From Deltaproteobacteria bacterium (GTDB taxonomy: Bacteria > Desulfobacterota > Deferrimicrobia > Deferrimicrobiales > Deferrimicrobiaceae): a DNA stretch of 64,000 bases. The notes under the pieces were generated by a model. The model searched no databases. It was not told the origin of the DNA and worked only from the letters and a program-made list of their open reading frames with translations. Numbering within the stretch: the first letter of the stretch is position 1; each line of letters opens with the position of its first letter. Positions 1 to 64,000 of this stretch are shown here, piece by piece. The stretch is taken from positions 288,112 through 352,111 of the forward strand of contig JAKAHC010000002.1 of NCBI GenBank assembly GCA_021815305.1. Reading direction: 5' to 3'. Made by a program: the position numbers and the translations under genes.

Positions 1-72
1 ACGCAGCGTCCCGTCGTCCCCGAATAGGAAGTTCTCCACCATGAACGTTCGCACCATCTCCAGAGGTTTCAT
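1..72 (-). CDS. acyl carrier protein, N-terminal fragment (cut by window edge)
   Basis: The minus strand from an ATG at 72 reads MKPLEMVRTFMVENFLFGDD and stays open to the window edge (24 codons visible). This opening, with VRTFMVENFLFGDD and then GTLR, is typical of acyl carrier proteins found in exopolysaccharide and exosortase-type loci. The phosphopantetheine-carrying serine would lie outside the window. It starts 34 bp after the DUF362 gene, so it is probably in the same transcript. Family assignment rests on a short N-terminus only. Confidence 0.6.
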   Translation of the reverse strand, partial: MKPLEMVRTFMVENFLFGDDGTLR

Positions 73-106
73 CGGTTCTCCAGTCGTTGGCTTCGGTCCC
101 GCCCCT

Positions 107-1465
107 CTATCCGACGGACCGGAGGTACAGGTATTTCAGCAGACCTTTCGGGTCCCTGCCCCACACAATGTCCCCGCACACCGGGAGTTCCTCGGCCCGC
201 TGCTGCCGTCCCCTGCCGAGGTCGAAGGAGTGCACCGCAACGTCCCCTTCCTTCAGACATCCTCCCGCGGCCTGACACGCCGTTTCCAGGTATTGCCGCA
301 ACGGCCCTTCCCGGAACTCCGGGTCGTGTACCCGGATTCGGGAATTGGGATACAGGAGATATTTCGCGACATGGTAGTCGAGGGCCAGCGGGTCGGTGCT
401 CGCGAGCACGGCGCGCGTCCTGGCAACGGGCGGCTCGGTCCGTGACGAGAGCCCGACCCATTCCGCCGTGGCGACGTTCAGGTCCGCCCTGCGAACGATC
501 GAGAGGAAGGTGCCGACCGCCTTCCCAAGCGCGCCGGGCCGCGGTCCAGGGCGCCATTTGTCGAAAGGAAAGGAGTGGAAATTGTGATATTGGGGCGTGA
601 GCCTGCCGTCGTCGTGCGGATCGGGGCCGCCGGAGAGGTCCGTCACGCCCAGGTAGTTCTTGATCGAACTGGTCAGCCCGCAATACGTGCTGTGATGGTT
701 CACCGCCGCGAAGTTGATGTAGCGCATCTGCCGCCCCGTGTACGTTCCCTTCTCCCAGACTCCCTTGCGGAAATCCACCATGGTGCCCATATCCGTGCGG
801 AAGACGGGATAAGTCATGATCGCCGCGCGGAACCTTCCGCCCGCCAGGCCGTTATCGCAGCGGAGGAGCGGCACTCCGCCGGTCCCGTCGCAGTACACGT
901 ACCCCTCCTCCCCGTCCGCAGGTCCCGAAACCCGCCGACCCCCGGACCGGACGTCGATCCAGTGGCGCGCCGTGAAGCGGTCCCCGTACTTCCTTTTGAT
1001 TAGATCGGTCAAGTCGTTGGCGTTCTTTATACCGGGCAAATCGGAATTGCGTGCAAACGGATGCGCCCAGCCCGCGTTCATGGAATCCCCGGGGGACGGG
1101 CCCCGGTGGCAGTTCTCCGCCACCACCACCTCCCCACGGAAGCCGCCGGGCCTCTCCATGACGATCTCGATGAATCGCCGGAGAGCCGCCAGGTTCGGCG
1201 CCCCCTGGTTCCACCACTGGAAGTTCGGCTTGATCACTACGACGTCCGCTTCACCGACGATTCTGCCGATCCCGCCGAGCATGGCTATGACCTTCTCGAG
1301 ATTCTCGGCCGGAGACCCGTTCACGCTGCGCCAGATCTCCGACGCCGGCCGCGCGGACGCCACTGGGCCGTTGCTTCCGAAAGCCTCGTCGAGGGGGAAA
1401 TCCAAAGAGAGCCATCCCTTCAGGAAAACCAGGTGTCGCAGAAACGCGCGCCGGGAAAAGGCCAC
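107..1465 (-). CDS. DUF362 domain-containing protein with Tat-like signal
   Basis: A 452-residue protein starting at GTG 1465. The N-terminus has a twin-arginine-like motif (SRRAFLRHL, residues 4-12) followed by a hydrophobic stretch, so export by Tat is likely. Residues about 60-400 match the DUF362 pattern: VVIKPNFQWWN, then VVVAENCHRGP, and late SSIKNYLGVTDLSGG and STDPLALDYHVAKYLL. DUF362 proteins are often linked to Fe-S or unknown redox roles, and no ferredoxin-type cysteine cluster is visible here. The stop of the upstream acyltransferase is 3 bp away and an acyl carrier protein follows, which suggests a role in acyl modification of the polysaccharide or a precursor. The reaction is unknown. 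Confidence 0.75.
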   Translation of the reverse strand: MAFSRRAFLRHLVFLKGWLSLDFPLDEAFGSNGPVASARPASEIWRSVNGSPAENLEKVIAMLGGIGRIVGEADVVVIKPNFQWWNQGAPNLAALRRFIEIVMERPGGFRGEVVVAENCHRGPSPGDSMNAGWAHPFARNSDLPGIKNANDLTDLIKRKYGDRFTARHWIDVRSGGRRVSGPADGEEGYVYCDGTGGVPLLRCDNGLAGGRFRAAIMTYPVFRTDMGTMVDFRKGVWEKGTYTGRQMRYINFAAVNHHSTYCGLTSSIKNYLGVTDLSGGPDPHDDGRLTPQYHNFHSFPFDKWRPGPRPGALGKAVGTFLSIVRRADLNVATAEWVGLSSRTEPPVARTRAVLASTDPLALDYHVAKYLLYPNSRIRVHDPEFREGPLRQYLETACQAAGGCLKEGDVAVHSFDLGRGRQQRAEELPVCGDIVWGRDPKGLLKYLYLRSVG

Positions 1466-1468
1466 GTC

Positions 1469-1969
1469 CTATTTCTTGCCCGGCAGGGGACGGATCCCCT
1501 TCACGAATTCCTCGTATTCGTGTTCCGCTGTCAGAGGAACCGTGGCGATCCCTAACGGTCCCGCCTGGGGAGATCCCCAGATCGTGCGGCGGGGTACGTT
1601 GCGGCTGACCACGGTTCCGGCGCGGATGACGCTGCCCTCTCCGATCCGGACATTCGGAAGGATGACGCAGTGGGGGCCGACGAATACGTCCTTCTCGATC
1701 ACGACAGGACCGGCAGTCTGGTCCGCCCGGCGGGGCCCCCAGTAGAAATGGGTGAAGATGGAGGTGCGAAACCCCACGCTGCTGTTGTCTCCGATCGTCA
1801 CCGCTTCCGGGTGCAGTTCGTCGATGTAGACCAGTTGGCTGATCCAGACCCCGCGGCCAATCTTCGCCCCCCTCAGGCGGTGCAGGAGCGGGCGGGTGGA
1901 GCCCCCCCCCGGCATCACGAACGCCAATTTGTGAAGCACCCGCCGAAAGAGATGGACGATGCCCGTCAC
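1469..1969 (-). CDS. hexapeptide-repeat (left-handed beta-helix) acyltransferase
   Basis: The frame is open up to 2140, but the N-terminal part of that is arginine-rich noise. I place the start at GTG 1969 (about 166 residues), which overlaps the stop of an 18-codon upstream ORF by 4 bp (GTGA). The protein has imperfect hexapeptide repeats (AKIGRGVWISQLVYI, VTIGDNSSVG, VIEKDVFVGPHCVILPNVRIGEGSVIRAGTVVSRNV) and ends in the usual WGSPQAGPLG-type cap. Such enzymes O- or N-acetylate sugars in the cytoplasm. It is 3 bp from the DUF362 gene and close to the acyl carrier protein, so it probably adds an acyl group to a glycan building block. The start is uncertain. Confidence 0.7.
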   Translation of the reverse strand: MTGIVHLFRRVLHKLAFVMPGGGSTRPLLHRLRGAKIGRGVWISQLVYIDELHPEAVTIGDNSSVGFRTSIFTHFYWGPRRADQTAGPVVIEKDVFVGPHCVILPNVRIGEGSVIRAGTVVSRNVPRRTIWGSPQAGPLGIATVPLTAEHEYEEFVKGIRPLPGKK

Positions 1970-2022
1970 GACGGCACCGGAGACGGGGCGGTATCCGTCC
2001 CGAAAACGAAGGTTATCTGCAT
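1966..2022 (-). CDS. 18-codon upstream ORF coupled to the acyltransferase
   Basis: A strong Shine-Dalgarno (GGGAGGCGAACC before ATG 2022) precedes an 18-codon ORF, MQITFVFGTDTAPSPVPS. Its TGA overlaps the GTG start of the acyltransferase in a GTGA arrangement. The acyltransferase has no good ribosome site of its own, so translational coupling from this short ORF is plausible. The alternative is that this is the true N-terminus of the acyltransferase and a frameshift separates the two. Confidence 0.4.
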   Translation of the reverse strand: MQITFVFGTDTAPSPVPS

Positions 2023-2411
2023 GGTTCGCCTCCCGGGTGCATGCCGCGCTCCCGCGAGCGGCAGCGTGTGAACGATCCGGCGGACGACTCCGCCCCCCGA
2101 ATCGCGGTGCCCGGCCCCGTGCGAATCGATTTTCCGCCAACGGAATGTAATCATGAACAGGTTAGTCGCCGGCACACGAACGCACAAGATGAAGATCTCA
2201 GATGAAGATCTCAGCGCCAGGGTCACGCCCCGCCGCCGGCCTGTTGGCGCCTGTCCGACCGGGCATGACAGGAGTGTGCGGGAAATCGGAATCCGTACGG
2301 CCGCGGGACGTCAAGGAATTGTGGATTGGCTCAGGATTCGCTCACCGCAGCGCCGCGGGCGTCCGAACGGAACCGGCTAGAGATGGCACTGCCCCAGCGT
2401 GATCACCCGGA
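2023..2411. other. intergenic region, no gene recognised
   Basis: About 390 bp between the sugar transferase stop and the acyltransferase leader. It must hold the minus-strand promoter of the acyltransferase-DUF362-ACP transcript if that is separate. I see no convincing -35/-10 or -24/-12 pair. It contains a 13-bp tandem duplication at 2187-2212. Short ORFs here have no recognisable product. Confidence 0.4.
2187..2212. repeat. 13-bp perfect tandem duplication
   Basis: The unit agatgaagatctc occurs twice back to back. It lies in intergenic DNA upstream of the acyltransferase leader, and no function is apparent. Confidence 0.7.
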
Positions 2412-3605
2412 CTAGGAACGGACCCTCGTTCTCATCCAACCGCGGACCACTCCCCCCTCCGTAACCTGCTCGACAATGGCGGGGATCGTCTTCAGGAAGA
2501 TCGTGACGTCGAGCCAGAACGTGCGCTTCTTCGTGTAGGAGATGTCCAGCCGAACCATTTCCTTGAAGGTGGTCTTGTTCTTTCCGCTGACCTGCCACAG
2601 ACCGGTGAGGCCCGGCATCACGTCGAAACGGCGCTTCTGCCAGGACTGGTATGCCTCGGCCTCATACGGCACGCAAGGGCGAGGTCCCACCAGACTCATT
2701 TCGCCGCAAATCACGTTGATCAACTGCGGCAGTTCGTCGATCCCGGTCTTCCGGAGGATCGTCCCGAAAGGAATGATCCTGGGGTCCTTCTTGTTGTCAA
2801 GCTTCGTCATGGCTTTTTCGCTGTTGATCAGATTGTGAAGATAATCCTGGTGGACCGCGGTGTTGGCGTTCACATACATCGTGCGGAACTTCCAAATCAT
2901 GAACCTCTTCCCGAAAAGCCCGATCCGTTCCTGGCGGAAGAACAGAGGGCCAGGCGACGCGATCTCGATCAGCAGCGCGACGAGAAGGAGCAACGGCGAC
3001 AGGAGGATCAACGCCAGGATCGAACCGAGAATATCGATGCCGCGCTTCCATGCGGGAATGCGCCCAAGCGCGGTCGCCCTCAGATCGCGTGTGCGGTCGC
3101 CCCGCCGCTGCTGCACAGGAAAGGGAATCGACTCGCTTGCAAAGCCTTCCCTTCTGTCGGTCCGACGATTCCAGGACTTCGGAACGCTCGGCGGATCCGC
3201 AGCAGGGTCGGACACCCACGAGGACGGGTAGGAGTAGATGTTGAAGTAGAACGGATGCACGCCGGGACCGAGGTTCCGCAAGACGTCATTCACGAACTTC
3301 AGGGCATCCTTAGAACCCGTATAGGACAGGACGACCCCGATCTTCCCCTCCTTGAGGAACCCGGCATCGTCCGTAGTCCGAATTCGGTTCGCAATTCTGG
3401 AGATCAGCAAACTGGTGGAACCACGGTCCCCGCCATCGGCGCTGTTCTCGAAGACGACAAGCGAGAACCCTTGTCCGGTGCGATCCGTACGGTCCCTCTC
3501 GCGCGTGAGGATATGCGCGAACTCTCTGCTTGAGTAGAAACGTCGCGGTTCCTCAACGTCCCGGAAACGCTCCGCAAACTGTATCTCTTCCGTGCATACG
3601 TTCAT
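2412..3605 (-). CDS. polyprenyl-phosphate sugar phosphotransferase with N-terminal GGDEF-like domain
   Basis: Initiates glycan assembly by moving a sugar-1-phosphate onto undecaprenyl phosphate at the inner membrane. ATG 3605 (397 residues) is preferred over GTG 3638 because GGAAAGGG precedes it. The C-terminal half is a full bacterial sugar transferase domain: KRGIDILGS and one hydrophobic helix, FFRQERIGLFGKRFMIWKFRTM in two parts, GIDELPQLINVICGEMSLVGPRP, then PGLTGLWQVSGK. Residues about 20-140 have the spacing of a degenerate GGDEF fold (FSLVVFENS, ISRIANRIRTTD, GKIGVVLSY) but no GGDEF signature, so it should not make cyclic di-GMP. A sigma-54 promoter sits 60-76 bp upstream. It is the only initiating transferase in the window. 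Confidence 0.88.
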   Translation of the reverse strand: MNVCTEEIQFAERFRDVEEPRRFYSSREFAHILTRERDRTDRTGQGFSLVVFENSADGGDRGSTSLLISRIANRIRTTDDAGFLKEGKIGVVLSYTGSKDALKFVNDVLRNLGPGVHPFYFNIYSYPSSWVSDPAADPPSVPKSWNRRTDRREGFASESIPFPVQQRRGDRTRDLRATALGRIPAWKRGIDILGSILALILLSPLLLLVALLIEIASPGPLFFRQERIGLFGKRFMIWKFRTMYVNANTAVHQDYLHNLINSEKAMTKLDNKKDPRIIPFGTILRKTGIDELPQLINVICGEMSLVGPRPCVPYEAEAYQSWQKRRFDVMPGLTGLWQVSGKNKTTFKEMVRLDISYTKKRTFWLDVTIFLKTIPAIVEQVTEGGVVRGWMRTRVRS

Positions 3606-3665
3606 GATCGAAACCCTTTCCCGGAGATCGCTTCCCACGTGATAACTATCTTTTGGGCTTAACTA

Positions 3666-3681
3666 AGCAATCCTAATGCCA
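3666..3681 (-). promoter_or_regulatory. sigma-54 promoter for the sugar transferase
   Basis: The minus strand reads TGGCATTAGGATTGCT, with GG and GC separated by exactly ten bases, against the consensus TGGCACG-N4-TTGCW. It lies about 60 bp upstream of the sugar transferase ATG in an AT-rich, gene-free stretch (3606-3892). The locus encodes its own sigma-54 activator at 33052-34530, which makes this a probable target. Confidence 0.7.
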
Positions 3682-3892
3682 TCTCCTTGGGTTGGGATTC
3701 CGAGTCTAATACATCGATTTTACTATATAATATTCTAAATGTACCCAATCGGATCGAACAGCATCTTCCCCGTTGGAGAATCGGGTACTAATAATTCCAG
3801 TTTTTTCCCTATAAAGGGCAACGCATCTGCCGCGTACTGCTCTCTGGCAATGCCAGAACGGCAAACCCCGGTATCGCTGTGTTCTTCCGGCT

Positions 3893-5395
3893 TCAATACT
3901 CCTTTCCTCCGTTCAGCACCTTCCTGCTGATCGGAGGAATGACACCCAATACTGGCAGGTTCAGGTACCTCGCCGCGTCGTCCCGGTTTCGGAAGGAATC
4001 GTCGGTATACTCTGCGATGAACGCGAGTCCCAGGCTGAAGACGATGCTCAGAATGAACGCTATGGCGCCGAGGGTCATCTTCTTCTTGTAATCCGGATAG
4101 ATCGCTGGCCGAGCCGGTTCGATGACCTTGATGTTCTCTTCCTTGCGCGTTTCGTCGCTGTTGATCATCCGAACGTTCACGAGCTGTTCCCTGAGCATCA
4201 GGTATTCCCGTTCCCGATCGTTGACTTCCTTGGTAAGGTTCGCCAAGGTAAAGGCGTTTCTCATCAGTCTCTTGAGGTTTCTCTTGACCTCCTGCATCTG
4301 CTCGGACAGTCTTTCTTCCTTCATCTTGAGCCCGTCTAGGACCCTCTGCGTATTCGGCTGTACGGGCTTCGGAGCCGCCGCAGGTTTTCTCCTCGGCGGC
4401 GGCGCGTCCAGCTTTCGCTGCCGGGACAACTCCTCCTTCAGGCTCTTCACCCGGTCGCTGAGCCGCCGGACGTCGGGATGGTTTTCCGTGTAGCGGCTCC
4501 TGGCGTTCTGAAGGTCATCCATCGCCTTCTTCAGCTCCAAGCTCAATTGCCGGACCGCCGGGTTTTCTTCCGGCGCAAGCAAGGCCCCCTCCTCGTCGCT
4601 CGCTTTGCCTGTCGAGGACGAAGGTATGAGAAGTATTCCGTTCTCTATGTTTTTTATGGTATCCTGTGTCTTTTCATACTGGCTCTGGTATTCAGCCAAC
4701 TTCTTCCGTTGCTCGGCGATTTCGCTCTCGATCGACATCAGGGACACCGCATTTTCTCTCTGACCGAATTCGCTCAACTTGTCTTGCGCGATGCGCAGCC
4801 TCTCCTCGGCCAACTTGAAATCCGAGTTCGCAGATTTATAGATATCCTGCACCTTGTTCGAAAAGAGCGGATTGATATAGTTGATATACGTCAACGCGAT
4901 TGCGTTCGCTATTTTCGACGACAGGACCGAGGAGTTCGAATACGCCGTAATCTGGATCATGTTCGTTCCGCGGATCACGTCGACGGACGTGATCTGATAC
5001 AGCGTATCCATCGCCTCCTCGAAAGGATCGGTGTTGATGTTGAAGATCTTCCGCAGGAGCCTACGGGAAAGGGACGGCGTCCCCAATACATCCTGCAGAT
5101 GAAGGTCCCGTACGACCTGTTCATAGATTCTCTGACTCTGGATGATCTCCTTTTGGTTGTTCACAAAGAATATGCTGCTCTTCAGGTCCGCCAGGTACGG
5201 GCTATCCCCTTTCGGCACGGGAGGCATGTTAATAATGATTCGCGTGGAAGACCTATATGCGGAGGGCATGTAGTAGATGCTTACGGCACTTGTGATCAAT
5301 ACGCTCAAGAAGCCTATTATTATTATCAGCTTCCGCGCGGATATGATCTCCAGGAAATTCTTCAGGACATCGTCTTTGGGGTCTTCGCGTTCCAT
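3893..5395 (-). CDS. Wzz/GumC-type polysaccharide chain-length determinant
   Basis: A 500-residue polysaccharide co-polymerase. It has an N-terminal membrane helix (LIIIIGFLSVLITSAVSIYY, about residues 28-47), a periplasmic region with long coiled-coil segments (about 180-420), and a C-terminal helix (LGAIAFILSIVFSLGLAFIA) followed by a short cytoplasmic tail with DDAARYLNLPVLGVIP. It controls chain length and works with the BY-kinase encoded 5 bp upstream (5401-6195). An uncommon proline/lysine-rich insert (PPPRRKPAAAPKP) lies between two coiled-coil arms near residue 330. No kinase domain is fused to it, so kinase and co-polymerase are separate proteins here. Confidence 0.9.
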   Translation of the reverse strand: MEREDPKDDVLKNFLEIISARKLIIIIGFLSVLITSAVSIYYMPSAYRSSTRIIINMPPVPKGDSPYLADLKSSIFFVNNQKEIIQSQRIYEQVVRDLHLQDVLGTPSLSRRLLRKIFNINTDPFEEAMDTLYQITSVDVIRGTNMIQITAYSNSSVLSSKIANAIALTYINYINPLFSNKVQDIYKSANSDFKLAEERLRIAQDKLSEFGQRENAVSLMSIESEIAEQRKKLAEYQSQYEKTQDTIKNIENGILLIPSSSTGKASDEEGALLAPEENPAVRQLSLELKKAMDDLQNARSRYTENHPDVRRLSDRVKSLKEELSRQRKLDAPPPRRKPAAAPKPVQPNTQRVLDGLKMKEERLSEQMQEVKRNLKRLMRNAFTLANLTKEVNDREREYLMLREQLVNVRMINSDETRKEENIKVIEPARPAIYPDYKKKMTLGAIAFILSIVFSLGLAFIAEYTDDSFRNRDDAARYLNLPVLGVIPPISRKVLNGGKEY

Positions 5396-5400
5396 CTATC

Positions 5401-6195
5401 CTACTCCTTCTCGAACGAACCGGCGATACGTTCCACCTGCGCCGCCTTCGCGTAATAACGATGGTAACCGTGGTACAATTCCTTCGGCACCTTGCAATAG
5501 TTGAGCACGACTCCTATGATCTTCCTTTCTTGCAACGTGTTGATGGTTTTGTCGAGTACTTCTCTCTTCGTATCACCTATCCTTACAACGAGGATCACTC
5601 CGTCCACAAGGTCGGAGATCATGAGGGAATCCGCCAGCAACTGCACCGGTCCGGTGTCGAAAATTACGAAGCAATCCTTGTGCAACTGCCGGATATCCCG
5701 AATCAGACGCTGCAGCTTCTCCGTCGAAAGCCCCTCCATGTTCTTATCCGACGGGAGACCCGCGGGCATGAACAGAAGATTCTGCAGATGCGTCCTGTAC
5801 AGTACATCCGTCACCTTGATATCTTTTGCGCAAAACGTCGTCAAACCTTCCCGCTCCCTGCCGATTCCGAACAGGAGATGGAGCGACGGATTCCTGAGGT
5901 CGCTGTCGATGAGGACCACTTGGTCCGACACGGACTGCGCCATGCTGACCGCAAGATTTGAAGAGACGAACGTCTTCCCCTCTTCCGGCAGCGCACTGGT
6001 GATCAGGAGCGTCCGGCATGCCCGGTCCTTTCCCGACCGCAGCACCATCGTGCGGATGATCTTGAACTGCTCGGCCACGAAGGACGACGGCCGGTAGAGC
6101 GAGAAGAGGAATTTCTTCCCATTCTCCGCCTTCCGTTTTTCGCGCTTCCGGAAGCTCCGTTCCTTGTATCTGCGCCAGAATCCGGGTGCTTTCAA
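5401..6195 (-). CDS. BY-type tyrosine kinase (CpsD/CapB family)
   Basis: A 264-residue cytoplasmic ATPase/tyrosine autokinase partner of the Wzz protein. Walker A is SALPEEGKTFVSSNLA (residues 67-82), with Glu where the first Gly of GEGK[ST] is usual. Walker A' is VVLIDSDLRNPSLH and Walker B is CFVIFDTGP. The C-terminus has a tyrosine cluster (YHGYHRYYAK) typical of autophosphorylation sites. The start is TTG 6195: an in-frame TAG lies just upstream, no ATG fits, and AAAGG precedes it at a suitable distance. It is 5 bp from the Wzz-like gene and clearly in one transcript. Confidence 0.88.
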   Translation of the reverse strand: MKAPGFWRRYKERSFRKREKRKAENGKKFLFSLYRPSSFVAEQFKIIRTMVLRSGKDRACRTLLITSALPEEGKTFVSSNLAVSMAQSVSDQVVLIDSDLRNPSLHLLFGIGREREGLTTFCAKDIKVTDVLYRTHLQNLLFMPAGLPSDKNMEGLSTEKLQRLIRDIRQLHKDCFVIFDTGPVQLLADSLMISDLVDGVILVVRIGDTKREVLDKTINTLQERKIIGVVLNYCKVPKELYHGYHRYYAKAAQVERIAGSFEKE

Positions 6196-6593
6196 GTCGA
6201 TGCCTTTCTATCGGGAATTTTGGCTCCGTGGATCTCGTACGCATCCCGTCCCATTCTCACAGCCGGGTCGAATCCGCTCTGGAGAGACCTCGGGACGCCG
6301 TCATCGCCGTCCCGGGCAGGACATCGGGCGCGCGCCCTCGACGGCGAAGTTCATCGACATTCCGGCCGCAGGTGGCGTTCAACCCTTGCACAATGGCGTC
6401 GGACGGTAGGGAAGTCACCGCTGGATCCACAACGCCCGAGGCGTTCGCAGAGTGTTTTAAAACCGAACATCCGGAGGCCGGACTCTCACTGCAGTTGGTA
6501 TGAAAGCGGAGGGCAGGTCAGGGAAACGCATCGCGATTTCGTCACCGGCTGCGGACCGCCACCGATATCATCGGGGCGTGGAACGCGGCGGCC
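6196..6593. other. intergenic region, no gene recognised
   Basis: About 400 bp between the BY-kinase start and the stop of the secreted beta-helix gene. It should contain the kinase-wzz promoter. I looked for sigma-54 GG-N10-GC pairs and a sigma-70 pair on the minus strand and found none that are convincing. No hairpin with a T-run is obvious. Confidence 0.4.
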
Positions 6594-8213
6594 TTACGGA
6601 GAGTACGAGTAGTCCAGAATCTTGACGTTCATCGGCGAGGCCGGAATTCGCGATGCACATGCAAGTTCGTACGCGCCGATGTCGAAATACGGGAGTAGTC
6701 CTCCGCCGGTATTTTTCTTGGCGGGAAAATCGCACCTGGAATTTCCCTCGATGTCCGTCGGCGGAACCCTGAACTCGCTAGTACCTGCGTCCACGCACGG
6801 GCTGGAAGAGAGCACGCGGAAATCCCCGCTGGCGGGATCCTCGAATTTCGGGTCGCCGGCAACCGAGTGCGATCCCGGTCCGGTCGCGGTTCCCACACGG
6901 TTCTGATAGCAGTTGTAGTCGATTTCTCCGCCGGTTGACGTACCGTCCACGAGAATGCTCGACTTCGAGCCGCCGATACTGAAGATATTGTTTTTCACCT
7001 TTGCGAAGGACGCTCCATGGATCAGTTGCAGAGCGTCGTATCCGGTGTTCATGTAGATCGTATTATTGTAGAACATCACGTTTGTGACGCCATCGAAATA
7101 GAATGGAACCCTATAGGAGCCATGCGTTCCTATATTATAAAACAGGTTATTGTAATAGGTCTGATCTGTGGATATGCCGGACGCGTATCCAGGCTTTGCT
7201 TTGCTTTCAAATATGCCGAATCCAGCATTGTATACATAATTGTTGTACCATTTGTTCCGTGCATGCGGTTCGCCATGGTTGGCCCAGTAATAACTATAAA
7301 TAGCTTCATCATAGATATCATGTATTACATTATTATATATTTTAGAATCCGTATTCGAGCTCAATGCAATACCCGTACTCGAATTCCAAATGATGTTGTC
7401 TCTAATGATATTGTTCTTGCCGCTACCGACATCGATGCCAAGTTCGTTGCCGTAGGAGCGGTTCCCTACAATCACCAGGTTGTCCGCCTGCTCGCTCGCA
7501 ATCCCCGCAAACCCGGGGAAGTTGTAGGCTGTGCACGCGGTTACCGTAATTCGCTGGGGACGTCCTCCGTCCCATTGGTAAATATCGATCCCGGAGGGAT
7601 TCGCCGCATCGTGGACCGTGCAGTTGTCGATGACGACGTCGTGTGCGTTCCCCCGTATCTGGATCGATTCGCCTCCCGTATCGTGCACGAGCAGATTCTT
7701 CAGCATTATGTTCGACGACGCGACGGCGTTGTTCCCCTCGGCATGTTCGACCAGAACGCCCCACCCAACGCTGTTGTTCCGTATCTCCAACCCGTCGAAC
7801 TGGATATACCGCTCGCCGTGAATACTGATCACTCCGTGCCAGCCTTCGTTGCCCGTCCCGTCGATGATTACCGCGTCTCCCGGATACGGCTTGAACGTGA
7901 TATAGCTCCCCGCCGCGCCGGAGGCTCGGATCGTCACGTTCTCCACGTAGGTTCCGTTTCGTATATAGACGGTATCGCCTGCGTGCACCAGATCCGCCGC
8001 CCGCTGCACCGTAAGCAGCGGCGCTCTCATCGAACCGGAATTCGCGTCATTGCCATTCTTGGCAACGTAGAGATCGGCAGCGTTTGCGCCGCCGCAGACG
8101 AGCACCAGGAACGCGGCGGCATACATGAGCCGCCGCGCGATTCCGGTGCCGGAGGAGCAGACCCGCGAACGAACGGGCATGCCGATGCGATCGGGCCTGT
8201 TACGCAGCCGCAT
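6594..8213 (-). CDS. secreted right-handed parallel beta-helix protein
   Basis: A 539-residue ORF. The signal peptide lies near residues 30-46 (YAAAFLVLVCGGANAAD), so the true start may be the ATG at residue 12 or 30. The mature protein begins DLYVAKNGNDANSG and carries a long series of beta-helix rungs with N-ladders (SNIMLKNLLVHD, IIRDNIIWNSSTGI, NVMFYNNTIYMN), then a DIGAYE-type closing segment. This architecture is typical of polysaccharide lyases, epimerases and adhesion proteins acting outside the cytoplasm. Its position in the locus suggests that it cleaves or remodels the nascent polymer. No specific catalytic motif can be assigned. It lies 6 bp from the other secreted beta-helix gene. 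Confidence 0.78.
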   Translation of the reverse strand: MRLRNRPDRIGMPVRSRVCSSGTGIARRLMYAAAFLVLVCGGANAADLYVAKNGNDANSGSMRAPLLTVQRAADLVHAGDTVYIRNGTYVENVTIRASGAAGSYITFKPYPGDAVIIDGTGNEGWHGVISIHGERYIQFDGLEIRNNSVGWGVLVEHAEGNNAVASSNIMLKNLLVHDTGGESIQIRGNAHDVVIDNCTVHDAANPSGIDIYQWDGGRPQRITVTACTAYNFPGFAGIASEQADNLVIVGNRSYGNELGIDVGSGKNNIIRDNIIWNSSTGIALSSNTDSKIYNNVIHDIYDEAIYSYYWANHGEPHARNKWYNNYVYNAGFGIFESKAKPGYASGISTDQTYYNNLFYNIGTHGSYRVPFYFDGVTNVMFYNNTIYMNTGYDALQLIHGASFAKVKNNIFSIGGSKSSILVDGTSTGGEIDYNCYQNRVGTATGPGSHSVAGDPKFEDPASGDFRVLSSSPCVDAGTSEFRVPPTDIEGNSRCDFPAKKNTGGGLLPYFDIGAYELACASRIPASPMNVKILDYSYSP

Positions 8214-8219
8214 TCCCGG

Positions 8220-9482
8220 TCAAGGCGTTCCGATACCCAAGATTCTCGGCGGGCGGGGAATCTTGACCCCCGACGAAGCCGCCACGGGATACGGGTAGGT
8301 GTACGGCGTATAAGTGAATCCGTCGCCCGCCGTGTCGGGGGCGCGGAGGAAGAACTCCCTGTTCTGCTGCAGCGCGCCCGGACATTCGTTGTTCGAGATG
8401 TTGAAACAACCGATGCCGACCTCGGATCCGCCCCAAGCATTGCTGGGGCAGGTCTCGTTCCACACCCAGAACTTTTGTGGACCCTCGCACACGCCGTTCG
8501 TACAGGGGTAGGTGTACTTGTGCGTGCCGTCCGCACAACCGCCGGAGGCTCCGCCCGCGTCGATGGCGATCCCGAAGTAGCTCCACCATCCGTCCGACGT
8601 GAACTGGTAGGTGTTCCCGAACGAAACTCCGGAGCCCGAGCGCAATTTCGCTCCGCAGACGGCGCTCGCGAGGTACGTGTTGTTGTAGTGCTCGAACAAC
8701 CTTCCGCCGTCGTTCCCCCACTGCGGATTCGAATAATAGCAGCCATCGTAACTCGGCCCGTGAACATCGACGCAATGCGTGGAGTTCTTTATGGTATTTT
8801 GCCGAAATACGATCTTGGAATTGCAGAAACCGGAAACGGAGTGGTAACACCCATCGAAGGTGTTGTTTTCGAAAAACAGCGAATTTCTTGTGCCCATGGG
8901 CGGCTCCGCAACGTCGTAATTGCCGTATCCATGAACGTACCAGCCGTATTGCCCCGATCGGCATGTGAAGTAGCTATCGTGCACGACGCCGTTCCACCCT
9001 TCGATCGTTCCGATCGGACCTCTTCCGGAAATGATCAGGTGGTGGAAATTCAGTTCCTTGCTGCCCGGATTGTTCGCCGGTCGAAACTTCCCGTTGAAGA
9101 TTTCGCCGTTTCTGGAGACGGCGCCGATCGTCATGTTCGACAGTTCCGTGATGTTGGAACCCGAGCCATCCACCTTTAGGTAGAAATCGTTAATGATCGT
9201 GAGATGCTGCCCCGCGCCGATGATCTTGATGTCCTTGCTGCTGCCGGTCGACACCGTGACGGCCGTCGACGTCCAAGTGCAGGTTCCTGCCGGAATGAAG
9301 ACGGTCCCGCCGCCGCCGGAAAGGACCTGATTCACGGCCGCCTGGACATCGCCTTCCGAACAGCTCGCCGCCGTGGCATTTCCGGCCAACGCGTTCGCCG
9401 GTATCGTAATGAATGCCACGAGGAGCGACATCGTGATTGCGGACATCACCACGCCCAGTTCCGAACACGCACCGCTTTTCAT
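8220..9482 (-). CDS. secreted beta-helix protein, possible polysaccharide lyase/hydrolase
   Basis: The frame is open to 10043, but only the part from ATG 9482 is protein-like. GGAGGGG precedes that ATG, giving 420 residues. The N-terminus has a signal peptide (hydrophobic VVMSAITMSLLVAFITIPANALA). The mature part starts SCSEGDVQAAVNQVLSGGGG and TVFIPAGTCTWTS, a pattern common in pectate-lyase-like beta-helix proteins. Many Trp, Tyr and Cys residues follow, with pairs such as CYHSVSGFCNS and CADGTHKYTYPC that look like disulfides. It ends with a Pro-rich segment (PRPPRILGIG). It is probably co-transcribed with the neighbouring beta-helix gene and probably acts on the exported polysaccharide. 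Confidence 0.75.
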   Translation of the reverse strand: MKSGACSELGVVMSAITMSLLVAFITIPANALAGNATAASCSEGDVQAAVNQVLSGGGGTVFIPAGTCTWTSTAVTVSTGSSKDIKIIGAGQHLTIINDFYLKVDGSGSNITELSNMTIGAVSRNGEIFNGKFRPANNPGSKELNFHHLIISGRGPIGTIEGWNGVVHDSYFTCRSGQYGWYVHGYGNYDVAEPPMGTRNSLFFENNTFDGCYHSVSGFCNSKIVFRQNTIKNSTHCVDVHGPSYDGCYYSNPQWGNDGGRLFEHYNNTYLASAVCGAKLRSGSGVSFGNTYQFTSDGWWSYFGIAIDAGGASGGCADGTHKYTYPCTNGVCEGPQKFWVWNETCPSNAWGGSEVGIGCFNISNNECPGALQQNREFFLRAPDTAGDGFTYTPYTYPYPVAASSGVKIPRPPRILGIGTP

Positions 9483-9569
9483 AGCCTTGGACCCCTCCGA
9501 TCGTCGATTCCGCGAACGGCCGTTACATCGCCCTGCGCCGCGCATGGCACGATCCCCTCCGTAACCTAC

Positions 9570-9584
9570 GCAAATTTCATTCCG
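9570..9584 (-). promoter_or_regulatory. possible sigma-54 promoter for the secreted beta-helix genes
   Basis: The minus strand reads CGGAATGAAATTTGC, with GG and GC ten bases apart and a good TTTGC -12 element. The -24 element is imperfect. It lies about 90 bp upstream of ATG 9482 in a gene-free 214-bp gap. Confidence 0.35.
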
Positions 9585-9696
9585 TCGAAAAATCCTTTGT
9601 CCTTGGCGCAGTAGGACATTCGTTCCCGCCAGAATCATTACAAAACCGAAATCACATTCCCGAATCTGTAATCTCAAGATCGACCATTCTTCGGGA

Positions 9697-10749
9697 CTAC
9701 GAAGCGCTCGAAACCCCGTCCCGAATCGTGCTCCGGTTCCCGGAAGCCATTTCATAGATAGATCGGATCTTTCGCGAAACGATCGCATTGTCGTATCCTG
9801 AGACGACGTCTCTCCTCCCCTGTTTTCCCATTTCGAGCCGCTTGGAGTCGCTGCCGACAAGATCAAGGATTCTGTCGCGTAAGGTGTCCACGTCGCCCAA
9901 CGGGACGAGATACCCTGTCTGCCCGTCCCTGATGAGGTCCGGGCACCCACCCACGGCCGAAGAGATGACCGGAGTGCCGCACGACAACGCCTCGAGAATG
10001 ACGACAGGCGTTCCCTCCGATCTGCTCGGAAGGACAAAGACATCCGCCAAGCTCATCCACATCGGCATCTCATCGTTGGGCACCGGCCCGGGAAAGATGC
10101 AGTTCTCGAGGTCCGTCCGCAGGCTCCCTTCCCCCACGAAGAGGAAGTAGACGTCGTTCAGGCTGCGCGCGCATTCGTAAAGGAGATCCAGGCCTTTCAT
10201 GAAGTCGATCTTCCCGACGAACAACACGATCTTCCCTTCGGGCGGTATCCCGAGGCTCTTTCGCAATCCTTCCGCGTTGTGACGCGTGAAGAGATCCGTG
10301 TTGACGCCGCAGCTGATCACCGTAATCTTCTCGGGAACTGCCCCCAGTCTCTCGACCAAAGCATTCTTGATGTCATTACTCACTGCAATTATGTAGTCAG
10401 AACGCCTCACTACGAGCCTCTGAAGTACACCGTATAACTTGTTGCGAAACGGCTCTATAAGCGCGTCGCTTCCGTGAAATGTTACGATTAGTTTCTTTCT
10501 TTTTAACAAAACAGGCACCAATGCCGAATGAAAACCGTAATGAGCATGGACCAAATCATACGACGAGAACAAAACATAGATTGTAGACTTCAATATGAAA
10601 TACATATAGGACAGAGCTTTATTCCTTGACCTGGCAATTATTACTACATCCACCCCTTTTTCTTTAAGCGCTTCCGCCTGCTGCTTCACGAAGATTCCAA
10701 AGATAGATCTTGAATTCGGGTACATATTTGTCAGGAGGAGAATCTTCAT
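9697..10749 (-). CDS. GT4-family glycosyltransferase
   Basis: Retaining GT-B glycosyltransferase of 350 residues from ATG 10749 (MKILLLTNMYP). The longer frame to 10782 adds an unlikely leader. The N-terminal Rossmann half has VHAHYGFHSALVPVLL and VTFHGSDAL. The C-terminal donor-binding half has VLFVGKIDFMKG and the E-x7-E motif EGTPVVILE followed by ALSCGTPVISS. It transfers a sugar from a nucleotide donor to the lipid-linked repeat unit at the inner face of the membrane. It neighbours an SDR gene and lies in the same direction as the rest of the locus. Sugar specificity cannot be read from sequence. Confidence 0.9.
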   Translation of the reverse strand: MKILLLTNMYPNSRSIFGIFVKQQAEALKEKGVDVVIIARSRNKALSYMYFILKSTIYVLFSSYDLVHAHYGFHSALVPVLLKRKKLIVTFHGSDALIEPFRNKLYGVLQRLVVRRSDYIIAVSNDIKNALVERLGAVPEKITVISCGVNTDLFTRHNAEGLRKSLGIPPEGKIVLFVGKIDFMKGLDLLYECARSLNDVYFLFVGEGSLRTDLENCIFPGPVPNDEMPMWMSLADVFVLPSRSEGTPVVILEALSCGTPVISSAVGGCPDLIRDGQTGYLVPLGDVDTLRDRILDLVGSDSKRLEMGKQGRRDVVSGYDNAIVSRKIRSIYEMASGNRSTIRDGVSSAS

Positions 10750-10843
10750 CGGTTGACTCCGATCCGACACCCGAACTCTCACGCGGGTGCCGTTCGTCCC
10801 TTGGTCGCCGCTGTCCGCGGGATCCCTTCGGAACCGGGCCGTG

Positions 10844-12028
10844 TCAGGCCGCGGGACGGCCGTCCGGAAGGAACCGAGGGGATGCGAACCTGCAATACCA
10901 GTTTTTGAGTGCCTGTTGCAGTTCGGATTCCCGGGGACAGGTGGGCATCAAATCGTCGCCGATCGACAGGTACGTACCGGGCATGGCGTCGGACACGTAC
11001 ACCGGCCCGAGTGCCGAATCGCGGAACCTGGAGAGTTCGCCGATCTGCCGGGCGATGTCGGAATGCTTGTACCTCGCCGCGATCCTGTCGACCACCCACG
11101 GCGGACTGATCACGAGCATCCGGTATGCAAATTCGAAGACCGCGGGGTACCGGAAGAGGCTCAGGAAAGGGATGGAACTCGTCCAACCGCGAAGATCGCG
11201 CAGGATCGAACGCGACGCGAAGAACTCCCTGAGGTTGTCGGACCGCTCCGGCGGCATGGCCTTTACCTGGTCCAATCCGACCGCCCCGGTGTGCCAGTCG
11301 AAGACCTGTCGCCAGGTCCGGTTCTCGTCGGCGACGTTGTAGGTACCTACAGGCGACGGTTCCCGTGTCAAAACGGTGATCATGGCCGCAAGCCGCTCCA
11401 CGTGGATCGTATTCGACGGAAGTCCGCCGTCGAACGGAAGCCGGAACGCAGTGTCCTGCGCGAAATCCAGGATCTGCCGGGAACGGTCCATCTTTGCGCC
11501 GATGACATGACCGACGCGCAGGATGTAGTGCTTCATATTCCTCGTGAGACACTGCCGTTTCGCGAAGTTTTCCATGTGGAGTTTCGAACGCCCGTAGTCG
11601 TTGTCCGCAGGCGGTTCGAAAAAGGCTGCCGGCGTCATCTTCCGCTGGTCGATGCAACCCCCGTACACGGAGATGCTGCTCAGATGGATCAACATCGACA
11701 ACTTCTTCCGCCGCAGGAAATGCTTGACCACCTCCGTATTGAGCTTCCGGGACAATCTCGGCCGTCCTTTTACCATGGCCAGCGCACAGTTGACGATGAC
11801 GTCGCAATCTCCCAACAGTTTCGCCGAGGACTCCTCCTCGGTGATCGATCCGACCCGGATGTCCACTCCCGGAACGGTCGAGTGTACGATCCCTGCGCCG
11901 ATGGTGTTGCGGCAGATGGCCACGGGATCGATGTCGGGTGCCTGCGCCAGATGCCTGACGATCACGGATCCGATCTGACCTGCCGCTCCGGTAACCGCTA
12001 CCCGCTTCCTTGGCATCTCGTCACACAC
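10844..12028 (-). CDS. NAD(P)-dependent epimerase/dehydratase (extended SDR)
   Basis: A 394-residue protein with the extended-SDR NAD-binding motif VAVTGAAGQIGSV near the N-terminus and active-site elements SSISVYGG and YGRSKLHME (Tyr-x3-Lys). Such enzymes epimerise, dehydrate or reduce nucleotide sugars. The C-terminal 120 residues are longer than usual and may bind a specific substrate. The Gfo/Idh oxidoreductase gene just upstream (12035-13051) is 6 bp away, so the pair probably acts in one sugar-nucleotide pathway. GTG 12028 is used; ATG 12016 is an alternative. Confidence 0.82.
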   Translation of the reverse strand: MCDEMPRKRVAVTGAAGQIGSVIVRHLAQAPDIDPVAICRNTIGAGIVHSTVPGVDIRVGSITEEESSAKLLGDCDVIVNCALAMVKGRPRLSRKLNTEVVKHFLRRKKLSMLIHLSSISVYGGCIDQRKMTPAAFFEPPADNDYGRSKLHMENFAKRQCLTRNMKHYILRVGHVIGAKMDRSRQILDFAQDTAFRLPFDGGLPSNTIHVERLAAMITVLTREPSPVGTYNVADENRTWRQVFDWHTGAVGLDQVKAMPPERSDNLREFFASRSILRDLRGWTSSIPFLSLFRYPAVFEFAYRMLVISPPWVVDRIAARYKHSDIARQIGELSRFRDSALGPVYVSDAMPGTYLSIGDDLMPTCPRESELQQALKNWYCRFASPRFLPDGRPAA

Positions 12029-12034
12029 CTCGCC

Positions 12035-13051
12035 TTAGACTGTGCTTCCGGTCCGACTGCAGATGTCGTAGCACTGCTCGATGATCGCTGTGGACTGGAT
12101 TGCCGTATCGGCGTCGACGTACGACGGCTCCCCGGTGCGGCATTGGCCGACGAAGTCCTTCCACTCCAGGAACAGCGCCTGTCCAAGCGTCCTCGCTCCT
12201 CCATCGGACTCCAGTCGCGCGATCGGCTGCCCGTCCGGAGTCAAGAGCTCCAACGTACCCTCGAAGAACAATCCGCATTTCAGAAGCACCGACCGGAACT
12301 GCAGGAAGATGCCGTTGCACAGATCCTCCAGGCGGCTGACTTCGATCGTTGCCGGGACGTGCGCGTCCCGGTCGCTCGATAGGAATCCCTCGATCCGTGT
12401 TTCGAAATCCAGATCGGCATACCTCGTTTGCGTGCAACTCTGGATTCCAAAGGAGGAAACCCCCAGAATCGTGCACAACTGATCGATGAGGTGAGAGCCC
12501 GTTTCCATGAGGACGCCGCCGCCGACAACCCTCGGGTCCGTCATATACCATCCGGAGTCCTTCCCCGTTCTCTTCGTCCGGAAACCTTCGCTCGCCCACA
12601 CCTTCACGAGGTCGCCGAGATGCCGTCCCGCCACAATTTCCCGTGCCTTCAGGGTTGCGGGCCCGTACCGTCGCAGAAAGCCGACGCCGATCTGAAGATG
12701 ATTCGCTCTCGCGCTTGCGACATACTGCTCATGTTCCGCCCGGCTCAGCGCGAACGGCTTCTCGCAGAATACGTTCCACCCCCTCCGGAAGATGTCGTCC
12801 ATGACTTCATGCCTGTAACCGACCGGAATTGCAACGAGCACGATGTCGACATCGCTGCACTCCGTGATCGACCGATAGGCAGAGCGGACGCCGAACAGGC
12901 GCGCCAATTTGCGGGCCCGATCGAAGTCCTTGTCGCAGACCCACAAGACGGTCACATCGTCCAAGTTCCTCAAGACCGGAAGGTGCATGTCCTTGACCAC
13001 GCCCCCTGCTCCCAGCAATCCGACCCTCATCCTGCCGAGTGTTGAATGCAT
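12035..13051 (-). CDS. Gfo/Idh/MocA-family oxidoreductase
   Basis: A 338-residue NAD(P)-dependent sugar oxidoreductase. The N-terminal Rossmann motif is VGLLGAGGVVKDMHLP and the family signature is CEKPFALS, where the Lys is catalytic. The C-terminal beta-sheet domain contains GGGVLMETGSHLIDQL, with the usual histidine. It probably oxidises or reduces a nucleotide sugar together with the adjacent SDR. It is different from the WlbA-like paralogue at 30025-31074. Confidence 0.85.
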   Translation of the reverse strand: MHSTLGRMRVGLLGAGGVVKDMHLPVLRNLDDVTVLWVCDKDFDRARKLARLFGVRSAYRSITECSDVDIVLVAIPVGYRHEVMDDIFRRGWNVFCEKPFALSRAEHEQYVASARANHLQIGVGFLRRYGPATLKAREIVAGRHLGDLVKVWASEGFRTKRTGKDSGWYMTDPRVVGGGVLMETGSHLIDQLCTILGVSSFGIQSCTQTRYADLDFETRIEGFLSSDRDAHVPATIEVSRLEDLCNGIFLQFRSVLLKCGLFFEGTLELLTPDGQPIARLESDGGARTLGQALFLEWKDFVGQCRTGEPSYVDADTAIQSTAIIEQCYDICSRTGSTV

Positions 13052-13120
13052 CTGCCACCCCTTCGGTTTTGCGGCACGTATCGCGCCAGTGCCGGTGCAA
13101 CACGTAACATCTCGGGATTT

Positions 13121-14206
13121 CTATGCAATTCCCGGCACAGAGAGCGCCTTCCTGTAGACCTCGATCGTTCGCCGCGCGATGTTGTCCCACGCGAGCTCTC
13201 CGCGAACCTTCGCAAGCGCGTTCTCACCCATTCGCTTCCGCTTGGCATCGTTCAGCAGCAGATCGATGATCGCATCCGCCAGACTCCGCGTGTCTCGCGG
13301 TGGGACGACGTACCCCGTCACGCCTTGATCCACGTTCTCCGGCAAACTCCCGACATCCGTAATCACGACCGGCTTCCGGAACGCGTATGCTTGGGGAACG
13401 ATCCCGCTCTGCGACCCGTCGACGTAGGGCAGCACGATCAGGCTCGCCCTTTGAAACAACTCGTTTACCTTACTGTCCGAAATGAATTCGTTATATACGA
13501 CAAACCGTTCTTTATGAACCATCATGTCGTAGTACTTCTGGAAATCCTCTCCCTTCCCTGCAATGATGATCTTCAGATCCGGGACTTTTTCGGAGATGAG
13601 AGGTTCCGCGTCGATCAGGTATTTCAACCCCTTGTATTCCCAGATCCGGCCAAAATACATGATCGTGTGCGGCTCTTCTTCGACGTCGGCCTTCACATAC
13701 CTCGTATAGATGGAGTTGACTCCGCGCGGCAACACGTTGATATCCTTGGCCGGTCGTCCGAACTCTTTCACCATGGAATCTCTCAGCTTCTCACCATGTA
13801 CAATAAGCTGTCTCGAATATTTGATCGGCGGTAAATACGTAAAGAATGGAATTCTCTGCGAAGGCCAATCAAGCAGTATCACGTCATGGATCGTCGTGAC
13901 GAGGCAGAATTTCTTAAGCAAAAACAGAAATATATTAAACCAAGGTGTACCTTTCTGAAGATGTATGACATCCGGTTTCATTGCGTACAGTTTCCGGATG
14001 ATCTCGTAGACCATGGGTACGTTCGTGGGATACCGCATCCTGGGAAAATAAAAGGGGACGACCTTGACGTGAGGCTGAATAACCCTGCCGAATCGGTTCA
14101 GTTCGCGCCGGGGAATCATGAGCGTGACGTCTTCCAGTCCCGCCAACCCCTCCGTCAGTTCGATTGTGTATTCAAGATTGGAAAACGCGATCATCACAAT
14201 GCGCAT
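13121..14206 (-). CDS. GT4-family glycosyltransferase
   Basis: A 361-residue GT-B enzyme. The N-terminal half includes PDVIHLQKGTPWFNIF and VTTIHDVILLDWPS. The donor domain has TIMYFGRIWEYKGL, IIAGKGEDF and SGIVPQAYAFRKPVVITDVG. The second Glu of the usual E-x7-E motif is replaced by Gln (VPQAYAF), a variant seen in part of this family. It belongs to the block of assembly genes between the Gfo/Idh enzyme and the flippase. Confidence 0.88.
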   Translation of the reverse strand: MRIVMIAFSNLEYTIELTEGLAGLEDVTLMIPRRELNRFGRVIQPHVKVVPFYFPRMRYPTNVPMVYEIIRKLYAMKPDVIHLQKGTPWFNIFLFLLKKFCLVTTIHDVILLDWPSQRIPFFTYLPPIKYSRQLIVHGEKLRDSMVKEFGRPAKDINVLPRGVNSIYTRYVKADVEEEPHTIMYFGRIWEYKGLKYLIDAEPLISEKVPDLKIIIAGKGEDFQKYYDMMVHKERFVVYNEFISDSKVNELFQRASLIVLPYVDGSQSGIVPQAYAFRKPVVITDVGSLPENVDQGVTGYVVPPRDTRSLADAIIDLLLNDAKRKRMGENALAKVRGELAWDNIARRTIEVYRKALSVPGIA

Positions 14207-14258
14207 GTTTTACTCTCCGAGCCCGTGTTCCCCGGAACGGTCCATTCTGGGGCGATTT

Positions 14259-15719
14259 TCATGTACACACTTTGTTCTTGCTGAAAGGAAGGAGCCGCTT
14301 GAAGATGTCGACGTCTTCCTGCGAGAATGTCTTCAACGCAAGTAGCGGAAACAGGAAGCCGACCGCCGCAATGGGAACAAGCAACAACAAGGACAACGTC
14401 TTACATAAGTACAAGATCCCTCCCATGATGACACTCGAGAGGACCGGTTTCCATAACAGTTTCCCGTAATGGATCGGAAAATATCTTCTCTGTACCACAA
14501 AATCTTGGATCAATAGGATCACCGTATAAGAAATAAGGCTCGCTATGGCCGAACCTATGTATCCAAACCTGGGAATCATAAGTACGTTAAGTAAGATGCA
14601 TGTGGATGCGCTAGCAATATTCCCGAGAAGATTGATAGTCTGGTCATTATTAGAAATAATGATGTTTGCATAGATCTGATTCAATCCGTAGAGCAATACC
14701 ATCCATATCAGGATGCTCAACACGCTTGCGGTAGGCAAGAACTCTTTTTTGAAGATGAAAAGTACGATATTATCGCTCAAAAACATTACAAATACAATAA
14801 TCGGTATGATCATAATAAACAGATACCGTATTGACTCCACCGCCACACGCTCGAACCGTTCCTTCTCCGACTCCGAGAGCCGGAAGATCACCGGCTGCAG
14901 CGCCATGACGTAACTGCTGGCGCCGAGACGGAAGATATTTACCAGCTTGTTTCCTGCGCTGTAGATACCCACATCGGCTTCCTTCATGAATTTCGTGAGC
15001 AAGAGGGTGTCCATGTTAGCGCGCAATGCCGCTGCCAGCAGGATCAGCGTGAAGACCGGAGACGACCAGACGATCCATTTGCAGAAATCCCAATCGAGGT
15101 TGCCAATTGCAGTGGCGTCCCTCGGCACCGACTGGTACACGAAATACATGTCGCAGAACATGATTACGACATAGCTCGCCGTGACAACGAGGTTCAGATG
15201 GTAGATTCCGTATCCGCTCATCAAGACGTAGACGCCGAGCCCGACACGAAAGAGATTCCCGATAACCCATGACGCGGCAATGTAGTCGATCCGCTCGTAG
15301 GCGCGGCAGATCGACTCGCAGATCGTGCCCAACGTGATCGGGAGAAGCGCGAAGCTCAAGACGTACGTTGCCCTGATGGTCTCCGCGTCGTCGGTCAACA
15401 GATGGATCGCGACGCACATGCAAAGCACGGCGCCCAGCGACAAGACGGACCCGATTACGGACGAATTGACGATCATCTTCCACGCCAGCGACCGGCATCT
15501 CGATACTTCTCTCGTGATCAAGTAAGGGAAACCCAGGCTGGCGATGCACTGAAACACTAACAGCAGCGACAGACCGGACGAAAATTGCCCAAGCCCCTCC
15601 GCACGCATGTACTTGGCGATGAACAGGACCAGCACGAAGGAGCTGACAGGGGTAGATATCTGATACACGAGGGACGACACGGTGTTTACGGCCAGCCGCT
15701 TTACGGTATCGATCGCCAT
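14259..15719 (-). CDS. Wzx-type oligosaccharide flippase
   Basis: A 486-residue polytopic membrane protein of the polysaccharide biosynthesis (MATE-like) family with about 12-14 predicted helices. The first helix includes VSSFVLVLFIAKYM and the early loop has GLGQFSSGLSLLLVFQ. Mid-protein GIYSAGNKLVNIFRLG is the typical conserved segment. It flips the undecaprenyl-linked repeat unit to the periplasmic side for the polymerase (18492-19940). The length is as expected, and codon use looks slightly more AT-rich than in the flanking enzymes. Confidence 0.9.
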   Translation of the reverse strand: MAIDTVKRLAVNTVSSLVYQISTPVSSFVLVLFIAKYMRAEGLGQFSSGLSLLLVFQCIASLGFPYLITREVSRCRSLAWKMIVNSSVIGSVLSLGAVLCMCVAIHLLTDDAETIRATYVLSFALLPITLGTICESICRAYERIDYIAASWVIGNLFRVGLGVYVLMSGYGIYHLNLVVTASYVVIMFCDMYFVYQSVPRDATAIGNLDWDFCKWIVWSSPVFTLILLAAALRANMDTLLLTKFMKEADVGIYSAGNKLVNIFRLGASSYVMALQPVIFRLSESEKERFERVAVESIRYLFIMIIPIIVFVMFLSDNIVLFIFKKEFLPTASVLSILIWMVLLYGLNQIYANIIISNNDQTINLLGNIASASTCILLNVLMIPRFGYIGSAIASLISYTVILLIQDFVVQRRYFPIHYGKLLWKPVLSSVIMGGILYLCKTLSLLLLVPIAAVGFLFPLLALKTFSQEDVDIFKRLLPFSKNKVCT

Positions 15720-15808
15720 GGTTCGGTTTGCGTGGGGTCAAGAGCGGGGAAGCGGACGATTCTCCGCCGGAACGACGAATGGACGGAGGTGCTCCCGCCG
15801 TCGTGTAT

Positions 15809-16996
15809 CTATCCTATCGACGAAATGCGATCGTACGCCCTCTTCAGATTGTCCTTCTGCTTTTCCCAACACAGGAAATTCTGAATCCTCGCCGTCGCCT
15901 CGGCACCCATGGCCTTTCGTTTGGGCTCGTCTTCGAGAAGCTCCAGCAACGCATCTCCGAACAGCTCTTCCGAATTCTCCCTGACGTACACCGCAGCTTC
16001 TCCGGCCGTCACCTGTCCCTCTGTGGTATAAAACTGCACGACCGGCTTCCCGAACGTCATATATTCCATGATCTTGATCATGGTGGATTTGTCGGTGAAC
16101 TCGTTCCGAAATTCGGGATTTACGCAAACATCCACCGAAGACAGGATGTTGTACAGATCCGCGTCCGGTACGAACCCCGTGAAGGAAACGTACCGTTCCA
16201 GGCTCATTCGGCGGGAGAGTTCGACCATTTCTTTCCAGTACGGCCCCGAACCGACAATGATGAACCGGATGTCGGTACGACCTCTCGTCATGACCAGGTA
16301 TCGCGCGACTCTCAGCAGGACGTCGATCCCCTCCTGTTGGCTGATGATGCCCACGTAGCCGACAAGATACGAAAATCCCCTCCTCAGGTCTCCGTTCGCC
16401 TCCAGCCGCTTCATTCGCCCAAGATCCGGTCCGTTACGTACGACGAAGACGTCGTCCGCATGTCTGCCTCCCCGTCCCATGGCGATCTTCTTGTAGCTCT
16501 CGTTTGTGGAGATGACCACGTCCGTGCTCCGGAAGGTCAGCGACTCCATCATCAGCAATAGCTTGTAAACCAACCCCTTCTTTCCGAACTTTGCGATATA
16601 CGTCTCCGGGGTGATGTCATGATGATCGAATATGAACCGGACGCCGAGCAGCCTGAACGGAATTGCAAGAAGGAATACGTGATCCGGCGGATTCGCCGAA
16701 TGGATGATGTGGAAGCGCTGGCCGAAATAGATCCGAAGCGCCAGAACGAGTTCCCAGAAAAAGGCGTTTACGTACTCCAGCACCAACGACAGCTTCCCGA
16801 CTCCGATCACGGGCTCGGGGTGTTCGTATACCCGGATGCCGTCTAGTTCGTCGGCGCGGAATTTCCGCTTCCTGGCCTTCGGACAGATGACGGAAACGTC
16901 GAACCCGAATTCCTTCGCCGCCAGTGCCTCGGAACGCACGCGCGTGTCGTTGTACACCGATGTATTCTCAATGATAAACAGCACGTGCTTCCGCAT
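15809..16996 (-). CDS. GT4-family glycosyltransferase
   Basis: ATG 16996 is chosen because GGAGGGG lies about 10 bases upstream and the preceding gene stops at 16998. The longer frame to 17128 overlaps that gene. The protein has 395 residues, opening with HVLFIIENTSVYNDTRVRSE, typical of the group-1 family with a VxxDxRV element. The donor domain shows YVGIISQQEGIDVLL, IVGSGPYWKEM and KIMEYMTFGKPVVQF. It is translationally linked to the upstream deacetylase-like gene and belongs to repeat-unit assembly. Confidence 0.88.
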   Translation of the reverse strand: MRKHVLFIIENTSVYNDTRVRSEALAAKEFGFDVSVICPKARKRKFRADELDGIRVYEHPEPVIGVGKLSLVLEYVNAFFWELVLALRIYFGQRFHIIHSANPPDHVFLLAIPFRLLGVRFIFDHHDITPETYIAKFGKKGLVYKLLLMMESLTFRSTDVVISTNESYKKIAMGRGGRHADDVFVVRNGPDLGRMKRLEANGDLRRGFSYLVGYVGIISQQEGIDVLLRVARYLVMTRGRTDIRFIIVGSGPYWKEMVELSRRMSLERYVSFTGFVPDADLYNILSSVDVCVNPEFRNEFTDKSTMIKIMEYMTFGKPVVQFYTTEGQVTAGEAAVYVRENSEELFGDALLELLEDEPKRKAMGAEATARIQNFLCWEKQKDNLKRAYDRISSIG

Positions 16997-16997
16997 C

Positions 16998-18482
16998 TCA
17001 GCTCGCCCCTCCCCGATACGCGGGCGCTCTTCCGGAAATGCCGCTCTCTTCCGGAACAGCCTCCTGCCGAGGTCCGTTCGACGGACTGCGGCGACTTGCC
17101 GTTTCGGAGCGTCCTTTACCTCCTGCAAGTATCGTAACGCTGGGTCTTCCGGCGGAATCCGGAGGATTTTGCCGGAGGCGATCCAGTTCCTTTCGCCCCA
17201 GGAAGATCCGCGTCCGCGCCGTGTCGGGAACGTAGAACGTAATCCCTTCGAGCGCGTCGGCGTTCGGAACGGTCGTTCCGAACAGGGGGTCCGCTATGTC
17301 CCGGATGCGGATCGTCGTCTTCCCGCCTTCGGAATCGTACTTCCAGCGCAGGTACTTGTGCGCAACGTAATAGTCGAGGAGCCGAGACGTCGATCTCACA
17401 TAGATGTTGCCAGTCTCGTACTCGCGCGCGAGATTCCGCAGCGCCGCCTGGGTGCCGGGGCAGATATACTGGGGACAATCGTTGTTCTTCCCCAGATGCG
17501 TGTACACGATGGTGTATCCGCCGACTTCCTTGAGCCGATCCAGCGTTTTTCGGGAAATGACGTAGGCGAGGCGCTTGTTGGTCGCCCCGGTTCCGACACC
17601 CCTCCAATAATCGTCGAATCGAATGAACTCGTAGATCCTCTGCCCGTCGTCCAGACTCGCAACCCGGACCAGATCGTTGTTCTCCTGCATCGCGTACTTC
17701 TTGTCGCCGAAGACCGCCAGCGCGTTCTTCGCGATTTCCTTGAGGACGTTGATCGCGGAGTATACAGGATGATCGCGATCGAATATGGTGGCAAACATGC
17801 CTGCGCGAATCGGCACCGCCTGCCCGGCGATCATGGTGACGCGGCCGAGCCAGGCGAACCGTATCCCGTAGCGAAGGGTCAGGTCCGCGTGATACTCCTT
17901 CGCCCCCGGATGGTCACCCAGCCCGAATGTGACATCGTCTCCGAGATTCGACGGAGATCTGTCATGATCCACCCATACTTCGATCCGGCAGTCGTTCCTC
18001 CGGAGCTCCTGCAGCATCGCATGCTCGTCGGAGCGTGAGAGCCCCGGCTTCTTCCCGTACGAATGGATGACGTCGATCGACCCGTTCCTGATATCTCGGA
18101 TGATCGTGGCGGAAACGTTCGGATCGCCGGAAAAATAGGAGATTGCGCCGTTCGCCGGCTCGTAGGGGAGGAAGCTGTTCCCGATGTTCAAGCCGATTCC
18201 CTGGCCCATGCTCGTCATTTCCCGCGTATTGATGAATTTCTGAATCTCCAGGAATTCGTCAAGAGTTTGCGTGTCATCCATGTCGTTGGAAATCGCAAGT
18301 GCCGCCATATATGGATAGGGAAACTTACGCAATGCGACCAACGAATTCTCGGGATCTGAATGGTAATAGTACTTATTTATATCGTAAATTTTCTTTATGT
18401 AGATTACACAGAATACAAATATAGCTGCGACAGGCAGCAAAAACACCAGAATCTTGCGCAATGACATATTTTTTATCTTCAA
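16998..18482 (-). CDS. membrane-anchored polysaccharide-deacetylase-like protein
   Basis: A 494-residue protein with one N-terminal membrane helix (ILVFLLPVAAIFVFCVIYI) and a large periplasmic part. ALAISNDMDDTQT resembles the NodB motif that supplies catalytic and metal-binding Asp, and IDVIHSYG plus CRIEVWVDHD could supply further metal ligands. The classical HSxxH metal motif is not clear, so activity is uncertain. The C-terminus, after about residue 430, is basic, Ser/Pro-rich and probably disordered. It lies between the polymerase gene and a glycosyltransferase, which fits glycan de-N-acetylation after polymerisation. Confidence 0.5.
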   Translation of the reverse strand: MKIKNMSLRKILVFLLPVAAIFVFCVIYIKKIYDINKYYYHSDPENSLVALRKFPYPYMAALAISNDMDDTQTLDEFLEIQKFINTREMTSMGQGIGLNIGNSFLPYEPANGAISYFSGDPNVSATIIRDIRNGSIDVIHSYGKKPGLSRSDEHAMLQELRRNDCRIEVWVDHDRSPSNLGDDVTFGLGDHPGAKEYHADLTLRYGIRFAWLGRVTMIAGQAVPIRAGMFATIFDRDHPVYSAINVLKEIAKNALAVFGDKKYAMQENNDLVRVASLDDGQRIYEFIRFDDYWRGVGTGATNKRLAYVISRKTLDRLKEVGGYTIVYTHLGKNNDCPQYICPGTQAALRNLAREYETGNIYVRSTSRLLDYYVAHKYLRWKYDSEGGKTTIRIRDIADPLFGTTVPNADALEGITFYVPDTARTRIFLGRKELDRLRQNPPDSAGRPSVTILAGGKGRSETASRRSPSNGPRQEAVPEESGISGRAPAYRGGAS

Positions 18483-18491
18483 TTTCCCCGC

Positions 18492-19940
18492 CTATTCCGC
18501 CGTAGCCTGATGACTTTGTTTTGTCATGTATTTTGTAGAAAATATAATGCCTGCGAATACCCACAGGAACATGAATAACTTGTTCCCTAGAGTTGCTGTA
18601 TCTACTATACCGTGGAACAGAAAAGCTATGATTCCGCCTAGAAGACCAACTACAGCGTATGACACATACTTATCCAATACTGCACTTCTCCGTATTCCAT
18701 AGACGAAGATCGCTGCAATAAGCCAGAGAAACGCCGAGATGCCGAATATCCCCATTTCGGCCGTCATCTGCAAAAAGATGTTGTGTACCGCATAGTGCGT
18801 GATTTCCTTCAGGCCTTCCTTCGTCGTGTCGTATCTCATCATGACTTCGGTGTAGTTGTTCAGGCCAACGCCGGTAATTGGATTGTCCCGGATGATATTG
18901 AAAGCAACCTCGAACTGCGGGAGTCTCGACTCCGCCGAGCCTCGATCATCGCCTTCGAGCCGGTCGTAGAGTTTCAACGACAGCCTCGGATAGATCGGCG
19001 AGATCAGGACGCACACCATCATGATGGAGATGACCGTCTTCACGAGCCCCCACTTCCCGCGTATCTTCCCGAATACGAACACCGTCACGAAGACGGCGGC
19101 GATGGCGAAACTGATCCAGCCACCCCGGGAATTCGACCAGAGCAGCGCGCCGCCCCCCAATGTCAGTCCCGCTCCGCACAACAACTTCCAGTGCGACCGG
19201 ATGCCGGAGAACAGCAGGCTGAGCGCCAAGGGGAGCGAAAAATCCAGACACCAGGCGAAGTCGTTGTAGGAGACCCAGGTGCCGGAGATCCGGGATTCGA
19301 TGCGCGGCGGCCCCCCCATCGCGGTGGGCCAGAACGGTTCGCCGTATCGATGTTGCGCGAAACCCACCAAGGCTTCCAGAAACAATCCGACAATGATGAA
19401 GGCGACGAAGACCCGCATCTTCTTCACATCCCGGATGTTGTTCGCAAGATACAGGAAGGCCAGGTACATCTTGCAGACCTCGGTCAGTTCGAACCTCGTC
19501 AGCTCCGGCCGCGTGGCGCCGACCATCGACAACGCCCCGATGGCGATCAGGGCGATGGCCGGAATGGAAATCTCCGGAAAGAAATGGACGTCGATCCTTT
19601 TGCTGAATGCCATCTCCGATATCCACAACAGGTAAAGGAAGAACAGGACGATATCGAACAAGGAAACGATATAGCCGGAGGCGCCGCTGATATGTGCTTC
19701 CGGAGAGCCCAATGTCACGTCGATCGTTATCGGAAGGCATAGAGTGAGCAGGCCCCAAAGCGCAAACTTGGTATTCCCCACGATGAGCAAGAGAAAGGGT
19801 CCCATGACCGCGGCGGAGAGAAGCGTTGCGTAGGTGTTCGAAAAGTTGCCGTAAAAATAGTACACGGCGCGGGCGGCCATCACGCCCCCCACGAGGGCTG
19901 CAGACAGCCAGAGCGCCTTGTGTTTTGCGGTGGTGGTCAT
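18492..19940 (-). CDS. O-antigen polymerase/ligase-like membrane protein (Wzy/WaaL type)
   Basis: A 482-residue polytopic membrane protein of the O-antigen ligase family with about 11-12 helices. The conserved periplasmic loop includes LPQFEVAFNIIRDNPITGVG and AVHNIFLQMTAEMGIFG, where the HN-x3-Q segment is the family hallmark. It polymerises or ligates the lipid-linked repeat units. An IS3-family remnant lies 140 bp upstream of its start, between it and the AlgD-type gene. Confidence 0.85.
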   Translation of the reverse strand: MTTTAKHKALWLSAALVGGVMAARAVYYFYGNFSNTYATLLSAAVMGPFLLLIVGNTKFALWGLLTLCLPITIDVTLGSPEAHISGASGYIVSLFDIVLFFLYLLWISEMAFSKRIDVHFFPEISIPAIALIAIGALSMVGATRPELTRFELTEVCKMYLAFLYLANNIRDVKKMRVFVAFIIVGLFLEALVGFAQHRYGEPFWPTAMGGPPRIESRISGTWVSYNDFAWCLDFSLPLALSLLFSGIRSHWKLLCGAGLTLGGGALLWSNSRGGWISFAIAAVFVTVFVFGKIRGKWGLVKTVISIMMVCVLISPIYPRLSLKLYDRLEGDDRGSAESRLPQFEVAFNIIRDNPITGVGLNNYTEVMMRYDTTKEGLKEITHYAVHNIFLQMTAEMGIFGISAFLWLIAAIFVYGIRRSAVLDKYVSYAVVGLLGGIIAFLFHGIVDTATLGNKLFMFLWVFAGIIFSTKYMTKQSHQATAE

Positions 19941-20079
19941 ATCACGTGGCTCTTGAGGACCGGCATTTCCGATTGCGGAGGCCCAACGCGAGAGCGAAGG
20001 CCCGGCCCATCTCCAGCAGCACAGCGCGCGCCGAGCCGGTGAAACGTTCCGGAAACACGGCCTGGAATACGGTCAGTGC

Positions 20080-20364
20080 GTGCCGGCGCACCTTCAGGCC
20101 TTCCTCCGTATAGAGCCGGTAGATCCGTTTATGATTGGCGGCCATGTTCTCGCGCTCCAGCATGATGCATAGCATAGGCGACGGTATCCGAAGCGGGGCC
20201 ACCGATGGGCCAGCGCCCGCATTCGCTCCCGGATCGGGCCATCCCCCTTGTCCCGCCCACGGTACCGGTACGCAGGCGGGAGATTCCCACCAGGGAACAG
20301 TCTCTGCGCTCGCTGACGCCTTTCTCCCGGGCCGCATCCACAGCCTCCCGCCGCTGCGGATGCG
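20080..20364 (-). pseudogene. IS3-family transposase OrfB, truncated and frameshifted
   Basis: Pieces in different minus-strand frames give REKGVSERRDCSLVGISRL, then YRYRGRDKGDGPIRERM and RWPRFGYRRLCY, then NHKRIYRLYTEEGLKVRR. These match in order the N-terminal HTH region of IS3 OrfB. At least two frameshifts separate them and the integrase core is absent. Confidence 0.72.
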
Positions 20365-20630
20365 TCAGTACTTTTTTGATAGGGCATGCCTCAGACCGTC
20401 GATGTCCAGCGCCTGGTCTGCCACGATCCGCTTCAGCCGGGTGTTCTCCGCCTCCAGGGTCTTGAGCCTGCGAACGTCGGAGATCTCCATGTCGGCATAC
20501 TTGGCCTTCCAGCGGTAGAAAGTTCCTTCACAGATCCCGTGGCGTCGGCAAAGATCCTTGGTGGGGGTTCCGGCGTTGGCTTCCTCAGAATGGCAACGAT
20601 CTTCTCCTCGGTGAACCGTTTCCCTTTCAT
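20365..20630 (-). pseudogene. IS3-family transposase OrfA, frameshifted
   Basis: ATG 20630 begins MKGKRFTEEKIVAILRK, the usual OrfA start with an HTH domain. After residue 17 the frame is lost by a small deletion or insertion. The neighbouring frame continues EANAGTPTKDLCRRHGICEG, then TFYRWKAKY and a leucine-zipper-like segment (LKTLEAENTRLKRIVADQAL), ending ALSKKY at 20365. Broken by one frameshift. Confidence 0.8.
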
Positions 20631-20777
20631 GGGCCGTCCTCCTTGGAACCATTAGTTTATCCGTGGAGGACTCCCTTTCAAGTTGGATTAAAATCCGGGG
20701 GGGCAGGTCACCAAGGCACATGTTCTGCGACGTCTTGATGGACGGGGTCAGCGCCTCGTTCGCAGGTCAATGCGGTT

Positions 20778-22094
20778 CTACCAGCAGATGCCTTCATATC
20801 TGATTTTCTTGCTGCGCTCTCTGGCATTCAGGTTGACGTTGATCAGATCGAGGATGATCACGTTGCGACGTCGTGTCTTGCTGAGGTACTCGTTGAAATC
20901 CTTGTTCCGGTTCCCGATGACGATGATGTCCACATTGCGGAATGCTTCCGACATGCTCCCGCTCAACAAGGTGGAGACATGCGGGATCATCTTGTTGATG
21001 TACCGCTGGTTCGCACCGTAGAGTTTCGCCAGCGACACCTCATTATCGTAGATCTTCACGTCGTAGCCTTTGCCGATCAATCGTTCCACTAACTCGACCA
21101 TCGGACTCTCCCGGAGGTCGTCGGTACCGGCCTTGAAGCTCAACCCCAGGATTCCGATGCGCTTCTTGTTGTATTTCCGTATCATGTCGAACGCCACGTC
21201 GATCTGTTTCTGATTCGTAGGAATCAAGGACTTAAGTAATGGCAGGTCTAGGTCCACCTCCTGTGCCTTGTACAGCAAAGCGCGCACATCCTTCGGAAGA
21301 CAGGAGCCGCCAAATGCGAATCCCGGCTTGAGATAATAGGGCGACAGGTTCAGTTTTGCGTCCTTGCAGAAGATTTCCATAACCTTGTGGCTGTCGACGC
21401 CCATCTTCTTGCAGATATTTCCGATTTCGTTCCCGTACGATACCTTCACCGCATGAAAGGCATTGCAGGAATACTTGATCATTTCAGCGATCTTGATTTC
21501 CGTACGTACGATCTCCGCGTTTACGTTCTTGTATATCTTCGCGATCTTCTCCCCGCTCTTGTTGTCATACTGGCCGATCACCGTAAAAGGCGGATTATAG
21601 TAATCGTGCAACGAAGTGCCTTCGCGCATGAATTCCGGATTCATGCACACTCCGAAATCCTTGCCGACCTTCTTGCCGGACGTCTTGGTCAATATCGGGA
21701 TGACGACGTTCTCCACCGTGCCCGGCAAGACCGTGCTTCGGACATTGACAACATGATACGAGGGATGGTTTTTCAGATTCCGCCCGATCTGCTCCGACAC
21801 CCGTACAATGTGCTGCAAGTCTAGACTTCCGTTCTCCTTGCTCGGAGTCCCGACGCAGATGATCGACACCTCCGCATCCGGAATATTGTTCGTCGTCGCT
21901 CTCAGATACTTCTTCGCGATCCCTTCCCGTATGACGCCCTCAAGCCCCTTCTCGACGATCGGACTCCTGCCGCTATTGATGATCGAAACCTTGCTGCTAT
22001 CTATGTCGATCCCCGTTACGTCGTTGGACTCACTGGCCAGACAAGCAGCCGACACGCAACCCACGTAGCCCATCCCGAAGATGTTGATCTTCAT
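20778..22094 (-). CDS. algD: GDP-mannose 6-dehydrogenase-type nucleotide-sugar dehydrogenase
   Basis: ATG 22094 gives 438 residues, the usual AlgD length; the longer open frame upstream is not protein-like. NAD-binding motif IFGMGYVGCVSAACLA is at the N-terminus, CVGTPSKENGSLDL follows, and the catalytic cysteine lies in PGFAFGGSCLPKDVRAL, which is the AlgD form of the motif. GLSFKAGTDDLRESPM is the conserved C-terminal segment. It oxidises GDP-mannose to GDP-mannuronate in the cytoplasm, so the polymer may contain mannuronic acid or a derivative. No alg8/alg44 genes are in the window, so alginate itself is not indicated. A UDP-sugar substrate cannot be ruled out. Confidence 0.83.
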   Translation of the reverse strand: MKINIFGMGYVGCVSAACLASESNDVTGIDIDSSKVSIINSGRSPIVEKGLEGVIREGIAKKYLRATTNNIPDAEVSIICVGTPSKENGSLDLQHIVRVSEQIGRNLKNHPSYHVVNVRSTVLPGTVENVVIPILTKTSGKKVGKDFGVCMNPEFMREGTSLHDYYNPPFTVIGQYDNKSGEKIAKIYKNVNAEIVRTEIKIAEMIKYSCNAFHAVKVSYGNEIGNICKKMGVDSHKVMEIFCKDAKLNLSPYYLKPGFAFGGSCLPKDVRALLYKAQEVDLDLPLLKSLIPTNQKQIDVAFDMIRKYNKKRIGILGLSFKAGTDDLRESPMVELVERLIGKGYDVKIYDNEVSLAKLYGANQRYINKMIPHVSTLLSGSMSEAFRNVDIIVIGNRNKDFNEYLSKTRRRNVIILDLINVNLNARERSKKIRYEGICW

Positions 22095-22240
22095 GCCGCC
22101 CCGCCCCTTTTTGCCGAAATTTTGTCGCAAGCACGATCTCTTCCGGTCCCGAATCGTATCGTCGCGGCCGTCTGCGCAATCCGAGGGGCCGCTTGCCGTC
22201 CCCGCCCGGCCCGCAGCCACATCCGTCCGCCGACAGCCCG

Positions 22241-23791
22241 TTACGCTCCTTGTCCCGCTTGCATCTCCGCCGGGATCCTTGCGCGACCGAAGATTGCCCT
22301 CGGATCCCCGACGATTCTCGTGAGAAACTGCGCCGCCACTTTGCGGATCCGAAGGAAGAAGATCTTCATCTCGATCATCGCGACGATGAGGAACTGGTAC
22401 TTCTCCATGAATTCGACGAACCCGTCCTTCAACAGAAACCGCAGCGTTCCCAATGGGATGAGGCCGGCCCTGCGCGCCGTCTTCTTCCCTTCCATCAGGA
22501 AGAGCAGTCCGTTCAGGTACAGGTTCTTCCTCTTCCAGCGCGCCCCCTCGTACTTCAGTCCGCCGCGGAAGTCCAGGAGGTATCCGCTGTCGTCCTTGCC
22601 GAGTATGAATCGATCCGCGACCGCCCGCTCGTAGAGGACCGAACCGGGGAAGAAGACCAGGTTGAAGGCCTGGATATAGAAGGGTCCCGGGAGCCCGGAA
22701 ATGAACCGGAGCGTATCGACCACATCTTCGCGTGCCTCGTACGGGTTGGACATGATGAAAAAGTAGTACGGGACAAGCTCCTGCCGGCGGCTGATGATCG
22801 CCGCCGCACGCGATACGGAAGCGTTCGATATGGCTCGGCGATAAACCTCCGTCTTGGTTCTTTCGCTTCCGCTCTCGACCCCCATCCGGACCCGCCACAT
22901 CCCCGCCCGCACCATCAGGTCGATCTTTTCCTCCGTGACCTGCGTCGGAGAAACCATGCATTCGAACGGGAGACCTACCTGTCCCCAGAACTCGCGGGCG
23001 AACTCCCGCAGGTCGTCAAGGCTGCGGGCCAGGAAGTCCTCGTCGATGAAATAGTAGTACCGTGAGTTCGGAAATCTCCCGCGGAGAAGTCTGGCCTGCT
23101 CGATGTACCTCGGGATGCTCATCTTCCGCAGGTACCTCCCCTTCCCCGCGTAGATCTCCTTCATCTTCGCGTTGGTGCAGTAGGTACAGTGCCGGGCGCA
23201 CCCGCGGGAGCCGCTGAACATGATCGGCTCGTTGACGTTCGACAGGTCCGAGACCTTTTCGAAGCGCTCTCCGACGAGCCTGAACTCGTCCGCAAAGGAG
23301 TAGTCGGCCAAGGGAAGGCCATCGAGGTCCTCGATCAGGGGCCGGAGCGGATTCTTCCGGACCACGCCGTCCTCCTTGAAAACTAGGTTCGCCAGTTCCC
23401 TCACGTCGCGTCCTGATTCCAGGCAGCTGAGGAACTCGATCATGAACCCCTCGCCTTCCCCCACGCAGACAAGATCCGCTGATTTCAGGCAGTCCTCGGG
23501 GTTCAGGGTCGCGTGGACTCCGCCCCAAACCAGCGGCTTGCCGGTCATCGCAAGCGCCCTGACGATCTGGTGGGCCTTTTCCGAACCCCTCGAGAAACAG
23601 CTGATCCCGATGGCATCGGCGTCGGCGACGATGCGACGCAATCCGGCCAGCGCCTCCGCCGTGAATGCTCCCGATTCGCTTCCCATGGTGATGATCCTGG
23701 TCGAATATCCGGCCTGTTTGAGAACACTCGACACCGTCCGCATGCCGAGCGCCCAGACGTCCACCTCCGTGTATATCAGCGCGACGTGCAC
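22241..23791 (-). CDS. B12-binding-domain radical SAM protein
   Basis: A 516-residue protein. The N-terminal 150 residues have a cobalamin-binding-like fold (WALGMRTVSSVLKQAGY, GISCFSRGS, VWGGVHATLNPED, GEGEGF). The radical SAM core starts with the cluster motif CARHCTYC (Cys-x3-Cys-x2-Cys), followed by FIDEDFLA and MGVESGSERTK. The usual DxHxxG cobalamin motif is not obvious at the N-terminus, so cobalamin use is uncertain. Such enzymes methylate or rearrange unactivated carbons, and in glycan loci they are thought to modify lipid or sugar moieties. It is encoded just upstream of the AlgD-type gene. Confidence 0.82.
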   Translation of the reverse strand: MHVALIYTEVDVWALGMRTVSSVLKQAGYSTRIITMGSESGAFTAEALAGLRRIVADADAIGISCFSRGSEKAHQIVRALAMTGKPLVWGGVHATLNPEDCLKSADLVCVGEGEGFMIEFLSCLESGRDVRELANLVFKEDGVVRKNPLRPLIEDLDGLPLADYSFADEFRLVGERFEKVSDLSNVNEPIMFSGSRGCARHCTYCTNAKMKEIYAGKGRYLRKMSIPRYIEQARLLRGRFPNSRYYYFIDEDFLARSLDDLREFAREFWGQVGLPFECMVSPTQVTEEKIDLMVRAGMWRVRMGVESGSERTKTEVYRRAISNASVSRAAAIISRRQELVPYYFFIMSNPYEAREDVVDTLRFISGLPGPFYIQAFNLVFFPGSVLYERAVADRFILGKDDSGYLLDFRGGLKYEGARWKRKNLYLNGLLFLMEGKKTARRAGLIPLGTLRFLLKDGFVEFMEKYQFLIVAMIEMKIFFLRIRKVAAQFLTRIVGDPRAIFGRARIPAEMQAGQGA

Positions 23792-23838
23792 CTTACGATC
23801 TCCTGTGGGTTGGGATGGTCACGACTTCCCGATCCGGA

Positions 23839-24360
23839 TCATCGCTCGATCTTCGACAGCCACTCCTCACGCCAGAAGAAGTGGCACGTCCTGTCGCAGG
23901 GGCCGAAATCGACCGTCCCCTGGCATTGGACCCCTTCGAGAATAACGATCCCCCTGCATTTCTTGACGCGCAGATCCCGCTCGTCGAGGAATCTCTCGAC
24001 GCGCTTCAACACCTTCTGGGTGGTCCCGCAATATTCCCACATCTCTTCCATGAACACGCACCCTTTGGTTGCGTTCCAGCGACTGAGCGTGGCTTCGATG
24101 TCCTCCCTCGCGCAGACCCGTACCAGGTCCCCCTTCCGGAGACTCCCGGCCGCGGTCTCGACGGAACCGACCGCCGGTCTGGCGCGGAAGATGTCTCTGA
24201 GAAGATTTTTTATGTAACGGATCCGCCTCTTGAGGATTCGCTTCACCCTGTGCGGGAGCTGGAAGACGATCTCGTACATCCGCAGCGCGGGTGCGATGAC
24301 CGTCCATCCTCGAAGCTGGCACATCTTCTCCGTCGTGTCGTCGCTATGGCGTGGAATCAT
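23839..24360 (-). CDS. conserved small cysteine-rich protein of unknown function
   Basis: A 173-residue soluble protein with no signal peptide or membrane helix. The C-terminal 100 residues look highly constrained: LRKGDLVRVC, FMEEMWEYCGTTQKVLKRV, FLDERD, CRGIVILEGVQCQG, then CDRTCHFFWREEWL. Five or more cysteines here suggest metal binding or redox function. From memory, proteins of this pattern recur in polysaccharide loci without an assigned activity. The ATG at 24360 lies inside the end of the M28 peptidase frame if the UGA of that gene is read through (17-bp overlap), which suggests coupled translation of the two. Confidence 0.7.
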   Translation of the reverse strand: MIPRHSDDTTEKMCQLRGWTVIAPALRMYEIVFQLPHRVKRILKRRIRYIKNLLRDIFRARPAVGSVETAAGSLRKGDLVRVCAREDIEATLSRWNATKGCVFMEEMWEYCGTTQKVLKRVERFLDERDLRVKKCRGIVILEGVQCQGTVDFGPCDRTCHFFWREEWLSKIER

Positions 24361-25348
24361 GCTGGCCTGCCAAAGATGAGATCGTCCGAATCACGGCCGT
24401 CGTCGTTCGCTGCAGGAACCAGAAATCTATCTTGTCAGCGGTATCCGATCGGGAGTGCTCGAACGGGTTCTCGTAGAAGGAATTGATGTACACGGCGTGG
24501 TATCCTTCTGACCAGAAGGAGCCCTCGTCGCCTCACCCGCAGTCATCGCGAACGACCTCTTGGACGTTCAGCCCGGCAGTCCTCCTCATCTCTTTCCCGA
24601 CGGTGCGCACGAGAGCACGTTCCGTCGTCTTCCCGGCTACGAGGAGGACATTGTCGCCGTAGGCGAGGCCGTACAGGAAGTTGCGCACGGCGCGCCAAAG
24701 GCCCTTCGCCTTGCCTTTCCAGGTGGCATGCGACGACAGCGCCTTGAGCACCGGGAGCGACCTCGGCCGGTTGTAGGCCAGGACATCGAGATTGACCACC
24801 ACTTCGATGTCCTTCCTCTCGCTCCGCGCGGTTCTCGCGAAGCGGCGGCTCCCCGCCGTCCGGACCTCTTCGTTGGAGAACACGCACAGGTAGACAGACT
24901 TGTCCGGCTTGAGACCTCCGAGTGCGCGGCCGACCTCGAGGATCGCGGCGACGCCGCTCCCGTTGTCGTCGCCCCCCGGGGCGGAGCCGTCCTCGCTGTC
25001 GGAAATGGAGTCCAGGTGGGCCACCGCCATGACGATCTTCGCGGGCTCCTTGCGCCCCAGCACGACCGCCACGACGTTCGGCCACGGCTTTCCGTGGTCG
25101 TCGTAGCTTCGTATGTCGGCGTGGACGCCGAAGGACGAGAGCTCTGCGGCGATCCAGCGTGCCGCCTCCCACTGTCGTTCCCACGTTCGCCGCTCCCCCA
25201 TCCCCTGAAAATGCCTGACCGTCTCGAACATCCGGGCCCTGTCGGCCTGCGGGGTCGTTCCCGCCCGTGCCGGCACCGGGCCCGCCATTCCCGACACGAG
25301 CATCGAGGCAACGAACACCCACGCTGCGGTCCCTTTTGCGCCGTTCAC
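24344..25348 (-). CDS. secreted M28-family peptidase with in-frame TGA (candidate selenoprotein)
   Basis: GTG 25348 overlaps the preceding FemAB-like stop by 4 bp (GTGA). A signal peptide (AAWVFVASMLVSGMAG) is followed by an M28 zinc peptidase domain: AHLDS, GGDDNGSGVAA, FSNEE and NLDVLAY carry metal ligands and the catalytic Glu. At codon 272 (24535-24533) the frame meets TGA after VVRDDCG. Without any frame change it continues GDEGSFWSEGYHAVYINSFY, then ENPFEHSRSDTADKI, which supplies the last ligand His and the usual Asp-Thr segment, and ends at TAG 24344. A hairpin suited to a bacterial SECIS follows the TGA. Termination at TGA would remove a metal ligand and leave a 172-bp gap in an otherwise overlapping operon. 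Full product: 334 residues. Alternative: recent nonsense mutation or sequencing error. Confidence 0.7.
24503..24520 (-). promoter_or_regulatory. candidate bacterial SECIS hairpin
   Basis: On the minus strand, 12 bases after the TGA, the RNA is UCCUUCU-GGUC-AGAAGGA, a perfect 7-bp stem with a four-base loop. The loop starts 19 bases after UGA. The E. coli fdhF SECIS upper hairpin likewise begins about 11 bases after UGA and presents a GGUC loop to SelB. The stem lies inside codons for SFWSEG, so chance or protein constraint could contribute. Confidence 0.5.
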
Positions 25349-26406
25349 GCGACGTACCTGTAATAGGCCCGGCCCACCATCGTGAACAGCGGTGTCGGCA
25401 TCCGCTTGAGCGCGGTGGAACCCCAGGAATAGGGAAATCCGCTCCGTTCCGCCGGGCGCACCGCCTTCGCGTCTTTCGGATAGTAATACATCGGAAGATC
25501 GACCACTTCGGTCCCCCACCGTTTCTTGAAATCCATCAGGCCGTCGTTTTCGACATGGGTCCGGCCGAAGTCGAAGATCTCGCGCCCCTCCCGGCACGCG
25601 GTCTGTATCGCGTCCCAGAGGAGAATGTGGTTCGGATTGAACTCGCGGAAGCGCTCATCGGAGACAAGGTACTCCGCAGACAGACGTTTCCCCATCTTCA
25701 ACACAAGGATCCCGGCGACGTTCTCGCCCCGGTACTCCGCCAGGTTGATCGCCAGATGCCCGCTGCGCGAGAAGGTCTCCCAAAGCGACCGTATGAAGCC
25801 GTACGGTTGCGGCGGCAGGCCGAGCCGCCGCCGCGTAAGCACGTACAAACGGAAGAACTCGCGGACCGCCGCTTCGTCGGCCGCCCCCTTCACGACCACC
25901 CCGCTCGAGGAGGACCGGGAGATCCGCTGCCGCACGCAGGTGCGGTCGAACCGCTTCATCAGCAGCTCCGGCGGACGGTCGAGCCGGATGAAGTGATGCT
26001 TGTATTCCCGGATCACCGAGAATTCGTCGTTCGGGAAAAGCGGCGCGGAGTTCAGGGCGCGGATTTCGAGGAACCCTGCCCTTTTCTCGTGCGAAAAATC
26101 CGCGACGGCCTTCAGCAGCAACGCCCCCTGTTCCGCGGTTTCAGCCAGGAGGTCCGCGATCGTCGCCATGGGGATGCTGACGACCTGCCACTTCTGCAGG
26201 ATGCCGCGAAGGAGATAGACGGGAATTCCCGCGACGATCTGGCCCCCGTCGAGAAGGGCGAAATGGAACGCCTTCGCGCGCGGGATGGATCCCTCGATGA
26301 CGCGTCTCCAACCTTCCAGGTGCGAGACCCATCCGAAGGGATGTGCTTCGACGAAACTGTCCCAGGACCCGTCCTTCGAGGGATCGATGAGGACGACGCC
26401 GGCCAT
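25345..26406 (-). CDS. FemAB-like GNAT-fold protein
   Basis: ATG 26406 overlaps the deacetylase stop by one base (TGATG). The 353-residue protein has two GNAT-like halves, as in FemAB and the FemAB-related proteins of exosortase-associated loci: HPFGWVSHLEGWRRVIE near the N-terminus and the C-terminal hallmark FDFGRTHVENDGLMDFKKRWG. These proteins may transfer aminoacyl or acyl groups, and the substrate in glycan loci is not known. It stands between a deacetylase and the M28 peptidase in a chain of overlapping genes, which suggests N-acylation of freed amino groups. That link is inference. Confidence 0.8.
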   Translation of the reverse strand: MAGVVLIDPSKDGSWDSFVEAHPFGWVSHLEGWRRVIEGSIPRAKAFHFALLDGGQIVAGIPVYLLRGILQKWQVVSIPMATIADLLAETAEQGALLLKAVADFSHEKRAGFLEIRALNSAPLFPNDEFSVIREYKHHFIRLDRPPELLMKRFDRTCVRQRISRSSSSGVVVKGAADEAAVREFFRLYVLTRRRLGLPPQPYGFIRSLWETFSRSGHLAINLAEYRGENVAGILVLKMGKRLSAEYLVSDERFREFNPNHILLWDAIQTACREGREIFDFGRTHVENDGLMDFKKRWGTEVVDLPMYYYPKDAKAVRPAERSGFPYSWGSTALKRMPTPLFTMVGRAYYRYVA

Positions 26407-27335
26407 CACGCCTCCTTGACCATAGCACGGATCCAAAAATCGGCCATCTCCCGCGGGAGCACATGCCAATACTGCCCCGAATACCGGGATTTGATGTATT
26501 CGAGCAAGCCGATGTAGTTGGATACGGGATACTCCTCGGAACGGAGACGCCCGCCGTCGAAGCACATGTAGTCGGGATGCGTGTTCAGGAGGGCCATGCC
26601 GCCTTTCTCCGCGATCCAGTCCAGCTTCTTCTTCCAGATCTCGTTGTTCGACTCCCGCATGAGGATGAACGGCGTGAAGTCCTGCGGCAGCGTGTACGGA
26701 AGCTCCACGTACCCCCGTTTCCGGCCGTCGCCTCCGCCAAACCAGAACGGGAAGATCGTTCCTACCCCGTCGGCGTACGGCTCGAACGGATCCGTGTCGA
26801 ACATCGACTCGTCGTAGAGGATGTCTAGGTCGAGAATCCAGTCGAGCTTGTGATGCATGGACGGTGTGCGGTATCCGACCGCTTCCCACTCCTTCAGGTA
26901 TCGATTGATCTCCTGCGCCCTCCGAAGGAACTCCCCCCGCGACTCGAAATACTTCCCGTCGTGATATAAACCGTGCACTCCCACCTCGAAGCCGGAGGAC
27001 GCGATGAAATGCCGCAAGGCCGGCGAGACGTCGTATCGCTTCGGGACGAAGTTGAACGCAGATCGGAACTCCAGACGAGCCTCTCTCTCCAGGAGGAGGC
27101 GGCAGCGGTCATGGCCCCTTTTCGTCTCGACATCGTGGGTCAGGACCAGCGCAAAACGCTTTCCGTCCGGCCACCCTTTCCACCCCGAAGGAGGCTGGCC
27201 GGCGGCGGGGTCGATGGGCCAGACATCGCTGTGCCGCTTCAACTGCCGTGCGACTAGCATCCGGCGCAGCAGAAGCTGCAGGAACCGCGGGATCAGCGAT
27301 TTGAGCCGGTAGAATATTTTCAGGAGGAGTGGCAC
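26406..27335 (-). CDS. polysaccharide deacetylase (NodB-like)
   Basis: The open frame reaches 27617 but overlaps the next FemAB-like gene. GTG 27335 gives about 309 residues with the expected N-terminus (KIFYRLKSLIPRFLQLLLRR). Motifs: FALVLTHDVETKRG (catalytic and metal Asp), FEVGVHGLYHDGKYF (His-x4-His type metal site), YRTPSMHHKLDWI and LLNTHPDYM. It removes N- or O-acetyl groups from the polysaccharide or a precursor. No signal peptide is evident, so it may act in the cytoplasm. The start has no good ribosome site and is uncertain. Confidence 0.83.
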   Translation of the reverse strand: MPLLLKIFYRLKSLIPRFLQLLLRRMLVARQLKRHSDVWPIDPAAGQPPSGWKGWPDGKRFALVLTHDVETKRGHDRCRLLLEREARLEFRSAFNFVPKRYDVSPALRHFIASSGFEVGVHGLYHDGKYFESRGEFLRRAQEINRYLKEWEAVGYRTPSMHHKLDWILDLDILYDESMFDTDPFEPYADGVGTIFPFWFGGGDGRKRGYVELPYTLPQDFTPFILMRESNNEIWKKKLDWIAEKGGMALLNTHPDYMCFDGGRLRSEEYPVSNYIGLLEYIKSRYSGQYWHVLPREMADFWIRAMVKEA

Positions 27336-27349
27336 GGAAGGGATCGAGT

Positions 27350-28384
27350 TCAGGCCATGTACTTGTAGATGGCGGAACCGATGCAGCGGGAGACGGAGAT
27401 GGGCATATTCCGGAAGAACCTGTTGTGCACCCCTTTGATCATGGACGCGGAGGTCACGTAGGCCCCCGTCGCATAGTCGTATTTCACATATCCGATGACG
27501 TCTTCCCTCGTACCCCACCCGTTTTTGAACTGCCTGAGACCCTCGTTGTCCGGCTCGGTCCGCCCGAGGCACAGGGTCCGCGTCCCCCGGGCCGCATACC
27601 ACCGGATCGCTTCCCACATGACGAGGTTGTTCGCCCGGAACTTCTGGTACCTCCTGTCGGAAGCTCCGAACTTGTATACCGCCTTGTCGCCGAAGTGGAG
27701 GTATACGGCTCCGGCAATCGGTTTCCCCTGGAAGTACGCGATCGCCACGAATCCCGAATCATTCTTCCGGATTGCCCGGCTCAGGCTCGCGAAGAACCTT
27801 GTCGGCTGCGGCGGAAGTCCGTGGTCTCTCCGGGTAAGGCAGTTGAGCCTGTAAAAAGCCGCCATCGTATCGTCTGTCTGGTTCATGGTGACGGAGACGC
27901 TCTGCGAAGCCGCCTTGCGGATGTTCCGCTGCGTGCTTCCGCGGAACCTGCCGTACAGCACACGCTCGTCGGGGAGAAGGTCGAGCACGTGTCCACGGAA
28001 GGTAGCCGACGCCGAGATCTCCGGGGGAAGCGGGCCGCGCCGCCGAACCTCGAAACTGCGCCACCCCCTCGTACGCCCGCATTCGTACACGGCAGCCAAG
28101 GCCTTCTGAAACGACACCCCTTCCCCAAGGAGAGGATCGCAGTAATCGGAGAACGGGAGAGCCACGGCGCGCCGGCCCGAGAGAATGCAAGAGACCTCCA
28201 TGACGGGGATCGCCATCTCGAGGGTCCCGTTCCTTCGACTGATGAGGTATCTCGCATCGAACCCGTACGACTCCATCAGGACTTGCGCCCAGAACGTGGT
28301 GTGGAAGACAGATGCCTGGCGGTGGGAAGCGACAAGGTCGTCCCAACCGTTCCAGGCCAGCGGGTTGACGATATCGAAGTCCAA
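27350..28384 (-). CDS. FemAB-like GNAT-fold protein, second copy
   Basis: A 344-residue protein from TTG 28384, 13 bp after the aminotransferase stop. It shares the FemAB-like architecture with the gene at 25345-26406: SVFHTTFWAQVLMESYGFDA at the N-terminus, STQRNIRKAASQSVSV in the middle, and LGRTEPDNEGLRQFKNGWG at the C-terminus in place of the FDFGRT segment. The two copies are clearly diverged, so they probably act on different substrates. No ribosome site is obvious before the TTG. Confidence 0.78.
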   Translation of the reverse strand: MDFDIVNPLAWNGWDDLVASHRQASVFHTTFWAQVLMESYGFDARYLISRRNGTLEMAIPVMEVSCILSGRRAVALPFSDYCDPLLGEGVSFQKALAAVYECGRTRGWRSFEVRRRGPLPPEISASATFRGHVLDLLPDERVLYGRFRGSTQRNIRKAASQSVSVTMNQTDDTMAAFYRLNCLTRRDHGLPPQPTRFFASLSRAIRKNDSGFVAIAYFQGKPIAGAVYLHFGDKAVYKFGASDRRYQKFRANNLVMWEAIRWYAARGTRTLCLGRTEPDNEGLRQFKNGWGTREDVIGYVKYDYATGAYVTSASMIKGVHNRFFRNMPISVSRCIGSAIYKYMA

Positions 28385-28397
28385 GGAAGGGCGGGGA

Positions 28398-29513
28398 TCA
28401 GCCCACCGACGCCTCGACGCCGGCCCCGATCGCGTCCGCGACCGCTTCGATCTGGGCCGTGGTCAACTCGGGGAACATCGGGAGGGAAACGAACTCCACG
28501 GCGCTCCTTTCAGCAACGGGGAACGCTCCCCGCTTGTGGTCCAGTTCCTTGTACGCGTCCAGCAGGTGGACCGGAATCGGGTAATGGATCCCGCAGTGGA
28601 TGTCCTTCTCGGCAAGCGCGGCGATCAGGCGGTCGCGGTCCGCCACGCGGATCGCGTAGATATGGTAGACGTGCTTCCCGTAGGCGGCCTCGATCGGCGC
28701 CGTAACGCCCTTCACCTTCGCCAGGAGCTTGTCATAAACGGCCGCATTCCGGCGCCTCGCCTCCGTCCAGTCGGGAAGATGTCTCAGTTTCACGCTCAGG
28801 ATCGCGCCCTGAATGCCGTCCATCCGGGCATTCCACCCGACGTACGAATGGCAGTATTTCTTCGCCTGTCCATGGTCGCGCAGCATCCGCATCCTGCGGT
28901 CCAGTTCCTCGTCGTTCGTTACGACCGCGCCGGCCTCGCCGTACGCCCCCAGGTTCTTGCCGGGGTAGAAACTGAAACACCCCGCATTCCCGATCGACCC
29001 TGCCTTCCGCCCTTTGTACTCGGACCCGTGCGCCTGGGAAGCGTCCTCGATCACGAGGAGCTTCCGCTTCCTTGCGATTTCCAGGATGGGGTCCATGTTC
29101 GCCGTCTGACCGAACAGATGGACGGGGATGATCGCCCGCGTCTTCGGAGTGATGGCAGCTTCCAGCTTCAAAGGGTCCATGTTGTAGGTCGCCGGGTCGA
29201 CGTCCACAAACACCGGCTTCGCACCGCAATAGCTGATCGCCTCGGCCGTGGCGATGAAGGTGTCGGGAACCGTGATCACTTCGTCCCCCGGCCGGACTCC
29301 CAGCCCGAGCAATGCCATCCAGAGTGCATCCGTGCCGCTGCCCACCCCGACGGCGAAGCGGGCATCGCAGAACGCCGCGAACTCCTTCTCGAACTGGGCG
29401 ACGAAGGGACCGCCCGCGAACGCCGTCTTGTCGAGCACCTGCTGGATCGCCTCGGCAATTTCCCCACGGATCGACTCGTACTGGGCCTTCAAGTCCAGAA
29501 AGGGGACCTTCAT
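28398..29513 (-). CDS. DegT/DnrJ/EryC1 PLP aminotransferase (WlbC/WbpE-like)
   Basis: ATG 29513 overlaps the acetyltransferase stop (ATGA). A 371-residue aspartate-aminotransferase-fold enzyme: VPFLDLKAQYESIRGEI at the start, GVGSGTDALWMALLGLG, IPVHLFGQTANMDPI, IEDASQAHGS and the PLP lysine in FSFYPGKNLGAYGEAG. In the WlbA-B-C / WbpB-D-E pathway this enzyme aminates a 3-keto UDP-GlcNAcA before N-acetylation, giving a 2,3-diacetamido uronic acid. The gene order oxidoreductase, acetyltransferase, aminotransferase supports that pathway. Confidence in the exact sugar is lower than in the family. Confidence 0.87.
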   Translation of the reverse strand: MKVPFLDLKAQYESIRGEIAEAIQQVLDKTAFAGGPFVAQFEKEFAAFCDARFAVGVGSGTDALWMALLGLGVRPGDEVITVPDTFIATAEAISYCGAKPVFVDVDPATYNMDPLKLEAAITPKTRAIIPVHLFGQTANMDPILEIARKRKLLVIEDASQAHGSEYKGRKAGSIGNAGCFSFYPGKNLGAYGEAGAVVTNDEELDRRMRMLRDHGQAKKYCHSYVGWNARMDGIQGAILSVKLRHLPDWTEARRRNAAVYDKLLAKVKGVTAPIEAAYGKHVYHIYAIRVADRDRLIAALAEKDIHCGIHYPIPVHLLDAYKELDHKRGAFPVAERSAVEFVSLPMFPELTTAQIEAVADAIGAGVEASVG

Positions 29514-30013
29514 ATCGTCTTCTCCTCGGTGATTTTGCGGAGCACTTTCGCCGGGTTTCCGGCGACGATCGTGCCTGGAGGAACGTCTTTGGTCACCACG
29601 CTTCCCGCCCCGACGATCGCCTTCTCCCCGACCGTCACGCCGGCCAGAATCGTCGCGCTGGAACCGACGGACGCGCCTTTCCTGATGAAGGTCGGAATGC
29701 ATACCCAGTTGGCTTCCGTCTGCAGCCCGCCCCCCTCGACCGTGGACCGCGGGTACATGTCGTTGATGAACGTGACGTTGTGACCGATGAACACGTCGTC
29801 TTCGATCGTCACCCCCTCGCAGATAAAGGTGTGGCTCGAGATCTTGCAGCTTCTGCCGACCTTCGCCCCCTTCTGGATTTCCACGAACGTGCCAATCTTC
29901 GAGTTGTCGCCGATCTCGCACCCGTACAGGTTGACGAAATCGAAGACCTTGACCCCTTCGCCGAACTTCACGTTCGACGCGATCTTCTGCAGCGGAGAAG
30001 GTTCGAGGTGCAC
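29510..30013 (-). CDS. hexapeptide N-acetyltransferase (WlbB/WbpD-like)
   Basis: GTG 30013 is preceded by GGAGGATACC, giving 167 residues. The left-handed beta-helix repeats are clear (VNLYGCEIGDNSKIGTFVEI, VGRSCKISSHTFICEGVTIEDDVFIG) and the loop HNVTFINDMYPRS is typical of the WbpD/WlbB subfamily. The cap is VVTKDVPPGTIVAGNPAKVL. It acetylates the 3-amino group of a UDP-2-acetamido-3-amino-uronic acid. It lies between the oxidoreductase and the aminotransferase and overlaps the latter by 4 bp. Confidence 0.88.
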   Translation of the reverse strand: MHLEPSPLQKIASNVKFGEGVKVFDFVNLYGCEIGDNSKIGTFVEIQKGAKVGRSCKISSHTFICEGVTIEDDVFIGHNVTFINDMYPRSTVEGGGLQTEANWVCIPTFIRKGASVGSSATILAGVTVGEKAIVGAGSVVTKDVPPGTIVAGNPAKVLRKITEEKTI

Positions 30014-30024
30014 GGTATCCTCCG

Positions 30025-31074
30025 TCAGACCGCGGTCGGCCGGACGCCGAGGGTCTGGTCGATCTCCACCTTCGCGCCGCCGCGTTTCAGGGATTGGGAC
30101 GACGCCTCGAGGATCTGGATGACGCGCAGCCCGTCCAAGCCGCTCGTTTCGGGCGTCTTCCCCATCTTGATGCAGTCCAGGAAGTGCTGGCACTCCACCT
30201 TAAGCGGTTCCATCTGTTTGATGTAGGGAGCGTACATGTCGCCGTAATGGTACGAGTAGTGGAACTCCGCGAACGTATCGTAGTGCGGCGGAGCTTCCAC
30301 GCGCTTGTCGTAGATCTTGATCTTTTCCAGCGGCTGGTTGTCGTCGTAGAGGATCATCCGCTTGCTTCCGACGATGACCATCTCCCGCACCTTGTTCGGG
30401 TCGAGCCAGCTGCTGTGCACCGTGGCAAAGCCGCCGTTCTCGAAGTTCAGGGACATGTTCGTGACGTCTTCGATGTCCCTGTGGATATGCGCCTTCCCCT
30501 GGCAGTTCACGGAGAGGGGCGGTTTCCCGAGCAGGTACAGGATGATCGAGATGTCGTGGGGAGCCAGGTCCCACGCCACGTTGATGTCCTTCTGGAACAA
30601 CCCCAGGTTCAGCCGGCGCGAACTGATGTACTGGATCTCGCCGATATCTCCGCTCGACACGATCTCCTTGATGCGCCGGACGGGCGCCGAGTAGATGAAG
30701 GTGTGGCCCACCATCAGGGTAAGTTTCTTCTCCGCGGCGATCTCGATCAGCTCGTTCGCCTGCACCGCCGTCTGGGTCATCGGCTTTTCGACGAAGGAGT
30801 GTTTCCCCGCTTCCAGCGCCTTCTTCGCCAGCTCGTAATGGAGATGCACCGGAGTGGCGATGACCACGGCGTCCACCTCGTCGTCGCCGACGAGCCTGTC
30901 GAAATCCGAGCCCGTTTCCAGGGACGGATACAGTTCCCGCATGTGGTGGAGCCGCGTTTCGTCGGGATCGCATGCGTACCGGACGCGGCACCCTGGCAGC
31001 GCGCTCAGGTTCCGGATCAGGTTAGGTCCCCAATACCCGCATCCGGCCACCCCGATGTTGATCTTGTCCTGCAT
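30025..31074 (-). CDS. Gfo/Idh/MocA oxidoreductase (WlbA/WbpB-like)
   Basis: A 349-residue enzyme: NAD motif INIGVAGCGYWGPNLIRN, family lysine in FVEKPMTQT, and C-terminal domain with AWDLAPHDISIILYLLG. It resembles WlbA/WbpB, which oxidise the C3 hydroxyl of UDP-N-acetylglucosaminuronate. It is first in a three-gene group with the acetyltransferase and aminotransferase. The UDP-GlcNAc 6-dehydrogenase (WbpA) needed to make its substrate is not in the window. The only dehydrogenase here is AlgD-like. Confidence 0.87.
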   Translation of the reverse strand: MQDKINIGVAGCGYWGPNLIRNLSALPGCRVRYACDPDETRLHHMRELYPSLETGSDFDRLVGDDEVDAVVIATPVHLHYELAKKALEAGKHSFVEKPMTQTAVQANELIEIAAEKKLTLMVGHTFIYSAPVRRIKEIVSSGDIGEIQYISSRRLNLGLFQKDINVAWDLAPHDISIILYLLGKPPLSVNCQGKAHIHRDIEDVTNMSLNFENGGFATVHSSWLDPNKVREMVIVGSKRMILYDDNQPLEKIKIYDKRVEAPPHYDTFAEFHYSYHYGDMYAPYIKQMEPLKVECQHFLDCIKMGKTPETSGLDGLRVIQILEASSQSLKRGGAKVEIDQTLGVRPTAV

Positions 31075-31084
31075 GTCTGCCCTC

Positions 31085-32359
31085 CTACTGTGGGTTGATG
31101 GTTAGAGGGTTTTGGGGAGGCGCACTGGCAACGCCCAGCAGATTGTAGGTGTTGCCCACGGTGATCCCGACTAGGGCGGAATATCGCGTTAAGTCCTGCC
31201 CCGACACTCCGTTGGACCACTGTTGGAAATAGACCCCCGTAAGGTGGAGCGATACCCACTTGCGCAGCTGGTAGCGGATTGTCCCGGCTCCGAGGACGGA
31301 CGTGAGGTTCACGTCTCTGACAGGATCCTGGGAGACGTTCCTCTGAAACATCCCGTTGAGGTCACCCCACCAGTACTCCTTCAGCTGCTTCGAAACCTTG
31401 AGAGAGAGCGATTCCTCCCGGGTGATACTCCCGTACGAAGACAGGCCGGATTGAGCGATCATCCCCGTACACCCCACCTGAACATCCGGCGCGGCGTACT
31501 GCAGGTTGAGGAGGGCGTACGGACTCCAGAAGTGCCGACGGGGAGCACCGACGAGCTCCTGCTCCGCACGGCTCGTCCCGACACGCGCTTCCACCGTATA
31601 CCTTCTGGCGATCGCGTAGGAGGTCGTAACTCCCCCGGCATAGATCCTGGAGGAGTCTCCGCTTTCGAAATCGTTGTTAGAGCCCGTCCCGAAGATACCC
31701 AGCGCGAAGACCGGCGTGAACTTGTAGGAAAGAGAGGTCGTGCCGGAGACGGATCGATATCCGTAGCCCAAGGAGGCGTTGTCCAGAAACTGTAGCTTGT
31801 TGACATTGCCTCCGGCGAAGAACTCCGTGTTCTGGGTCAAGGTGTAGTAGATTCCCAGGCCGCCGCCGTAAACCCGGCTCTCGTGGAGCCCGGTCTCCGA
31901 CGTGCTCGATACCACACCCGACGTGCTTTCCTGAGCGAGGAATTGCGACCTGCGGAAGGAGTCCCTGGTCTTGACGAAGTACGCGTTTGGCGCAATTCGC
32001 AATCGCGGCGTCAGTGCGATCGGGGTCGTCGAGTCTAGGCGCAGCGAGATCGACGAGTCATATTTGTCGAGCTCGGAGTACCGGTAATATTTGTCCGCAG
32101 ACACGTAGGTGCTGAAATTCAAGGCCGCCTCCGGGGTGATCAGGGAGAACGCCACCGAGGGGGTTGCTCTCAGGATGAAATCGCCCTTTTCATTCCCGTC
32201 GCTGTTGAAGACGTTCGAATCGTATACCTGGTCGAGGGTCAGCGAGGGCGTGACGTTCAACGGCACCGCGAGCGCGGGAATTGGCAAAGCAATCATGCCC
32301 GCCACGAGGAGAGCAGAAAACGCGGCGCGAACGGGTACGAGCAGACGCAAGGGCCTCAT
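31085..32359 (-). CDS. outer-membrane beta-barrel protein of the polysaccharide locus
   Basis: A 424-residue protein with a signal peptide (FSALLVAGMIALPIPALA) followed by alternating strands rich in aromatic and small residues (FILRATPSVAFSLITPEAAL, YGYRSVSGTTSLSYKF, YALLNLQYAAPDV). The start of the mature part, VTPSLTLDQVYDSNVFN, is shared by outer-membrane barrels encoded next to Wza in exosortase and related export loci. It may form or support the export pore. It is 1 bp from the Wza-like gene, so the two are co-transcribed. Confidence 0.78.
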   Translation of the reverse strand: MRPLRLLVPVRAAFSALLVAGMIALPIPALAVPLNVTPSLTLDQVYDSNVFNSDGNEKGDFILRATPSVAFSLITPEAALNFSTYVSADKYYRYSELDKYDSSISLRLDSTTPIALTPRLRIAPNAYFVKTRDSFRRSQFLAQESTSGVVSSTSETGLHESRVYGGGLGIYYTLTQNTEFFAGGNVNKLQFLDNASLGYGYRSVSGTTSLSYKFTPVFALGIFGTGSNNDFESGDSSRIYAGGVTTSYAIARRYTVEARVGTSRAEQELVGAPRRHFWSPYALLNLQYAAPDVQVGCTGMIAQSGLSSYGSITREESLSLKVSKQLKEYWWGDLNGMFQRNVSQDPVRDVNLTSVLGAGTIRYQLRKWVSLHLTGVYFQQWSNGVSGQDLTRYSALVGITVGNTYNLLGVASAPPQNPLTINPQ

Positions 32360-32360
32360 G

Positions 32361-32966
32361 TCACGGCACCACGATCGTATCGCCCGACTTCAACAGGTAA
32401 TTCCCGTCCCCGCCGGGCTCGATCAGGTCGTAATAGTTGATCTTCCGCACTTCCTGTTTCCTTGCGACGCTCCGGATCAGCCGGATGCTCTTGACGGACG
32501 CGAACTGGGTGAACCCTCCGGCGAGCGCCAGCGCCTGCAGGACCGAAACCTCGCTCCGAAGCGTGTAGGTGCCCGGCCTGGCCACGCTCCCGATGACGTA
32601 ATATTTCGGCGCATTGACTTGGAGAACGATCACCGCGACCTGCGGATCGCGGATGTAGGATGCGAGCTTCCGGCGGATCTCCGCAGCCAGATCGGTCGCG
32701 GTGTGCCCCTCCGCGACGACGTCCTGGACGAGCGGCATCGAGATCTTGCCGTCGGGACGTACGGCCAGATCGAGACTGAGTTCCTTGTTCTCCCAGACGG
32801 AGACCCGGATCAGGTCTTCCGGCCCCAATCGGTAGTCGGAGCTGACTTGCGTCCCTCGCGTCGACGCAGAAGCCACCACTTTGTCCGCGGCACGGACCCC
32901 GCAGACCGTTCCTCCAAGGAGCACCGCGGAAAACAGGCAGGCTACCGCCCATGTGGCCTTCACCAT
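32361..32966 (-). CDS. Wza-like polysaccharide export protein
   Basis: ATG 32966 has GGGAGG 5 bases upstream, giving 201 residues; the frame opens slightly earlier at 32999. Signal peptide: VKATWAVACLFSAVLLGG, with no clear lipobox cysteine. The Poly_export domain runs DYRLGPEDLIRVSVWENKEL to IRRKLASYIRDPQVAVIV. An SLBB-type segment follows (KYYVIGSVARPGTYTLRSEV). It ends in KSGDTIVVP, the usual C-terminus for short periplasmic export proteins. It partners the barrel at 31085-32359 and the Wzz-like protein. Confidence 0.88.
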   Translation of the reverse strand: MVKATWAVACLFSAVLLGGTVCGVRAADKVVASASTRGTQVSSDYRLGPEDLIRVSVWENKELSLDLAVRPDGKISMPLVQDVVAEGHTATDLAAEIRRKLASYIRDPQVAVIVLQVNAPKYYVIGSVARPGTYTLRSEVSVLQALALAGGFTQFASVKSIRLIRSVARKQEVRKINYYDLIEPGGDGNYLLKSGDTIVVP

Positions 32967-33051
32967 TCCACCTCCCGAAACGTCCGACATGAACGACACC
33001 GACAGAAAAACACCTTATAATACAGATATCTAATACAAAAACTCTCGCGAA

Positions 33052-34530
33052 TCACCCCATGTTGAGGCCGCATTCCTTGATCTTGTAGAGAAGCGCCTTG
33101 TAGCTGATGTCCAGGATCTGCGCCGCCTTCCTGCGGTTCCAGTGGGTCTGGTGAAGCACCCGCTCGATCAGCTCTCTTTCGGCCTTTCTTTGTGCAATCT
33201 TCGATACTTCTTTCAAAGTGGACTTGTCCGGGAGACTCGGGGCGAACTCGCCGTCGTTGCCTGCTGCCTGGACGGAAAAACGGCCTGCGGACCGTGGACG
33301 CGGCGTGGTCCCCTCCATCCCCTCCAGGGAGGCGTCCTCCGGGATTGTGCTGTACTGCCCCGTCTCGCGTTTCCGGTTGAATTCCGCGATGAGCTGCGCC
33401 TCGTTGCCCAGAATGATGAACCGCTTCACGTTGTTTTCGAGTTCCCGGACGTTGCCCGGCCAACTGTAGTTGAGGAACATCTCCATGAGCTTGGCGGTGG
33501 CTTTCAGCGGCTCCCGGTTGTACATCTGGGAGTAGCGGCCGAGGAAAAAATCCACCAGGATCGGGATGTCGTCCTTTCGCTCCCGCAGAGGCGGTACGAG
33601 GATGTTCACCACGTTGATCCGGTAGAACAGGTCCCTGCGGAACTTCCCTTCGTCCACCATCCGCTCCAGGTTCTTGTTCGTCGCGCAGAGGATGCGGCAG
33701 TTCGCCTTCACCTCGCGTTCGCCGCCGATGCGGAAGAACTGCTTCTCCTGCAGGACGTGGAGAAGCTTGGACTGAAGATCCATGTGCATCTCGCTGATCT
33801 CGTCGAGGAGGATGGTGCCGTTCTGCGCCATTTCGAAGCGGCCGTACTTGCGGCGGTGCGCGCCGGTGAACGCCCCCTTCTCGAAGCCGAACAGCTCGCT
33901 CTCGAGCAGCTCCCGCGGGAGGGCGGCGCAGTTGACCTTGATGAACGGCTCGGACGCCCGTTCGGACGCCTTGTGGAGCGCCTTGGCGACCAGCTCTTTC
34001 CCCGTGCCGCTCTCCCCCGTGATCAGGACCGTGATGTCGGTCCCCGCCACCTGGTCCAGGATCGCCTGCACCTTGGTCATGCGGTTGCTCATGCCGAAGA
34101 GGAGGTGGTACTCCTCCTCCGGGCGGACCTTCGTGCGCAACTCCTCGAGCTCCGACTTCGCCTGGGACGTTTCCATCACCATCTGGATCTTCAGGAACAG
34201 CTCTTCCCCGTGGAACGGCTTCTTCAGGTAGTCGTCGGCGCCTTCCTTCATCGCGCGGACGACCTCGTCCACGTCGCCCTGTCCCGAGACCATGACGATG
34301 GGGACTGCGGCCCCGCCGGCGCGCAGGGGCCGGATGATGTCGACTCCGGACCCGTCGGGAAGAAAGATATCCAGCATGACGCAGGAGGGGTTGTGCTTCT
34401 CGAACTTCTCCAGCCCTTCCGCCTTGCTGGACGCAGTCACGACCTGCATCCCCCTATTGGAAAGGAGCGCTTGGGTGAATTGGGTGAACACGGGATCGTC
34501 GTCGATAAGGAGAACGGGATTTCCGCTCAT
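33052..34530 (-). CDS. sigma-54-dependent response regulator (NtrC family), PrsR-like
   Basis: ATG 34530 with GGAGGG upstream; 492 residues. The receiver domain has LLIDDDPVF, phosphoacceptor Asp in CVMLDIFLPDG, and Lys in YLKKPFHGEE. The AAA+ domain has Walker A GESGTGKELV, the sigma-54 contact loop GAFTGA, Walker B GTILLDEI and WPGNVRELEN. A linker of about 80 residues (rich in Pro, Ser and Gly) precedes the Fis-type HTH (NRRKAAQILDISYKALLYKI). Such regulators activate sigma-54 promoters of exopolysaccharide loci. The promoter at 3666-3681 is a likely target. It adjoins the Wza-barrel transcript and a histidine kinase gene. Confidence 0.92.
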   Translation of the reverse strand: MSGNPVLLIDDDPVFTQFTQALLSNRGMQVVTASSKAEGLEKFEKHNPSCVMLDIFLPDGSGVDIIRPLRAGGAAVPIVMVSGQGDVDEVVRAMKEGADDYLKKPFHGEELFLKIQMVMETSQAKSELEELRTKVRPEEEYHLLFGMSNRMTKVQAILDQVAGTDITVLITGESGTGKELVAKALHKASERASEPFIKVNCAALPRELLESELFGFEKGAFTGAHRRKYGRFEMAQNGTILLDEISEMHMDLQSKLLHVLQEKQFFRIGGEREVKANCRILCATNKNLERMVDEGKFRRDLFYRINVVNILVPPLRERKDDIPILVDFFLGRYSQMYNREPLKATAKLMEMFLNYSWPGNVRELENNVKRFIILGNEAQLIAEFNRKRETGQYSTIPEDASLEGMEGTTPRPRSAGRFSVQAAGNDGEFAPSLPDKSTLKEVSKIAQRKAERELIERVLHQTHWNRRKAAQILDISYKALLYKIKECGLNMG

Positions 34531-34631
34531 GGCACCCTCCTGCAGGTTGACCGGTAGACAGCAAACCGCATGCCTGTACCGGGTGCGTATCGGCAACTTC
34601 TTGCTAACTATATACGGAATAACGGTTTTCG

Positions 34632-34647
34632 TGCGAAAAACATTCCA
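34632..34647 (-). promoter_or_regulatory. possible sigma-54 promoter before the response regulator
   Basis: The minus strand reads TGGAATGTTTTTCGCA: GG and GC are ten bases apart, with weak similarity at the remaining positions. It is about 100 bp before ATG 34530 in a gene-free 203-bp gap and would suggest autoregulation. Support is weak. Confidence 0.3.
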
Positions 34648-34733
34648 CTTGTAGGAAGGGATGGGTTCTACATGAAGACAAACAATGGAAATTTTAAGCC
34701 ATTAGTAAGTAAACATTTGCCACTTCACGATAT

Positions 34734-35873
34734 CTAAACGGCCGGAAGGGAGAAGGAAACCTCCGTTCCTTTCCCCGGAACGCTTTCGATCCGGATTTTC
34801 CCTTTTTGGGCCTCCACGAGCCGTTTGCAGATGGTGAGCCCCAGTCCGAGCCGCGCGTGGGAATCTACGGTCGCGACCATCTCTTCCTGATCGAAGATCT
34901 TCTTAAGCCTCTCTTTCGTGATCCCGGCCCCGGAATCGCGGACACAGATCGTTGCGTATCCGTCCTCCTTCATGCCGGCAAGACGGATGTTCCCGCGTGC
35001 AGGCGTAAATTTGAGGGCGTTGTACAGGAGATTGTCGAGGATCTCCATCACCTTGTTCCGGTCGCCCAGGACGGATATTTCCGGAACTTCCCCATCCAGG
35101 CGCATGTCGATCTTTTTCTGATCCGCATACGGGCAGTAGAAGGAAACGCACTCCTTCAATGCTTCGGCAAGGGGAAACGGCTTGATCTCGAGTCGGATCC
35201 TCCCCTTCTCCGCCGCTTCGAAGTCGAGGAGCGTTTCCGCCATGGTTCGCAAGCGGCCGATGGTCCGGGTCGCCTGGTGAAGCATCCCGCCGGGCTCTGA
35301 AACCGAACATCCGGTGCACTTCTCGTGGATGAATTGCAGGTAGCCGTCGAGCACGGTGATGATCGACCGGAAGTCGTGCGCCGCCATCGAGATCATGAAA
35401 CCCTTGAACGAGGAGAGGATCTTGGCTTCCTTCAGGTCCACCTTGCTGCGCGAGAGAAGCTTCCGGATTTCCCGGTCCTGCCTCCCGGTCTCGAGCGTCA
35501 GTTCGAGTTTCTGGACCGAGCGTGCGACGGAGTGGGACAGGATCTCCGGGGAGACCGGTTTCCTCAAGAAATCGTAAGCCCCCTGCTGGAGCGCCTCGAT
35601 GACCGATTCCAGAGGGGGGGAAGATGCAAGGAAGGTGAAGGGGAGGTGGGGGTATTTGCGCAACGCTTCCTTGAGGAAAACGAGGCCGCACTCCCCGTTG
35701 GCGGTAAGCTCGGACAGGACGACAAGCTTCCCGTGGTGTTTCTTGAGGATCCCCGACGCCTCCGCGCACCCCTTCGCCGTGAGGACGGCGTAGCGGGCGT
35801 CGCGCAAAGACCGGGCGTTCTTTTCCAGCTCCTGCCGGTCCGAGTCGACGATGAGGACGGTAGGATGCTTCAT
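34734..35873 (-). CDS. histidine kinase with N-terminal degenerate receiver domain
   Basis: A 379-residue soluble protein. The N-terminal 120 residues follow the receiver fold (VLIVDSD, ALQQGAYDFLRKPVSPE), but the phosphoacceptor position reads LVVLSELTANG, with Ser where Asp is expected, so it is probably a pseudo-receiver. The kinase part has the H-box MAAHDFRSIITVLDGYLQF, the N-box ILDNLLYNALKF, G1 RDSGAGI and G2 LGLGLTICKRL. It has no membrane segment. It is encoded upstream of the sigma-54 regulator in the same direction and probably phosphorylates it. Confidence 0.85.
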   Translation of the reverse strand: MKHPTVLIVDSDRQELEKNARSLRDARYAVLTAKGCAEASGILKKHHGKLVVLSELTANGECGLVFLKEALRKYPHLPFTFLASSPPLESVIEALQQGAYDFLRKPVSPEILSHSVARSVQKLELTLETGRQDREIRKLLSRSKVDLKEAKILSSFKGFMISMAAHDFRSIITVLDGYLQFIHEKCTGCSVSEPGGMLHQATRTIGRLRTMAETLLDFEAAEKGRIRLEIKPFPLAEALKECVSFYCPYADQKKIDMRLDGEVPEISVLGDRNKVMEILDNLLYNALKFTPARGNIRLAGMKEDGYATICVRDSGAGITKERLKKIFDQEEMVATVDSHARLGLGLTICKRLVEAQKGKIRIESVPGKGTEVSFSLPAV

Positions 35874-36004
35874 GGCTAACGGGATTGTAGCACGACGGCC
35901 CCGTCAGTGCCGCAAAGGATGACATCGAATATCGCCGGGTTGAAGGCGGAGTTCAGTCGGAGCCCCACTCCCCGATGGATGCCGAAACGAAAGATGAGGA
36001 TTGG

Positions 36005-36078
36005 TGGCGGTGCAGGGAGTTGAACCCCGGACACTGCGGATATGAGCCGCATGCTCTGACCGTCTGAGCTACACCGCC
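36005..36078 (-). tRNA. tRNA-Met (CAT), elongator type
   Basis: A 74-nt cloverleaf on the minus strand. Acceptor GGCGGTG pairs with CACCGCC, discriminator A. The D-arm is AGCTCAGACGGTCAGAGC, the anticodon stem TGCGG/CCGCA encloses CTCATAT (anticodon CAT), and the T-arm is CCGGGGTTCAACTCCCTG. CCA is not encoded. The sequence fits elongator Met better than initiator or lysidine-modified Ile. Confidence 0.92.
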
Positions 36079-36130
36079 ACGCTCGGTGGAGCGGAAAATT
36101 ATACGACAAGCGGTCCGATTGTCAAATCAC

Positions 36131-36158
36131 AGCGGACCGATCATAGCGGACCGATCCT
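36131..36158. repeat. 14-bp tandem repeat between tRNA and next gene
   Basis: Two copies of agcggaccgatc(at/ct) stand side by side. With cggtccg at 36115-36121 they can form a 7-bp stem, which may help terminate the adjacent transcript. There is no T-run. Confidence 0.5.
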
Positions 36159-36182
36159 CTCCGGAAGGCGGGCGCGCTGCGC

Positions 36183-37694
36183 TTACTTCACCCACAGAAC
36201 CTGCCACTGCCCCCCCCCGCTCAAGACCTTGTTCCGCTCCCGGGAGGCCACCCCGAAACGGACCGCGGTCGGGACGGACCGGTCGGCGACCAGGTCCCGC
36301 CCGGAAGCGTCCCACTGGGGGGACCGCCATGCGAGCTGGAGGTTGTCCGGCCCTTGCGCGAAGCAGAGAAGCTCCACCTGGGCGTAGAGGCGCAGGTTCC
36401 CGAAAAACGTCCCGGCGGCGACCAGGTCGTTCAGGAGGACGAGTTCGTCGGTCCCGTTCCGGTCCAGATCGACCGGCACCATCCGTCCGGGCATGCGAAT
36501 GTGCCGCTCGGCGCCGTCGAGTACAAGATCCGCCGACGTGACGGCCGTCAACCCTTCCCAGAGCTCCTTGCCGGCGCCGTCGAGATAGACGAGCCGGTCG
36601 CGGCCGGTGAGAACGGCGTATCGCATGTCCCGGTTCCCCATCCGCAACGGGGCGAACGCGTAGAGGAAGATGCCGGGGGGAAGAGGAAGCGCAGGCCCCG
36701 GGTGCTTCACGTCGACATGCCCGTCATGGTCGATCGGCAGACGGAAGACCGGCCCCTTGTGGACATCGACCGGGTCGGAAGCCTGCCCCAGCAGAACGAT
36801 CCCCTCCGGACCCATGTCCGCCGTCCGGAGGAAATACGGAAGGTCCGATGCGATCTTCCGGTACTCCCTGCCGTCGTACCGCCAGACGTCGGAGAGGGCT
36901 TCGCCGGCCACATACCGGGTGGCCACGATGTCCCCCACCCCTTTTCGGGTGACCGAGGCTGCATCGACGTGGATCAGCCCCGTGCCGGGATACGGGATCC
37001 GGGCCTTCTCCTTGAGGTCGTCCCCCGCCACGCCGTAGACCGCGATGGCGTCCGGATAGGCGGCCACAAGCTCCGTCTTCCCGTCGAGATCGGTGTCGGA
37101 CATGGCGATGGACACCACGTTCCCGGGAATGGGGATGCTGCGTGCGACTTCTCCGGCGAGCTTCGGGATCTTCCGGGCGTCCGGCCCCTCCCCCACCCGC
37201 TCGTTCCCGAAAAAGAGATACGCAAGCTTCAGGGACGATTCCAGGCCCAGGCGCCGAAACAGGGAAAGGTCTCCGACCGTCAGCACCGACGGGTTTTCAA
37301 GCCGACCGGAGACGACGACGGTTCGCCCCTTGGATGGGTCTTCGATGGGCGAGATGGTGATATCGAGTTGGACCTCCCTGCCGATCCGGGAGAGGGTCCC
37401 GTTGAGAACGTAGGATGCGCCGAGGATCCGCGCCATGTGGAGCCGCTGGGCGTCGGTGGCGGATGTACCCTCCTCCCCCAGGGGGCGGATGTCGAACCGG
37501 GCCGCGAGCCGTGTTTTCAACTCCTGATCGAGCACCGGGACTCCCGATTTCAGGACGTTGTCCGTCCCGACCGCCGGTACGCTTGTGGGGAAGACGACGA
37601 GAACCTGGCGCGCCGCGTGTGCAACCCCGGGCGCGAACAGGCACCAGAGCAGGGCGAGGGCCAGAGGCGCGGTCCCGCGCGAACGCTTCGTCAT
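36183..37694 (-). CDS. secreted FG-GAP/VCBS-like protein with TolB-type N-domain
   Basis: ATG 37694 overlaps the preceding stop by 4 bp; 503 residues. A signal peptide (LALALLWCLFAPGVAHA) is followed by an N-terminal domain like those of TolB/CsgG-related lipoproteins (VLDQELKTRLAARFDIRPLG, YVLNGTLSRIGREVQLDITI). The rest is beta-rich, with two calcium-loop-like repeats (DTDLDGKTELVAA and DLDRNGTDELVLL) typical of FG-GAP beta-propellers. It is periplasmic or outer-membrane associated. It is coupled to an isochorismatase-family gene without an obvious functional link. Confidence 0.65.
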   Translation of the reverse strand: MTKRSRGTAPLALALLWCLFAPGVAHAARQVLVVFPTSVPAVGTDNVLKSGVPVLDQELKTRLAARFDIRPLGEEGTSATDAQRLHMARILGASYVLNGTLSRIGREVQLDITISPIEDPSKGRTVVVSGRLENPSVLTVGDLSLFRRLGLESSLKLAYLFFGNERVGEGPDARKIPKLAGEVARSIPIPGNVVSIAMSDTDLDGKTELVAAYPDAIAVYGVAGDDLKEKARIPYPGTGLIHVDAASVTRKGVGDIVATRYVAGEALSDVWRYDGREYRKIASDLPYFLRTADMGPEGIVLLGQASDPVDVHKGPVFRLPIDHDGHVDVKHPGPALPLPPGIFLYAFAPLRMGNRDMRYAVLTGRDRLVYLDGAGKELWEGLTAVTSADLVLDGAERHIRMPGRMVPVDLDRNGTDELVLLNDLVAAGTFFGNLRLYAQVELLCFAQGPDNLQLAWRSPQWDASGRDLVADRSVPTAVRFGVASRERNKVLSGGGQWQVLWVK

Positions 37695-38251
37695 CGCAGC
37701 AGCGAGGAGATTTTTTTGAACTCCGGCGTGGCCGCCACCTTCACCAGCTGGAAGACCGCGGTCTCCGTGCTGACCACCACCGCCCCGGCATCGCGCAGGG
37801 AAGCGAGGCCGCTCTGGTAGTTGTGCGGGAACCGGGAGGAGACGGCGTCGTCGAGGACAAACACCTCGTACCCCGCGTTGAGCAGATCCACCGAGGTCTG
37901 GTACACGCAAACGTGCGTCTCCATCCCCAGAAGGATCACCTGCCGGCGGGCGGTGGCGGAAAGCGCTGCGAGGAATCCCTCGTCGCGGGCGCAGCTGAAG
38001 GTCACCTTTGACAAGAGATGGTGGTTCTTCCCTTCCAGCGCCTTGAGCACCTCGGGCACGGTGCGGCCCAGCCCCTTCGGGTACTGTTCCGTCAGCAGGA
38101 CGGGGAGACCCAATATCCCCGCGGCCTCGACCGCGATCTTCAGGTTCTTGAGCGCCCGCTCGTACAACTCCTTATGGATGGCGGGGACGAGCCGCTCCTG
38201 GATGTCCACGACCACCAGCACGGCGTCTTCCCGATGGAGCACTCTTTGCAC
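37691..38251 (-). CDS. isochorismatase-family cysteine hydrolase
   Basis: A 186-residue cytoplasmic alpha/beta hydrolase. The catalytic triad is visible: Asp in VLVVVDIQERL, Lys in LLSKVTFSC, Cys in GMETHVCVYQT with the preceding cis-peptide region. LLTEQYPKGLG is the typical substrate loop. Members hydrolyse isochorismate, nicotinamide or other amides, and this one is of the small YcaC-like or general type. The length is normal. Confidence 0.87.
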   Translation of the reverse strand: MQRVLHREDAVLVVVDIQERLVPAIHKELYERALKNLKIAVEAAGILGLPVLLTEQYPKGLGRTVPEVLKALEGKNHHLLSKVTFSCARDEGFLAALSATARRQVILLGMETHVCVYQTSVDLLNAGYEVFVLDDAVSSRFPHNYQSGLASLRDAGAVVVSTETAVFQLVKVAATPEFKKISSLLR

Positions 38252-38267
38252 GCTTCCGTCTCCCCGC

Positions 38268-39461
38268 TCACCCGTCGCAGCGGATGACCTCTTCCGTGAG
38301 CGGCGTCAGCGTCTCGAAGCCGTCCCCGGTCACGAGGTAGGTGTTCTCCAGGCCCACGGCGCCCTCTCCCGGGAAAACGAACTTCGGCTCCAGGGCGAAC
38401 GCCATCCCGGGCGCAAGGATCGTGGGATCTCCCTTCGCGATGAAAGGGAGCTCGTCCACCTCGATGCCGACGCCGTGGCCGATGAATTTCGTATTATACC
38501 CTGGAGCGCCCATGAAATTGGAAGCGTATGGCGTGGAGGCCGCGACGGACATCCCGGCCTCGTAGAGGTCTCCCGCCACCGCCCCCGGCCGGATCTTCCC
38601 TTCGATGGCGCGCAGCGCGGCAACGGCGTGCCGGTACGCCTCTTCCATCTTCGCGGGCATCGGGCCGATGCTGTAGGTGCGGGCCATGTCCACGAGGTAC
38701 CCGTCCTGCGCCCACATGGTGTCGACGATGATGGGCTCGTTCCTTTCGAAGGCCCGGTATCCCTGCCCCGCGGGAACGTAGGGGGACAATCCTTTCCCCG
38801 CGGTCGGGAAGTCGGCATACGAGGGGACCGCCGCGTCGGGGCCGGAGATGACGCACCCCAGGCCGGTATCCTGGTTGAACGCGCGCATCCGGGTGACGGT
38901 GGTGTGCCCGCCGGCGATCGCCTCGCCCTGAAGCGCTCCCTGGAGCGCCATCTCGGTCATCCCGGGGCGTATTTTCCCCCGGGCTCCGGAGAGGAGCACC
39001 GCAAGCTTTCTCCCGCAGCCGCGCAGCGCAGCCGCCTCGTAAGGCGATTTCACGGATCGGATCTCGCGCACGATCCGGGATACGTCCTCGGGCTTGGCTC
39101 CCGGAAAAACCCCCTGGAAACGGAGGAAGGAGCCGACGGGAAGGACATCGAGCTCGAAGCCCACGGCGGCGATGGAGACATTCTTCTCCGCGAAGTAGGC
39201 GGCGACGTCCTTGGGGCCTGCGATCTTCCGAACCTGGGACAGGGGCGACTCTTCGACCGCCCTCTCGAAGACCCGTCGGACGAAGTAGACCGGCTCCCCC
39301 GCCGCCGGAACGACCAGGATCCCCTGCTGGATCGCGCCCGCGAAGTAGAAGAGATCGGCGCTCTGGACCAGAAACGCGGCGTCGAGGTTCGCCGTCCGGA
39401 GGCGTTCCTGAAGCGTCGCGATTCGCCCTTTGATCTCGTCCGACGGCGTCAGCGTGTACAT
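38268..39461 (-). CDS. M24-family Xaa-Pro peptidase
   Basis: A 397-residue protein with a creatinase-like N-domain and a pita-bread C-domain. Metal ligands are Asp in IIVDTMWA, Asp in YLVDMARTYSIG, His in FIGHGVGIEVDELP, Glu in FALEPKFVF and Glu in GLENTYLVTG. It hydrolyses N-terminal Xaa-Pro peptides in the cytoplasm. It lies between an isochorismatase-like gene and a DUF169 gene in the same direction. Confidence 0.9.
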   Translation of the reverse strand: MYTLTPSDEIKGRIATLQERLRTANLDAAFLVQSADLFYFAGAIQQGILVVPAAGEPVYFVRRVFERAVEESPLSQVRKIAGPKDVAAYFAEKNVSIAAVGFELDVLPVGSFLRFQGVFPGAKPEDVSRIVREIRSVKSPYEAAALRGCGRKLAVLLSGARGKIRPGMTEMALQGALQGEAIAGGHTTVTRMRAFNQDTGLGCVISGPDAAVPSYADFPTAGKGLSPYVPAGQGYRAFERNEPIIVDTMWAQDGYLVDMARTYSIGPMPAKMEEAYRHAVAALRAIEGKIRPGAVAGDLYEAGMSVAASTPYASNFMGAPGYNTKFIGHGVGIEVDELPFIAKGDPTILAPGMAFALEPKFVFPGEGAVGLENTYLVTGDGFETLTPLTEEVIRCDG

Positions 39462-39539
39462 GAACCGCCTTCCGTGACGAACCGCATCATCGGTTCGGCG
39501 GCGGGGCCTTCGGGCGAGCCCCCCCTCTGTCCCGGCACG

Positions 39540-40323
39540 TTATGATTTTTTCGACTCCGCCCAAAGGGTTTCGAGTTTCTGGTACGACTTGGGAAAGTCG
39601 GCCTGGTATCTCAGGTAGATGGGCACCGGGTAGCGGACGCCGCCCGCGTGGGTCTTCTCGAGCCCCTCGACGATTTCCTCCGCCCGGTCGAACGGGAAGG
39701 TGAACGCCATCTCGTCGTCCGCGGTCATCCCGAAGATCCGATCCCCGTAGCACGGCAGGATCAACTGCGGTTCGTTCGTCTGTTTCCCCTTGATGACGAC
39801 GTCGGTGCAGTCCCCTCTGCCGGAAAAAATCGCTTTTCAGGCTGCCGCCCCGCTTGTAGAGGGCGGCGTTGAGCAACCGCAGCACCTGGGCGGAGTTCCC
39901 GTACACGAGCACCGTGTCGGGGATGAAGTTCGCCCGCCCGAGGGGTCCCGCCACGACGTAGGCGTACTCACCGATGTCGTACTTGGCCAGCGCGTCCTCG
40001 AACCTTGCGCCGGCTTCCTTGCACGAGGCGTACATTCCGTCGGCCAGCGATCCGGAGGTGTAGTATTCGTTGCGCTCCTCGAATCCGAACGCCGCCTTGG
40101 CGATGGGACACGAGAGGTCCTCCCCGGAGAATGCCATCGTCCATCCGTATCGCCTTGCGATCGAGATGGCCTGGCAGATGGCCACCTTCACGCCCATGTG
40201 CTTCGAGGGGATTTTCGCTTTGTCGGGAAGCGGTTCCCCCGGCTTGTACGATTTGAGTCCGAGGGGGAAGGTGTGCACCCGCAGGTGCGTTTCGATGTGC
40301 CGGTTCAGCGTGGCGGCGTCCAT
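39540..40323 (-). pseudogene. DUF169 family protein, frameshifted at a T6 run
   Basis: ATG 40323 follows GGGAGGAACTC and opens MDAATLNRHIETHLRVHTFP. The N-terminal frame carries DUF169 features (MGVKVAICQAISIARRYGW, YVVAGPLGRANFIPDTVLVY) up to RGGSLKSDF. At the run of six T on the minus strand (about 39826-39831) the frame is lost. With one T fewer the protein continues SGRGDCTDVVIKGKQTNEPQ and ends PKSYQKLETLWAESKKS at 39540. This gives about 260 residues, the normal family length. The frameshift may be real, a homopolymer sequencing error, or slippage. Confidence 0.75.
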
Positions 40324-40415
40324 GAGTTCCTCCCGGGATTTGCGTATCGTCATCCCTGCGTTCCGAACGACATATGGCAATTTATCACGGCTGGGGCTTG
40401 GACTCCGGCGATTCG

Positions 40416-41675
40416 TCAGTCCCATTTCCTGCCGTCGATGATCCGCTTATGCGGTTCCTCCACTTCGGTTGCGGCGACGAACCGGACCTCGCAGCGAAGC
40501 CGCGTAAGCTCGCGGGCGGTCTCGATGATGCGGGATTCCATGGCCGCAGAGGAAGCCACCCCCTCCTTAAGGACGACCCGCATCTCCATGTGGTCTTCGT
40601 GCCCGATGCGCGTGACGACGAATTGGGCGGAAGCCATCTCCGGGACCTTCGAGACGATCTGGGCGACCTGTTCCGGGTGGACGAACATCCCCTTCACCTT
40701 GGTGACCTGGTCGACGCGCCCCACGAGTTTGAGGAGTCTTGGGGACGTGCGGCCGCATGGGCACGGTGCGTCGGAGAGGACGGAGAGGTCTCCAGTGGCG
40801 AATCGCACCAGGGGGTAGGCCCGGTTGGGGAGCGTCACGACCACCTCGCCGATGGCGCCGGGAGGGGCGGGAGCCCCGGTGGCCGGATCGAGCATCTCGA
40901 GGAGAATCTCGTCGGGGACATGCATCCCGTTGGCCTCGGCGCACTCGTACCCCAGGGACCCCACGTCGGCCGTCCCGTAGCACTGGCGTACCTGAACCCC
41001 GAACTCGTCACGAAGGCGTTTGCGCAGCGACTCGGGAAGCATTTCCCCGGTCACCAGGGCAACCCGCAGCGAGAGCCCGTCTCCGGAGGTATACCCCAGT
41101 TCCTTCGCCTTCTCCAGGATGCTCATAAGGAACGACGGCGTGCCGACGTACCCGGTGACGCAGAGCTCTTTCATCACCTGCGCCTGCAGTTCGGTGTTTC
41201 CCACGCCTGCCGGGATGACGGTGCACCCCAAACGCAAGAGCGCCTCGTCGAACATGAGCCCCGCCGGGGAGAAGTGGTACATGAAAGTGTTCTGGACGAT
41301 GTCGCCCTCTCGAAAACCCGCGGCGACGAACGGCTTCTCCCAGCGCCAGTGGGTCTCGTCTCGCCCTTCCGGGTCGAAGGTCGGCCCCGGGGAGACGTAG
41401 ATGCGGCGCATCGCCCGGGGAGGAACCGCGGCAAGGCCTCCGAACGGCGGCTCCCCTTTCTGTATGTGCTTCAGGTCCGCCTTCCGCGTGAGGGGAATTT
41501 TTGCGAGATCCGCCAATTCCTCGACGTCACCGGGGCGCACCCCCGCCTCGTCCATCTTCCGCCGGGTGGCCGGCGCGTGTTCGTAGGCGTACCGCACCGT
41601 TTCGCGCAACATCACGCGCTGCGCCTCGGCGCGCTTCACGGCCGGCATCGTCTCCCGCGCTTCATCGTAGAACAC
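40416..41675 (-). CDS. phenylacetate-CoA ligase-like AMP-forming enzyme (PaaK family)
   Basis: The frame is open to 41723, but the extra N-terminus lies in a repeat arm. GTG 41675 has AAGGAG six bases upstream, giving about 419 residues. The family pattern is clear: YAYEHAPATRRKMDEAGV, IPLTRKADLKH, SPGPTFDPEGRDE, VGTPSFLMSILEKAKELGY, CYGTADVGSLGYEC, then LVRFATGDLSVL and the metal-like CPCGRTSPRLLKLVGR. It activates an aryl or other acid to a CoA thioester. It lies beside a branched-chain-type transporter operon whose substrate it may activate. Confidence 0.87.
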   Translation of the reverse strand: MFYDEARETMPAVKRAEAQRVMLRETVRYAYEHAPATRRKMDEAGVRPGDVEELADLAKIPLTRKADLKHIQKGEPPFGGLAAVPPRAMRRIYVSPGPTFDPEGRDETHWRWEKPFVAAGFREGDIVQNTFMYHFSPAGLMFDEALLRLGCTVIPAGVGNTELQAQVMKELCVTGYVGTPSFLMSILEKAKELGYTSGDGLSLRVALVTGEMLPESLRKRLRDEFGVQVRQCYGTADVGSLGYECAEANGMHVPDEILLEMLDPATGAPAPPGAIGEVVVTLPNRAYPLVRFATGDLSVLSDAPCPCGRTSPRLLKLVGRVDQVTKVKGMFVHPEQVAQIVSKVPEMASAQFVVTRIGHEDHMEMRVVLKEGVASSAAMESRIIETARELTRLRCEVRFVAATEVEEPHKRIIDGRKWD

Positions 41676-41688
41676 CGTCATCTCCTTG

Positions 41689-41808
41689 AATTGGGGACGT
41701 AGCTGTAATTCTCCTGTTCTCAATGCGTTCGGTAGCAGAGCAGCGCGCTGCCGGAAACGATTCCATCGCCAAGGACTATTCCCCGATGAGAATTATAGCA
41801 ACGTCCCC
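41689..41808. repeat. inverted REP-like pair (REPIN-like element)
   Basis: ggggacgtagctgtaattctc at 41693-41713 recurs inverted at 41788-41808 with 19 of 21 bases matching. The arms are 74 bp apart and fill the gap between livF and the PaaK-like gene. The inner part is GC-rich and can form further stems (gcagcgcgctgc). This resembles REP pairs mobilised by RAYT transposases. No transposase is in the window. Confidence 0.65.
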
Positions 41809-41817
41809 TATTACCAA

Positions 41818-42612
41818 TTATGAGAGCCAGCGCTTGCGGCGTTTGTAATGCTTGATCTCGCGGTACGACTTCCGGGAACCGACCTCGTTCATGCCGAGGT
41901 AGAACTCCTTGACGTCTTCGTTTTTCGCCAGCTTCTCCGTCTCGCCGTCGAGCACCACCTTCCCGTTCTCCATGATATAACCGTAGCTCGAGATGGACAG
42001 CGCCACGCGCGCATTCTGTTCGACCAGCAGGATGGTCGTCTTCTCCTTGTCGTTGATCTCCTTGATGATGCCGAAGATCTCCTTGACCAGGAGCGGGGAT
42101 AGCCCCAGCGACGGCTCGTCCAGGAGCATGAGCTTCGGTCGGGCCATGAGCGCCCTTCCGATCGCGAGCATCTGCTGCTCCCCTCCGGAGAGGTACCCCG
42201 CAAGCCCCTTCCGGCGTTCCTTCAGTCGCGGGAAGTAGGCATACACCCGCTCGTAGTCGTTCTTGACGTTCTTTCCATCCCTGCGGGTGTATGCTCCGCA
42301 CCGGAGATTTTCCTCCACGGTGAGGTCTTCGAAGACCCTTCGCCCCTCGATCACCTGGAAAATCCCCTTCCGGACGATGTCTTCGGGGTCCTGCCCGTTG
42401 ATCTTCTCGCCGCCGAACAGGATCTCCCCGTCGGTGACCTCACCCTCCTCGGACTTGAGAAGTCCGGAGATCGCCTTGAGCGTCGTGCTCTTCCCCGCAC
42501 CGTTGGCGCCCAGGAGCGCAACGATCCGCCCCTCCGGGACGACGAGGGAGAGCCCCTTCAGGACGAGGATCACGTCGGAGTAGATGACCTCGATGTTGTT
42601 CACGTTCAGCAT
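41818..42612 (-). CDS. livF: branched-chain-type ABC transporter ATPase LivF
   Basis: ATG 42612 gives 264 residues; the long open frame upstream is noise. Walker A is LLGANGAGKSTTLKAISG, the signature is YLSGGEQQMLAIGRAL, Walker B is LMLLDEPSLGL, and the H-loop region is ILLVEQNARVALSIS, as in LivF. The C-terminal tail (KSYREIKHYKRRKRW) is longer and more basic than usual. It is the last gene of the liv-fadD operon. The substrate of the transporter is not known from sequence. Confidence 0.92.
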   Translation of the reverse strand: MLNVNNIEVIYSDVILVLKGLSLVVPEGRIVALLGANGAGKSTTLKAISGLLKSEEGEVTDGEILFGGEKINGQDPEDIVRKGIFQVIEGRRVFEDLTVEENLRCGAYTRRDGKNVKNDYERVYAYFPRLKERRKGLAGYLSGGEQQMLAIGRALMARPKLMLLDEPSLGLSPLLVKEIFGIIKEINDKEKTTILLVEQNARVALSISSYGYIMENGKVVLDGETEKLAKNEDVKEFYLGMNEVGSRKSYREIKHYKRRKRWLS

Positions 42613-42689
42613 CGGTTCCCGCCCGCTCCCTTTCCGCCTGCATCGGGTGATCCGGGCGGGGGATCTCCCCCCGCCCGGCCGTGAAACGC

Positions 42690-43871
42690 CTACAGCCCCA
42701 GCCACTCCGCCTTGCGGGGGAGCACCATCGTCTTCTTCACAACCAGCTTGCCCTTCACCATCTGGATGATGTTGACCGCCATGAAGGGACGGTGGTCGGT
42801 CGACGTGTAGGTGATCTTGCCGGGGGTCAGCCCCCCCGTATCGAAGTCGCGGAACGTCTCGAGCGCGTCCTTGACGGATTGCCCGGTGATGTTCCCTTTC
42901 GTCGCCTTGTCGGCCCGCTTGAGCGCCTCGACGAGGACCATCATCGACACGTAGCCGCGGATGAACGGGGTCGGTTGCGGCTTGTTCCTGGTGATCTGCT
43001 CGAGCAGCTTCATCCCGGGCACCTTCGCCCCGTAGGTCGTCGAACCCGCCATGACGAGGGCTCCTTCCTCGGCGCCGTCGGCCAGCTTCGGCGTGCTCTC
43101 GTCGATCCCCCAGATGTTGCTGAAGAACCGGGTCGAAAGACCGAGCTTCCTTGCGTCCTTCAGGATGACCGCCGTGGAACCCGTCGTCCCGCCGATCCAT
43201 CCGAAGTCGGCCTTCTTGTTCTTCACGGACAGCATCTGGGAGTTCGCCTCGATCGCCTTGAGGTCCACGTTCTCGTCATTCAGGATCTCGTACCCCAGCT
43301 CCTTGGCGTATTCCTTGCCGCCCTTGATCGGCGCGATGCCATACGGGACGTTCGGGTAAATGAAAACGATCTTGGGAGCCCGCTTCTCTTTCCAGTTCTC
43401 CTTGAGGTACAGCAGCCCCGCCCGCAGGGCGGTGGTGTAGTCGGCCGCGCAGAAGAAATTGTACGGCGCCTTCTTCGGATCGGTCAGGTGGGCCGAGTAC
43501 GACGCGGAGATGTAGGGCACCTTGTCGGCGGAGACGAAACCGGTGAGGGCCTCGGTGTCGCCCGTGCCCCATCCCTCGATCGCGACGACCTTGTCTTCCT
43601 TGTACTTCTTGTACTGGTTGATCGCCTTGTCCTTGTTGTAGGCATAGTCGAACATCTGCATGTCGATCGTCTTCCCGTTGATCCCGCCGTGGGCGTTGAC
43701 ATAATCCTTGTAGGCCTGCACCCCTTCGGCGTACGGCTTTCCGACATCGCCCGTCGGACCGGTCAGATCCGCCAGGTGCCCCACCTTGATCGTGCCGGCG
43801 GCCAGCGCGACTCCCGACAGAAGGAACAACGTGCAGGTCACCGCGACGGCGATTTGCAGGAATCTTTTCAT
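42690..43871 (-). CDS. livK: periplasmic substrate-binding protein (LivK-like)
   Basis: A 393-residue protein with a clear signal peptide (FLQIAVAVTCTLFLLSGVALA). The type-1 periplasmic binding fold is shown by IKVGHLADLTGPTGDVGKPY, YVNAHGGINGKTIDM and KIVFIYPNVPYGIAPI. ABC transporters of this family take up branched-chain amino acids, but also aromatic acids, amides and other organic acids. The operon context with two acyl-CoA ligases argues for a carboxylic acid. It is followed by livF; the binding-protein gene sits between livM and livF. Confidence 0.88.
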   Translation of the reverse strand: MKRFLQIAVAVTCTLFLLSGVALAAGTIKVGHLADLTGPTGDVGKPYAEGVQAYKDYVNAHGGINGKTIDMQMFDYAYNKDKAINQYKKYKEDKVVAIEGWGTGDTEALTGFVSADKVPYISASYSAHLTDPKKAPYNFFCAADYTTALRAGLLYLKENWKEKRAPKIVFIYPNVPYGIAPIKGGKEYAKELGYEILNDENVDLKAIEANSQMLSVKNKKADFGWIGGTTGSTAVILKDARKLGLSTRFFSNIWGIDESTPKLADGAEEGALVMAGSTTYGAKVPGMKLLEQITRNKPQPTPFIRGYVSMMVLVEALKRADKATKGNITGQSVKDALETFRDFDTGGLTPGKITYTSTDHRPFMAVNIIQMVKGKLVVKKTMVLPRKAEWLGL

Positions 43872-44038
43872 GCTCTCCTCCTTCAAAGAAAATGAAAACG
43901 TTACGGGTTGATCCGCCGATTCCGAAATTTCCCGATGCGCTTTTCCGCTTGCCCGATTTTCCGCACCCCCTTTCCTTATCCGTACGGTTTTATCTGCTTC
44001 CCGGTTGCGGTGGTTTCCCCGGTGCGTGTCCGTGTTCC

Positions 44039-45085
44039 TCAATAGGAGAACGGGTACAGCTTCCAGTACGCCTTGATCATCTTCCAGCGATGCGCCAGCC
44101 CGTCGGGTTCGAAGATCAGGAACAGGATGATGATGGCGCCGAAGATCCCCTGCTCGAGGGCGATCGCCAGTTCCGCGATGCCGGGAAAGCTCGTCCCGAG
44201 CTGCGTCGTCACCACGGTGAGCAGTTTCGGGAGCAGGATCATGAAGACCGCGCCGTAGATCGACCCGAGGATGCTCCCCAGCCCCCCGATGATGATCATC
44301 GCAAGGTACACGATCGAGACGCCGATGTTGAACTGCTCGGAAGAGACATATCGCAGCGAATGCCCGTAGAGCGCTCCCGCCACCCCGGCGTAGAACGACG
44401 ACACGGCGAAGGAGAGGATCCGGTACTTGAAGAGGTTGATCCCCATGATCTCCGCGGAGATGTAGTGGTCCCGCACCGCCATGAAGGCGCGTCCCGTGCG
44501 CGTCCGCATCAGGTTGGCGGCGAACAGGACCATCACCGCCGCGATGACCAGGACGATGTAGTAGTAGGAGCGGTCGGTATCGAAGGCGAACCCGCCGATG
44601 GAGGGCCTCGGGACGACGATTCCGAAGCTTCCCCCGGTCACCGGCTCCCACCGCAGGAAGATCCATTCGAGGATGAACTGGGACGCGAGCGTCGCGATGG
44701 CGAGGTAGAGGCCTTTCAGACGCAGCGAGGGGATCCCGAAGATCATGCCCGCCAGCGCGGTGACCACTCCCGCCGCGGGGACGCCGATCCAGAAGGAGAG
44801 CCCCATCTTCGCGGTGATGTACGCCGAGGTGTACGCGCCCACGCCGAGGAACGCCCCCTGCCCGAGGGAGATCTGCCCCGTGAACCCCGTGAGGATGTTG
44901 AGCCCCACCGCGCCGATCACCGCGATGAGGATCTGCATCGTGATCCAGAGGAACTCGCTCTTTACGACGAAAGGCCAGGCAAGGAGGAACAGGAAGAATG
45001 CCGCCACGAACGCCTTGGTGACCGGGGTCTGCAGGATCTCCATGTCCTTTTCGTAGGAGGTCCGGTAATCGCCGCAGTAGTGCAT
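44039..45085 (-). CDS. livM: branched-chain-type ABC transporter permease LivM
   Basis: A 348-residue polytopic inner-membrane protein. Conserved segments: GAVGLNILTGFTGQISLGQG, AGMIFGIPSLRLKGLYLAIA and GGLGSILGSIYGAVFMILLP. ATG 45085 has GGGAGAAC upstream. It forms the permease pair with LivH, encoded 35 bp upstream. A gap of 167 bp separates it from livK, and I see no gene there. Confidence 0.92.
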   Translation of the reverse strand: MHYCGDYRTSYEKDMEILQTPVTKAFVAAFFLFLLAWPFVVKSEFLWITMQILIAVIGAVGLNILTGFTGQISLGQGAFLGVGAYTSAYITAKMGLSFWIGVPAAGVVTALAGMIFGIPSLRLKGLYLAIATLASQFILEWIFLRWEPVTGGSFGIVVPRPSIGGFAFDTDRSYYYIVLVIAAVMVLFAANLMRTRTGRAFMAVRDHYISAEIMGINLFKYRILSFAVSSFYAGVAGALYGHSLRYVSSEQFNIGVSIVYLAMIIIGGLGSILGSIYGAVFMILLPKLLTVVTTQLGTSFPGIAELAIALEQGIFGAIIILFLIFEPDGLAHRWKMIKAYWKLYPFSY

Positions 45086-45120
45086 CTCATGTTCTCCCTT
45101 GAATAACCTTGCTTAACCGC

Positions 45121-46017
45121 CTATACACGCTCGATTTCCTTGGTTCCGAACAACCCGTACGGCTTGATCATCAGGATGACGACGAGGATGACGTACGGGG
45201 CGACCTCCTTCACTCCGCTCAGGTCGAAGTAGGTGTTGCAAAGCCCGTCGGAGAGGTTCTCGAGCACACCGATGATCATCCCTCCCAGCGCCGCCCCGAG
45301 GATGGAATCGAGCCCTCCGAGGATGGTCGCCGGGAAGACCTTCAGCCCGAAGTGGTACAGGGTGTTGTTGATCCCGTTGATGTTCCCGATAAGGACTCCC
45401 CCGATCCCCGAGACCACCGCGGAGATCACCCACGACAGGGCGAAGATCCGCTTCACCGAGATCCCCATCGACTGGGCCACCTGCTGGTTGAAGGCGGTGG
45501 CGCGCATCGCAACGCCCGCCTTCGAGTACTTGAAAAAGACGGAGAAGACGGCCAGCAGGAAAAGCGACAGCACGAAGCACCAGACGAATTCGAGGGATAC
45601 CGGCACCCCCGCCAGCGTGATCGTCTCCTGGGGGAACAGCTTCGGCGTGTACACGAGGATGTCCGTCCCCCAAACCACCGATACCGCGGACCGCAGCACC
45701 AGGGACAGCCCGATGGTGACCATGATGATGGAGATGATCGGTTCGCCGATCATGGGACGCAGGATCATCCGCTCGATGAGCATCGCCAGGGCCATCGAGA
45801 AAAGGATCGTGAGCAGCAGGGCCGCGCCGAAGGGGACGCGCATCTGCACGAGGAAGGCGTAGCAGACGTAGGCGCCCACCATGAGGAGCTCGCCCTGCGC
45901 GAAGTTGACCACCCTGGTGGCCTTGTAGATGATCACGAAACCCAACGCCACCGCCGAGTAGATGCTGCCGATGACCAGGCCGCTGATGACCAGCTGCAGA
46001 AGGTATTGCATCGTCAT
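45121..46017 (-). CDS. livH: branched-chain-type ABC transporter permease LivH
   Basis: ATG 46017 gives 298 residues. The hallmarks are LVIGSIYSAVALGFVIIYKA, VVNFAQGELLMVGAYVCY, then GISVKRIFALSWVISAVVSG and FPATILGGLDSILGAALGGM. About eight to nine membrane helices. It pairs with LivM. A 236-bp gap with a strong stem-loop separates it from the upstream acyl-CoA ligase gene. Confidence 0.92.
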   Translation of the reverse strand: MTMQYLLQLVISGLVIGSIYSAVALGFVIIYKATRVVNFAQGELLMVGAYVCYAFLVQMRVPFGAALLLTILFSMALAMLIERMILRPMIGEPIISIIMVTIGLSLVLRSAVSVVWGTDILVYTPKLFPQETITLAGVPVSLEFVWCFVLSLFLLAVFSVFFKYSKAGVAMRATAFNQQVAQSMGISVKRIFALSWVISAVVSGIGGVLIGNINGINNTLYHFGLKVFPATILGGLDSILGAALGGMIIGVLENLSDGLCNTYFDLSGVKEVAPYVILVVILMIKPYGLFGTKEIERV

Positions 46018-46156
46018 ATGCGCCCTCTCCCCGTTCCTTCGCGATATCCGTCTTTCGCCACGGATGCGGCGGGCGGCTTCCGTTCCGCTACGCTCGCAAC
46101 CTCCGTCCGCTCGCTGCGATTCCGCTCGGCGCGATCCATGACCCGCTCCATACGCC

Positions 46157-46188
46157 GCCCCACCGTCCCATCCTTCGTCCGGTGGGGC
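46157..46188. repeat. 9-bp stem-loop between fadD-like and livH genes
   Basis: gccccaccg and cggtggggc are perfect complements separated by 14 bases, inside the 236-bp gap 46018-46253. There is no T-run, so it is more likely an mRNA stability or differential-expression element than an intrinsic terminator. Confidence 0.5.
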
Positions 46189-46253
46189 ACCCCTCACAGA
46201 AGGAGCGCGGGGCGCTTCGTGGAACCTCCAGCCGCATCCTCCGCAACGGGTGC

Positions 46254-48164
46254 CTATCGCAGATCCCGGACGGTGAGCGTCGTCCGGATCCGCGACGTCT
46301 TTCCGTCCTGGTACTTGATGACCGCGTCGATGGGGATCGCCTTCTCGCCGTCGTACATCCCCTCGATCACGTGTTTGTACCTTTCCCCGACGAAGGCGCG
46401 CCGCACCTTCCTCGTGCGGGTCAGTTCGTCGTCGTCCGCGTCGAGCTCCTTGTACAGGGGGACGAACCTGCTGATCCGCGTGGCGGCGGGAAGCGTCTCG
46501 TTGACCTTCTCCACCTCCTTTGCGAGCAGCTCCAGAACCTCGGGCTTCGCCGCCAGGTCGGTGTAGGTCGTGTAGGAAATCCGGCGGCTCTCCGCCCACT
46601 TCCCGACGTTCGCGTAGTCGATGCACAACATCCCGGCGATGAAGGCCCTCTGGTTCCCCAGACAGACGCACTCCTTGATGTAGGGGGAAAATTTCAGCTT
46701 GTTCTCGATGAACTGCGGGGAAAAGCGCGTCCCGTCGGTCAGGTGCATCACGTCCTTCACGCGGTCGATGACGACCAGGTGGCCGCCCTCGTTGAAGTAG
46801 CCGGCGTCGCCCGAGTGGAGCCACCCGTCGGCCAGCGTCTTCTCCGTCTCTTCGGGGTTCTTGTAGTACCCCTGGAACACGGATGGAGAACGGGAAAGGA
46901 TCTCGCCGGAATCGGAGAGCTTGACCTCCGTCGAGGGGATGGGCATGCCGACCGAATCGAAGTTGATGTCTCCCTCCCGGTGGATGCACGAGATCCCGGA
47001 AATCTCGGTCTGTCCGTAGATCTGCTTGAGGTTCACCCCCATCGCGTTGAAGAACTTGAAGACGTCGGGTCCCAGCGCCGCCCCACCGGTGGAGGCCGAG
47101 CGGATGCGCAACAGGCCCAGGCGGTCCTTCAGGGCGCGGAAGACCAGGGCGTAGGCAAGCTTGTGCCGCAGCTTGAGGGAGACGGGGATCGGCCGTTTCC
47201 GGAAGACCGTGTCGGCGTACTCGTACCCCGCGGGGAGGGCCCAGTGGTACATCCACCGCTTGAGCCTCGAGGCGTCCATGACCTTCACCTGGACGGTCGA
47301 GGTCATGTTCTCCCAGATCCGAGGCGGGGAGAACATGATGGTGGGGCCGATCTCGCGGATGTTCTCCTGCACCGTCTCGGGCTTTTCGGGGAAATTCACC
47401 GTGAAGCCTGTGAGCAGGGCGCTGGAGAGGCACATCATCTGCTCACCGATCCACGCCAGGGGGAGGAAGGAGACGAACTCGTCCTTCGCGGATTTGCCGT
47501 CCACCTCCATCAAATTCGCCGCCATGCTCAGGAGGTTGCGGAACGAAAGCATCGCTCCCTTGGGGAAGCCGGTGGTCCCGGAGGTGTAGCAGATAAGCGC
47601 CAGGTCCTCGTACTTCGTGGCGCCGACGTTTTCCGCGTAGAGCCCGGGTTCCCTCTGATCGAGCTCGCGGCCGAAGTTCTCGACTTCCTTGAAGTCGAGG
47701 AGAAACGGCTGCTTGTAGCCGCGCATCCCCCGCGGGTCGCTGTAGATGATGTAGCGGACCTTGGGAAGCTGTTCCCTCATGTCGAGGATCTTGTCGACCT
47801 GCTCCTGGTCCTCGGCGACGACGAAGGTGGCGTCCGAGTGGTCGATGACGTAAGCCACCTCTTTCAGCGTCGAATCCTGGTACAGCCCCAAAGGCACCGC
47901 ACGCGACGCCTGCGCCGCCACCTCGGCCCACACCCACTCGGGCCGGTTGTCCCCGATGATGGCCACCTTGTCGCCTTGCGCCAGCCCCAGGGAGACCATC
48001 CCCAGGGAGAAATATTTCACGTGGTCGTGGTACTCCCGCCAGGTGAACTCCTGCCAGATGCCGAACTCTTTCTCGCGCATCGCCACCTTGCGGTCCCCGA
48101 AACGTTCCGCATTATGCGCCAGGAGCTTGGGAAAGGTGTCGTGGGCCGAAAGAATCTCCTTCAT
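46254..48164 (-). CDS. long-chain acyl-CoA synthetase-like AMP-forming ligase
   Basis: ATG 48164 overlaps the livG stop (ATGA); 636 residues. The adenylation core has YTSGTTGFPKGAMLSFRNLL (AMP-binding P-loop), FLPLAWIGEQMMC, IYGQTEISGISCIHREGD, DGWLHSGDAGYF and the hinge-like VIDRVKDVMHLTDG. The length and features fit the FadD/ACSVL-like group often encoded within liv-type operons of Deltaproteobacteria. It would trap the imported acid as a CoA ester. The chain length or aromatic nature of the substrate is unknown. Confidence 0.88.
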   Translation of the reverse strand: MKEILSAHDTFPKLLAHNAERFGDRKVAMREKEFGIWQEFTWREYHDHVKYFSLGMVSLGLAQGDKVAIIGDNRPEWVWAEVAAQASRAVPLGLYQDSTLKEVAYVIDHSDATFVVAEDQEQVDKILDMREQLPKVRYIIYSDPRGMRGYKQPFLLDFKEVENFGRELDQREPGLYAENVGATKYEDLALICYTSGTTGFPKGAMLSFRNLLSMAANLMEVDGKSAKDEFVSFLPLAWIGEQMMCLSSALLTGFTVNFPEKPETVQENIREIGPTIMFSPPRIWENMTSTVQVKVMDASRLKRWMYHWALPAGYEYADTVFRKRPIPVSLKLRHKLAYALVFRALKDRLGLLRIRSASTGGAALGPDVFKFFNAMGVNLKQIYGQTEISGISCIHREGDINFDSVGMPIPSTEVKLSDSGEILSRSPSVFQGYYKNPEETEKTLADGWLHSGDAGYFNEGGHLVVIDRVKDVMHLTDGTRFSPQFIENKLKFSPYIKECVCLGNQRAFIAGMLCIDYANVGKWAESRRISYTTYTDLAAKPEVLELLAKEVEKVNETLPAATRISRFVPLYKELDADDDELTRTRKVRRAFVGERYKHVIEGMYDGEKAIPIDAVIKYQDGKTSRIRTTLTVRDLR

Positions 48165-48961
48165 CCGCGTGCGTTCTCCTCCCGTTCGCGCAGGAAATCG
48201 TCCTCCTCGCCGATGTACGCCTTGATGACGACCGGGTCTTCCGCGACCTCCGAAGGCGTTCCTTCGGAGATCTTCACGCCGAAGTCGAGGACGCTCACCC
48301 CGTGGCTGATGTCCATGACCACGCCCAGGTCGTGTTCGATGAGCAGGATCGTCACGCCCCACTCCTCGTTGATGTCGAGGATGAAGCGGGCCATGTCCTC
48401 CTTCTCCTCGAGGTTCATCCCCGCCATCGGTTCGTCCAGGAGCAGGAGCTTGGGCTTGAGGGCCAGGGCCCGCCCCAGTTCGACCCGCTTGCGCAGGCCG
48501 TAGGCCAGGGTCCCCACCGGCTTCTTCCGTATGTTCTCGATCTCCAGGAAGTCGACGATGTCCTCCACCGCCTTCCGGTTCTCGATCTCCTCGCTCCGAG
48601 AGGGCCCCAGGAAAACTCCCCCGGCAAGCACACCGCGCTTGAGGAACTGATGTCTCCCCAGCATGAGGTTGTCCAGAACGGTCATGTGGTGGAACAGGGC
48701 GATGTTCTGGAAGGTGCGGGCGATCCCCAGGCGGGTGACGTGGTCCGGCTTCATCCCCGTGACCTTCGCGTCCTCGAAGTGAACCGCCCCCCGCTGCGGC
48801 TTGTAGACGCCGGAAATGCAGTTGAACACGGAGGTCTTCCCGGCGCCGTTGGGGCCGATGATCGCGTGGATGCACCCCTTCGGCACGTTGATGGAGACCC
48901 CGTTGATCGCCTTGACCCCTCCGAAGGAAAGGTGGATGTCGTCGATCCGAAGCAGCGGCAT
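48161..48961 (-). CDS. livG: branched-chain-type ABC transporter ATPase LivG
   Basis: A 266-residue ATPase: Walker A is IIGPNGAGKTSVFNCISGVY, the signature is LAYGLRKRVELGRALAL, Walker B is LLLLDEPMAGMN, and the H-loop is ILLIEHDLGVVMDIS. LivG signatures such as TRLGIARTFQNIALF are present. The signature loop lacks the canonical LSxGQ, as in many LivG proteins. It is the first gene of the operon, with a sigma-54 promoter ending about 34 bp upstream. Confidence 0.92.
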   Translation of the reverse strand: MPLLRIDDIHLSFGGVKAINGVSINVPKGCIHAIIGPNGAGKTSVFNCISGVYKPQRGAVHFEDAKVTGMKPDHVTRLGIARTFQNIALFHHMTVLDNLMLGRHQFLKRGVLAGGVFLGPSRSEEIENRKAVEDIVDFLEIENIRKKPVGTLAYGLRKRVELGRALALKPKLLLLDEPMAGMNLEEKEDMARFILDINEEWGVTILLIEHDLGVVMDISHGVSVLDFGVKISEGTPSEVAEDPVVIKAYIGEEDDFLREREENARG

Positions 48962-48994
48962 AAGGGCTCCCTGAAGAGGGTTCCTTCCGGAGAA

Positions 48995-49011
48995 GGCAAT
49001 CCCTGTGCCAA
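48995..49011 (-). promoter_or_regulatory. sigma-54 promoter of the liv-fadD operon
   Basis: The minus strand reads TTGGCACAGGGATTGCC, an almost exact match to TGGCACG-N4-TTGCW, with the correct ten bases between GG and GC. It lies 34 bp from the livG start. It is the best sigma-54 promoter in the window, directly downstream of a gene for a sigma-54 activator. Confidence 0.85.
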
Positions 49012-49124
49012 TTTCAAACCGTCGTTTGTTTCATTCGATGATGGAGAACTTGTTTTCGAAACGTACAGTTACAAAGGATACTCCGCAAGGAGGGACGCTG
49101 AGTGAAAAAAGAGGTGCCCGCGCA

Positions 49125-49140
49125 TTGGTATTATTACCAA
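49125..49140. promoter_or_regulatory. palindrome, candidate enhancer site for the response regulator
   Basis: TTGGTA-TTAT-TACCAA is a perfect 6-bp-arm palindrome about 115 bp upstream of the sigma-54 -24 element. A second imperfect one (tttgg, 9 bases, ccaaa) follows near 49156-49174. Enhancer-binding sites of NtrC-type activators usually lie 80-150 bp upstream of the promoter. Confidence 0.5.
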
Positions 49141-49272
49141 AACACGTATTCCGTATTTGGCATGTTTACCCAAAAACCTGTTTCCTGATGATGATCCCCC
49201 CGCAGACGTCCTGGGACCCGTGTTCGAGACGCGCCACGTGACGCTGCCCGAGAGCGGCGAGGGGTTCTACCA

Positions 49273-50682
49273 TCATCCGGCGGATTGGCCGGCCTTGAAG
49301 GCGTCCAGCGACAATCCGTGCCGGCGCATCTTCTCCGAAAAGTTCTTGTTGTCCATCCCGGCGAGGCGGGCGGCCTCGGTGAGCTTCCCCTCCGCGCGGC
49401 GCAAGACTTCCGAGAGATACCGCTTCTCGAACGCGGACACGACCCTTTCCTTCGCCTCGCGGAATGGAAGGCCGGGGGGATACGGCGCCTCTTCCCTGCC
49501 GGCCGCCTCCGACAACGGAACGCCCAGGGCCGACGCCACGCCGGCATCCGTCCCCGCGGCGCGAATGACGACGCGCTCCATGAAATTTTCCAGTTCCCGC
49601 ACGTTGCCCGGCCAGTCGTACGCCCGGAGCGCCGCGATGTCCGCCGGCGCCGGGGGGTCGATCTTTTTCCCGCACTTCCGGGCGAAACGCTGCAGGAAAA
49701 ACTCCGCGAGCACGGGGATGTCCTCCGGGCGCTCCCGCAGGGGCGGAACGCGGATGGGATAGACCGACAGCCGGAAGAAGAGGTCCTTCCGGAACCGCGC
49801 GGCGGACACCTCCTCCTCGAGGGACTTGTTCGTCGCGGCGATGATCCGCACATCCACCTCGATCTGGCGCGTGCCCCCGACCCGCAGGAACTTCTTCTCC
49901 TGGATCGCGGTCAGGAGCTTGGGCTGCAGGATCGGCGGCACCTCCCCGATCTCGTCGAGGAAAAGGGTACCCCCGTGCGCCATCTGGAACATCCCCTTCC
50001 GGTCGGCGACCGCCCCCGTGAATGCGCCGCGCGCGTGTCCGAACAGCTCCGTCTCGAAGAGGGTCTCGGGGATGGCGGCGCAGTTCACCTCGATCAGGGG
50101 CCCGTCGCGACGCGGCCCGTTGTAGTGGATGGCCCGGGCGATCAGCTGCTTCCCCGTCCCCGTCTCGCCGGTGAGGAGGACCGTGGTATCGATCCCCAGG
50201 ATCCCGCCCACGTCCTGCTGGAGCCGCCGCATCGCGTCGCTCTCGCAGACCAGGGTCCTGCGCAGGTCGAACGTCTCCTGGTTGCGCGCCGTGCGGTACC
50301 GATCGGCCGTCCGCAGGTCCTGGATCTCCAGGACGCGCCGGATGTGGAGGAGGATCTCGTCCGGTTCGAAGGGCTTCAGGAGGTAGTCCTGCGCGCCCGC
50401 CTTCATCGCGTCCACGGCGGTCTTGATGCTGCCGTATGCGGTCATGAGGATTACGGGCAGGTCGCCGAACGACTCCCGGATGGCGCGCGTGAAGACGATG
50501 CCGTCGGTCCCCGGCATCCGCACGTCGCTGATGACCAGGTCGAACTCGTCGGCGGCAAGCTTGGCGAGCGCCTCCGCGGCAGTCCCCGCCGTATCCGCGA
50601 GGAAACCGGCCGACACGATCGTCCGCGCCAGCGGGCGGAGGAAAATCTCCTCGTCGTCGACCAGCAGGATCTTGCGTCTCAT
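49273..50682 (-). CDS. sigma-54-dependent response regulator (NtrC family)
   Basis: ATG 50682 overlaps the kinase stop; 469 residues. The receiver has LLVDDEEIFLRPL, Asp in LVISDVRMPGTDG and Lys in YLLKPFEPDE. The AAA+ module has GETGTGKQLI, GAFTGAVADRKGMF and GTLFLDEIGEVP, and the C-terminal Fis-type HTH is LTEAARLAGMDNKNFSEKM. The GAFTGA loop is intact, so it should open sigma-54 promoters. It is the cognate partner of the SSS-fused kinase encoded just upstream and lies upstream of a sigma-54-driven liv operon. The arrangement resembles CbrA-CbrB systems. Confidence 0.92.
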   Translation of the reverse strand: MRRKILLVDDEEIFLRPLARTIVSAGFLADTAGTAAEALAKLAADEFDLVISDVRMPGTDGIVFTRAIRESFGDLPVILMTAYGSIKTAVDAMKAGAQDYLLKPFEPDEILLHIRRVLEIQDLRTADRYRTARNQETFDLRRTLVCESDAMRRLQQDVGGILGIDTTVLLTGETGTGKQLIARAIHYNGPRRDGPLIEVNCAAIPETLFETELFGHARGAFTGAVADRKGMFQMAHGGTLFLDEIGEVPPILQPKLLTAIQEKKFLRVGGTRQIEVDVRIIAATNKSLEEEVSAARFRKDLFFRLSVYPIRVPPLRERPEDIPVLAEFFLQRFARKCGKKIDPPAPADIAALRAYDWPGNVRELENFMERVVIRAAGTDAGVASALGVPLSEAAGREEAPYPPGLPFREAKERVVSAFEKRYLSEVLRRAEGKLTEAARLAGMDNKNFSEKMRRHGLSLDAFKAGQSAG

Positions 50683-53600
50683 CGGGTCCTCCCGGCGCCG
50701 TCGAACGGGTAGCGCGGCAGGTCCACGGAGACGGCGGTTCCCGTGCCGCGCTCCGAAACGACACGCACCTCTCCCCCGTGCAGCTCCACCAGCCTCCGGA
50801 CGATCGGCATCCCCAGCCCCACCCCCTGCGCCTTGTTCGTGTAGAACGGCTGGAACACTTTCGACAGCTCTTCCTCGGTCATCCCCGGACCGTTGTCCTC
50901 GACGGTGATCCGCACCCCGCCGCCTTGCTCCGACAGGCGCACGCGGACCCGGCCCTCCCCGCGGGGAGCGGCCTCGATCGCGTTCTTCACGATGTTGGTG
51001 ATCACCTGCTTGATCCGGACGCCGTCCACCAGCGCGCTCAAGCGGACGTCGGGCGGGTCCACGGCGACCGCGACCCCGCGTCGGCGCCACTCCTCCTCCA
51101 GCCCGAAGACCGACGAGCGCGCGATCCCGGCCAGGTCGTAGTCGTCCAGTTGCAGTGCGATGTCCCGGGTGTAGTCCAGCAGTTCGTTGACGATGACCTC
51201 CATCGAGGAGACGGCTTCCCGGATCGTCCCGATCACCTCGGCGCCTTCCGGGCCGCCGAGCTCCTCCCCCAGCAACCGCGTGCTCATCTTGATCGACCCC
51301 AGCGGGGTGCGGATCTCGTGCGCCACGCCCGCCGCCATCTGCCCGAGGGATGCCAGCTTTTCCGTCTGGATCATCTTGGCCTGCATGGCTTTGAGCTCGG
51401 TCAGGTCCTTGAAGGAGGCGACGAACCCCGACGCCTTCCCCCGCTCGTCCCGGATCCTTGCGGTGGAGACCAGCCCCGGGGCCTGCGTGCCGTCGCCCCG
51501 GCGGATGTCCACCTCGCCGCGCCAGTGGCCGTTCCGGTAGGTTGCGCGGGCGATGATCCGCTGCCGCTCCCGGTACGGCGTGTCCCGGATCAGGAGCTGG
51601 AACTCCCCCCCGATCATCTCGCGTTCCTCCCGGCGGAAAAGGCGGCACCCCCCTTCGTTCACCGCGGTGATTCTCCCTTCCGCGTCGAAGGCGACGATCC
51701 CGTCGTCGATGCTGTGCACCACGCTGGCAAGAAGTCGCTCGCGGGCGCGGATCTCCCCCTCCTTGTGGGTCACCGCCTCCCGCGTGCTCGCCAGGTCCTT
51801 CTCCATCTCCCGGATCGATTCGACCAGCGTCCGGGCGTCGGCAAGGGCGATGGGAAGCATGTCCCGCAGGACGTTGCGCGCGGCGATCGTTCCGATGGAG
51901 CCGGTGAGGATCCGCTCCACGCGCACCGGCAGCTCCATCTGGCGGATCACCGCCTCGCGGGTCTGCCCCCTGCTCTTGATCTCGCGGATCTCCCGGACGA
52001 CCTCTCCGACCTCCTTCTCCTTCTCCTGTCCCGCGTAGCGGGTCACCACCGCCTCGATTTCCTCGAGCGAAGGGTAGCGCCCCCCGTCACGCCCGGCCCC
52101 CCGCTCCGCAAAACCGCCTGCGGCGAATCCGCGCGCCGCTTCCGGAGACTTCCCGCCGGCGGAAGCCGGCAGCTGCGAACCCGCAAGGAACCCGAGGACG
52201 TTCAGGAAGAGGCTCCAGAAGACCGCGTTCCCCACGGGATCGCCGATCCCCGCCGCGAGGAAATCGGTGGGCCGCAGCGCAGCGACGCCGAAGGGGCCTG
52301 CGGACACGAACGCGGCGGAGAGGAACCCCGCCTTGGCCGCGGCGGGGAGGATCAGGGTGTAGAACCATGCGGCGAAACCCGCGCAGATCCCGATCACCGC
52401 CCCGCCGGCGGTGCCTCCCTTCCAGTACAATCCTCCGAAGACCGCGGGCCCGAACTGCGCCACCGCCACGAAGGAGATGACCCCGATCTCCATCAGCGCG
52501 GTATTGTACGACATCAGGCGGGCGTACAGGTACCCCAGGGCGATGACCGCCAGCATCGACACGCGCGTCGCGGCCAGCAGGAAACCGTAGGCGTGGAAAT
52601 TTTTCCTCGCCCAGAGGATGCCCGGGATGACCAGGTTGTTCGCCACCATCTTCCCGAGCGCCACGGAAGAGACCAGCACCATCGCCGTTGCCGCGGAAAA
52701 TCCCCCGAGGAAGACCAGGAGGCTCGCGGCGTGGTTTCCTGCGAGCATGGGGATCGCCAGAACATACTTGTCCCCCGCGGCGGCCGGCAGTCCCAGGAGC
52801 AGTCCCCCGAAAGCGATCGGGATCACAAAGAGGTTGATGAGGAGAAGGTACAGCGGAAACATCCACATCGCCGTCTTGATGTGGGACTCCTCCCCGTTCT
52901 GCACGACAAGGACATGGAACTGCCGGGGAAGGAGGAGGACATCGATGACGGCGATGGTGAAATACGCCCCCCACCGGGCGAATCCGTTCCCCGGGGCGTT
53001 CGACAGCCCCGTGAGGTTCCTCCACTCCGGGTGCGCGAGAAAGCGGCCGTAGATGTCCCCCATCCCGTCGAACACCCCGTAGCAGACGAAGACCCCCGCG
53101 GCCAGGAAGATCACGAGCTTGAACACCGACTCCACGGCGACGGCGGTGAGAACCCCCCCCTGCGGCCTGGTGAAGTCCAGGTAGCGCCCCCCGAAGAAGA
53201 GGGCGAAGGCTCCCAGGCAGATCGCGACGAGCAGCATAGGGTCGAACGCGGCGGGGGAACCGCCCTGCCCGCCCGCGATCATTTCGTAGGACAGCCCGAC
53301 GGCGCGCAGTTGCAGCGAGATGTACGGGATGCTCCCGACCACGAGGAACAGGGTCGCGAGGGCGCCCAGCCACGGCGTGCCCCCGTACCTGACACTCAGC
53401 AGGTCCGGAACCGAGGTTACGTTGTGGGTGCGGCAGAAGCGGACGAGCTTTCGCAGGACGGTCCACCAGCCAAGCGCGAACACGGAAGGGCCGATGAACA
53501 GCGCGAGGAAGGAAGGCCCGGTCTGGGCGGCGTTCCCGATGCAGCCGTAGAACGTCCAGGAGGTGCAGTAGACTCCGGCGGCGAAGACGTAGACGTAACG

Positions 53601-53726
53601 GTCGAGCCCCCGCGCGCGCAACGCATCGAACTTTCGCTCCCCCAGGTACCCGACCCCGAACAGCAGGAGAAGGTACCCCGTGACGACGGCTATGACGAAC
53701 TCTCCCTGGAACAGCGGCCCCGGCAC
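50679..53726 (-). CDS. sodium-solute-symporter-fused histidine kinase (CbrA-like)
   Basis: A 1015-residue membrane sensor. Residues about 1-500 form a solute:sodium symporter domain of about 13 helices (YVFAAGVYCTSWTFYGCIGN, LDFTRPQGGVLTAVAVESVF, GGFSAATAMVLVSSVALGKM). A cytoplasmic linker with coiled-coil character is followed by a PAS domain (about residues 650-770: VHSIDDGIVAFDAEGRITAV), then HisKA (GVAHEIRTPLGSIKM) and HATPase (IVKNAIEAAP, EDNGPGMTEEEL, GVGLGMPIVRRL). It probably senses or co-transports a small molecule and phosphorylates the sigma-54 regulator. A 62-residue membrane protein is encoded 1 bp upstream. Confidence 0.92.
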   Translation of the reverse strand: MPGPLFQGEFVIAVVTGYLLLLFGVGYLGERKFDALRARGLDRYVYVFAAGVYCTSWTFYGCIGNAAQTGPSFLALFIGPSVFALGWWTVLRKLVRFCRTHNVTSVPDLLSVRYGGTPWLGALATLFLVVGSIPYISLQLRAVGLSYEMIAGGQGGSPAAFDPMLLVAICLGAFALFFGGRYLDFTRPQGGVLTAVAVESVFKLVIFLAAGVFVCYGVFDGMGDIYGRFLAHPEWRNLTGLSNAPGNGFARWGAYFTIAVIDVLLLPRQFHVLVVQNGEESHIKTAMWMFPLYLLLINLFVIPIAFGGLLLGLPAAAGDKYVLAIPMLAGNHAASLLVFLGGFSAATAMVLVSSVALGKMVANNLVIPGILWARKNFHAYGFLLAATRVSMLAVIALGYLYARLMSYNTALMEIGVISFVAVAQFGPAVFGGLYWKGGTAGGAVIGICAGFAAWFYTLILPAAAKAGFLSAAFVSAGPFGVAALRPTDFLAAGIGDPVGNAVFWSLFLNVLGFLAGSQLPASAGGKSPEAARGFAAGGFAERGAGRDGGRYPSLEEIEAVVTRYAGQEKEKEVGEVVREIREIKSRGQTREAVIRQMELPVRVERILTGSIGTIAARNVLRDMLPIALADARTLVESIREMEKDLASTREAVTHKEGEIRARERLLASVVHSIDDGIVAFDAEGRITAVNEGGCRLFRREEREMIGGEFQLLIRDTPYRERQRIIARATYRNGHWRGEVDIRRGDGTQAPGLVSTARIRDERGKASGFVASFKDLTELKAMQAKMIQTEKLASLGQMAAGVAHEIRTPLGSIKMSTRLLGEELGGPEGAEVIGTIREAVSSMEVIVNELLDYTRDIALQLDDYDLAGIARSSVFGLEEEWRRRGVAVAVDPPDVRLSALVDGVRIKQVITNIVKNAIEAAPRGEGRVRVRLSEQGGGVRITVEDNGPGMTEEELSKVFQPFYTNKAQGVGLGMPIVRRLVELHGGEVRVVSERGTGTAVSVDLPRYPFDGAGRTR

Positions 53727-53727
53727 C

Positions 53728-53916
53728 TTACTCTCCCATGCGCCGGCTCACCGCAACGAGGACGTACACGAGGACGCCCCAGAGCAGGAACACGCCGGCT
53801 AGAAACGAGGGCACGCCGAGGAACGTCTCGGGGAGGTCGAACGCGCCCAGGACCGGCCACGAGAAGACGGCCAGGAACAGCAGGATGCACACCCTGCCCA
53901 ACACTTCCCCTCTCAA
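53728..53916 (-). CDS. 62-residue two-helix membrane protein, partner of the SSS kinase
   Basis: A short ORF with two hydrophobic segments (ILLFLAVFSWPVLGAF and FLAGVFLLWGVLVYVLVAV) and a short charged end (SRRMGE). It ends 1 bp before the kinase start, so translation is coupled. Small two-helix proteins commonly precede SSS-family transporter genes and are thought to be partners. No catalytic function is expected. Confidence 0.7.
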   Translation of the reverse strand: MRGEVLGRVCILLFLAVFSWPVLGAFDLPETFLGVPSFLAGVFLLWGVLVYVLVAVSRRMGE

Positions 53917-53983
53917 GCCGTCTCCTTCGTTACGTTCCCGCCGCGGGTGGAGTTGCGGATGAAGTTATTGTACTATCGATCCC

Positions 53984-54541
53984 ATGGGAACGCGGACCCG
54001 ATCGACAACCGGCGCGTTCGTCCTTCTCGCGGCGCTTGCCGCGTCCGCCGCTTTCGCCCTGTCCCCGCTGCGGGCCGCCCGCGCCGACGTCTACCGCTGG
54101 GTGGACGGAACCGGGGTGATCCATTTCACGGATGACCTCTCCACCGTTCCCCCGAAGTACCGCGGCAAAACCACCGAAATCCTGAAAGGTCCCCCGCCCG
54201 CCGGAGAACCCTCCCTCTCCACGATGGGAACCCTCCCCGCCCCGCAGGGCGGTTTCGGCGCGCAGCCGGCCGGACCGAACCCGGGGGAAGCGGAACCTCC
54301 CGCACCTCCGCAGGAGGACCTCTTCTCGGAAGCGGAAAGGATGAAGGCGAAGATCGACGCCAAGGAACGGTTCCTGCGGGAAGTCGACCGGAAGCAGTCC
54401 CTGGCGACCAACCCGTACCGCAACCGGTTCGTGGCCCCCGGCGACCTCGAACTGTACAGGAAATACAAGGAAGAGCTTCCCGGCGACCGGGAACGCCTCA
54501 AGGAACTCGAGTCCCGCCTCCCGTCCGGCGATTCGCGCTGA
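53984..54541 (+). CDS. DUF4124 domain-containing exported protein
   Basis: A 185-residue protein with a signal peptide (FVLLAALAASAAFALSPL) and the DUF4124 pattern DVYRWVDGTGVIHFTDD directly after it. A Pro/Gly-rich linker (about residues 75-110) leads to a charged helical C-terminus (YRKYKEELPGDRERLKELE). Periplasmic or envelope role unknown. Its last 44 bases overlap the 3' end of the convergent pseudouridine synthase gene. Confidence 0.8.
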   Translation: MGTRTRSTTGAFVLLAALAASAAFALSPLRAARADVYRWVDGTGVIHFTDDLSTVPPKYRGKTTEILKGPPPAGEPSLSTMGTLPAPQGGFGAQPAGPNPGEAEPPAPPQEDLFSEAERMKAKIDAKERFLREVDRKQSLATNPYRNRFVAPGDLELYRKYKEELPGDRERLKELESRLPSGDSR

Positions 54542-55433
54542 ACTCCGGCGGCGCATCGCAGGTCACGCGAATCGTATCCCCCGTGTCGGGGTGACGGAAA
54601 GCCACCTCCTCCGCGTGGAGCATCAGCCGCGTCTTCCCGGGGCCTTCCGGGGGCACTGCGGCGTACCTCCGGTCCCCGACGATGGGGTGCCCGACGGCGG
54701 CAAGGTGGGCCCGGATCTGGTGGCGCTTCCCCCGGGAGATCGTCGCGCGGACCAGGGTATCCCCGCCGAAGATGCGGACCGGCTCGATCCTCGTCCACCG
54801 GTGCGGGTCCGGGTCTTTCCGCTCCCTCCGAACCCGCACGGTCTCCCCTCCCTCCGCGTCGATCGCATACTCGATCGGCATCGGCCCACGGACCTCCCCG
54901 TGGACGAGGCAGAGGTACCGCTTGACCAGGTTCCCGTGCTCCCGCTCGCGCACCAGGAAAGCGTAGGCGCGGGCGGTGAGGGCGGCCGGGACCGCCCCGC
55001 TGGTGGCATAGTCCAGCCGGGTGAGCAGGGTAAGCCCCGGGACGCCCGCGATCTCCACGACCCCGGGATAGCGTTTCCGCAGATACCCCGCGAGGGTGCC
55101 GGCTTCGTTGGGCCGGTGCGGCTCGGTGTGGACGTCGGGAGGCTTGCACAGCACGGCGACGCAGGCGTCCTCGTACGCGATCGCAACACCCGGGGGATCG
55201 GAGGGGACGGGAAGCCAGTCGCGTTCCTCCGCGATCTCGGCCACGCGCACGGTTTCTCCTTCCCGGACGGAACGGCCTTTCGGCGCGATCCGCCCGTTCA
55301 CCCGGACCGCTCCCGCCTCCAGGGCGAACCGCACGCTGCGGGACGGGACCCCCGGGAACCGGTCCCGCAACAGCCGGTCCATGCGTTTTCCCGACTCCCC
55401 CGGCAGGACCTCGAACACCTGGTCTCTCAGCAT
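54498..55433 (-). CDS. RluA-family RNA pseudouridine synthase
   Basis: A 311-residue enzyme that isomerises specific uridines in rRNA or tRNA. It has an N-terminal S4 RNA-binding domain (SRSVRFALEAGAVRVNGRIA) and a catalytic domain with LCKPPDVHTEP, then LLTRLDYATSGAV, which carries the catalytic Asp of the HRLDxxTSG motif (His replaced by Thr). KRYLCLVHGEVRGP and KRHQIRAHLAAVGHPIVGD complete the family pattern. Confidence 0.88.
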   Translation of the reverse strand: MLRDQVFEVLPGESGKRMDRLLRDRFPGVPSRSVRFALEAGAVRVNGRIAPKGRSVREGETVRVAEIAEERDWLPVPSDPPGVAIAYEDACVAVLCKPPDVHTEPHRPNEAGTLAGYLRKRYPGVVEIAGVPGLTLLTRLDYATSGAVPAALTARAYAFLVREREHGNLVKRYLCLVHGEVRGPMPIEYAIDAEGGETVRVRRERKDPDPHRWTRIEPVRIFGGDTLVRATISRGKRHQIRAHLAAVGHPIVGDRRYAAVPPEGPGKTRLMLHAEEVAFRHPDTGDTIRVTCDAPPEFSANRRTGGGTRVP

Positions 55434-55513
55434 CCCCAGGAGTATAATGGATTGGCGAAAAGGCGTCGCCCCGTCCGCCAGAGAAACCGCAGACCGGAAA
55501 GGGGGATTCCGCC

Positions 55514-56002
55514 ATGTACCGGAAAATCCTCGTACCGCTGGACGGCTCCGCGCTCGCGGAACACGCCCTCGGACACGCGGAGGAGATCGCCCGGGGCACG
55601 GGAGCCGAGATCCTCCTGGTGCAATCCATCAACATCACGGTGCCCGTTGCTCCCGAAGCGGTCTTCATCGCCGGCGACGAGGCGATCGAAGAGGTGACGA
55701 AGGCCTCCGGGAAATACCTCGAGACCATCGCCGCCCCCCTGCGGACCGCGGGGTTCACGGTCCGCACGATGGTCGACGACCGCCCTCCGACGGACGCGAT
55801 CCTTCACGCCGCGGACCGGGAAGGGGTGGATCTGATCGTCATGAGCAGCCACGGGCGAAGCGGATTCTCCCGACTGGTGATGGGGAGCGTCGCCGAAAGC
55901 GTCCTTCACGCGACGCGGCGGACCATGGTCCTCGTCCGGCCGGAGTTGCCGGCGACCGAACCGGCGCACCGGAACGACCAGAGGTACCTGCAGGTTCCCT
56001 GA
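55514..56002 (+). CDS. universal stress protein (UspA family)
   Basis: A 162-residue cytoplasmic protein: KILVPLDGSALAEHALGHAE at the N-terminus and the ATP-binding motif SSHGRSGFSRLVMGSVAES (Gly-x2-Gly-x9-Gly-Ser) near residue 115. An ATP-binding UspA-type protein is expected. It is a single gene between convergent and divergent neighbours. The C-terminal tail beyond VRPEL is poorly conserved. Confidence 0.9.
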   Translation: MYRKILVPLDGSALAEHALGHAEEIARGTGAEILLVQSINITVPVAPEAVFIAGDEAIEEVTKASGKYLETIAAPLRTAGFTVRTMVDDRPPTDAILHAADREGVDLIVMSSHGRSGFSRLVMGSVAESVLHATRRTMVLVRPELPATEPAHRNDQRYLQVP

Positions 56003-56087
56003 AGACACGCGCCCGCGGGCGCACCGCCTGTACCGCGTCCGCACCGGTGCGGGTCGTTTCGCCTTCGGGTACTTCGCGGGACTTCGC
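56003..56087. terminator. possible bidirectional hairpin terminator region
   Basis: Two GC-rich palindromes (gcgcccgcgggcgc and ccgcaccggtgcgg) lie between the convergent usp and cyclophilin genes. No strong T-run follows, so termination is only suggested by position and structure. Confidence 0.35.
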
Positions 56088-56681
56088 TTACTTCCCGATC
56101 AGCGAAGCCTTCAGGATGACGACCGGGGTTCCCGGTACGTCCTGGAATCCCCCTTGCGTTCCCGTGGGCACGGCGCGGATCTTGTCCACCACGTCCATCC
56201 CCTGGATCACCTTCCCGAAAACGGCGTAACCGAACCCCTGCGGGGTGCGGTTCCTGTGGTTCAGGAAGTCGTTGTTCACCGTGTTGATGAAGAACTGCGC
56301 CGTGGCGGAGTCGACGATGTTGGTCCGCGCCATCGCGATCGTCCCGCGGTCGTTTTTCAGCCCGTTGTCGGCCTCGTTCCGGATCGGGGCGTGCCGTGTC
56401 TTCGTCTCCCGCATCTCCTTGTCGAACCCGCCGCCCTGGATCATGAAGTCCCGGATGACGCGGTGAAAGATCAGCCCGTCGTAGTGCCCTTCCTTCACGT
56501 ACGTGAGGAAGTTCTCCGTCGTGACGGGAGCCTTCTCGGGGTTTAGCTCCACCTGGATGACCCCCATGCTTGTCGTGAGCCGGACCACGGGTTTCCCTCC
56601 TTTTTTCCGGGCGACTCCGGCGCCGGAGGCGATCCCGCAGCAGAGAAGCAGAATTCCCGCGAACCAAAGCGATTTCCGCAT
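56088..56681 (-). CDS. exported cyclophilin-type peptidyl-prolyl isomerase
   Basis: A 197-residue protein with a signal peptide (SLWFAGILLLCCGIASGAG) and a cyclophilin domain: TTENFLTYVKEGHYDGLIFH, RVIRDFMIQGGGF, MARTNIVDSATAQFFINTV and GFGYAVFGKVIQGMDVVDKI. The catalytic Arg lies in FHRVIRDF. It folds proline-containing proteins in the periplasm. The active-site region is intact. Confidence 0.92.
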   Translation of the reverse strand: MRKSLWFAGILLLCCGIASGAGVARKKGGKPVVRLTTSMGVIQVELNPEKAPVTTENFLTYVKEGHYDGLIFHRVIRDFMIQGGGFDKEMRETKTRHAPIRNEADNGLKNDRGTIAMARTNIVDSATAQFFINTVNNDFLNHRNRTPQGFGYAVFGKVIQGMDVVDKIRAVPTGTQGGFQDVPGTPVVILKASLIGK

Positions 56682-56840
56682 CGAGGACCCCCGGTTCCCT
56701 GTTGTATTTTCATATTATTCGAATTTTTCCCGCGGCGAAAGCACCTGGACGCCGAACCTCGCGACCCGGATCCCGAATCGCGGGAGGACGGATGTAACCT
56801 TCGGGACGCATCCCACGCCATACGGACTATAATGGACCCG

Positions 56841-58349
56841 ATGACGACTTCCCGTAAGGCATCCTTGTCGCGCGCCCTGTCGCTTGTTCTCGTCCTCAGC
56901 GCCTGCGCATTTCCCGCCGCCGGAGCCGAAACGGTTCCGCTGTCCATCGGAGACGCGGTGCGGATGGCCGTGGAGAAGAACCTCGGGCTCAAGGTTGCGA
57001 CCTACTCCCCCGCCATCGCCGAAACCGGCATCCGGAAGGCGCGCGCGATCTACGACCCCCTCCTTTCGGCCCAGGCCAACCACCAGGGATCGAACCTGCA
57101 GGCGGCCCCGCAATCGTTCTTCGTCGACCGGCAACGCGCATTCACCTTCGATGCGTCGATCTCGCAACTGCTCCCCTCGGGGGCCACGACGTCGCTCTCC
57201 TTCAACAATTTCTGGTCCAAGGACAACTTCGGCCTCCCGACCTCCCGCTTCGCCCAGCCGCAGCTGACCCTGTCGTTCTCCCAACCGCTCCTCCAGGGAC
57301 TGGGCCGCGAGGTGACGGAGCGCGGCATCACCACGGCGGACGACGCGACGGATTCCGCCCTCGCGGGCTGGAACCAGCAGGCGCTGAACACCGCCGCGAC
57401 GGCGAGGAACCAGTACCTTGTCCTCGTGAAAGCGCGGGAGAGCCTCGCGACGCGGCAGGCCTCCCTGACGCTCGCACGCGAGGTCCAGGCGCAGAACGAG
57501 GCGCGGGTCAATGCCGGTGTGCTGGCCGCCTACCAGCTGCAGGATTCCCGGCTGGGAGTGCTCCAGGCCCGAAAGAACCTTTTGGACGCGGAGCGCGCGG
57601 AGAAAGACGCCGTCGATCAGCTCCGGACCACGCTGCACCTTGCGGAGGGAACTGCCGTCGCGACCACGCCGCCCCCGTTCGAGCCGTCGGATGTTTCCGA
57701 GGCCGACGCGCTGCGCACGGCGACGCTGCGGCGCCCCGACATCGTGAGTGCGCGCGTCGCCGTCCGCACCGCGGAATTCAACGAGAGGGTATCCCGCAAC
57801 CTCGCTCTTCCTTCCCTTGCGCTTCAGGGAAGCGGCGGGATCACGGGTCTCGACACGAGCTACGGCGACGCGATCGGGGACATGGGCAGCGCCAAATACC
57901 CCAACTGGTCCGTGGGGCTGAGTTTCTCCGTCCCGCTCGGAAACCACTCCGCGCGCGCCGATGTCGCGGCGAACCGGCTGATCGCAAGCCAGGCGCGGAC
58001 CCAACTCGCGGCGACCGAGGAGTCGGCGACCCTCGAGGTCAGGACCGCCCTGCGCGCCCTGTCCTCGGCCCGGGAGCAGATCGGCGTGACCGAACAGGGG
58101 GTGACGGCCGCGGAGGTCCTCATGGCCTCATACCTGAAGCGGCAGCAGCTGGGGCTCGCCACCACCAAGGACGTCCTCGACGTATCGGCAAGTCTGACGC
58201 TGGCGCGGGAGAATCTCACCGCGGCGCGCGCGGACTACCAGACCGCATTTACGAACCTGTGGAAGGCGACGGGGGAACTGCTGGACCGGCAGGGAATCCG
58301 CATCGAGGGTACCGCCATCGCATCCCGGACACGAAAGGGAACCCCATGA
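56841..58349 (+). CDS. TolC-family outer-membrane efflux protein
   Basis: The frame opens at ATG 56832, but that codon overlaps a TATAAT, so ATG 56841 is preferred; 502 residues. A signal peptide ([16 protein letters not shown]) is followed by two outer-membrane efflux repeats ([20 protein letters not shown] and [20 protein letters not shown]) with long coiled-coil segments, as in TolC. It forms the outer-membrane duct of the MacA-MacB pump encoded immediately downstream and overlaps macA by 4 bp. No Shine-Dalgarno is visible before either ATG. Confidence 0.9.
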
Positions 58350-59542
58350 AGAAGCTCCTGATCGGGGTCGTCCTCGCGGCGGCGCTCGCCGCCGGGGGGT
58401 ACCTCTGCCTGAAAAAGGAGAATGCCCCCCCCGGTTACCGGACCGCGAAGGTCGAGCGGGGGCAGATCGTGGACACCATCACCGCGACGGGGACCATCAA
58501 CGCCGTGACCACCGTCTCCGTCGGGAGCCAGATCTCGGGGACGATCCGGAAGCTTTTCGCGGACTTCAACTCCCATGTCCGCAAGGGCGAGGTGATCGCC
58601 CAGATCGACCCGCGGCTCCTCGAAGCCGCGGTCGTCCAGGCGCAAGGGAACCTCGAAAACAACAAGGCCGCACTCGTGAAGGCGAAGGTCGCCGTCACGG
58701 ATACGGAACGAACGTACCGGCGGAACCGGGAGCTTCTTCCGAACGGCTTTGTGGCCCAATCGGATGTCGACACCTCCCAGACCGCATACGAGCAGGCGGC
58801 CGCGCAGGAAAAGAGCGCGGAGGCGGCCGTGACCCAGGCGGGAGGCGCGCTGAAGGTTGCCCGGACGAACCTCGAGTACGCCACCATCCGGTCCCCCGTG
58901 GACGGAATCGTCATCTCCCGCAACGTCGACGTCGGGCAGACGGTGGCCGCCAGCTTCCAGACGCCCACCCTGTTCACGATCGCCCAGGACCTGACGAAGA
59001 TGCAGATCGACACGAACGTGGACGAATCGGACATCGGCCGGGCCGCCAAGGGGCAGGACGTGAACTTCACGGTCGACGCGTGGCCCGAAAAGACCTTCAC
59101 GGGCAAGGTATCCCAGGTGCGAAACGCCCCGATCGTCACGCAGAACGTGGTCACCTACGACGTCGTGATCCTGGTCGACAACCGGGATCTCCTCCTCAAG
59201 CCCGGGATGACGGCGAACGTGACGATCCAGGTGAAAAAATACGAAAACATCCTGAAGATCCCGAACGCCGCGACGCGGTTCCGGCCGGCGGAGAAGTCCC
59301 AGGAACCCCTGTGGATGCTGACGAAGGGGAAAGAGAGCTCGGGCCAGCGGGTCTACACGCTCGGCAAGGACGGGAAGCCCGTGGCGTTGAACGTCAAGAC
59401 CGGCGTCTCCAACGGCTCGTACACGGAGCTCGTCGAAGGGAACCTGAAGGAGGGGGATTTCGTGATCACCGGGGAGGCTCCGAAAGGGTCGTCCTCCTCC
59501 GGAGGCAGCCCGCCAGGCATGGGGTTCGGGAGATTCCGGTAA
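58346..59542 (+). CDS. macA: MacA-like periplasmic adaptor (HlyD family)
   Basis: ATG 58346 overlaps the tolC-like stop (ATGA); 398 residues. One N-terminal helix ([19 protein letters not shown]) anchors it in the inner membrane. The lipoyl/barrel-sandwich segments are [20 protein letters not shown] and [20 protein letters not shown], separated by a coiled-coil hairpin. A beta-barrel domain follows ([16 protein letters not shown]). The Ser/Gly-rich C-terminus is probably flexible. It joins the ABC pump to TolC. Confidence 0.9.
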
Positions 59543-59544
59543 CC

Positions 59545-60276
59545 ATGGGCACCGCCACCATAGAGATCCGCGGGGTCACCAAGGCGTATCGGCTCGGGGA
59601 CATCCGGGTGGATGCACTCAAAGGGGTGGATCTTTCCATCGGCGCCGGCGAATTCGTCGCCGTGATGGGCCCCTCGGGATCGGGGAAATCCACTTTCATG
59701 AACATCCTCGGCTGCCTCGACCGCCCTACCGCGGGGAGCTACCGGCTCGACGGGGAAGAGATCGGCACCCTCTCGCGGGACGGCCGCGCCGTCATCCGGC
59801 GCAACAAGATCGGGTTCGTCTTCCAGGGGTTCAACCTGCTCCCCCGCCTTTCCGCGCAGGAAAACGTCGAGCTGCCGATGATCTACGACAACACCCCGGG
59901 GACCGCCCGCCACGAAAAGGCGCGCGCGGCGCTCGCTTCCGTCGGACTGGCGGATCGCGAGCACCACCTTCCGAGCCAGCTTTCGGGCGGGCAGCAGCAG
60001 CGCGTCGCCATCGCGCGCGCGATCGTCAACACGCCGTCGCTCCTCCTCGCGGACGAGCCCACCGGGAACCTGGACTCCGCCACCAGCGACGAGATCATGG
60101 AAATCTTCCAGCGGCTCAACGACGAGCTCGGGATCACCCTCGTTCTCGTCACCCACGAACCCGACATCGCGCTGTTCGCACGCCGGGTGATCCGCTTCCG
60201 GGACGGGCTCCTCGTGGAGGACCACCCGGTCGCCGAACGACGCAAGCCCCCCGCGGCGGAAGGGGTATCCGCATGA
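59545..60276 (+). CDS. MacB-type ABC transporter ATPase
   Basis: A 243-residue ATPase: Walker A is [20 protein letters not shown], the Q-loop is [20 protein letters not shown], the signature is [16 protein letters not shown], Walker B is [13 protein letters not shown], and the H-loop is [14 protein letters not shown]. This is the LolD/MacB class. It is a separate gene here, while E. coli MacB fuses ATPase and permease. It overlaps the permease by 4 bp. Confidence 0.92.
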
Positions 60277-61499
60277 ACCTCTACTCCGCCGGGAAGGTCT
60301 CGTTCCGGTCCCTTCGCGCCAACAAGATGCGGTCCGCCCTGACGATGCTTGGGATGATCATCGGCGTCGCGGCGGTCATCGTCATGGTCGCCATCGGCGC
60401 GGGCGCCAACGAGAGAATCGCCGCCCAGATCGCCTCCGTCGGCTCGAACCTGCTGCTCGTCCTCCCCGGGAGCACGACATCCGGGGGGTTGCGGTCCGGC
60501 TTCGGGGGCACGCCCACCCTCACGATGGGGGACGCGAAGGCGATCCAGAAGGACCTCCCCGCCGTCGCCCTGGCTTCCCCCTCTTCCCGCTCCAGCGGTC
60601 CGGTGGTCTACGGGAACCAGAACTGGAGCACGATCATCCAGGGAGTCTCCCCCGAATACATGGAGATGCGCGACTGGAAGACCATCGCGGGGAGGTACTT
60701 CACCGAGCAGGAGATGGACGCGTCCTCGAAAGTGTGCCTGCTGGGCACCACGGTGGTCCAGAACCTCTTCGGAAGCGAGGACCCGATCGGGAAGATCGTC
60801 AGGATCAAGCAGGCCCCCTTCACTGTGGTCGGCGTGCTCGAGTCGAAGGGGCAATCCCCGCAGGGACAGGACCAGGACGACATCGTGCTCGTCCCCATCA
60901 CGACGCTTCTCAACAAGCTGGCCGGCTCCGCGCACGCAGGGTCGGTCGGCGTCATCCTCGTGCAGGCCGTCGACGGGGACCACGTCAAGGAGGCGGAGCG
61001 GGAGGTGGTCTCCCTCCTCCGGCAACGCCACAGGATCGGTCCGGGGCAGGACGACGACTTCTCCGTGCGGAACCTCTCCGAGATGCTGGCCCTGGCCGAG
61101 TCCGCCACCCGGATCATGAGCCTTCTCCTGGGAGGAATCGCCTCCGTATCGCTGGTGGTCGGAGGCATCGGGATCATGAACATCATGCTGGTGTCCGTGA
61201 CCGAGCGAACGCGGGAGATCGGGATCCGGATGGCCGTGGGCGCGCGGGAGCGGGACATCCTTTCCCAGTTCCTGATCGAGGCGGTCCTGCTGGCGCTGAC
61301 GGGGGGCGCGATCGGGATCGTCCTTGGCGCCGGCGGCGCGGTCCTCATCTCCAGGCTCGCCGGTTGGTCCACGCTCATCTCGCCCGCCGCCGCCCTTCTT
61401 GCCTTCGGCTTTTCCGCCGCGGTGGGCGTCTTCTTCGGCTTCTACCCGGCGAGGAAGGCTTCGCGCATGGACCCCATCGAGGCGCTGCGGTACGAGTAG
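60273..61499 (+). CDS. MacB-type ABC transporter permease (FtsX family)
   Basis: A 408-residue membrane protein with an N-terminal helix ([20 protein letters not shown]), a periplasmic MacB_PCD domain ([27 protein letters not shown]-like segment) and three C-terminal helices ([40 protein letters not shown]). [19 protein letters not shown] and [14 protein letters not shown] are family hallmarks. Last gene of the tripartite pump operon. The substrate is unknown: peptides, macrolides and lipopeptides are typical. Confidence 0.92.
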
Positions 61500-61524
61500 G
61501 GACGGGGCGGTCCCATACCGCCGG

Positions 61525-62214
61525 TCACTCTTCGGGGAACCGCACGGTAATGGAGGTGTGCGCCGTTCCCTTCTCTCCCCTGGGCCTCTCCGCCTGCACC
61601 AGCACCTCCGTGACCGGCCCTTTCGGGGCGCGATCGTACGCCGCCCGGAAATCCTCCAGGAGATCGCGGGAGTTGGTCACCCTCTTTCCCGCCTCCTCCG
61701 GCCCCGCGACGATGAACACGGTCTCCTCTTCCCAGAGCCGGTACATCGACCCGACGGGCAGGTGGTTTCCCCACGCGTACGTCAGACGGATTCCCGACGG
61801 CCGGAATCCGTCCCACAACTCCCGAAAGAAGATCCGGATGCGCTTCCGGATTCCCAGGGACAGGAAGTCCTTTCCGAACACGAAGGTGGCCGATGCCGGG
61901 AAATACGCCTCCCCGCGCCGGTATTCGTTTCCCGAAAAGTTGACGTTGTCTACGGCAAACGCCAAGGAGGCGCCGGAAGGCTTCCACCGCCCGTCCCGCT
62001 CGTACGCCACCCCGGTCCCGGGAGGGAGTGCAAGTTCGACGGAGATCCCGTTGTCGGTATAGCCCGCACGCCGTTCCGGGAGGGAAAGCCATCGACCCGC
62101 CGAACCCTCCACCCACCCCCACTTCGCGTCCGCCGCGCGCGCCGCCGGCGCCGATACGCCGAGAAGCGCCGCGCATGCGAGGGACAGGACCGCGACACGC
62201 ATCCGATCAGGCAT
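61525..62214 (-). CDS. exported DUF3047-like protein
   Basis: ATG 62214 gives 229 residues, overlapping the stop of the upstream CinA-like gene by 8 bp. A signal peptide (VAVLSLACAALLGVSAPAARA) is followed by a beta-rich domain. Segments such as YFPASATFVFGKDFLS, RLTYAWGNHLPVGSMY, ETVFIVAGPEEAGKRV and TNSRDLLEDFRAAYDRAP recall DUF3047 proteins. Function unknown, periplasmic. Confidence 0.55.
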   Translation of the reverse strand: MPDRMRVAVLSLACAALLGVSAPAARAADAKWGWVEGSAGRWLSLPERRAGYTDNGISVELALPPGTGVAYERDGRWKPSGASLAFAVDNVNFSGNEYRRGEAYFPASATFVFGKDFLSLGIRKRIRIFFRELWDGFRPSGIRLTYAWGNHLPVGSMYRLWEEETVFIVAGPEEAGKRVTNSRDLLEDFRAAYDRAPKGPVTEVLVQAERPRGEKGTAHTSITVRFPEE

Positions 62215-62962
62215 CGTCCCCCCGTTCCTCCGTGCGGCGCAGCACCTTGAAGCCGACGCCCGCAAGTTTCTCCTCGAATTGCGAAGCGCACGCGGACGTC
62301 CGTTCGAACCCCGCGCCGCGAAACACCACCCGCACGCGGAACTCCCCCTCGTTGACGGGATAGGACCCGACGCCGACGTCGGGATGCGACGACATCACCT
62401 CATTCATGATCCCGGCGTAGGACGATTCGGGCGCCATGGAATAGAGGGTGATCCGGCTTTTGCGGTTACCGGCCACCAGGGGCTTCACCCACCCGAACAT
62501 CTCCTGGAGGAGCCGCGGAATCCCCGGGAACGCGGCCATTCCCCCGATGTAGAACCCCGGCGCGCCCGAAAGCGGGTTCGGGATGAGGATCGCGCCTTCC
62601 GGGACATACGCCATCAGGATGCGGTATTCCGGATTCCCCCCCTGGAAGGAGCGGGCTTCGAGCGCAGCCTTCGCCTCCTCGTTCAGGACGAGGGGGACCC
62701 CGGCGACCTGGGCCACGGCATCGCGGGTGATGTCGTCGGGGGTGGGGCCGATGCCCCCCGTCAGGATCAGAAGATCCGTTTCCTCGAGGTACATCCGCAG
62801 GTGCCGAACGACGGTTGGGACGTCGTCCGGCAGGACCGCGCACAGGGCGACCTCCGCCCCCCATTCGTTCAGCAGGGGAATCATGAAGGCGAGGTTCGCC
62901 TCTTTCGTCTCCCCTTTCAGCACCTCGTCGCCGAGGATGACGATCCCCACCCTTGTCGCCAT
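62207..62962 (-). CDS. CinA-like molybdopterin-binding-domain protein
   Basis: ATG 62962 follows GGGGGAG; 251 residues. The MoCF/CinA N-domain is clear: VGIVILGDEVLKGETKEANL, LLILTGGIGPTPDDITRDAV and VLIPNPLSGAPGF-like segment. The C-terminal amidase domain of full-length CinA is absent. Possible role in pyridine nucleotide or ADP-ribose recycling, or in molybdopterin metabolism. Divergent from purM. Confidence 0.83.
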   Translation of the reverse strand: MATRVGIVILGDEVLKGETKEANLAFMIPLLNEWGAEVALCAVLPDDVPTVVRHLRMYLEETDLLILTGGIGPTPDDITRDAVAQVAGVPLVLNEEAKAALEARSFQGGNPEYRILMAYVPEGAILIPNPLSGAPGFYIGGMAAFPGIPRLLQEMFGWVKPLVAGNRKSRITLYSMAPESSYAGIMNEVMSSHPDVGVGSYPVNEGEFRVRVVFRGAGFERTSACASQFEEKLAGVGFKVLRRTEERGDDA

Positions 62963-63016
62963 GCTCCCCCCCGTCCTCAAACCTTCTTATAATACCCTTG
63001 CACGGGGGGAAAATCA

Positions 63017-63045
63017 TTGACATACCCTTCCGCGGAGCCGTAACT
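63017..63045 (+). promoter_or_regulatory. possible sigma-70 promoter for purM
   Basis: TTGACA at 63017-63022 is a consensus -35; after 17 bases the -10 reads GTAACT, which is weak. The start would be about 25 bases before the TTG start codon of purM. Confidence 0.35.
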
Positions 63046-63074
63046 TGGGGTACATTCCGACCGGAGCGGCAACG

Positions 63075-64000
63075 TTGGGAAAACCCGTCACCTACAAGGA
63101 CGCAGGCGTGGACATCGGCGAGGGGGACCGCCTCGTCTCCCTGATCAAGCCGATGGTCCGTTCCACGAACCGCCGGGAAGTGCTGGGGGAGATCGGCTCC
63201 TTCGCGGGCTTCTTCCGGTTTCCCGCCCGCCGGTACAGGGACCCTGTGCTCGTGGCGGGCACCGACGGCGTCGGCACCAAAGTGAAAGTGGCGGCGATGG
63301 CCGGCAGGATGGACACCGTCGGGACCGACCTGGTGGCGATGTGCGTCAACGACATCCTCGTCCACGGGGCGGAGCCTCTTTTTTTCCTCGACTACTACGC
63401 CACCGGCAAGCTTTCGGCGCGGGAGGGAGCGGCGGTGGTTTCGGGCGTCGCCGAGGGATGCCGCCAGGCCGGTTGCGCCTTGCTGGGCGGGGAGACCGCG
63501 GAGATGCCCTCGGTCTACGCGCGGGGAGAATTCGACCTTGCGGGATTCGCCGTGGGTGTCGTGGACCGCCGCGCAATCCTCGACGGGTCGGGCGTCCGTC
63601 CCGGCGATGTCCTGGTCGGCCTGGCCTCCTCCGGGCTGCACAGCAACGGGTACTCCCTCGCCCGGAAGGTGGTCTTCGAAATCCTCGGGAAGAAGATCCG
63701 CCAGAGAGTGCCCGATTGGGGGACCACAGTCGCGGAGGAACTGCTGCGCCCCACGCGGATCTACGTCCGCCCCGTCCTCTCCCTGCACCGCAAGCGGCCC
63801 GTCCTGGGGATGGCGCACATCACCGGCGGCGGCATCACGGGGAACGTCCCCCGATCCCTCCCCCACGGCGTGACCGCCGTGGTCGACCGCTCGGCGTGGG
63901 AGGTCCCTCCCGTCTTCCGGACCCTCTGTGAGGCGGCACGCCTCCCCGAGGAAGAGGCGTTCCGCACGTTCAACATGGGGATCGGCATGGTGCTGATGGT
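63075..64000 (+). CDS. purM: phosphoribosylformylglycinamidine cyclo-ligase PurM (cut by window edge)
   Basis: TTG 63075, with GGAG 8 bases upstream, begins GKPVTYKDAGVDIGEGDRLV; 308 codons are visible of about 345. It makes AIR from FGAM with ATP in purine synthesis. Motifs: AGTDGVGTKVKVA, CVNDILVHGAEPLFFLDYYA, LGGETAEMPSVY, VGLASSGLHSNGYSLARKVV and HITGGGITGNVPR. An upstream TTG at 63045 is possible but overlaps the proposed -10. The C-terminus lies beyond the edge. Confidence 0.93.
   Translation, partial: MGKPVTYKDAGVDIGEGDRLVSLIKPMVRSTNRREVLGEIGSFAGFFRFPARRYRDPVLVAGTDGVGTKVKVAAMAGRMDTVGTDLVAMCVNDILVHGAEPLFFLDYYATGKLSAREGAAVVSGVAEGCRQAGCALLGGETAEMPSVYARGEFDLAGFAVGVVDRRAILDGSGVRPGDVLVGLASSGLHSNGYSLARKVVFEILGKKIRQRVPDWGTTVAEELLRPTRIYVRPVLSLHRKRPVLGMAHITGGGITGNVPRSLPHGVTAVVDRSAWEVPPVFRTLCEAARLPEEEAFRTFNMGIGMVLM

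Follow-up and report, generated by a model that had tools for sequence, protein, structure and literature searches.

An in-frame UGA very probably read as selenocysteine in a family of predicted exported M28 zinc peptidases

Introduction

Is the single in-frame TGA that interrupts an M28 peptidase gene a genuine stop, or is it decoded as selenocysteine (Sec)? This question is raised by a locus within a 64,000-nucleotide stretch of DNA (contig JAKAHC010000002.1 of assembly GCA_021815305.1), hereafter the window. The original prediction was that UGA is read as Sec, giving a redox-sensitive or altered-metal M28 enzyme in a polysaccharide locus, with a nonsense mutation as the main alternative. 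Here, we show by comparative genomics that the Sec reading is strongly supported, and that the same UGA occurs at the same position in related peptidases from at least four bacterial phyla. By contrast, we find no support for the altered-metal idea.

Results

An M28 reading frame with one internal TGA

The M28 frame lies on the minus strand (24344..25348), starting at GTG 25348 and ending at TAG 24346-24344, and encodes 334 residues. It contains one TGA, codon 272, at 24535-24533, and continues in the same frame for a further 62 codons. The gene overlaps the upstream FemAB-like gene by 4 bp and the downstream gene (ATG 24360) by 17 bp. Pfam Peptidase_M28 (PF04389) matches residues 91-321, spanning the TGA (5e-27; 95.3 bits versus a gathering score of 21.3). 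The ENPFEHSRSDTAD segment, encoded beyond the TGA, carries the last M28 zinc ligand, His298 (24455..24457, minus strand), equivalent by alignment to His256 of the Vibrio (Aeromonas) proteolyticus aminopeptidase AAP. The details given in the original prediction were all found as stated. However, a TGA between two open stretches is not rare by itself in this GC-rich window, where 68 TGAs pass a simple length filter, and a coding-score scan for other read-through TGAs was not discriminating. A TGA between two open stretches at 20367 (minus strand) falls in what looks like an insertion-sequence transposase pair, and is probably part of an ordinary two-frame IS element rather than a read-through site. 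The case therefore had to be decided by comparison.

Conservation of the TGA

A protein search of 395 genomes of the same phylum gave three strong relatives in other families (E about 1e-45, 34-37% identity), each with one internal TGA. Translation placed all three TGAs at the same column, in the contexts QCG[TGA]GDEMSFW, QCG[TGA]GDELSFW and ACP[TGA]GDEASFW, as compared with DCG[TGA]GDEGSFW in the window. We then scanned the genomes of 84,980 species for the codon pattern C-x-TGN-GDE-x-(S/T)-F-W, which treats Sec, Cys and Trp codons alike. Sixteen stretches matched, of which seven are M28 genes, found in Myxococcota (locus L039), Desulfobacterales (L041), Calditrichaceae (L045), Syntrophobacteraceae (L048), Deltaproteobacteria (L051 and L053) and Acidobacteria (L054). 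All seven have TGA, and none has TGC, TGT or TGG. The other nine are short frames with mixed codons, which translation showed not to be M28 genes, and these were rejected as chance matches. L048 and L051 are the same loci as two of the three relatives found first, so the set comprises nine distinct sequences including the window, from Desulfobacterota, Calditrichota, Acidobacteriota and Myxococcota. Most of these come from metagenome-assembled genomes. All nine match PF04389, and all nine have TGA at the same column.

Other searches added no members. A first protein scan of the genome and viral contigs, using peptide patterns specific to the window, found nothing, and a plasmid search gave only distant M28 proteins. 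No relative was found in the window's own taxonomic family (24 genomes), and profile searches of the Calditrichota (40) and Acidobacteriota (396) samples gave no new Sec member and no Cys form of the clade.

Selenocysteine machinery in the host genomes

The window's genome contains selA (538.7 bits), selB (301.9 bits), tRNA-Sec (74.1 bits; anticodon UCA by ARAGORN) and selD, all over the curated cut-offs. Its selD (L101; contig C5, 107630-108625) has an in-frame UGA in the context CAG[TGA]ASKLG, which appears to be the known Sec site of that enzyme, so Sec is in use in this genome. Among the eight other host genomes, tRNA-Sec is over cut-off in seven and SelB in seven, and each genome has at least one of the two. 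The two gaps, tRNA-Sec in G069 and SelB in G407 (which holds the same contig as the 85%-complete G032), are in incomplete or fragmented assemblies. The host genomes of L039 and L048 (G403 and G406) each contain two tRNA-Sec genes and two SelB matches over the cut-off, which lie close together in G403 (contigs C97 and C114) and on contig C12 of G406; these may represent two Sec decoding systems, or mixed bins.

Selection on the sequence and hairpin after the TGA

The part after the TGA is under purifying selection. In the close pairs L018-L051 and L048-L054, dN/dS there is 0.11/0.71 and 0.21/1.25, respectively, and in most pairs identity after the TGA is as high as or higher than before it. The zinc ligands and catalytic Glu are invariant in the nine-sequence alignment, including His111, Asp128, Glu160 (catalytic), Glu161 and Asp188, which lie within 24785..25018 (minus strand), and His298. 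Also invariant are Cys270 (24539..24541, minus strand), Sec272, GDE and SFW.

In the window, a SECIS-type hairpin with a 7-bp stem (UCCUUCU/AGAAGGA) and a GGUC loop occupies 24520-24503 (minus strand), beginning 12 nt after the TGA, with its loop starting 19 nt after it. This hairpin fits all four constraints of a published bacterial SECIS model, namely a loop of 3-9 nt with G in the first two positions, a stem of 4-16 bp, a distance of 16-37 nt from the UGA, and an MFE of -7.5 kcal/mol or lower (PMC13188914); its 26-nt form has an MFE of -10.7 kcal/mol. Rfam found nothing relevant at this position. Eight of the nine members have a hairpin whose loop starts 18-19 nt after the UGA, with G in the first two loop positions, while L039 has one at 27 nt with loop GGU. 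In L045, L048, L053 and L054, the short hairpin alone is weaker than -7.5 kcal/mol.

Because SFW-x-x-G codons favor such a hairpin, we compared each with synonymous recodings of the same protein using the gene's own codons. The hairpins of the Sec members are stronger than recoding predicts (Fisher p = 1.1e-5), whereas the same test at the same place in 42 non-Sec M28 relatives gave p = 0.30, and the two sets differ (Mann-Whitney p = 0.001). One caveat is that L018 and L051 are related, which makes the Fisher value somewhat optimistic, and the hairpins of L045, L048, L053 and L054 are not individually significant (p = 0.17-0.45). Among five members aligned without a gap, one stem pair is C-G, U-A and G-C in different members, consistent with compensatory change, and the structure beats its slid versions. 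Five sequences are few, and this lends supporting evidence only.

Family, predicted structure and gene neighborhood

The nine sequences form a single clade (support 99/96) nested among aminopeptidase-like M28 proteins. At the Sec column, the other M28 proteins have Trp, Leu, Phe, Tyr, Arg and others, and no Cys was seen among close relatives or the 42 M28 outgroups. A Cys counterpart appears only in the more distant secreted leucine aminopeptidases. Profile alignment to solved structures places Cys270 on the first and Sec272 on the second Cys of the C-x3-C pair of AAP and fungal LapA, with two residues deleted; Legionella LapA shows the second Cys. An AF2 model of the window's protein (pLDDT 85.6, pTM 0.84) best matches the Aeromonas/Vibrio and Streptomyces aminopeptidases. 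Export is inferred from an N-terminal hydrophobic helix in the model and in the sequences of the homologues.

Directly upstream of the peptidase gene is a gene for a FemAB-like (GNAT fold) transferase (25345..26436, minus strand), which matches PF13480 and PF02388, and TIGR03019 below its cut-off. Related genes stand directly upstream of the Sec peptidase in Calditrichaceae (L097) and in Acidobacteria (L054), with 36-38% identity. A second, different FemAB-like transferase in the window (27350-28384, minus strand) resembles the one in L053. Directly downstream is a gene for a small Cys-rich protein (23839..24360, minus strand) with no Pfam or NCBIfam match. Homologues with 34-39% identity lie near the Sec peptidase in L097 (3564-4490, plus strand) and L098 (9840-10424, minus strand), such that this family (YCG...C...C..C..FW.E.WL) is seen in three distant genomes; in L097, two copies are fused in one protein. 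The window's sequence groups with that of Calditrichota L045 (97/93), which, together with the lack of a relative among the 24 genomes of its own family, suggests horizontal transfer.

Discussion

We find that UGA-272 is very probably decoded as Sec by SelB carrying Sec-tRNA-Sec, recruited by the hairpin 12-30 nt downstream. Read-through is needed for activity, as follows from M28 chemistry, because the last zinc ligand lies after the UGA. What Sec does in the enzyme is less clear. C223, Y225 and C227 of AAP probably line its substrate pocket, and Cys270 and Sec272 take the place of C223 and C227 in our alignment, shortened to C-x-U. The leading, though tentative, idea is that they form a reversible selenenylsulfide or selenol/thiol pair at the mouth of the active site, which tunes or switches the peptidase with redox state outside the cytoplasm. 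The M28 enzyme PaAP is reported to be fully inhibited by DTT and mercaptoethanol (PMC11313473), which fits a functional disulfide but could also reflect metal chelation. The enzyme probably acts with the neighboring FemAB-like aminoacyl/acyl transferase on an envelope or exopolysaccharide-linked substrate, an inference from the conserved gene neighborhood.

It is also possible, though unlikely, that Sec is inserted but serves as a metal ligand or as an active-site nucleophile or acid. Sec lies next to the GDE motif, in a segment that aligns with the C-x3-C region of leucine aminopeptidases, and the clade replaces the usual S-D-H with G-D-E, so local chemistry has changed. On the other hand, all canonical zinc ligands and the catalytic Glu are retained, and the Sec position aligns with Cys, Trp, Leu, Phe or Tyr in other M28 proteins, not with a known ligand. 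More doubtful still is the idea that Sec mainly makes enzyme production depend on selenium supply, with no special chemistry at position 272. Termination at the UGA removes His298 and would give an inactive protein, so selenium supply would gate activity; however, the C-x-U pair and the flanking GDE are invariant, which points to a role of the side chain. Read-through as Trp or another standard residue, by a suppressor or leaky decoding, is very unlikely. Many ordinary M28 proteins do have Trp (TGG) at this column, but hairpins are selected only in the TGA members, and Sec aligns with Cys in the nearest solved homologues. Finally, although split frames do occur, a nonsense mutation or sequencing error is excluded by the same TGA in nine separately assembled genomes across phyla, the low dN/dS after the TGA, and the intact zinc ligands on both sides.

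This appears to be a selenoprotein family missing from published lists. No M28 peptidase is among the 87 prokaryotic selenoprotein families listed in 2022 (PMC9312934), peptidase and M28 terms are absent from the main text of the 2025 deep-Sep paper and the 2026 review, and our literature searches for an M28 selenoprotein were empty, although these did not extend to subscription papers, preprints or supplementary tables, where an earlier prediction cannot be excluded. No NCBIfam model covers the clade at its cut-off, and automatic annotation would be expected to truncate members at the UGA and lose the last zinc ligand. Selenium is usually explained by thiol-redox catalysis, so a zinc peptidase with an invariant C-x-U pair gives a clean case for asking what Sec does outside a classical redox enzyme. 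Because no Cys was found at the site among close relatives, methods that rely on Cys/Sec pairs are poorly placed to find this and similar families, which suggests that the prokaryotic selenoproteome is under-counted.

Like the families on the 2022 list, the peptidase has a UGA with a downstream hairpin and selABCD in the genome, and its C-x-U motif is found also in FtrB, a UshA-like protein and thioredoxin-like Sec.1. Most listed families are thioredoxin-like, and the listed trypsin-like serine protease has another fold. Nearly all selenoproteins have Cys homologues, and the lack of a close Cys form in our searches is unusual in this regard. The gene context resembles the XrtA/PEP-CTERM exopolysaccharide loci with FemAB-like proteins (TIGR03019), in that the window contains FemAB-like genes and genes for chain-length-determinant-like, polysaccharide-deacetylase-like and flippase-like proteins; however, all these matches are below NCBI's curated cut-offs, and no exosortase was identified here. 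Among known enzymes, the closest are AAP and the secreted leucine aminopeptidases (M28; PDB 1amp, 7oez, 6esl), which share the fold and di-zinc site and are secreted, as is inferred for the peptidase, but are only about 20% identical and have C-x3-C in place of C-x-U and S-D-H in place of G-D-E, without a UGA-coded Sec.
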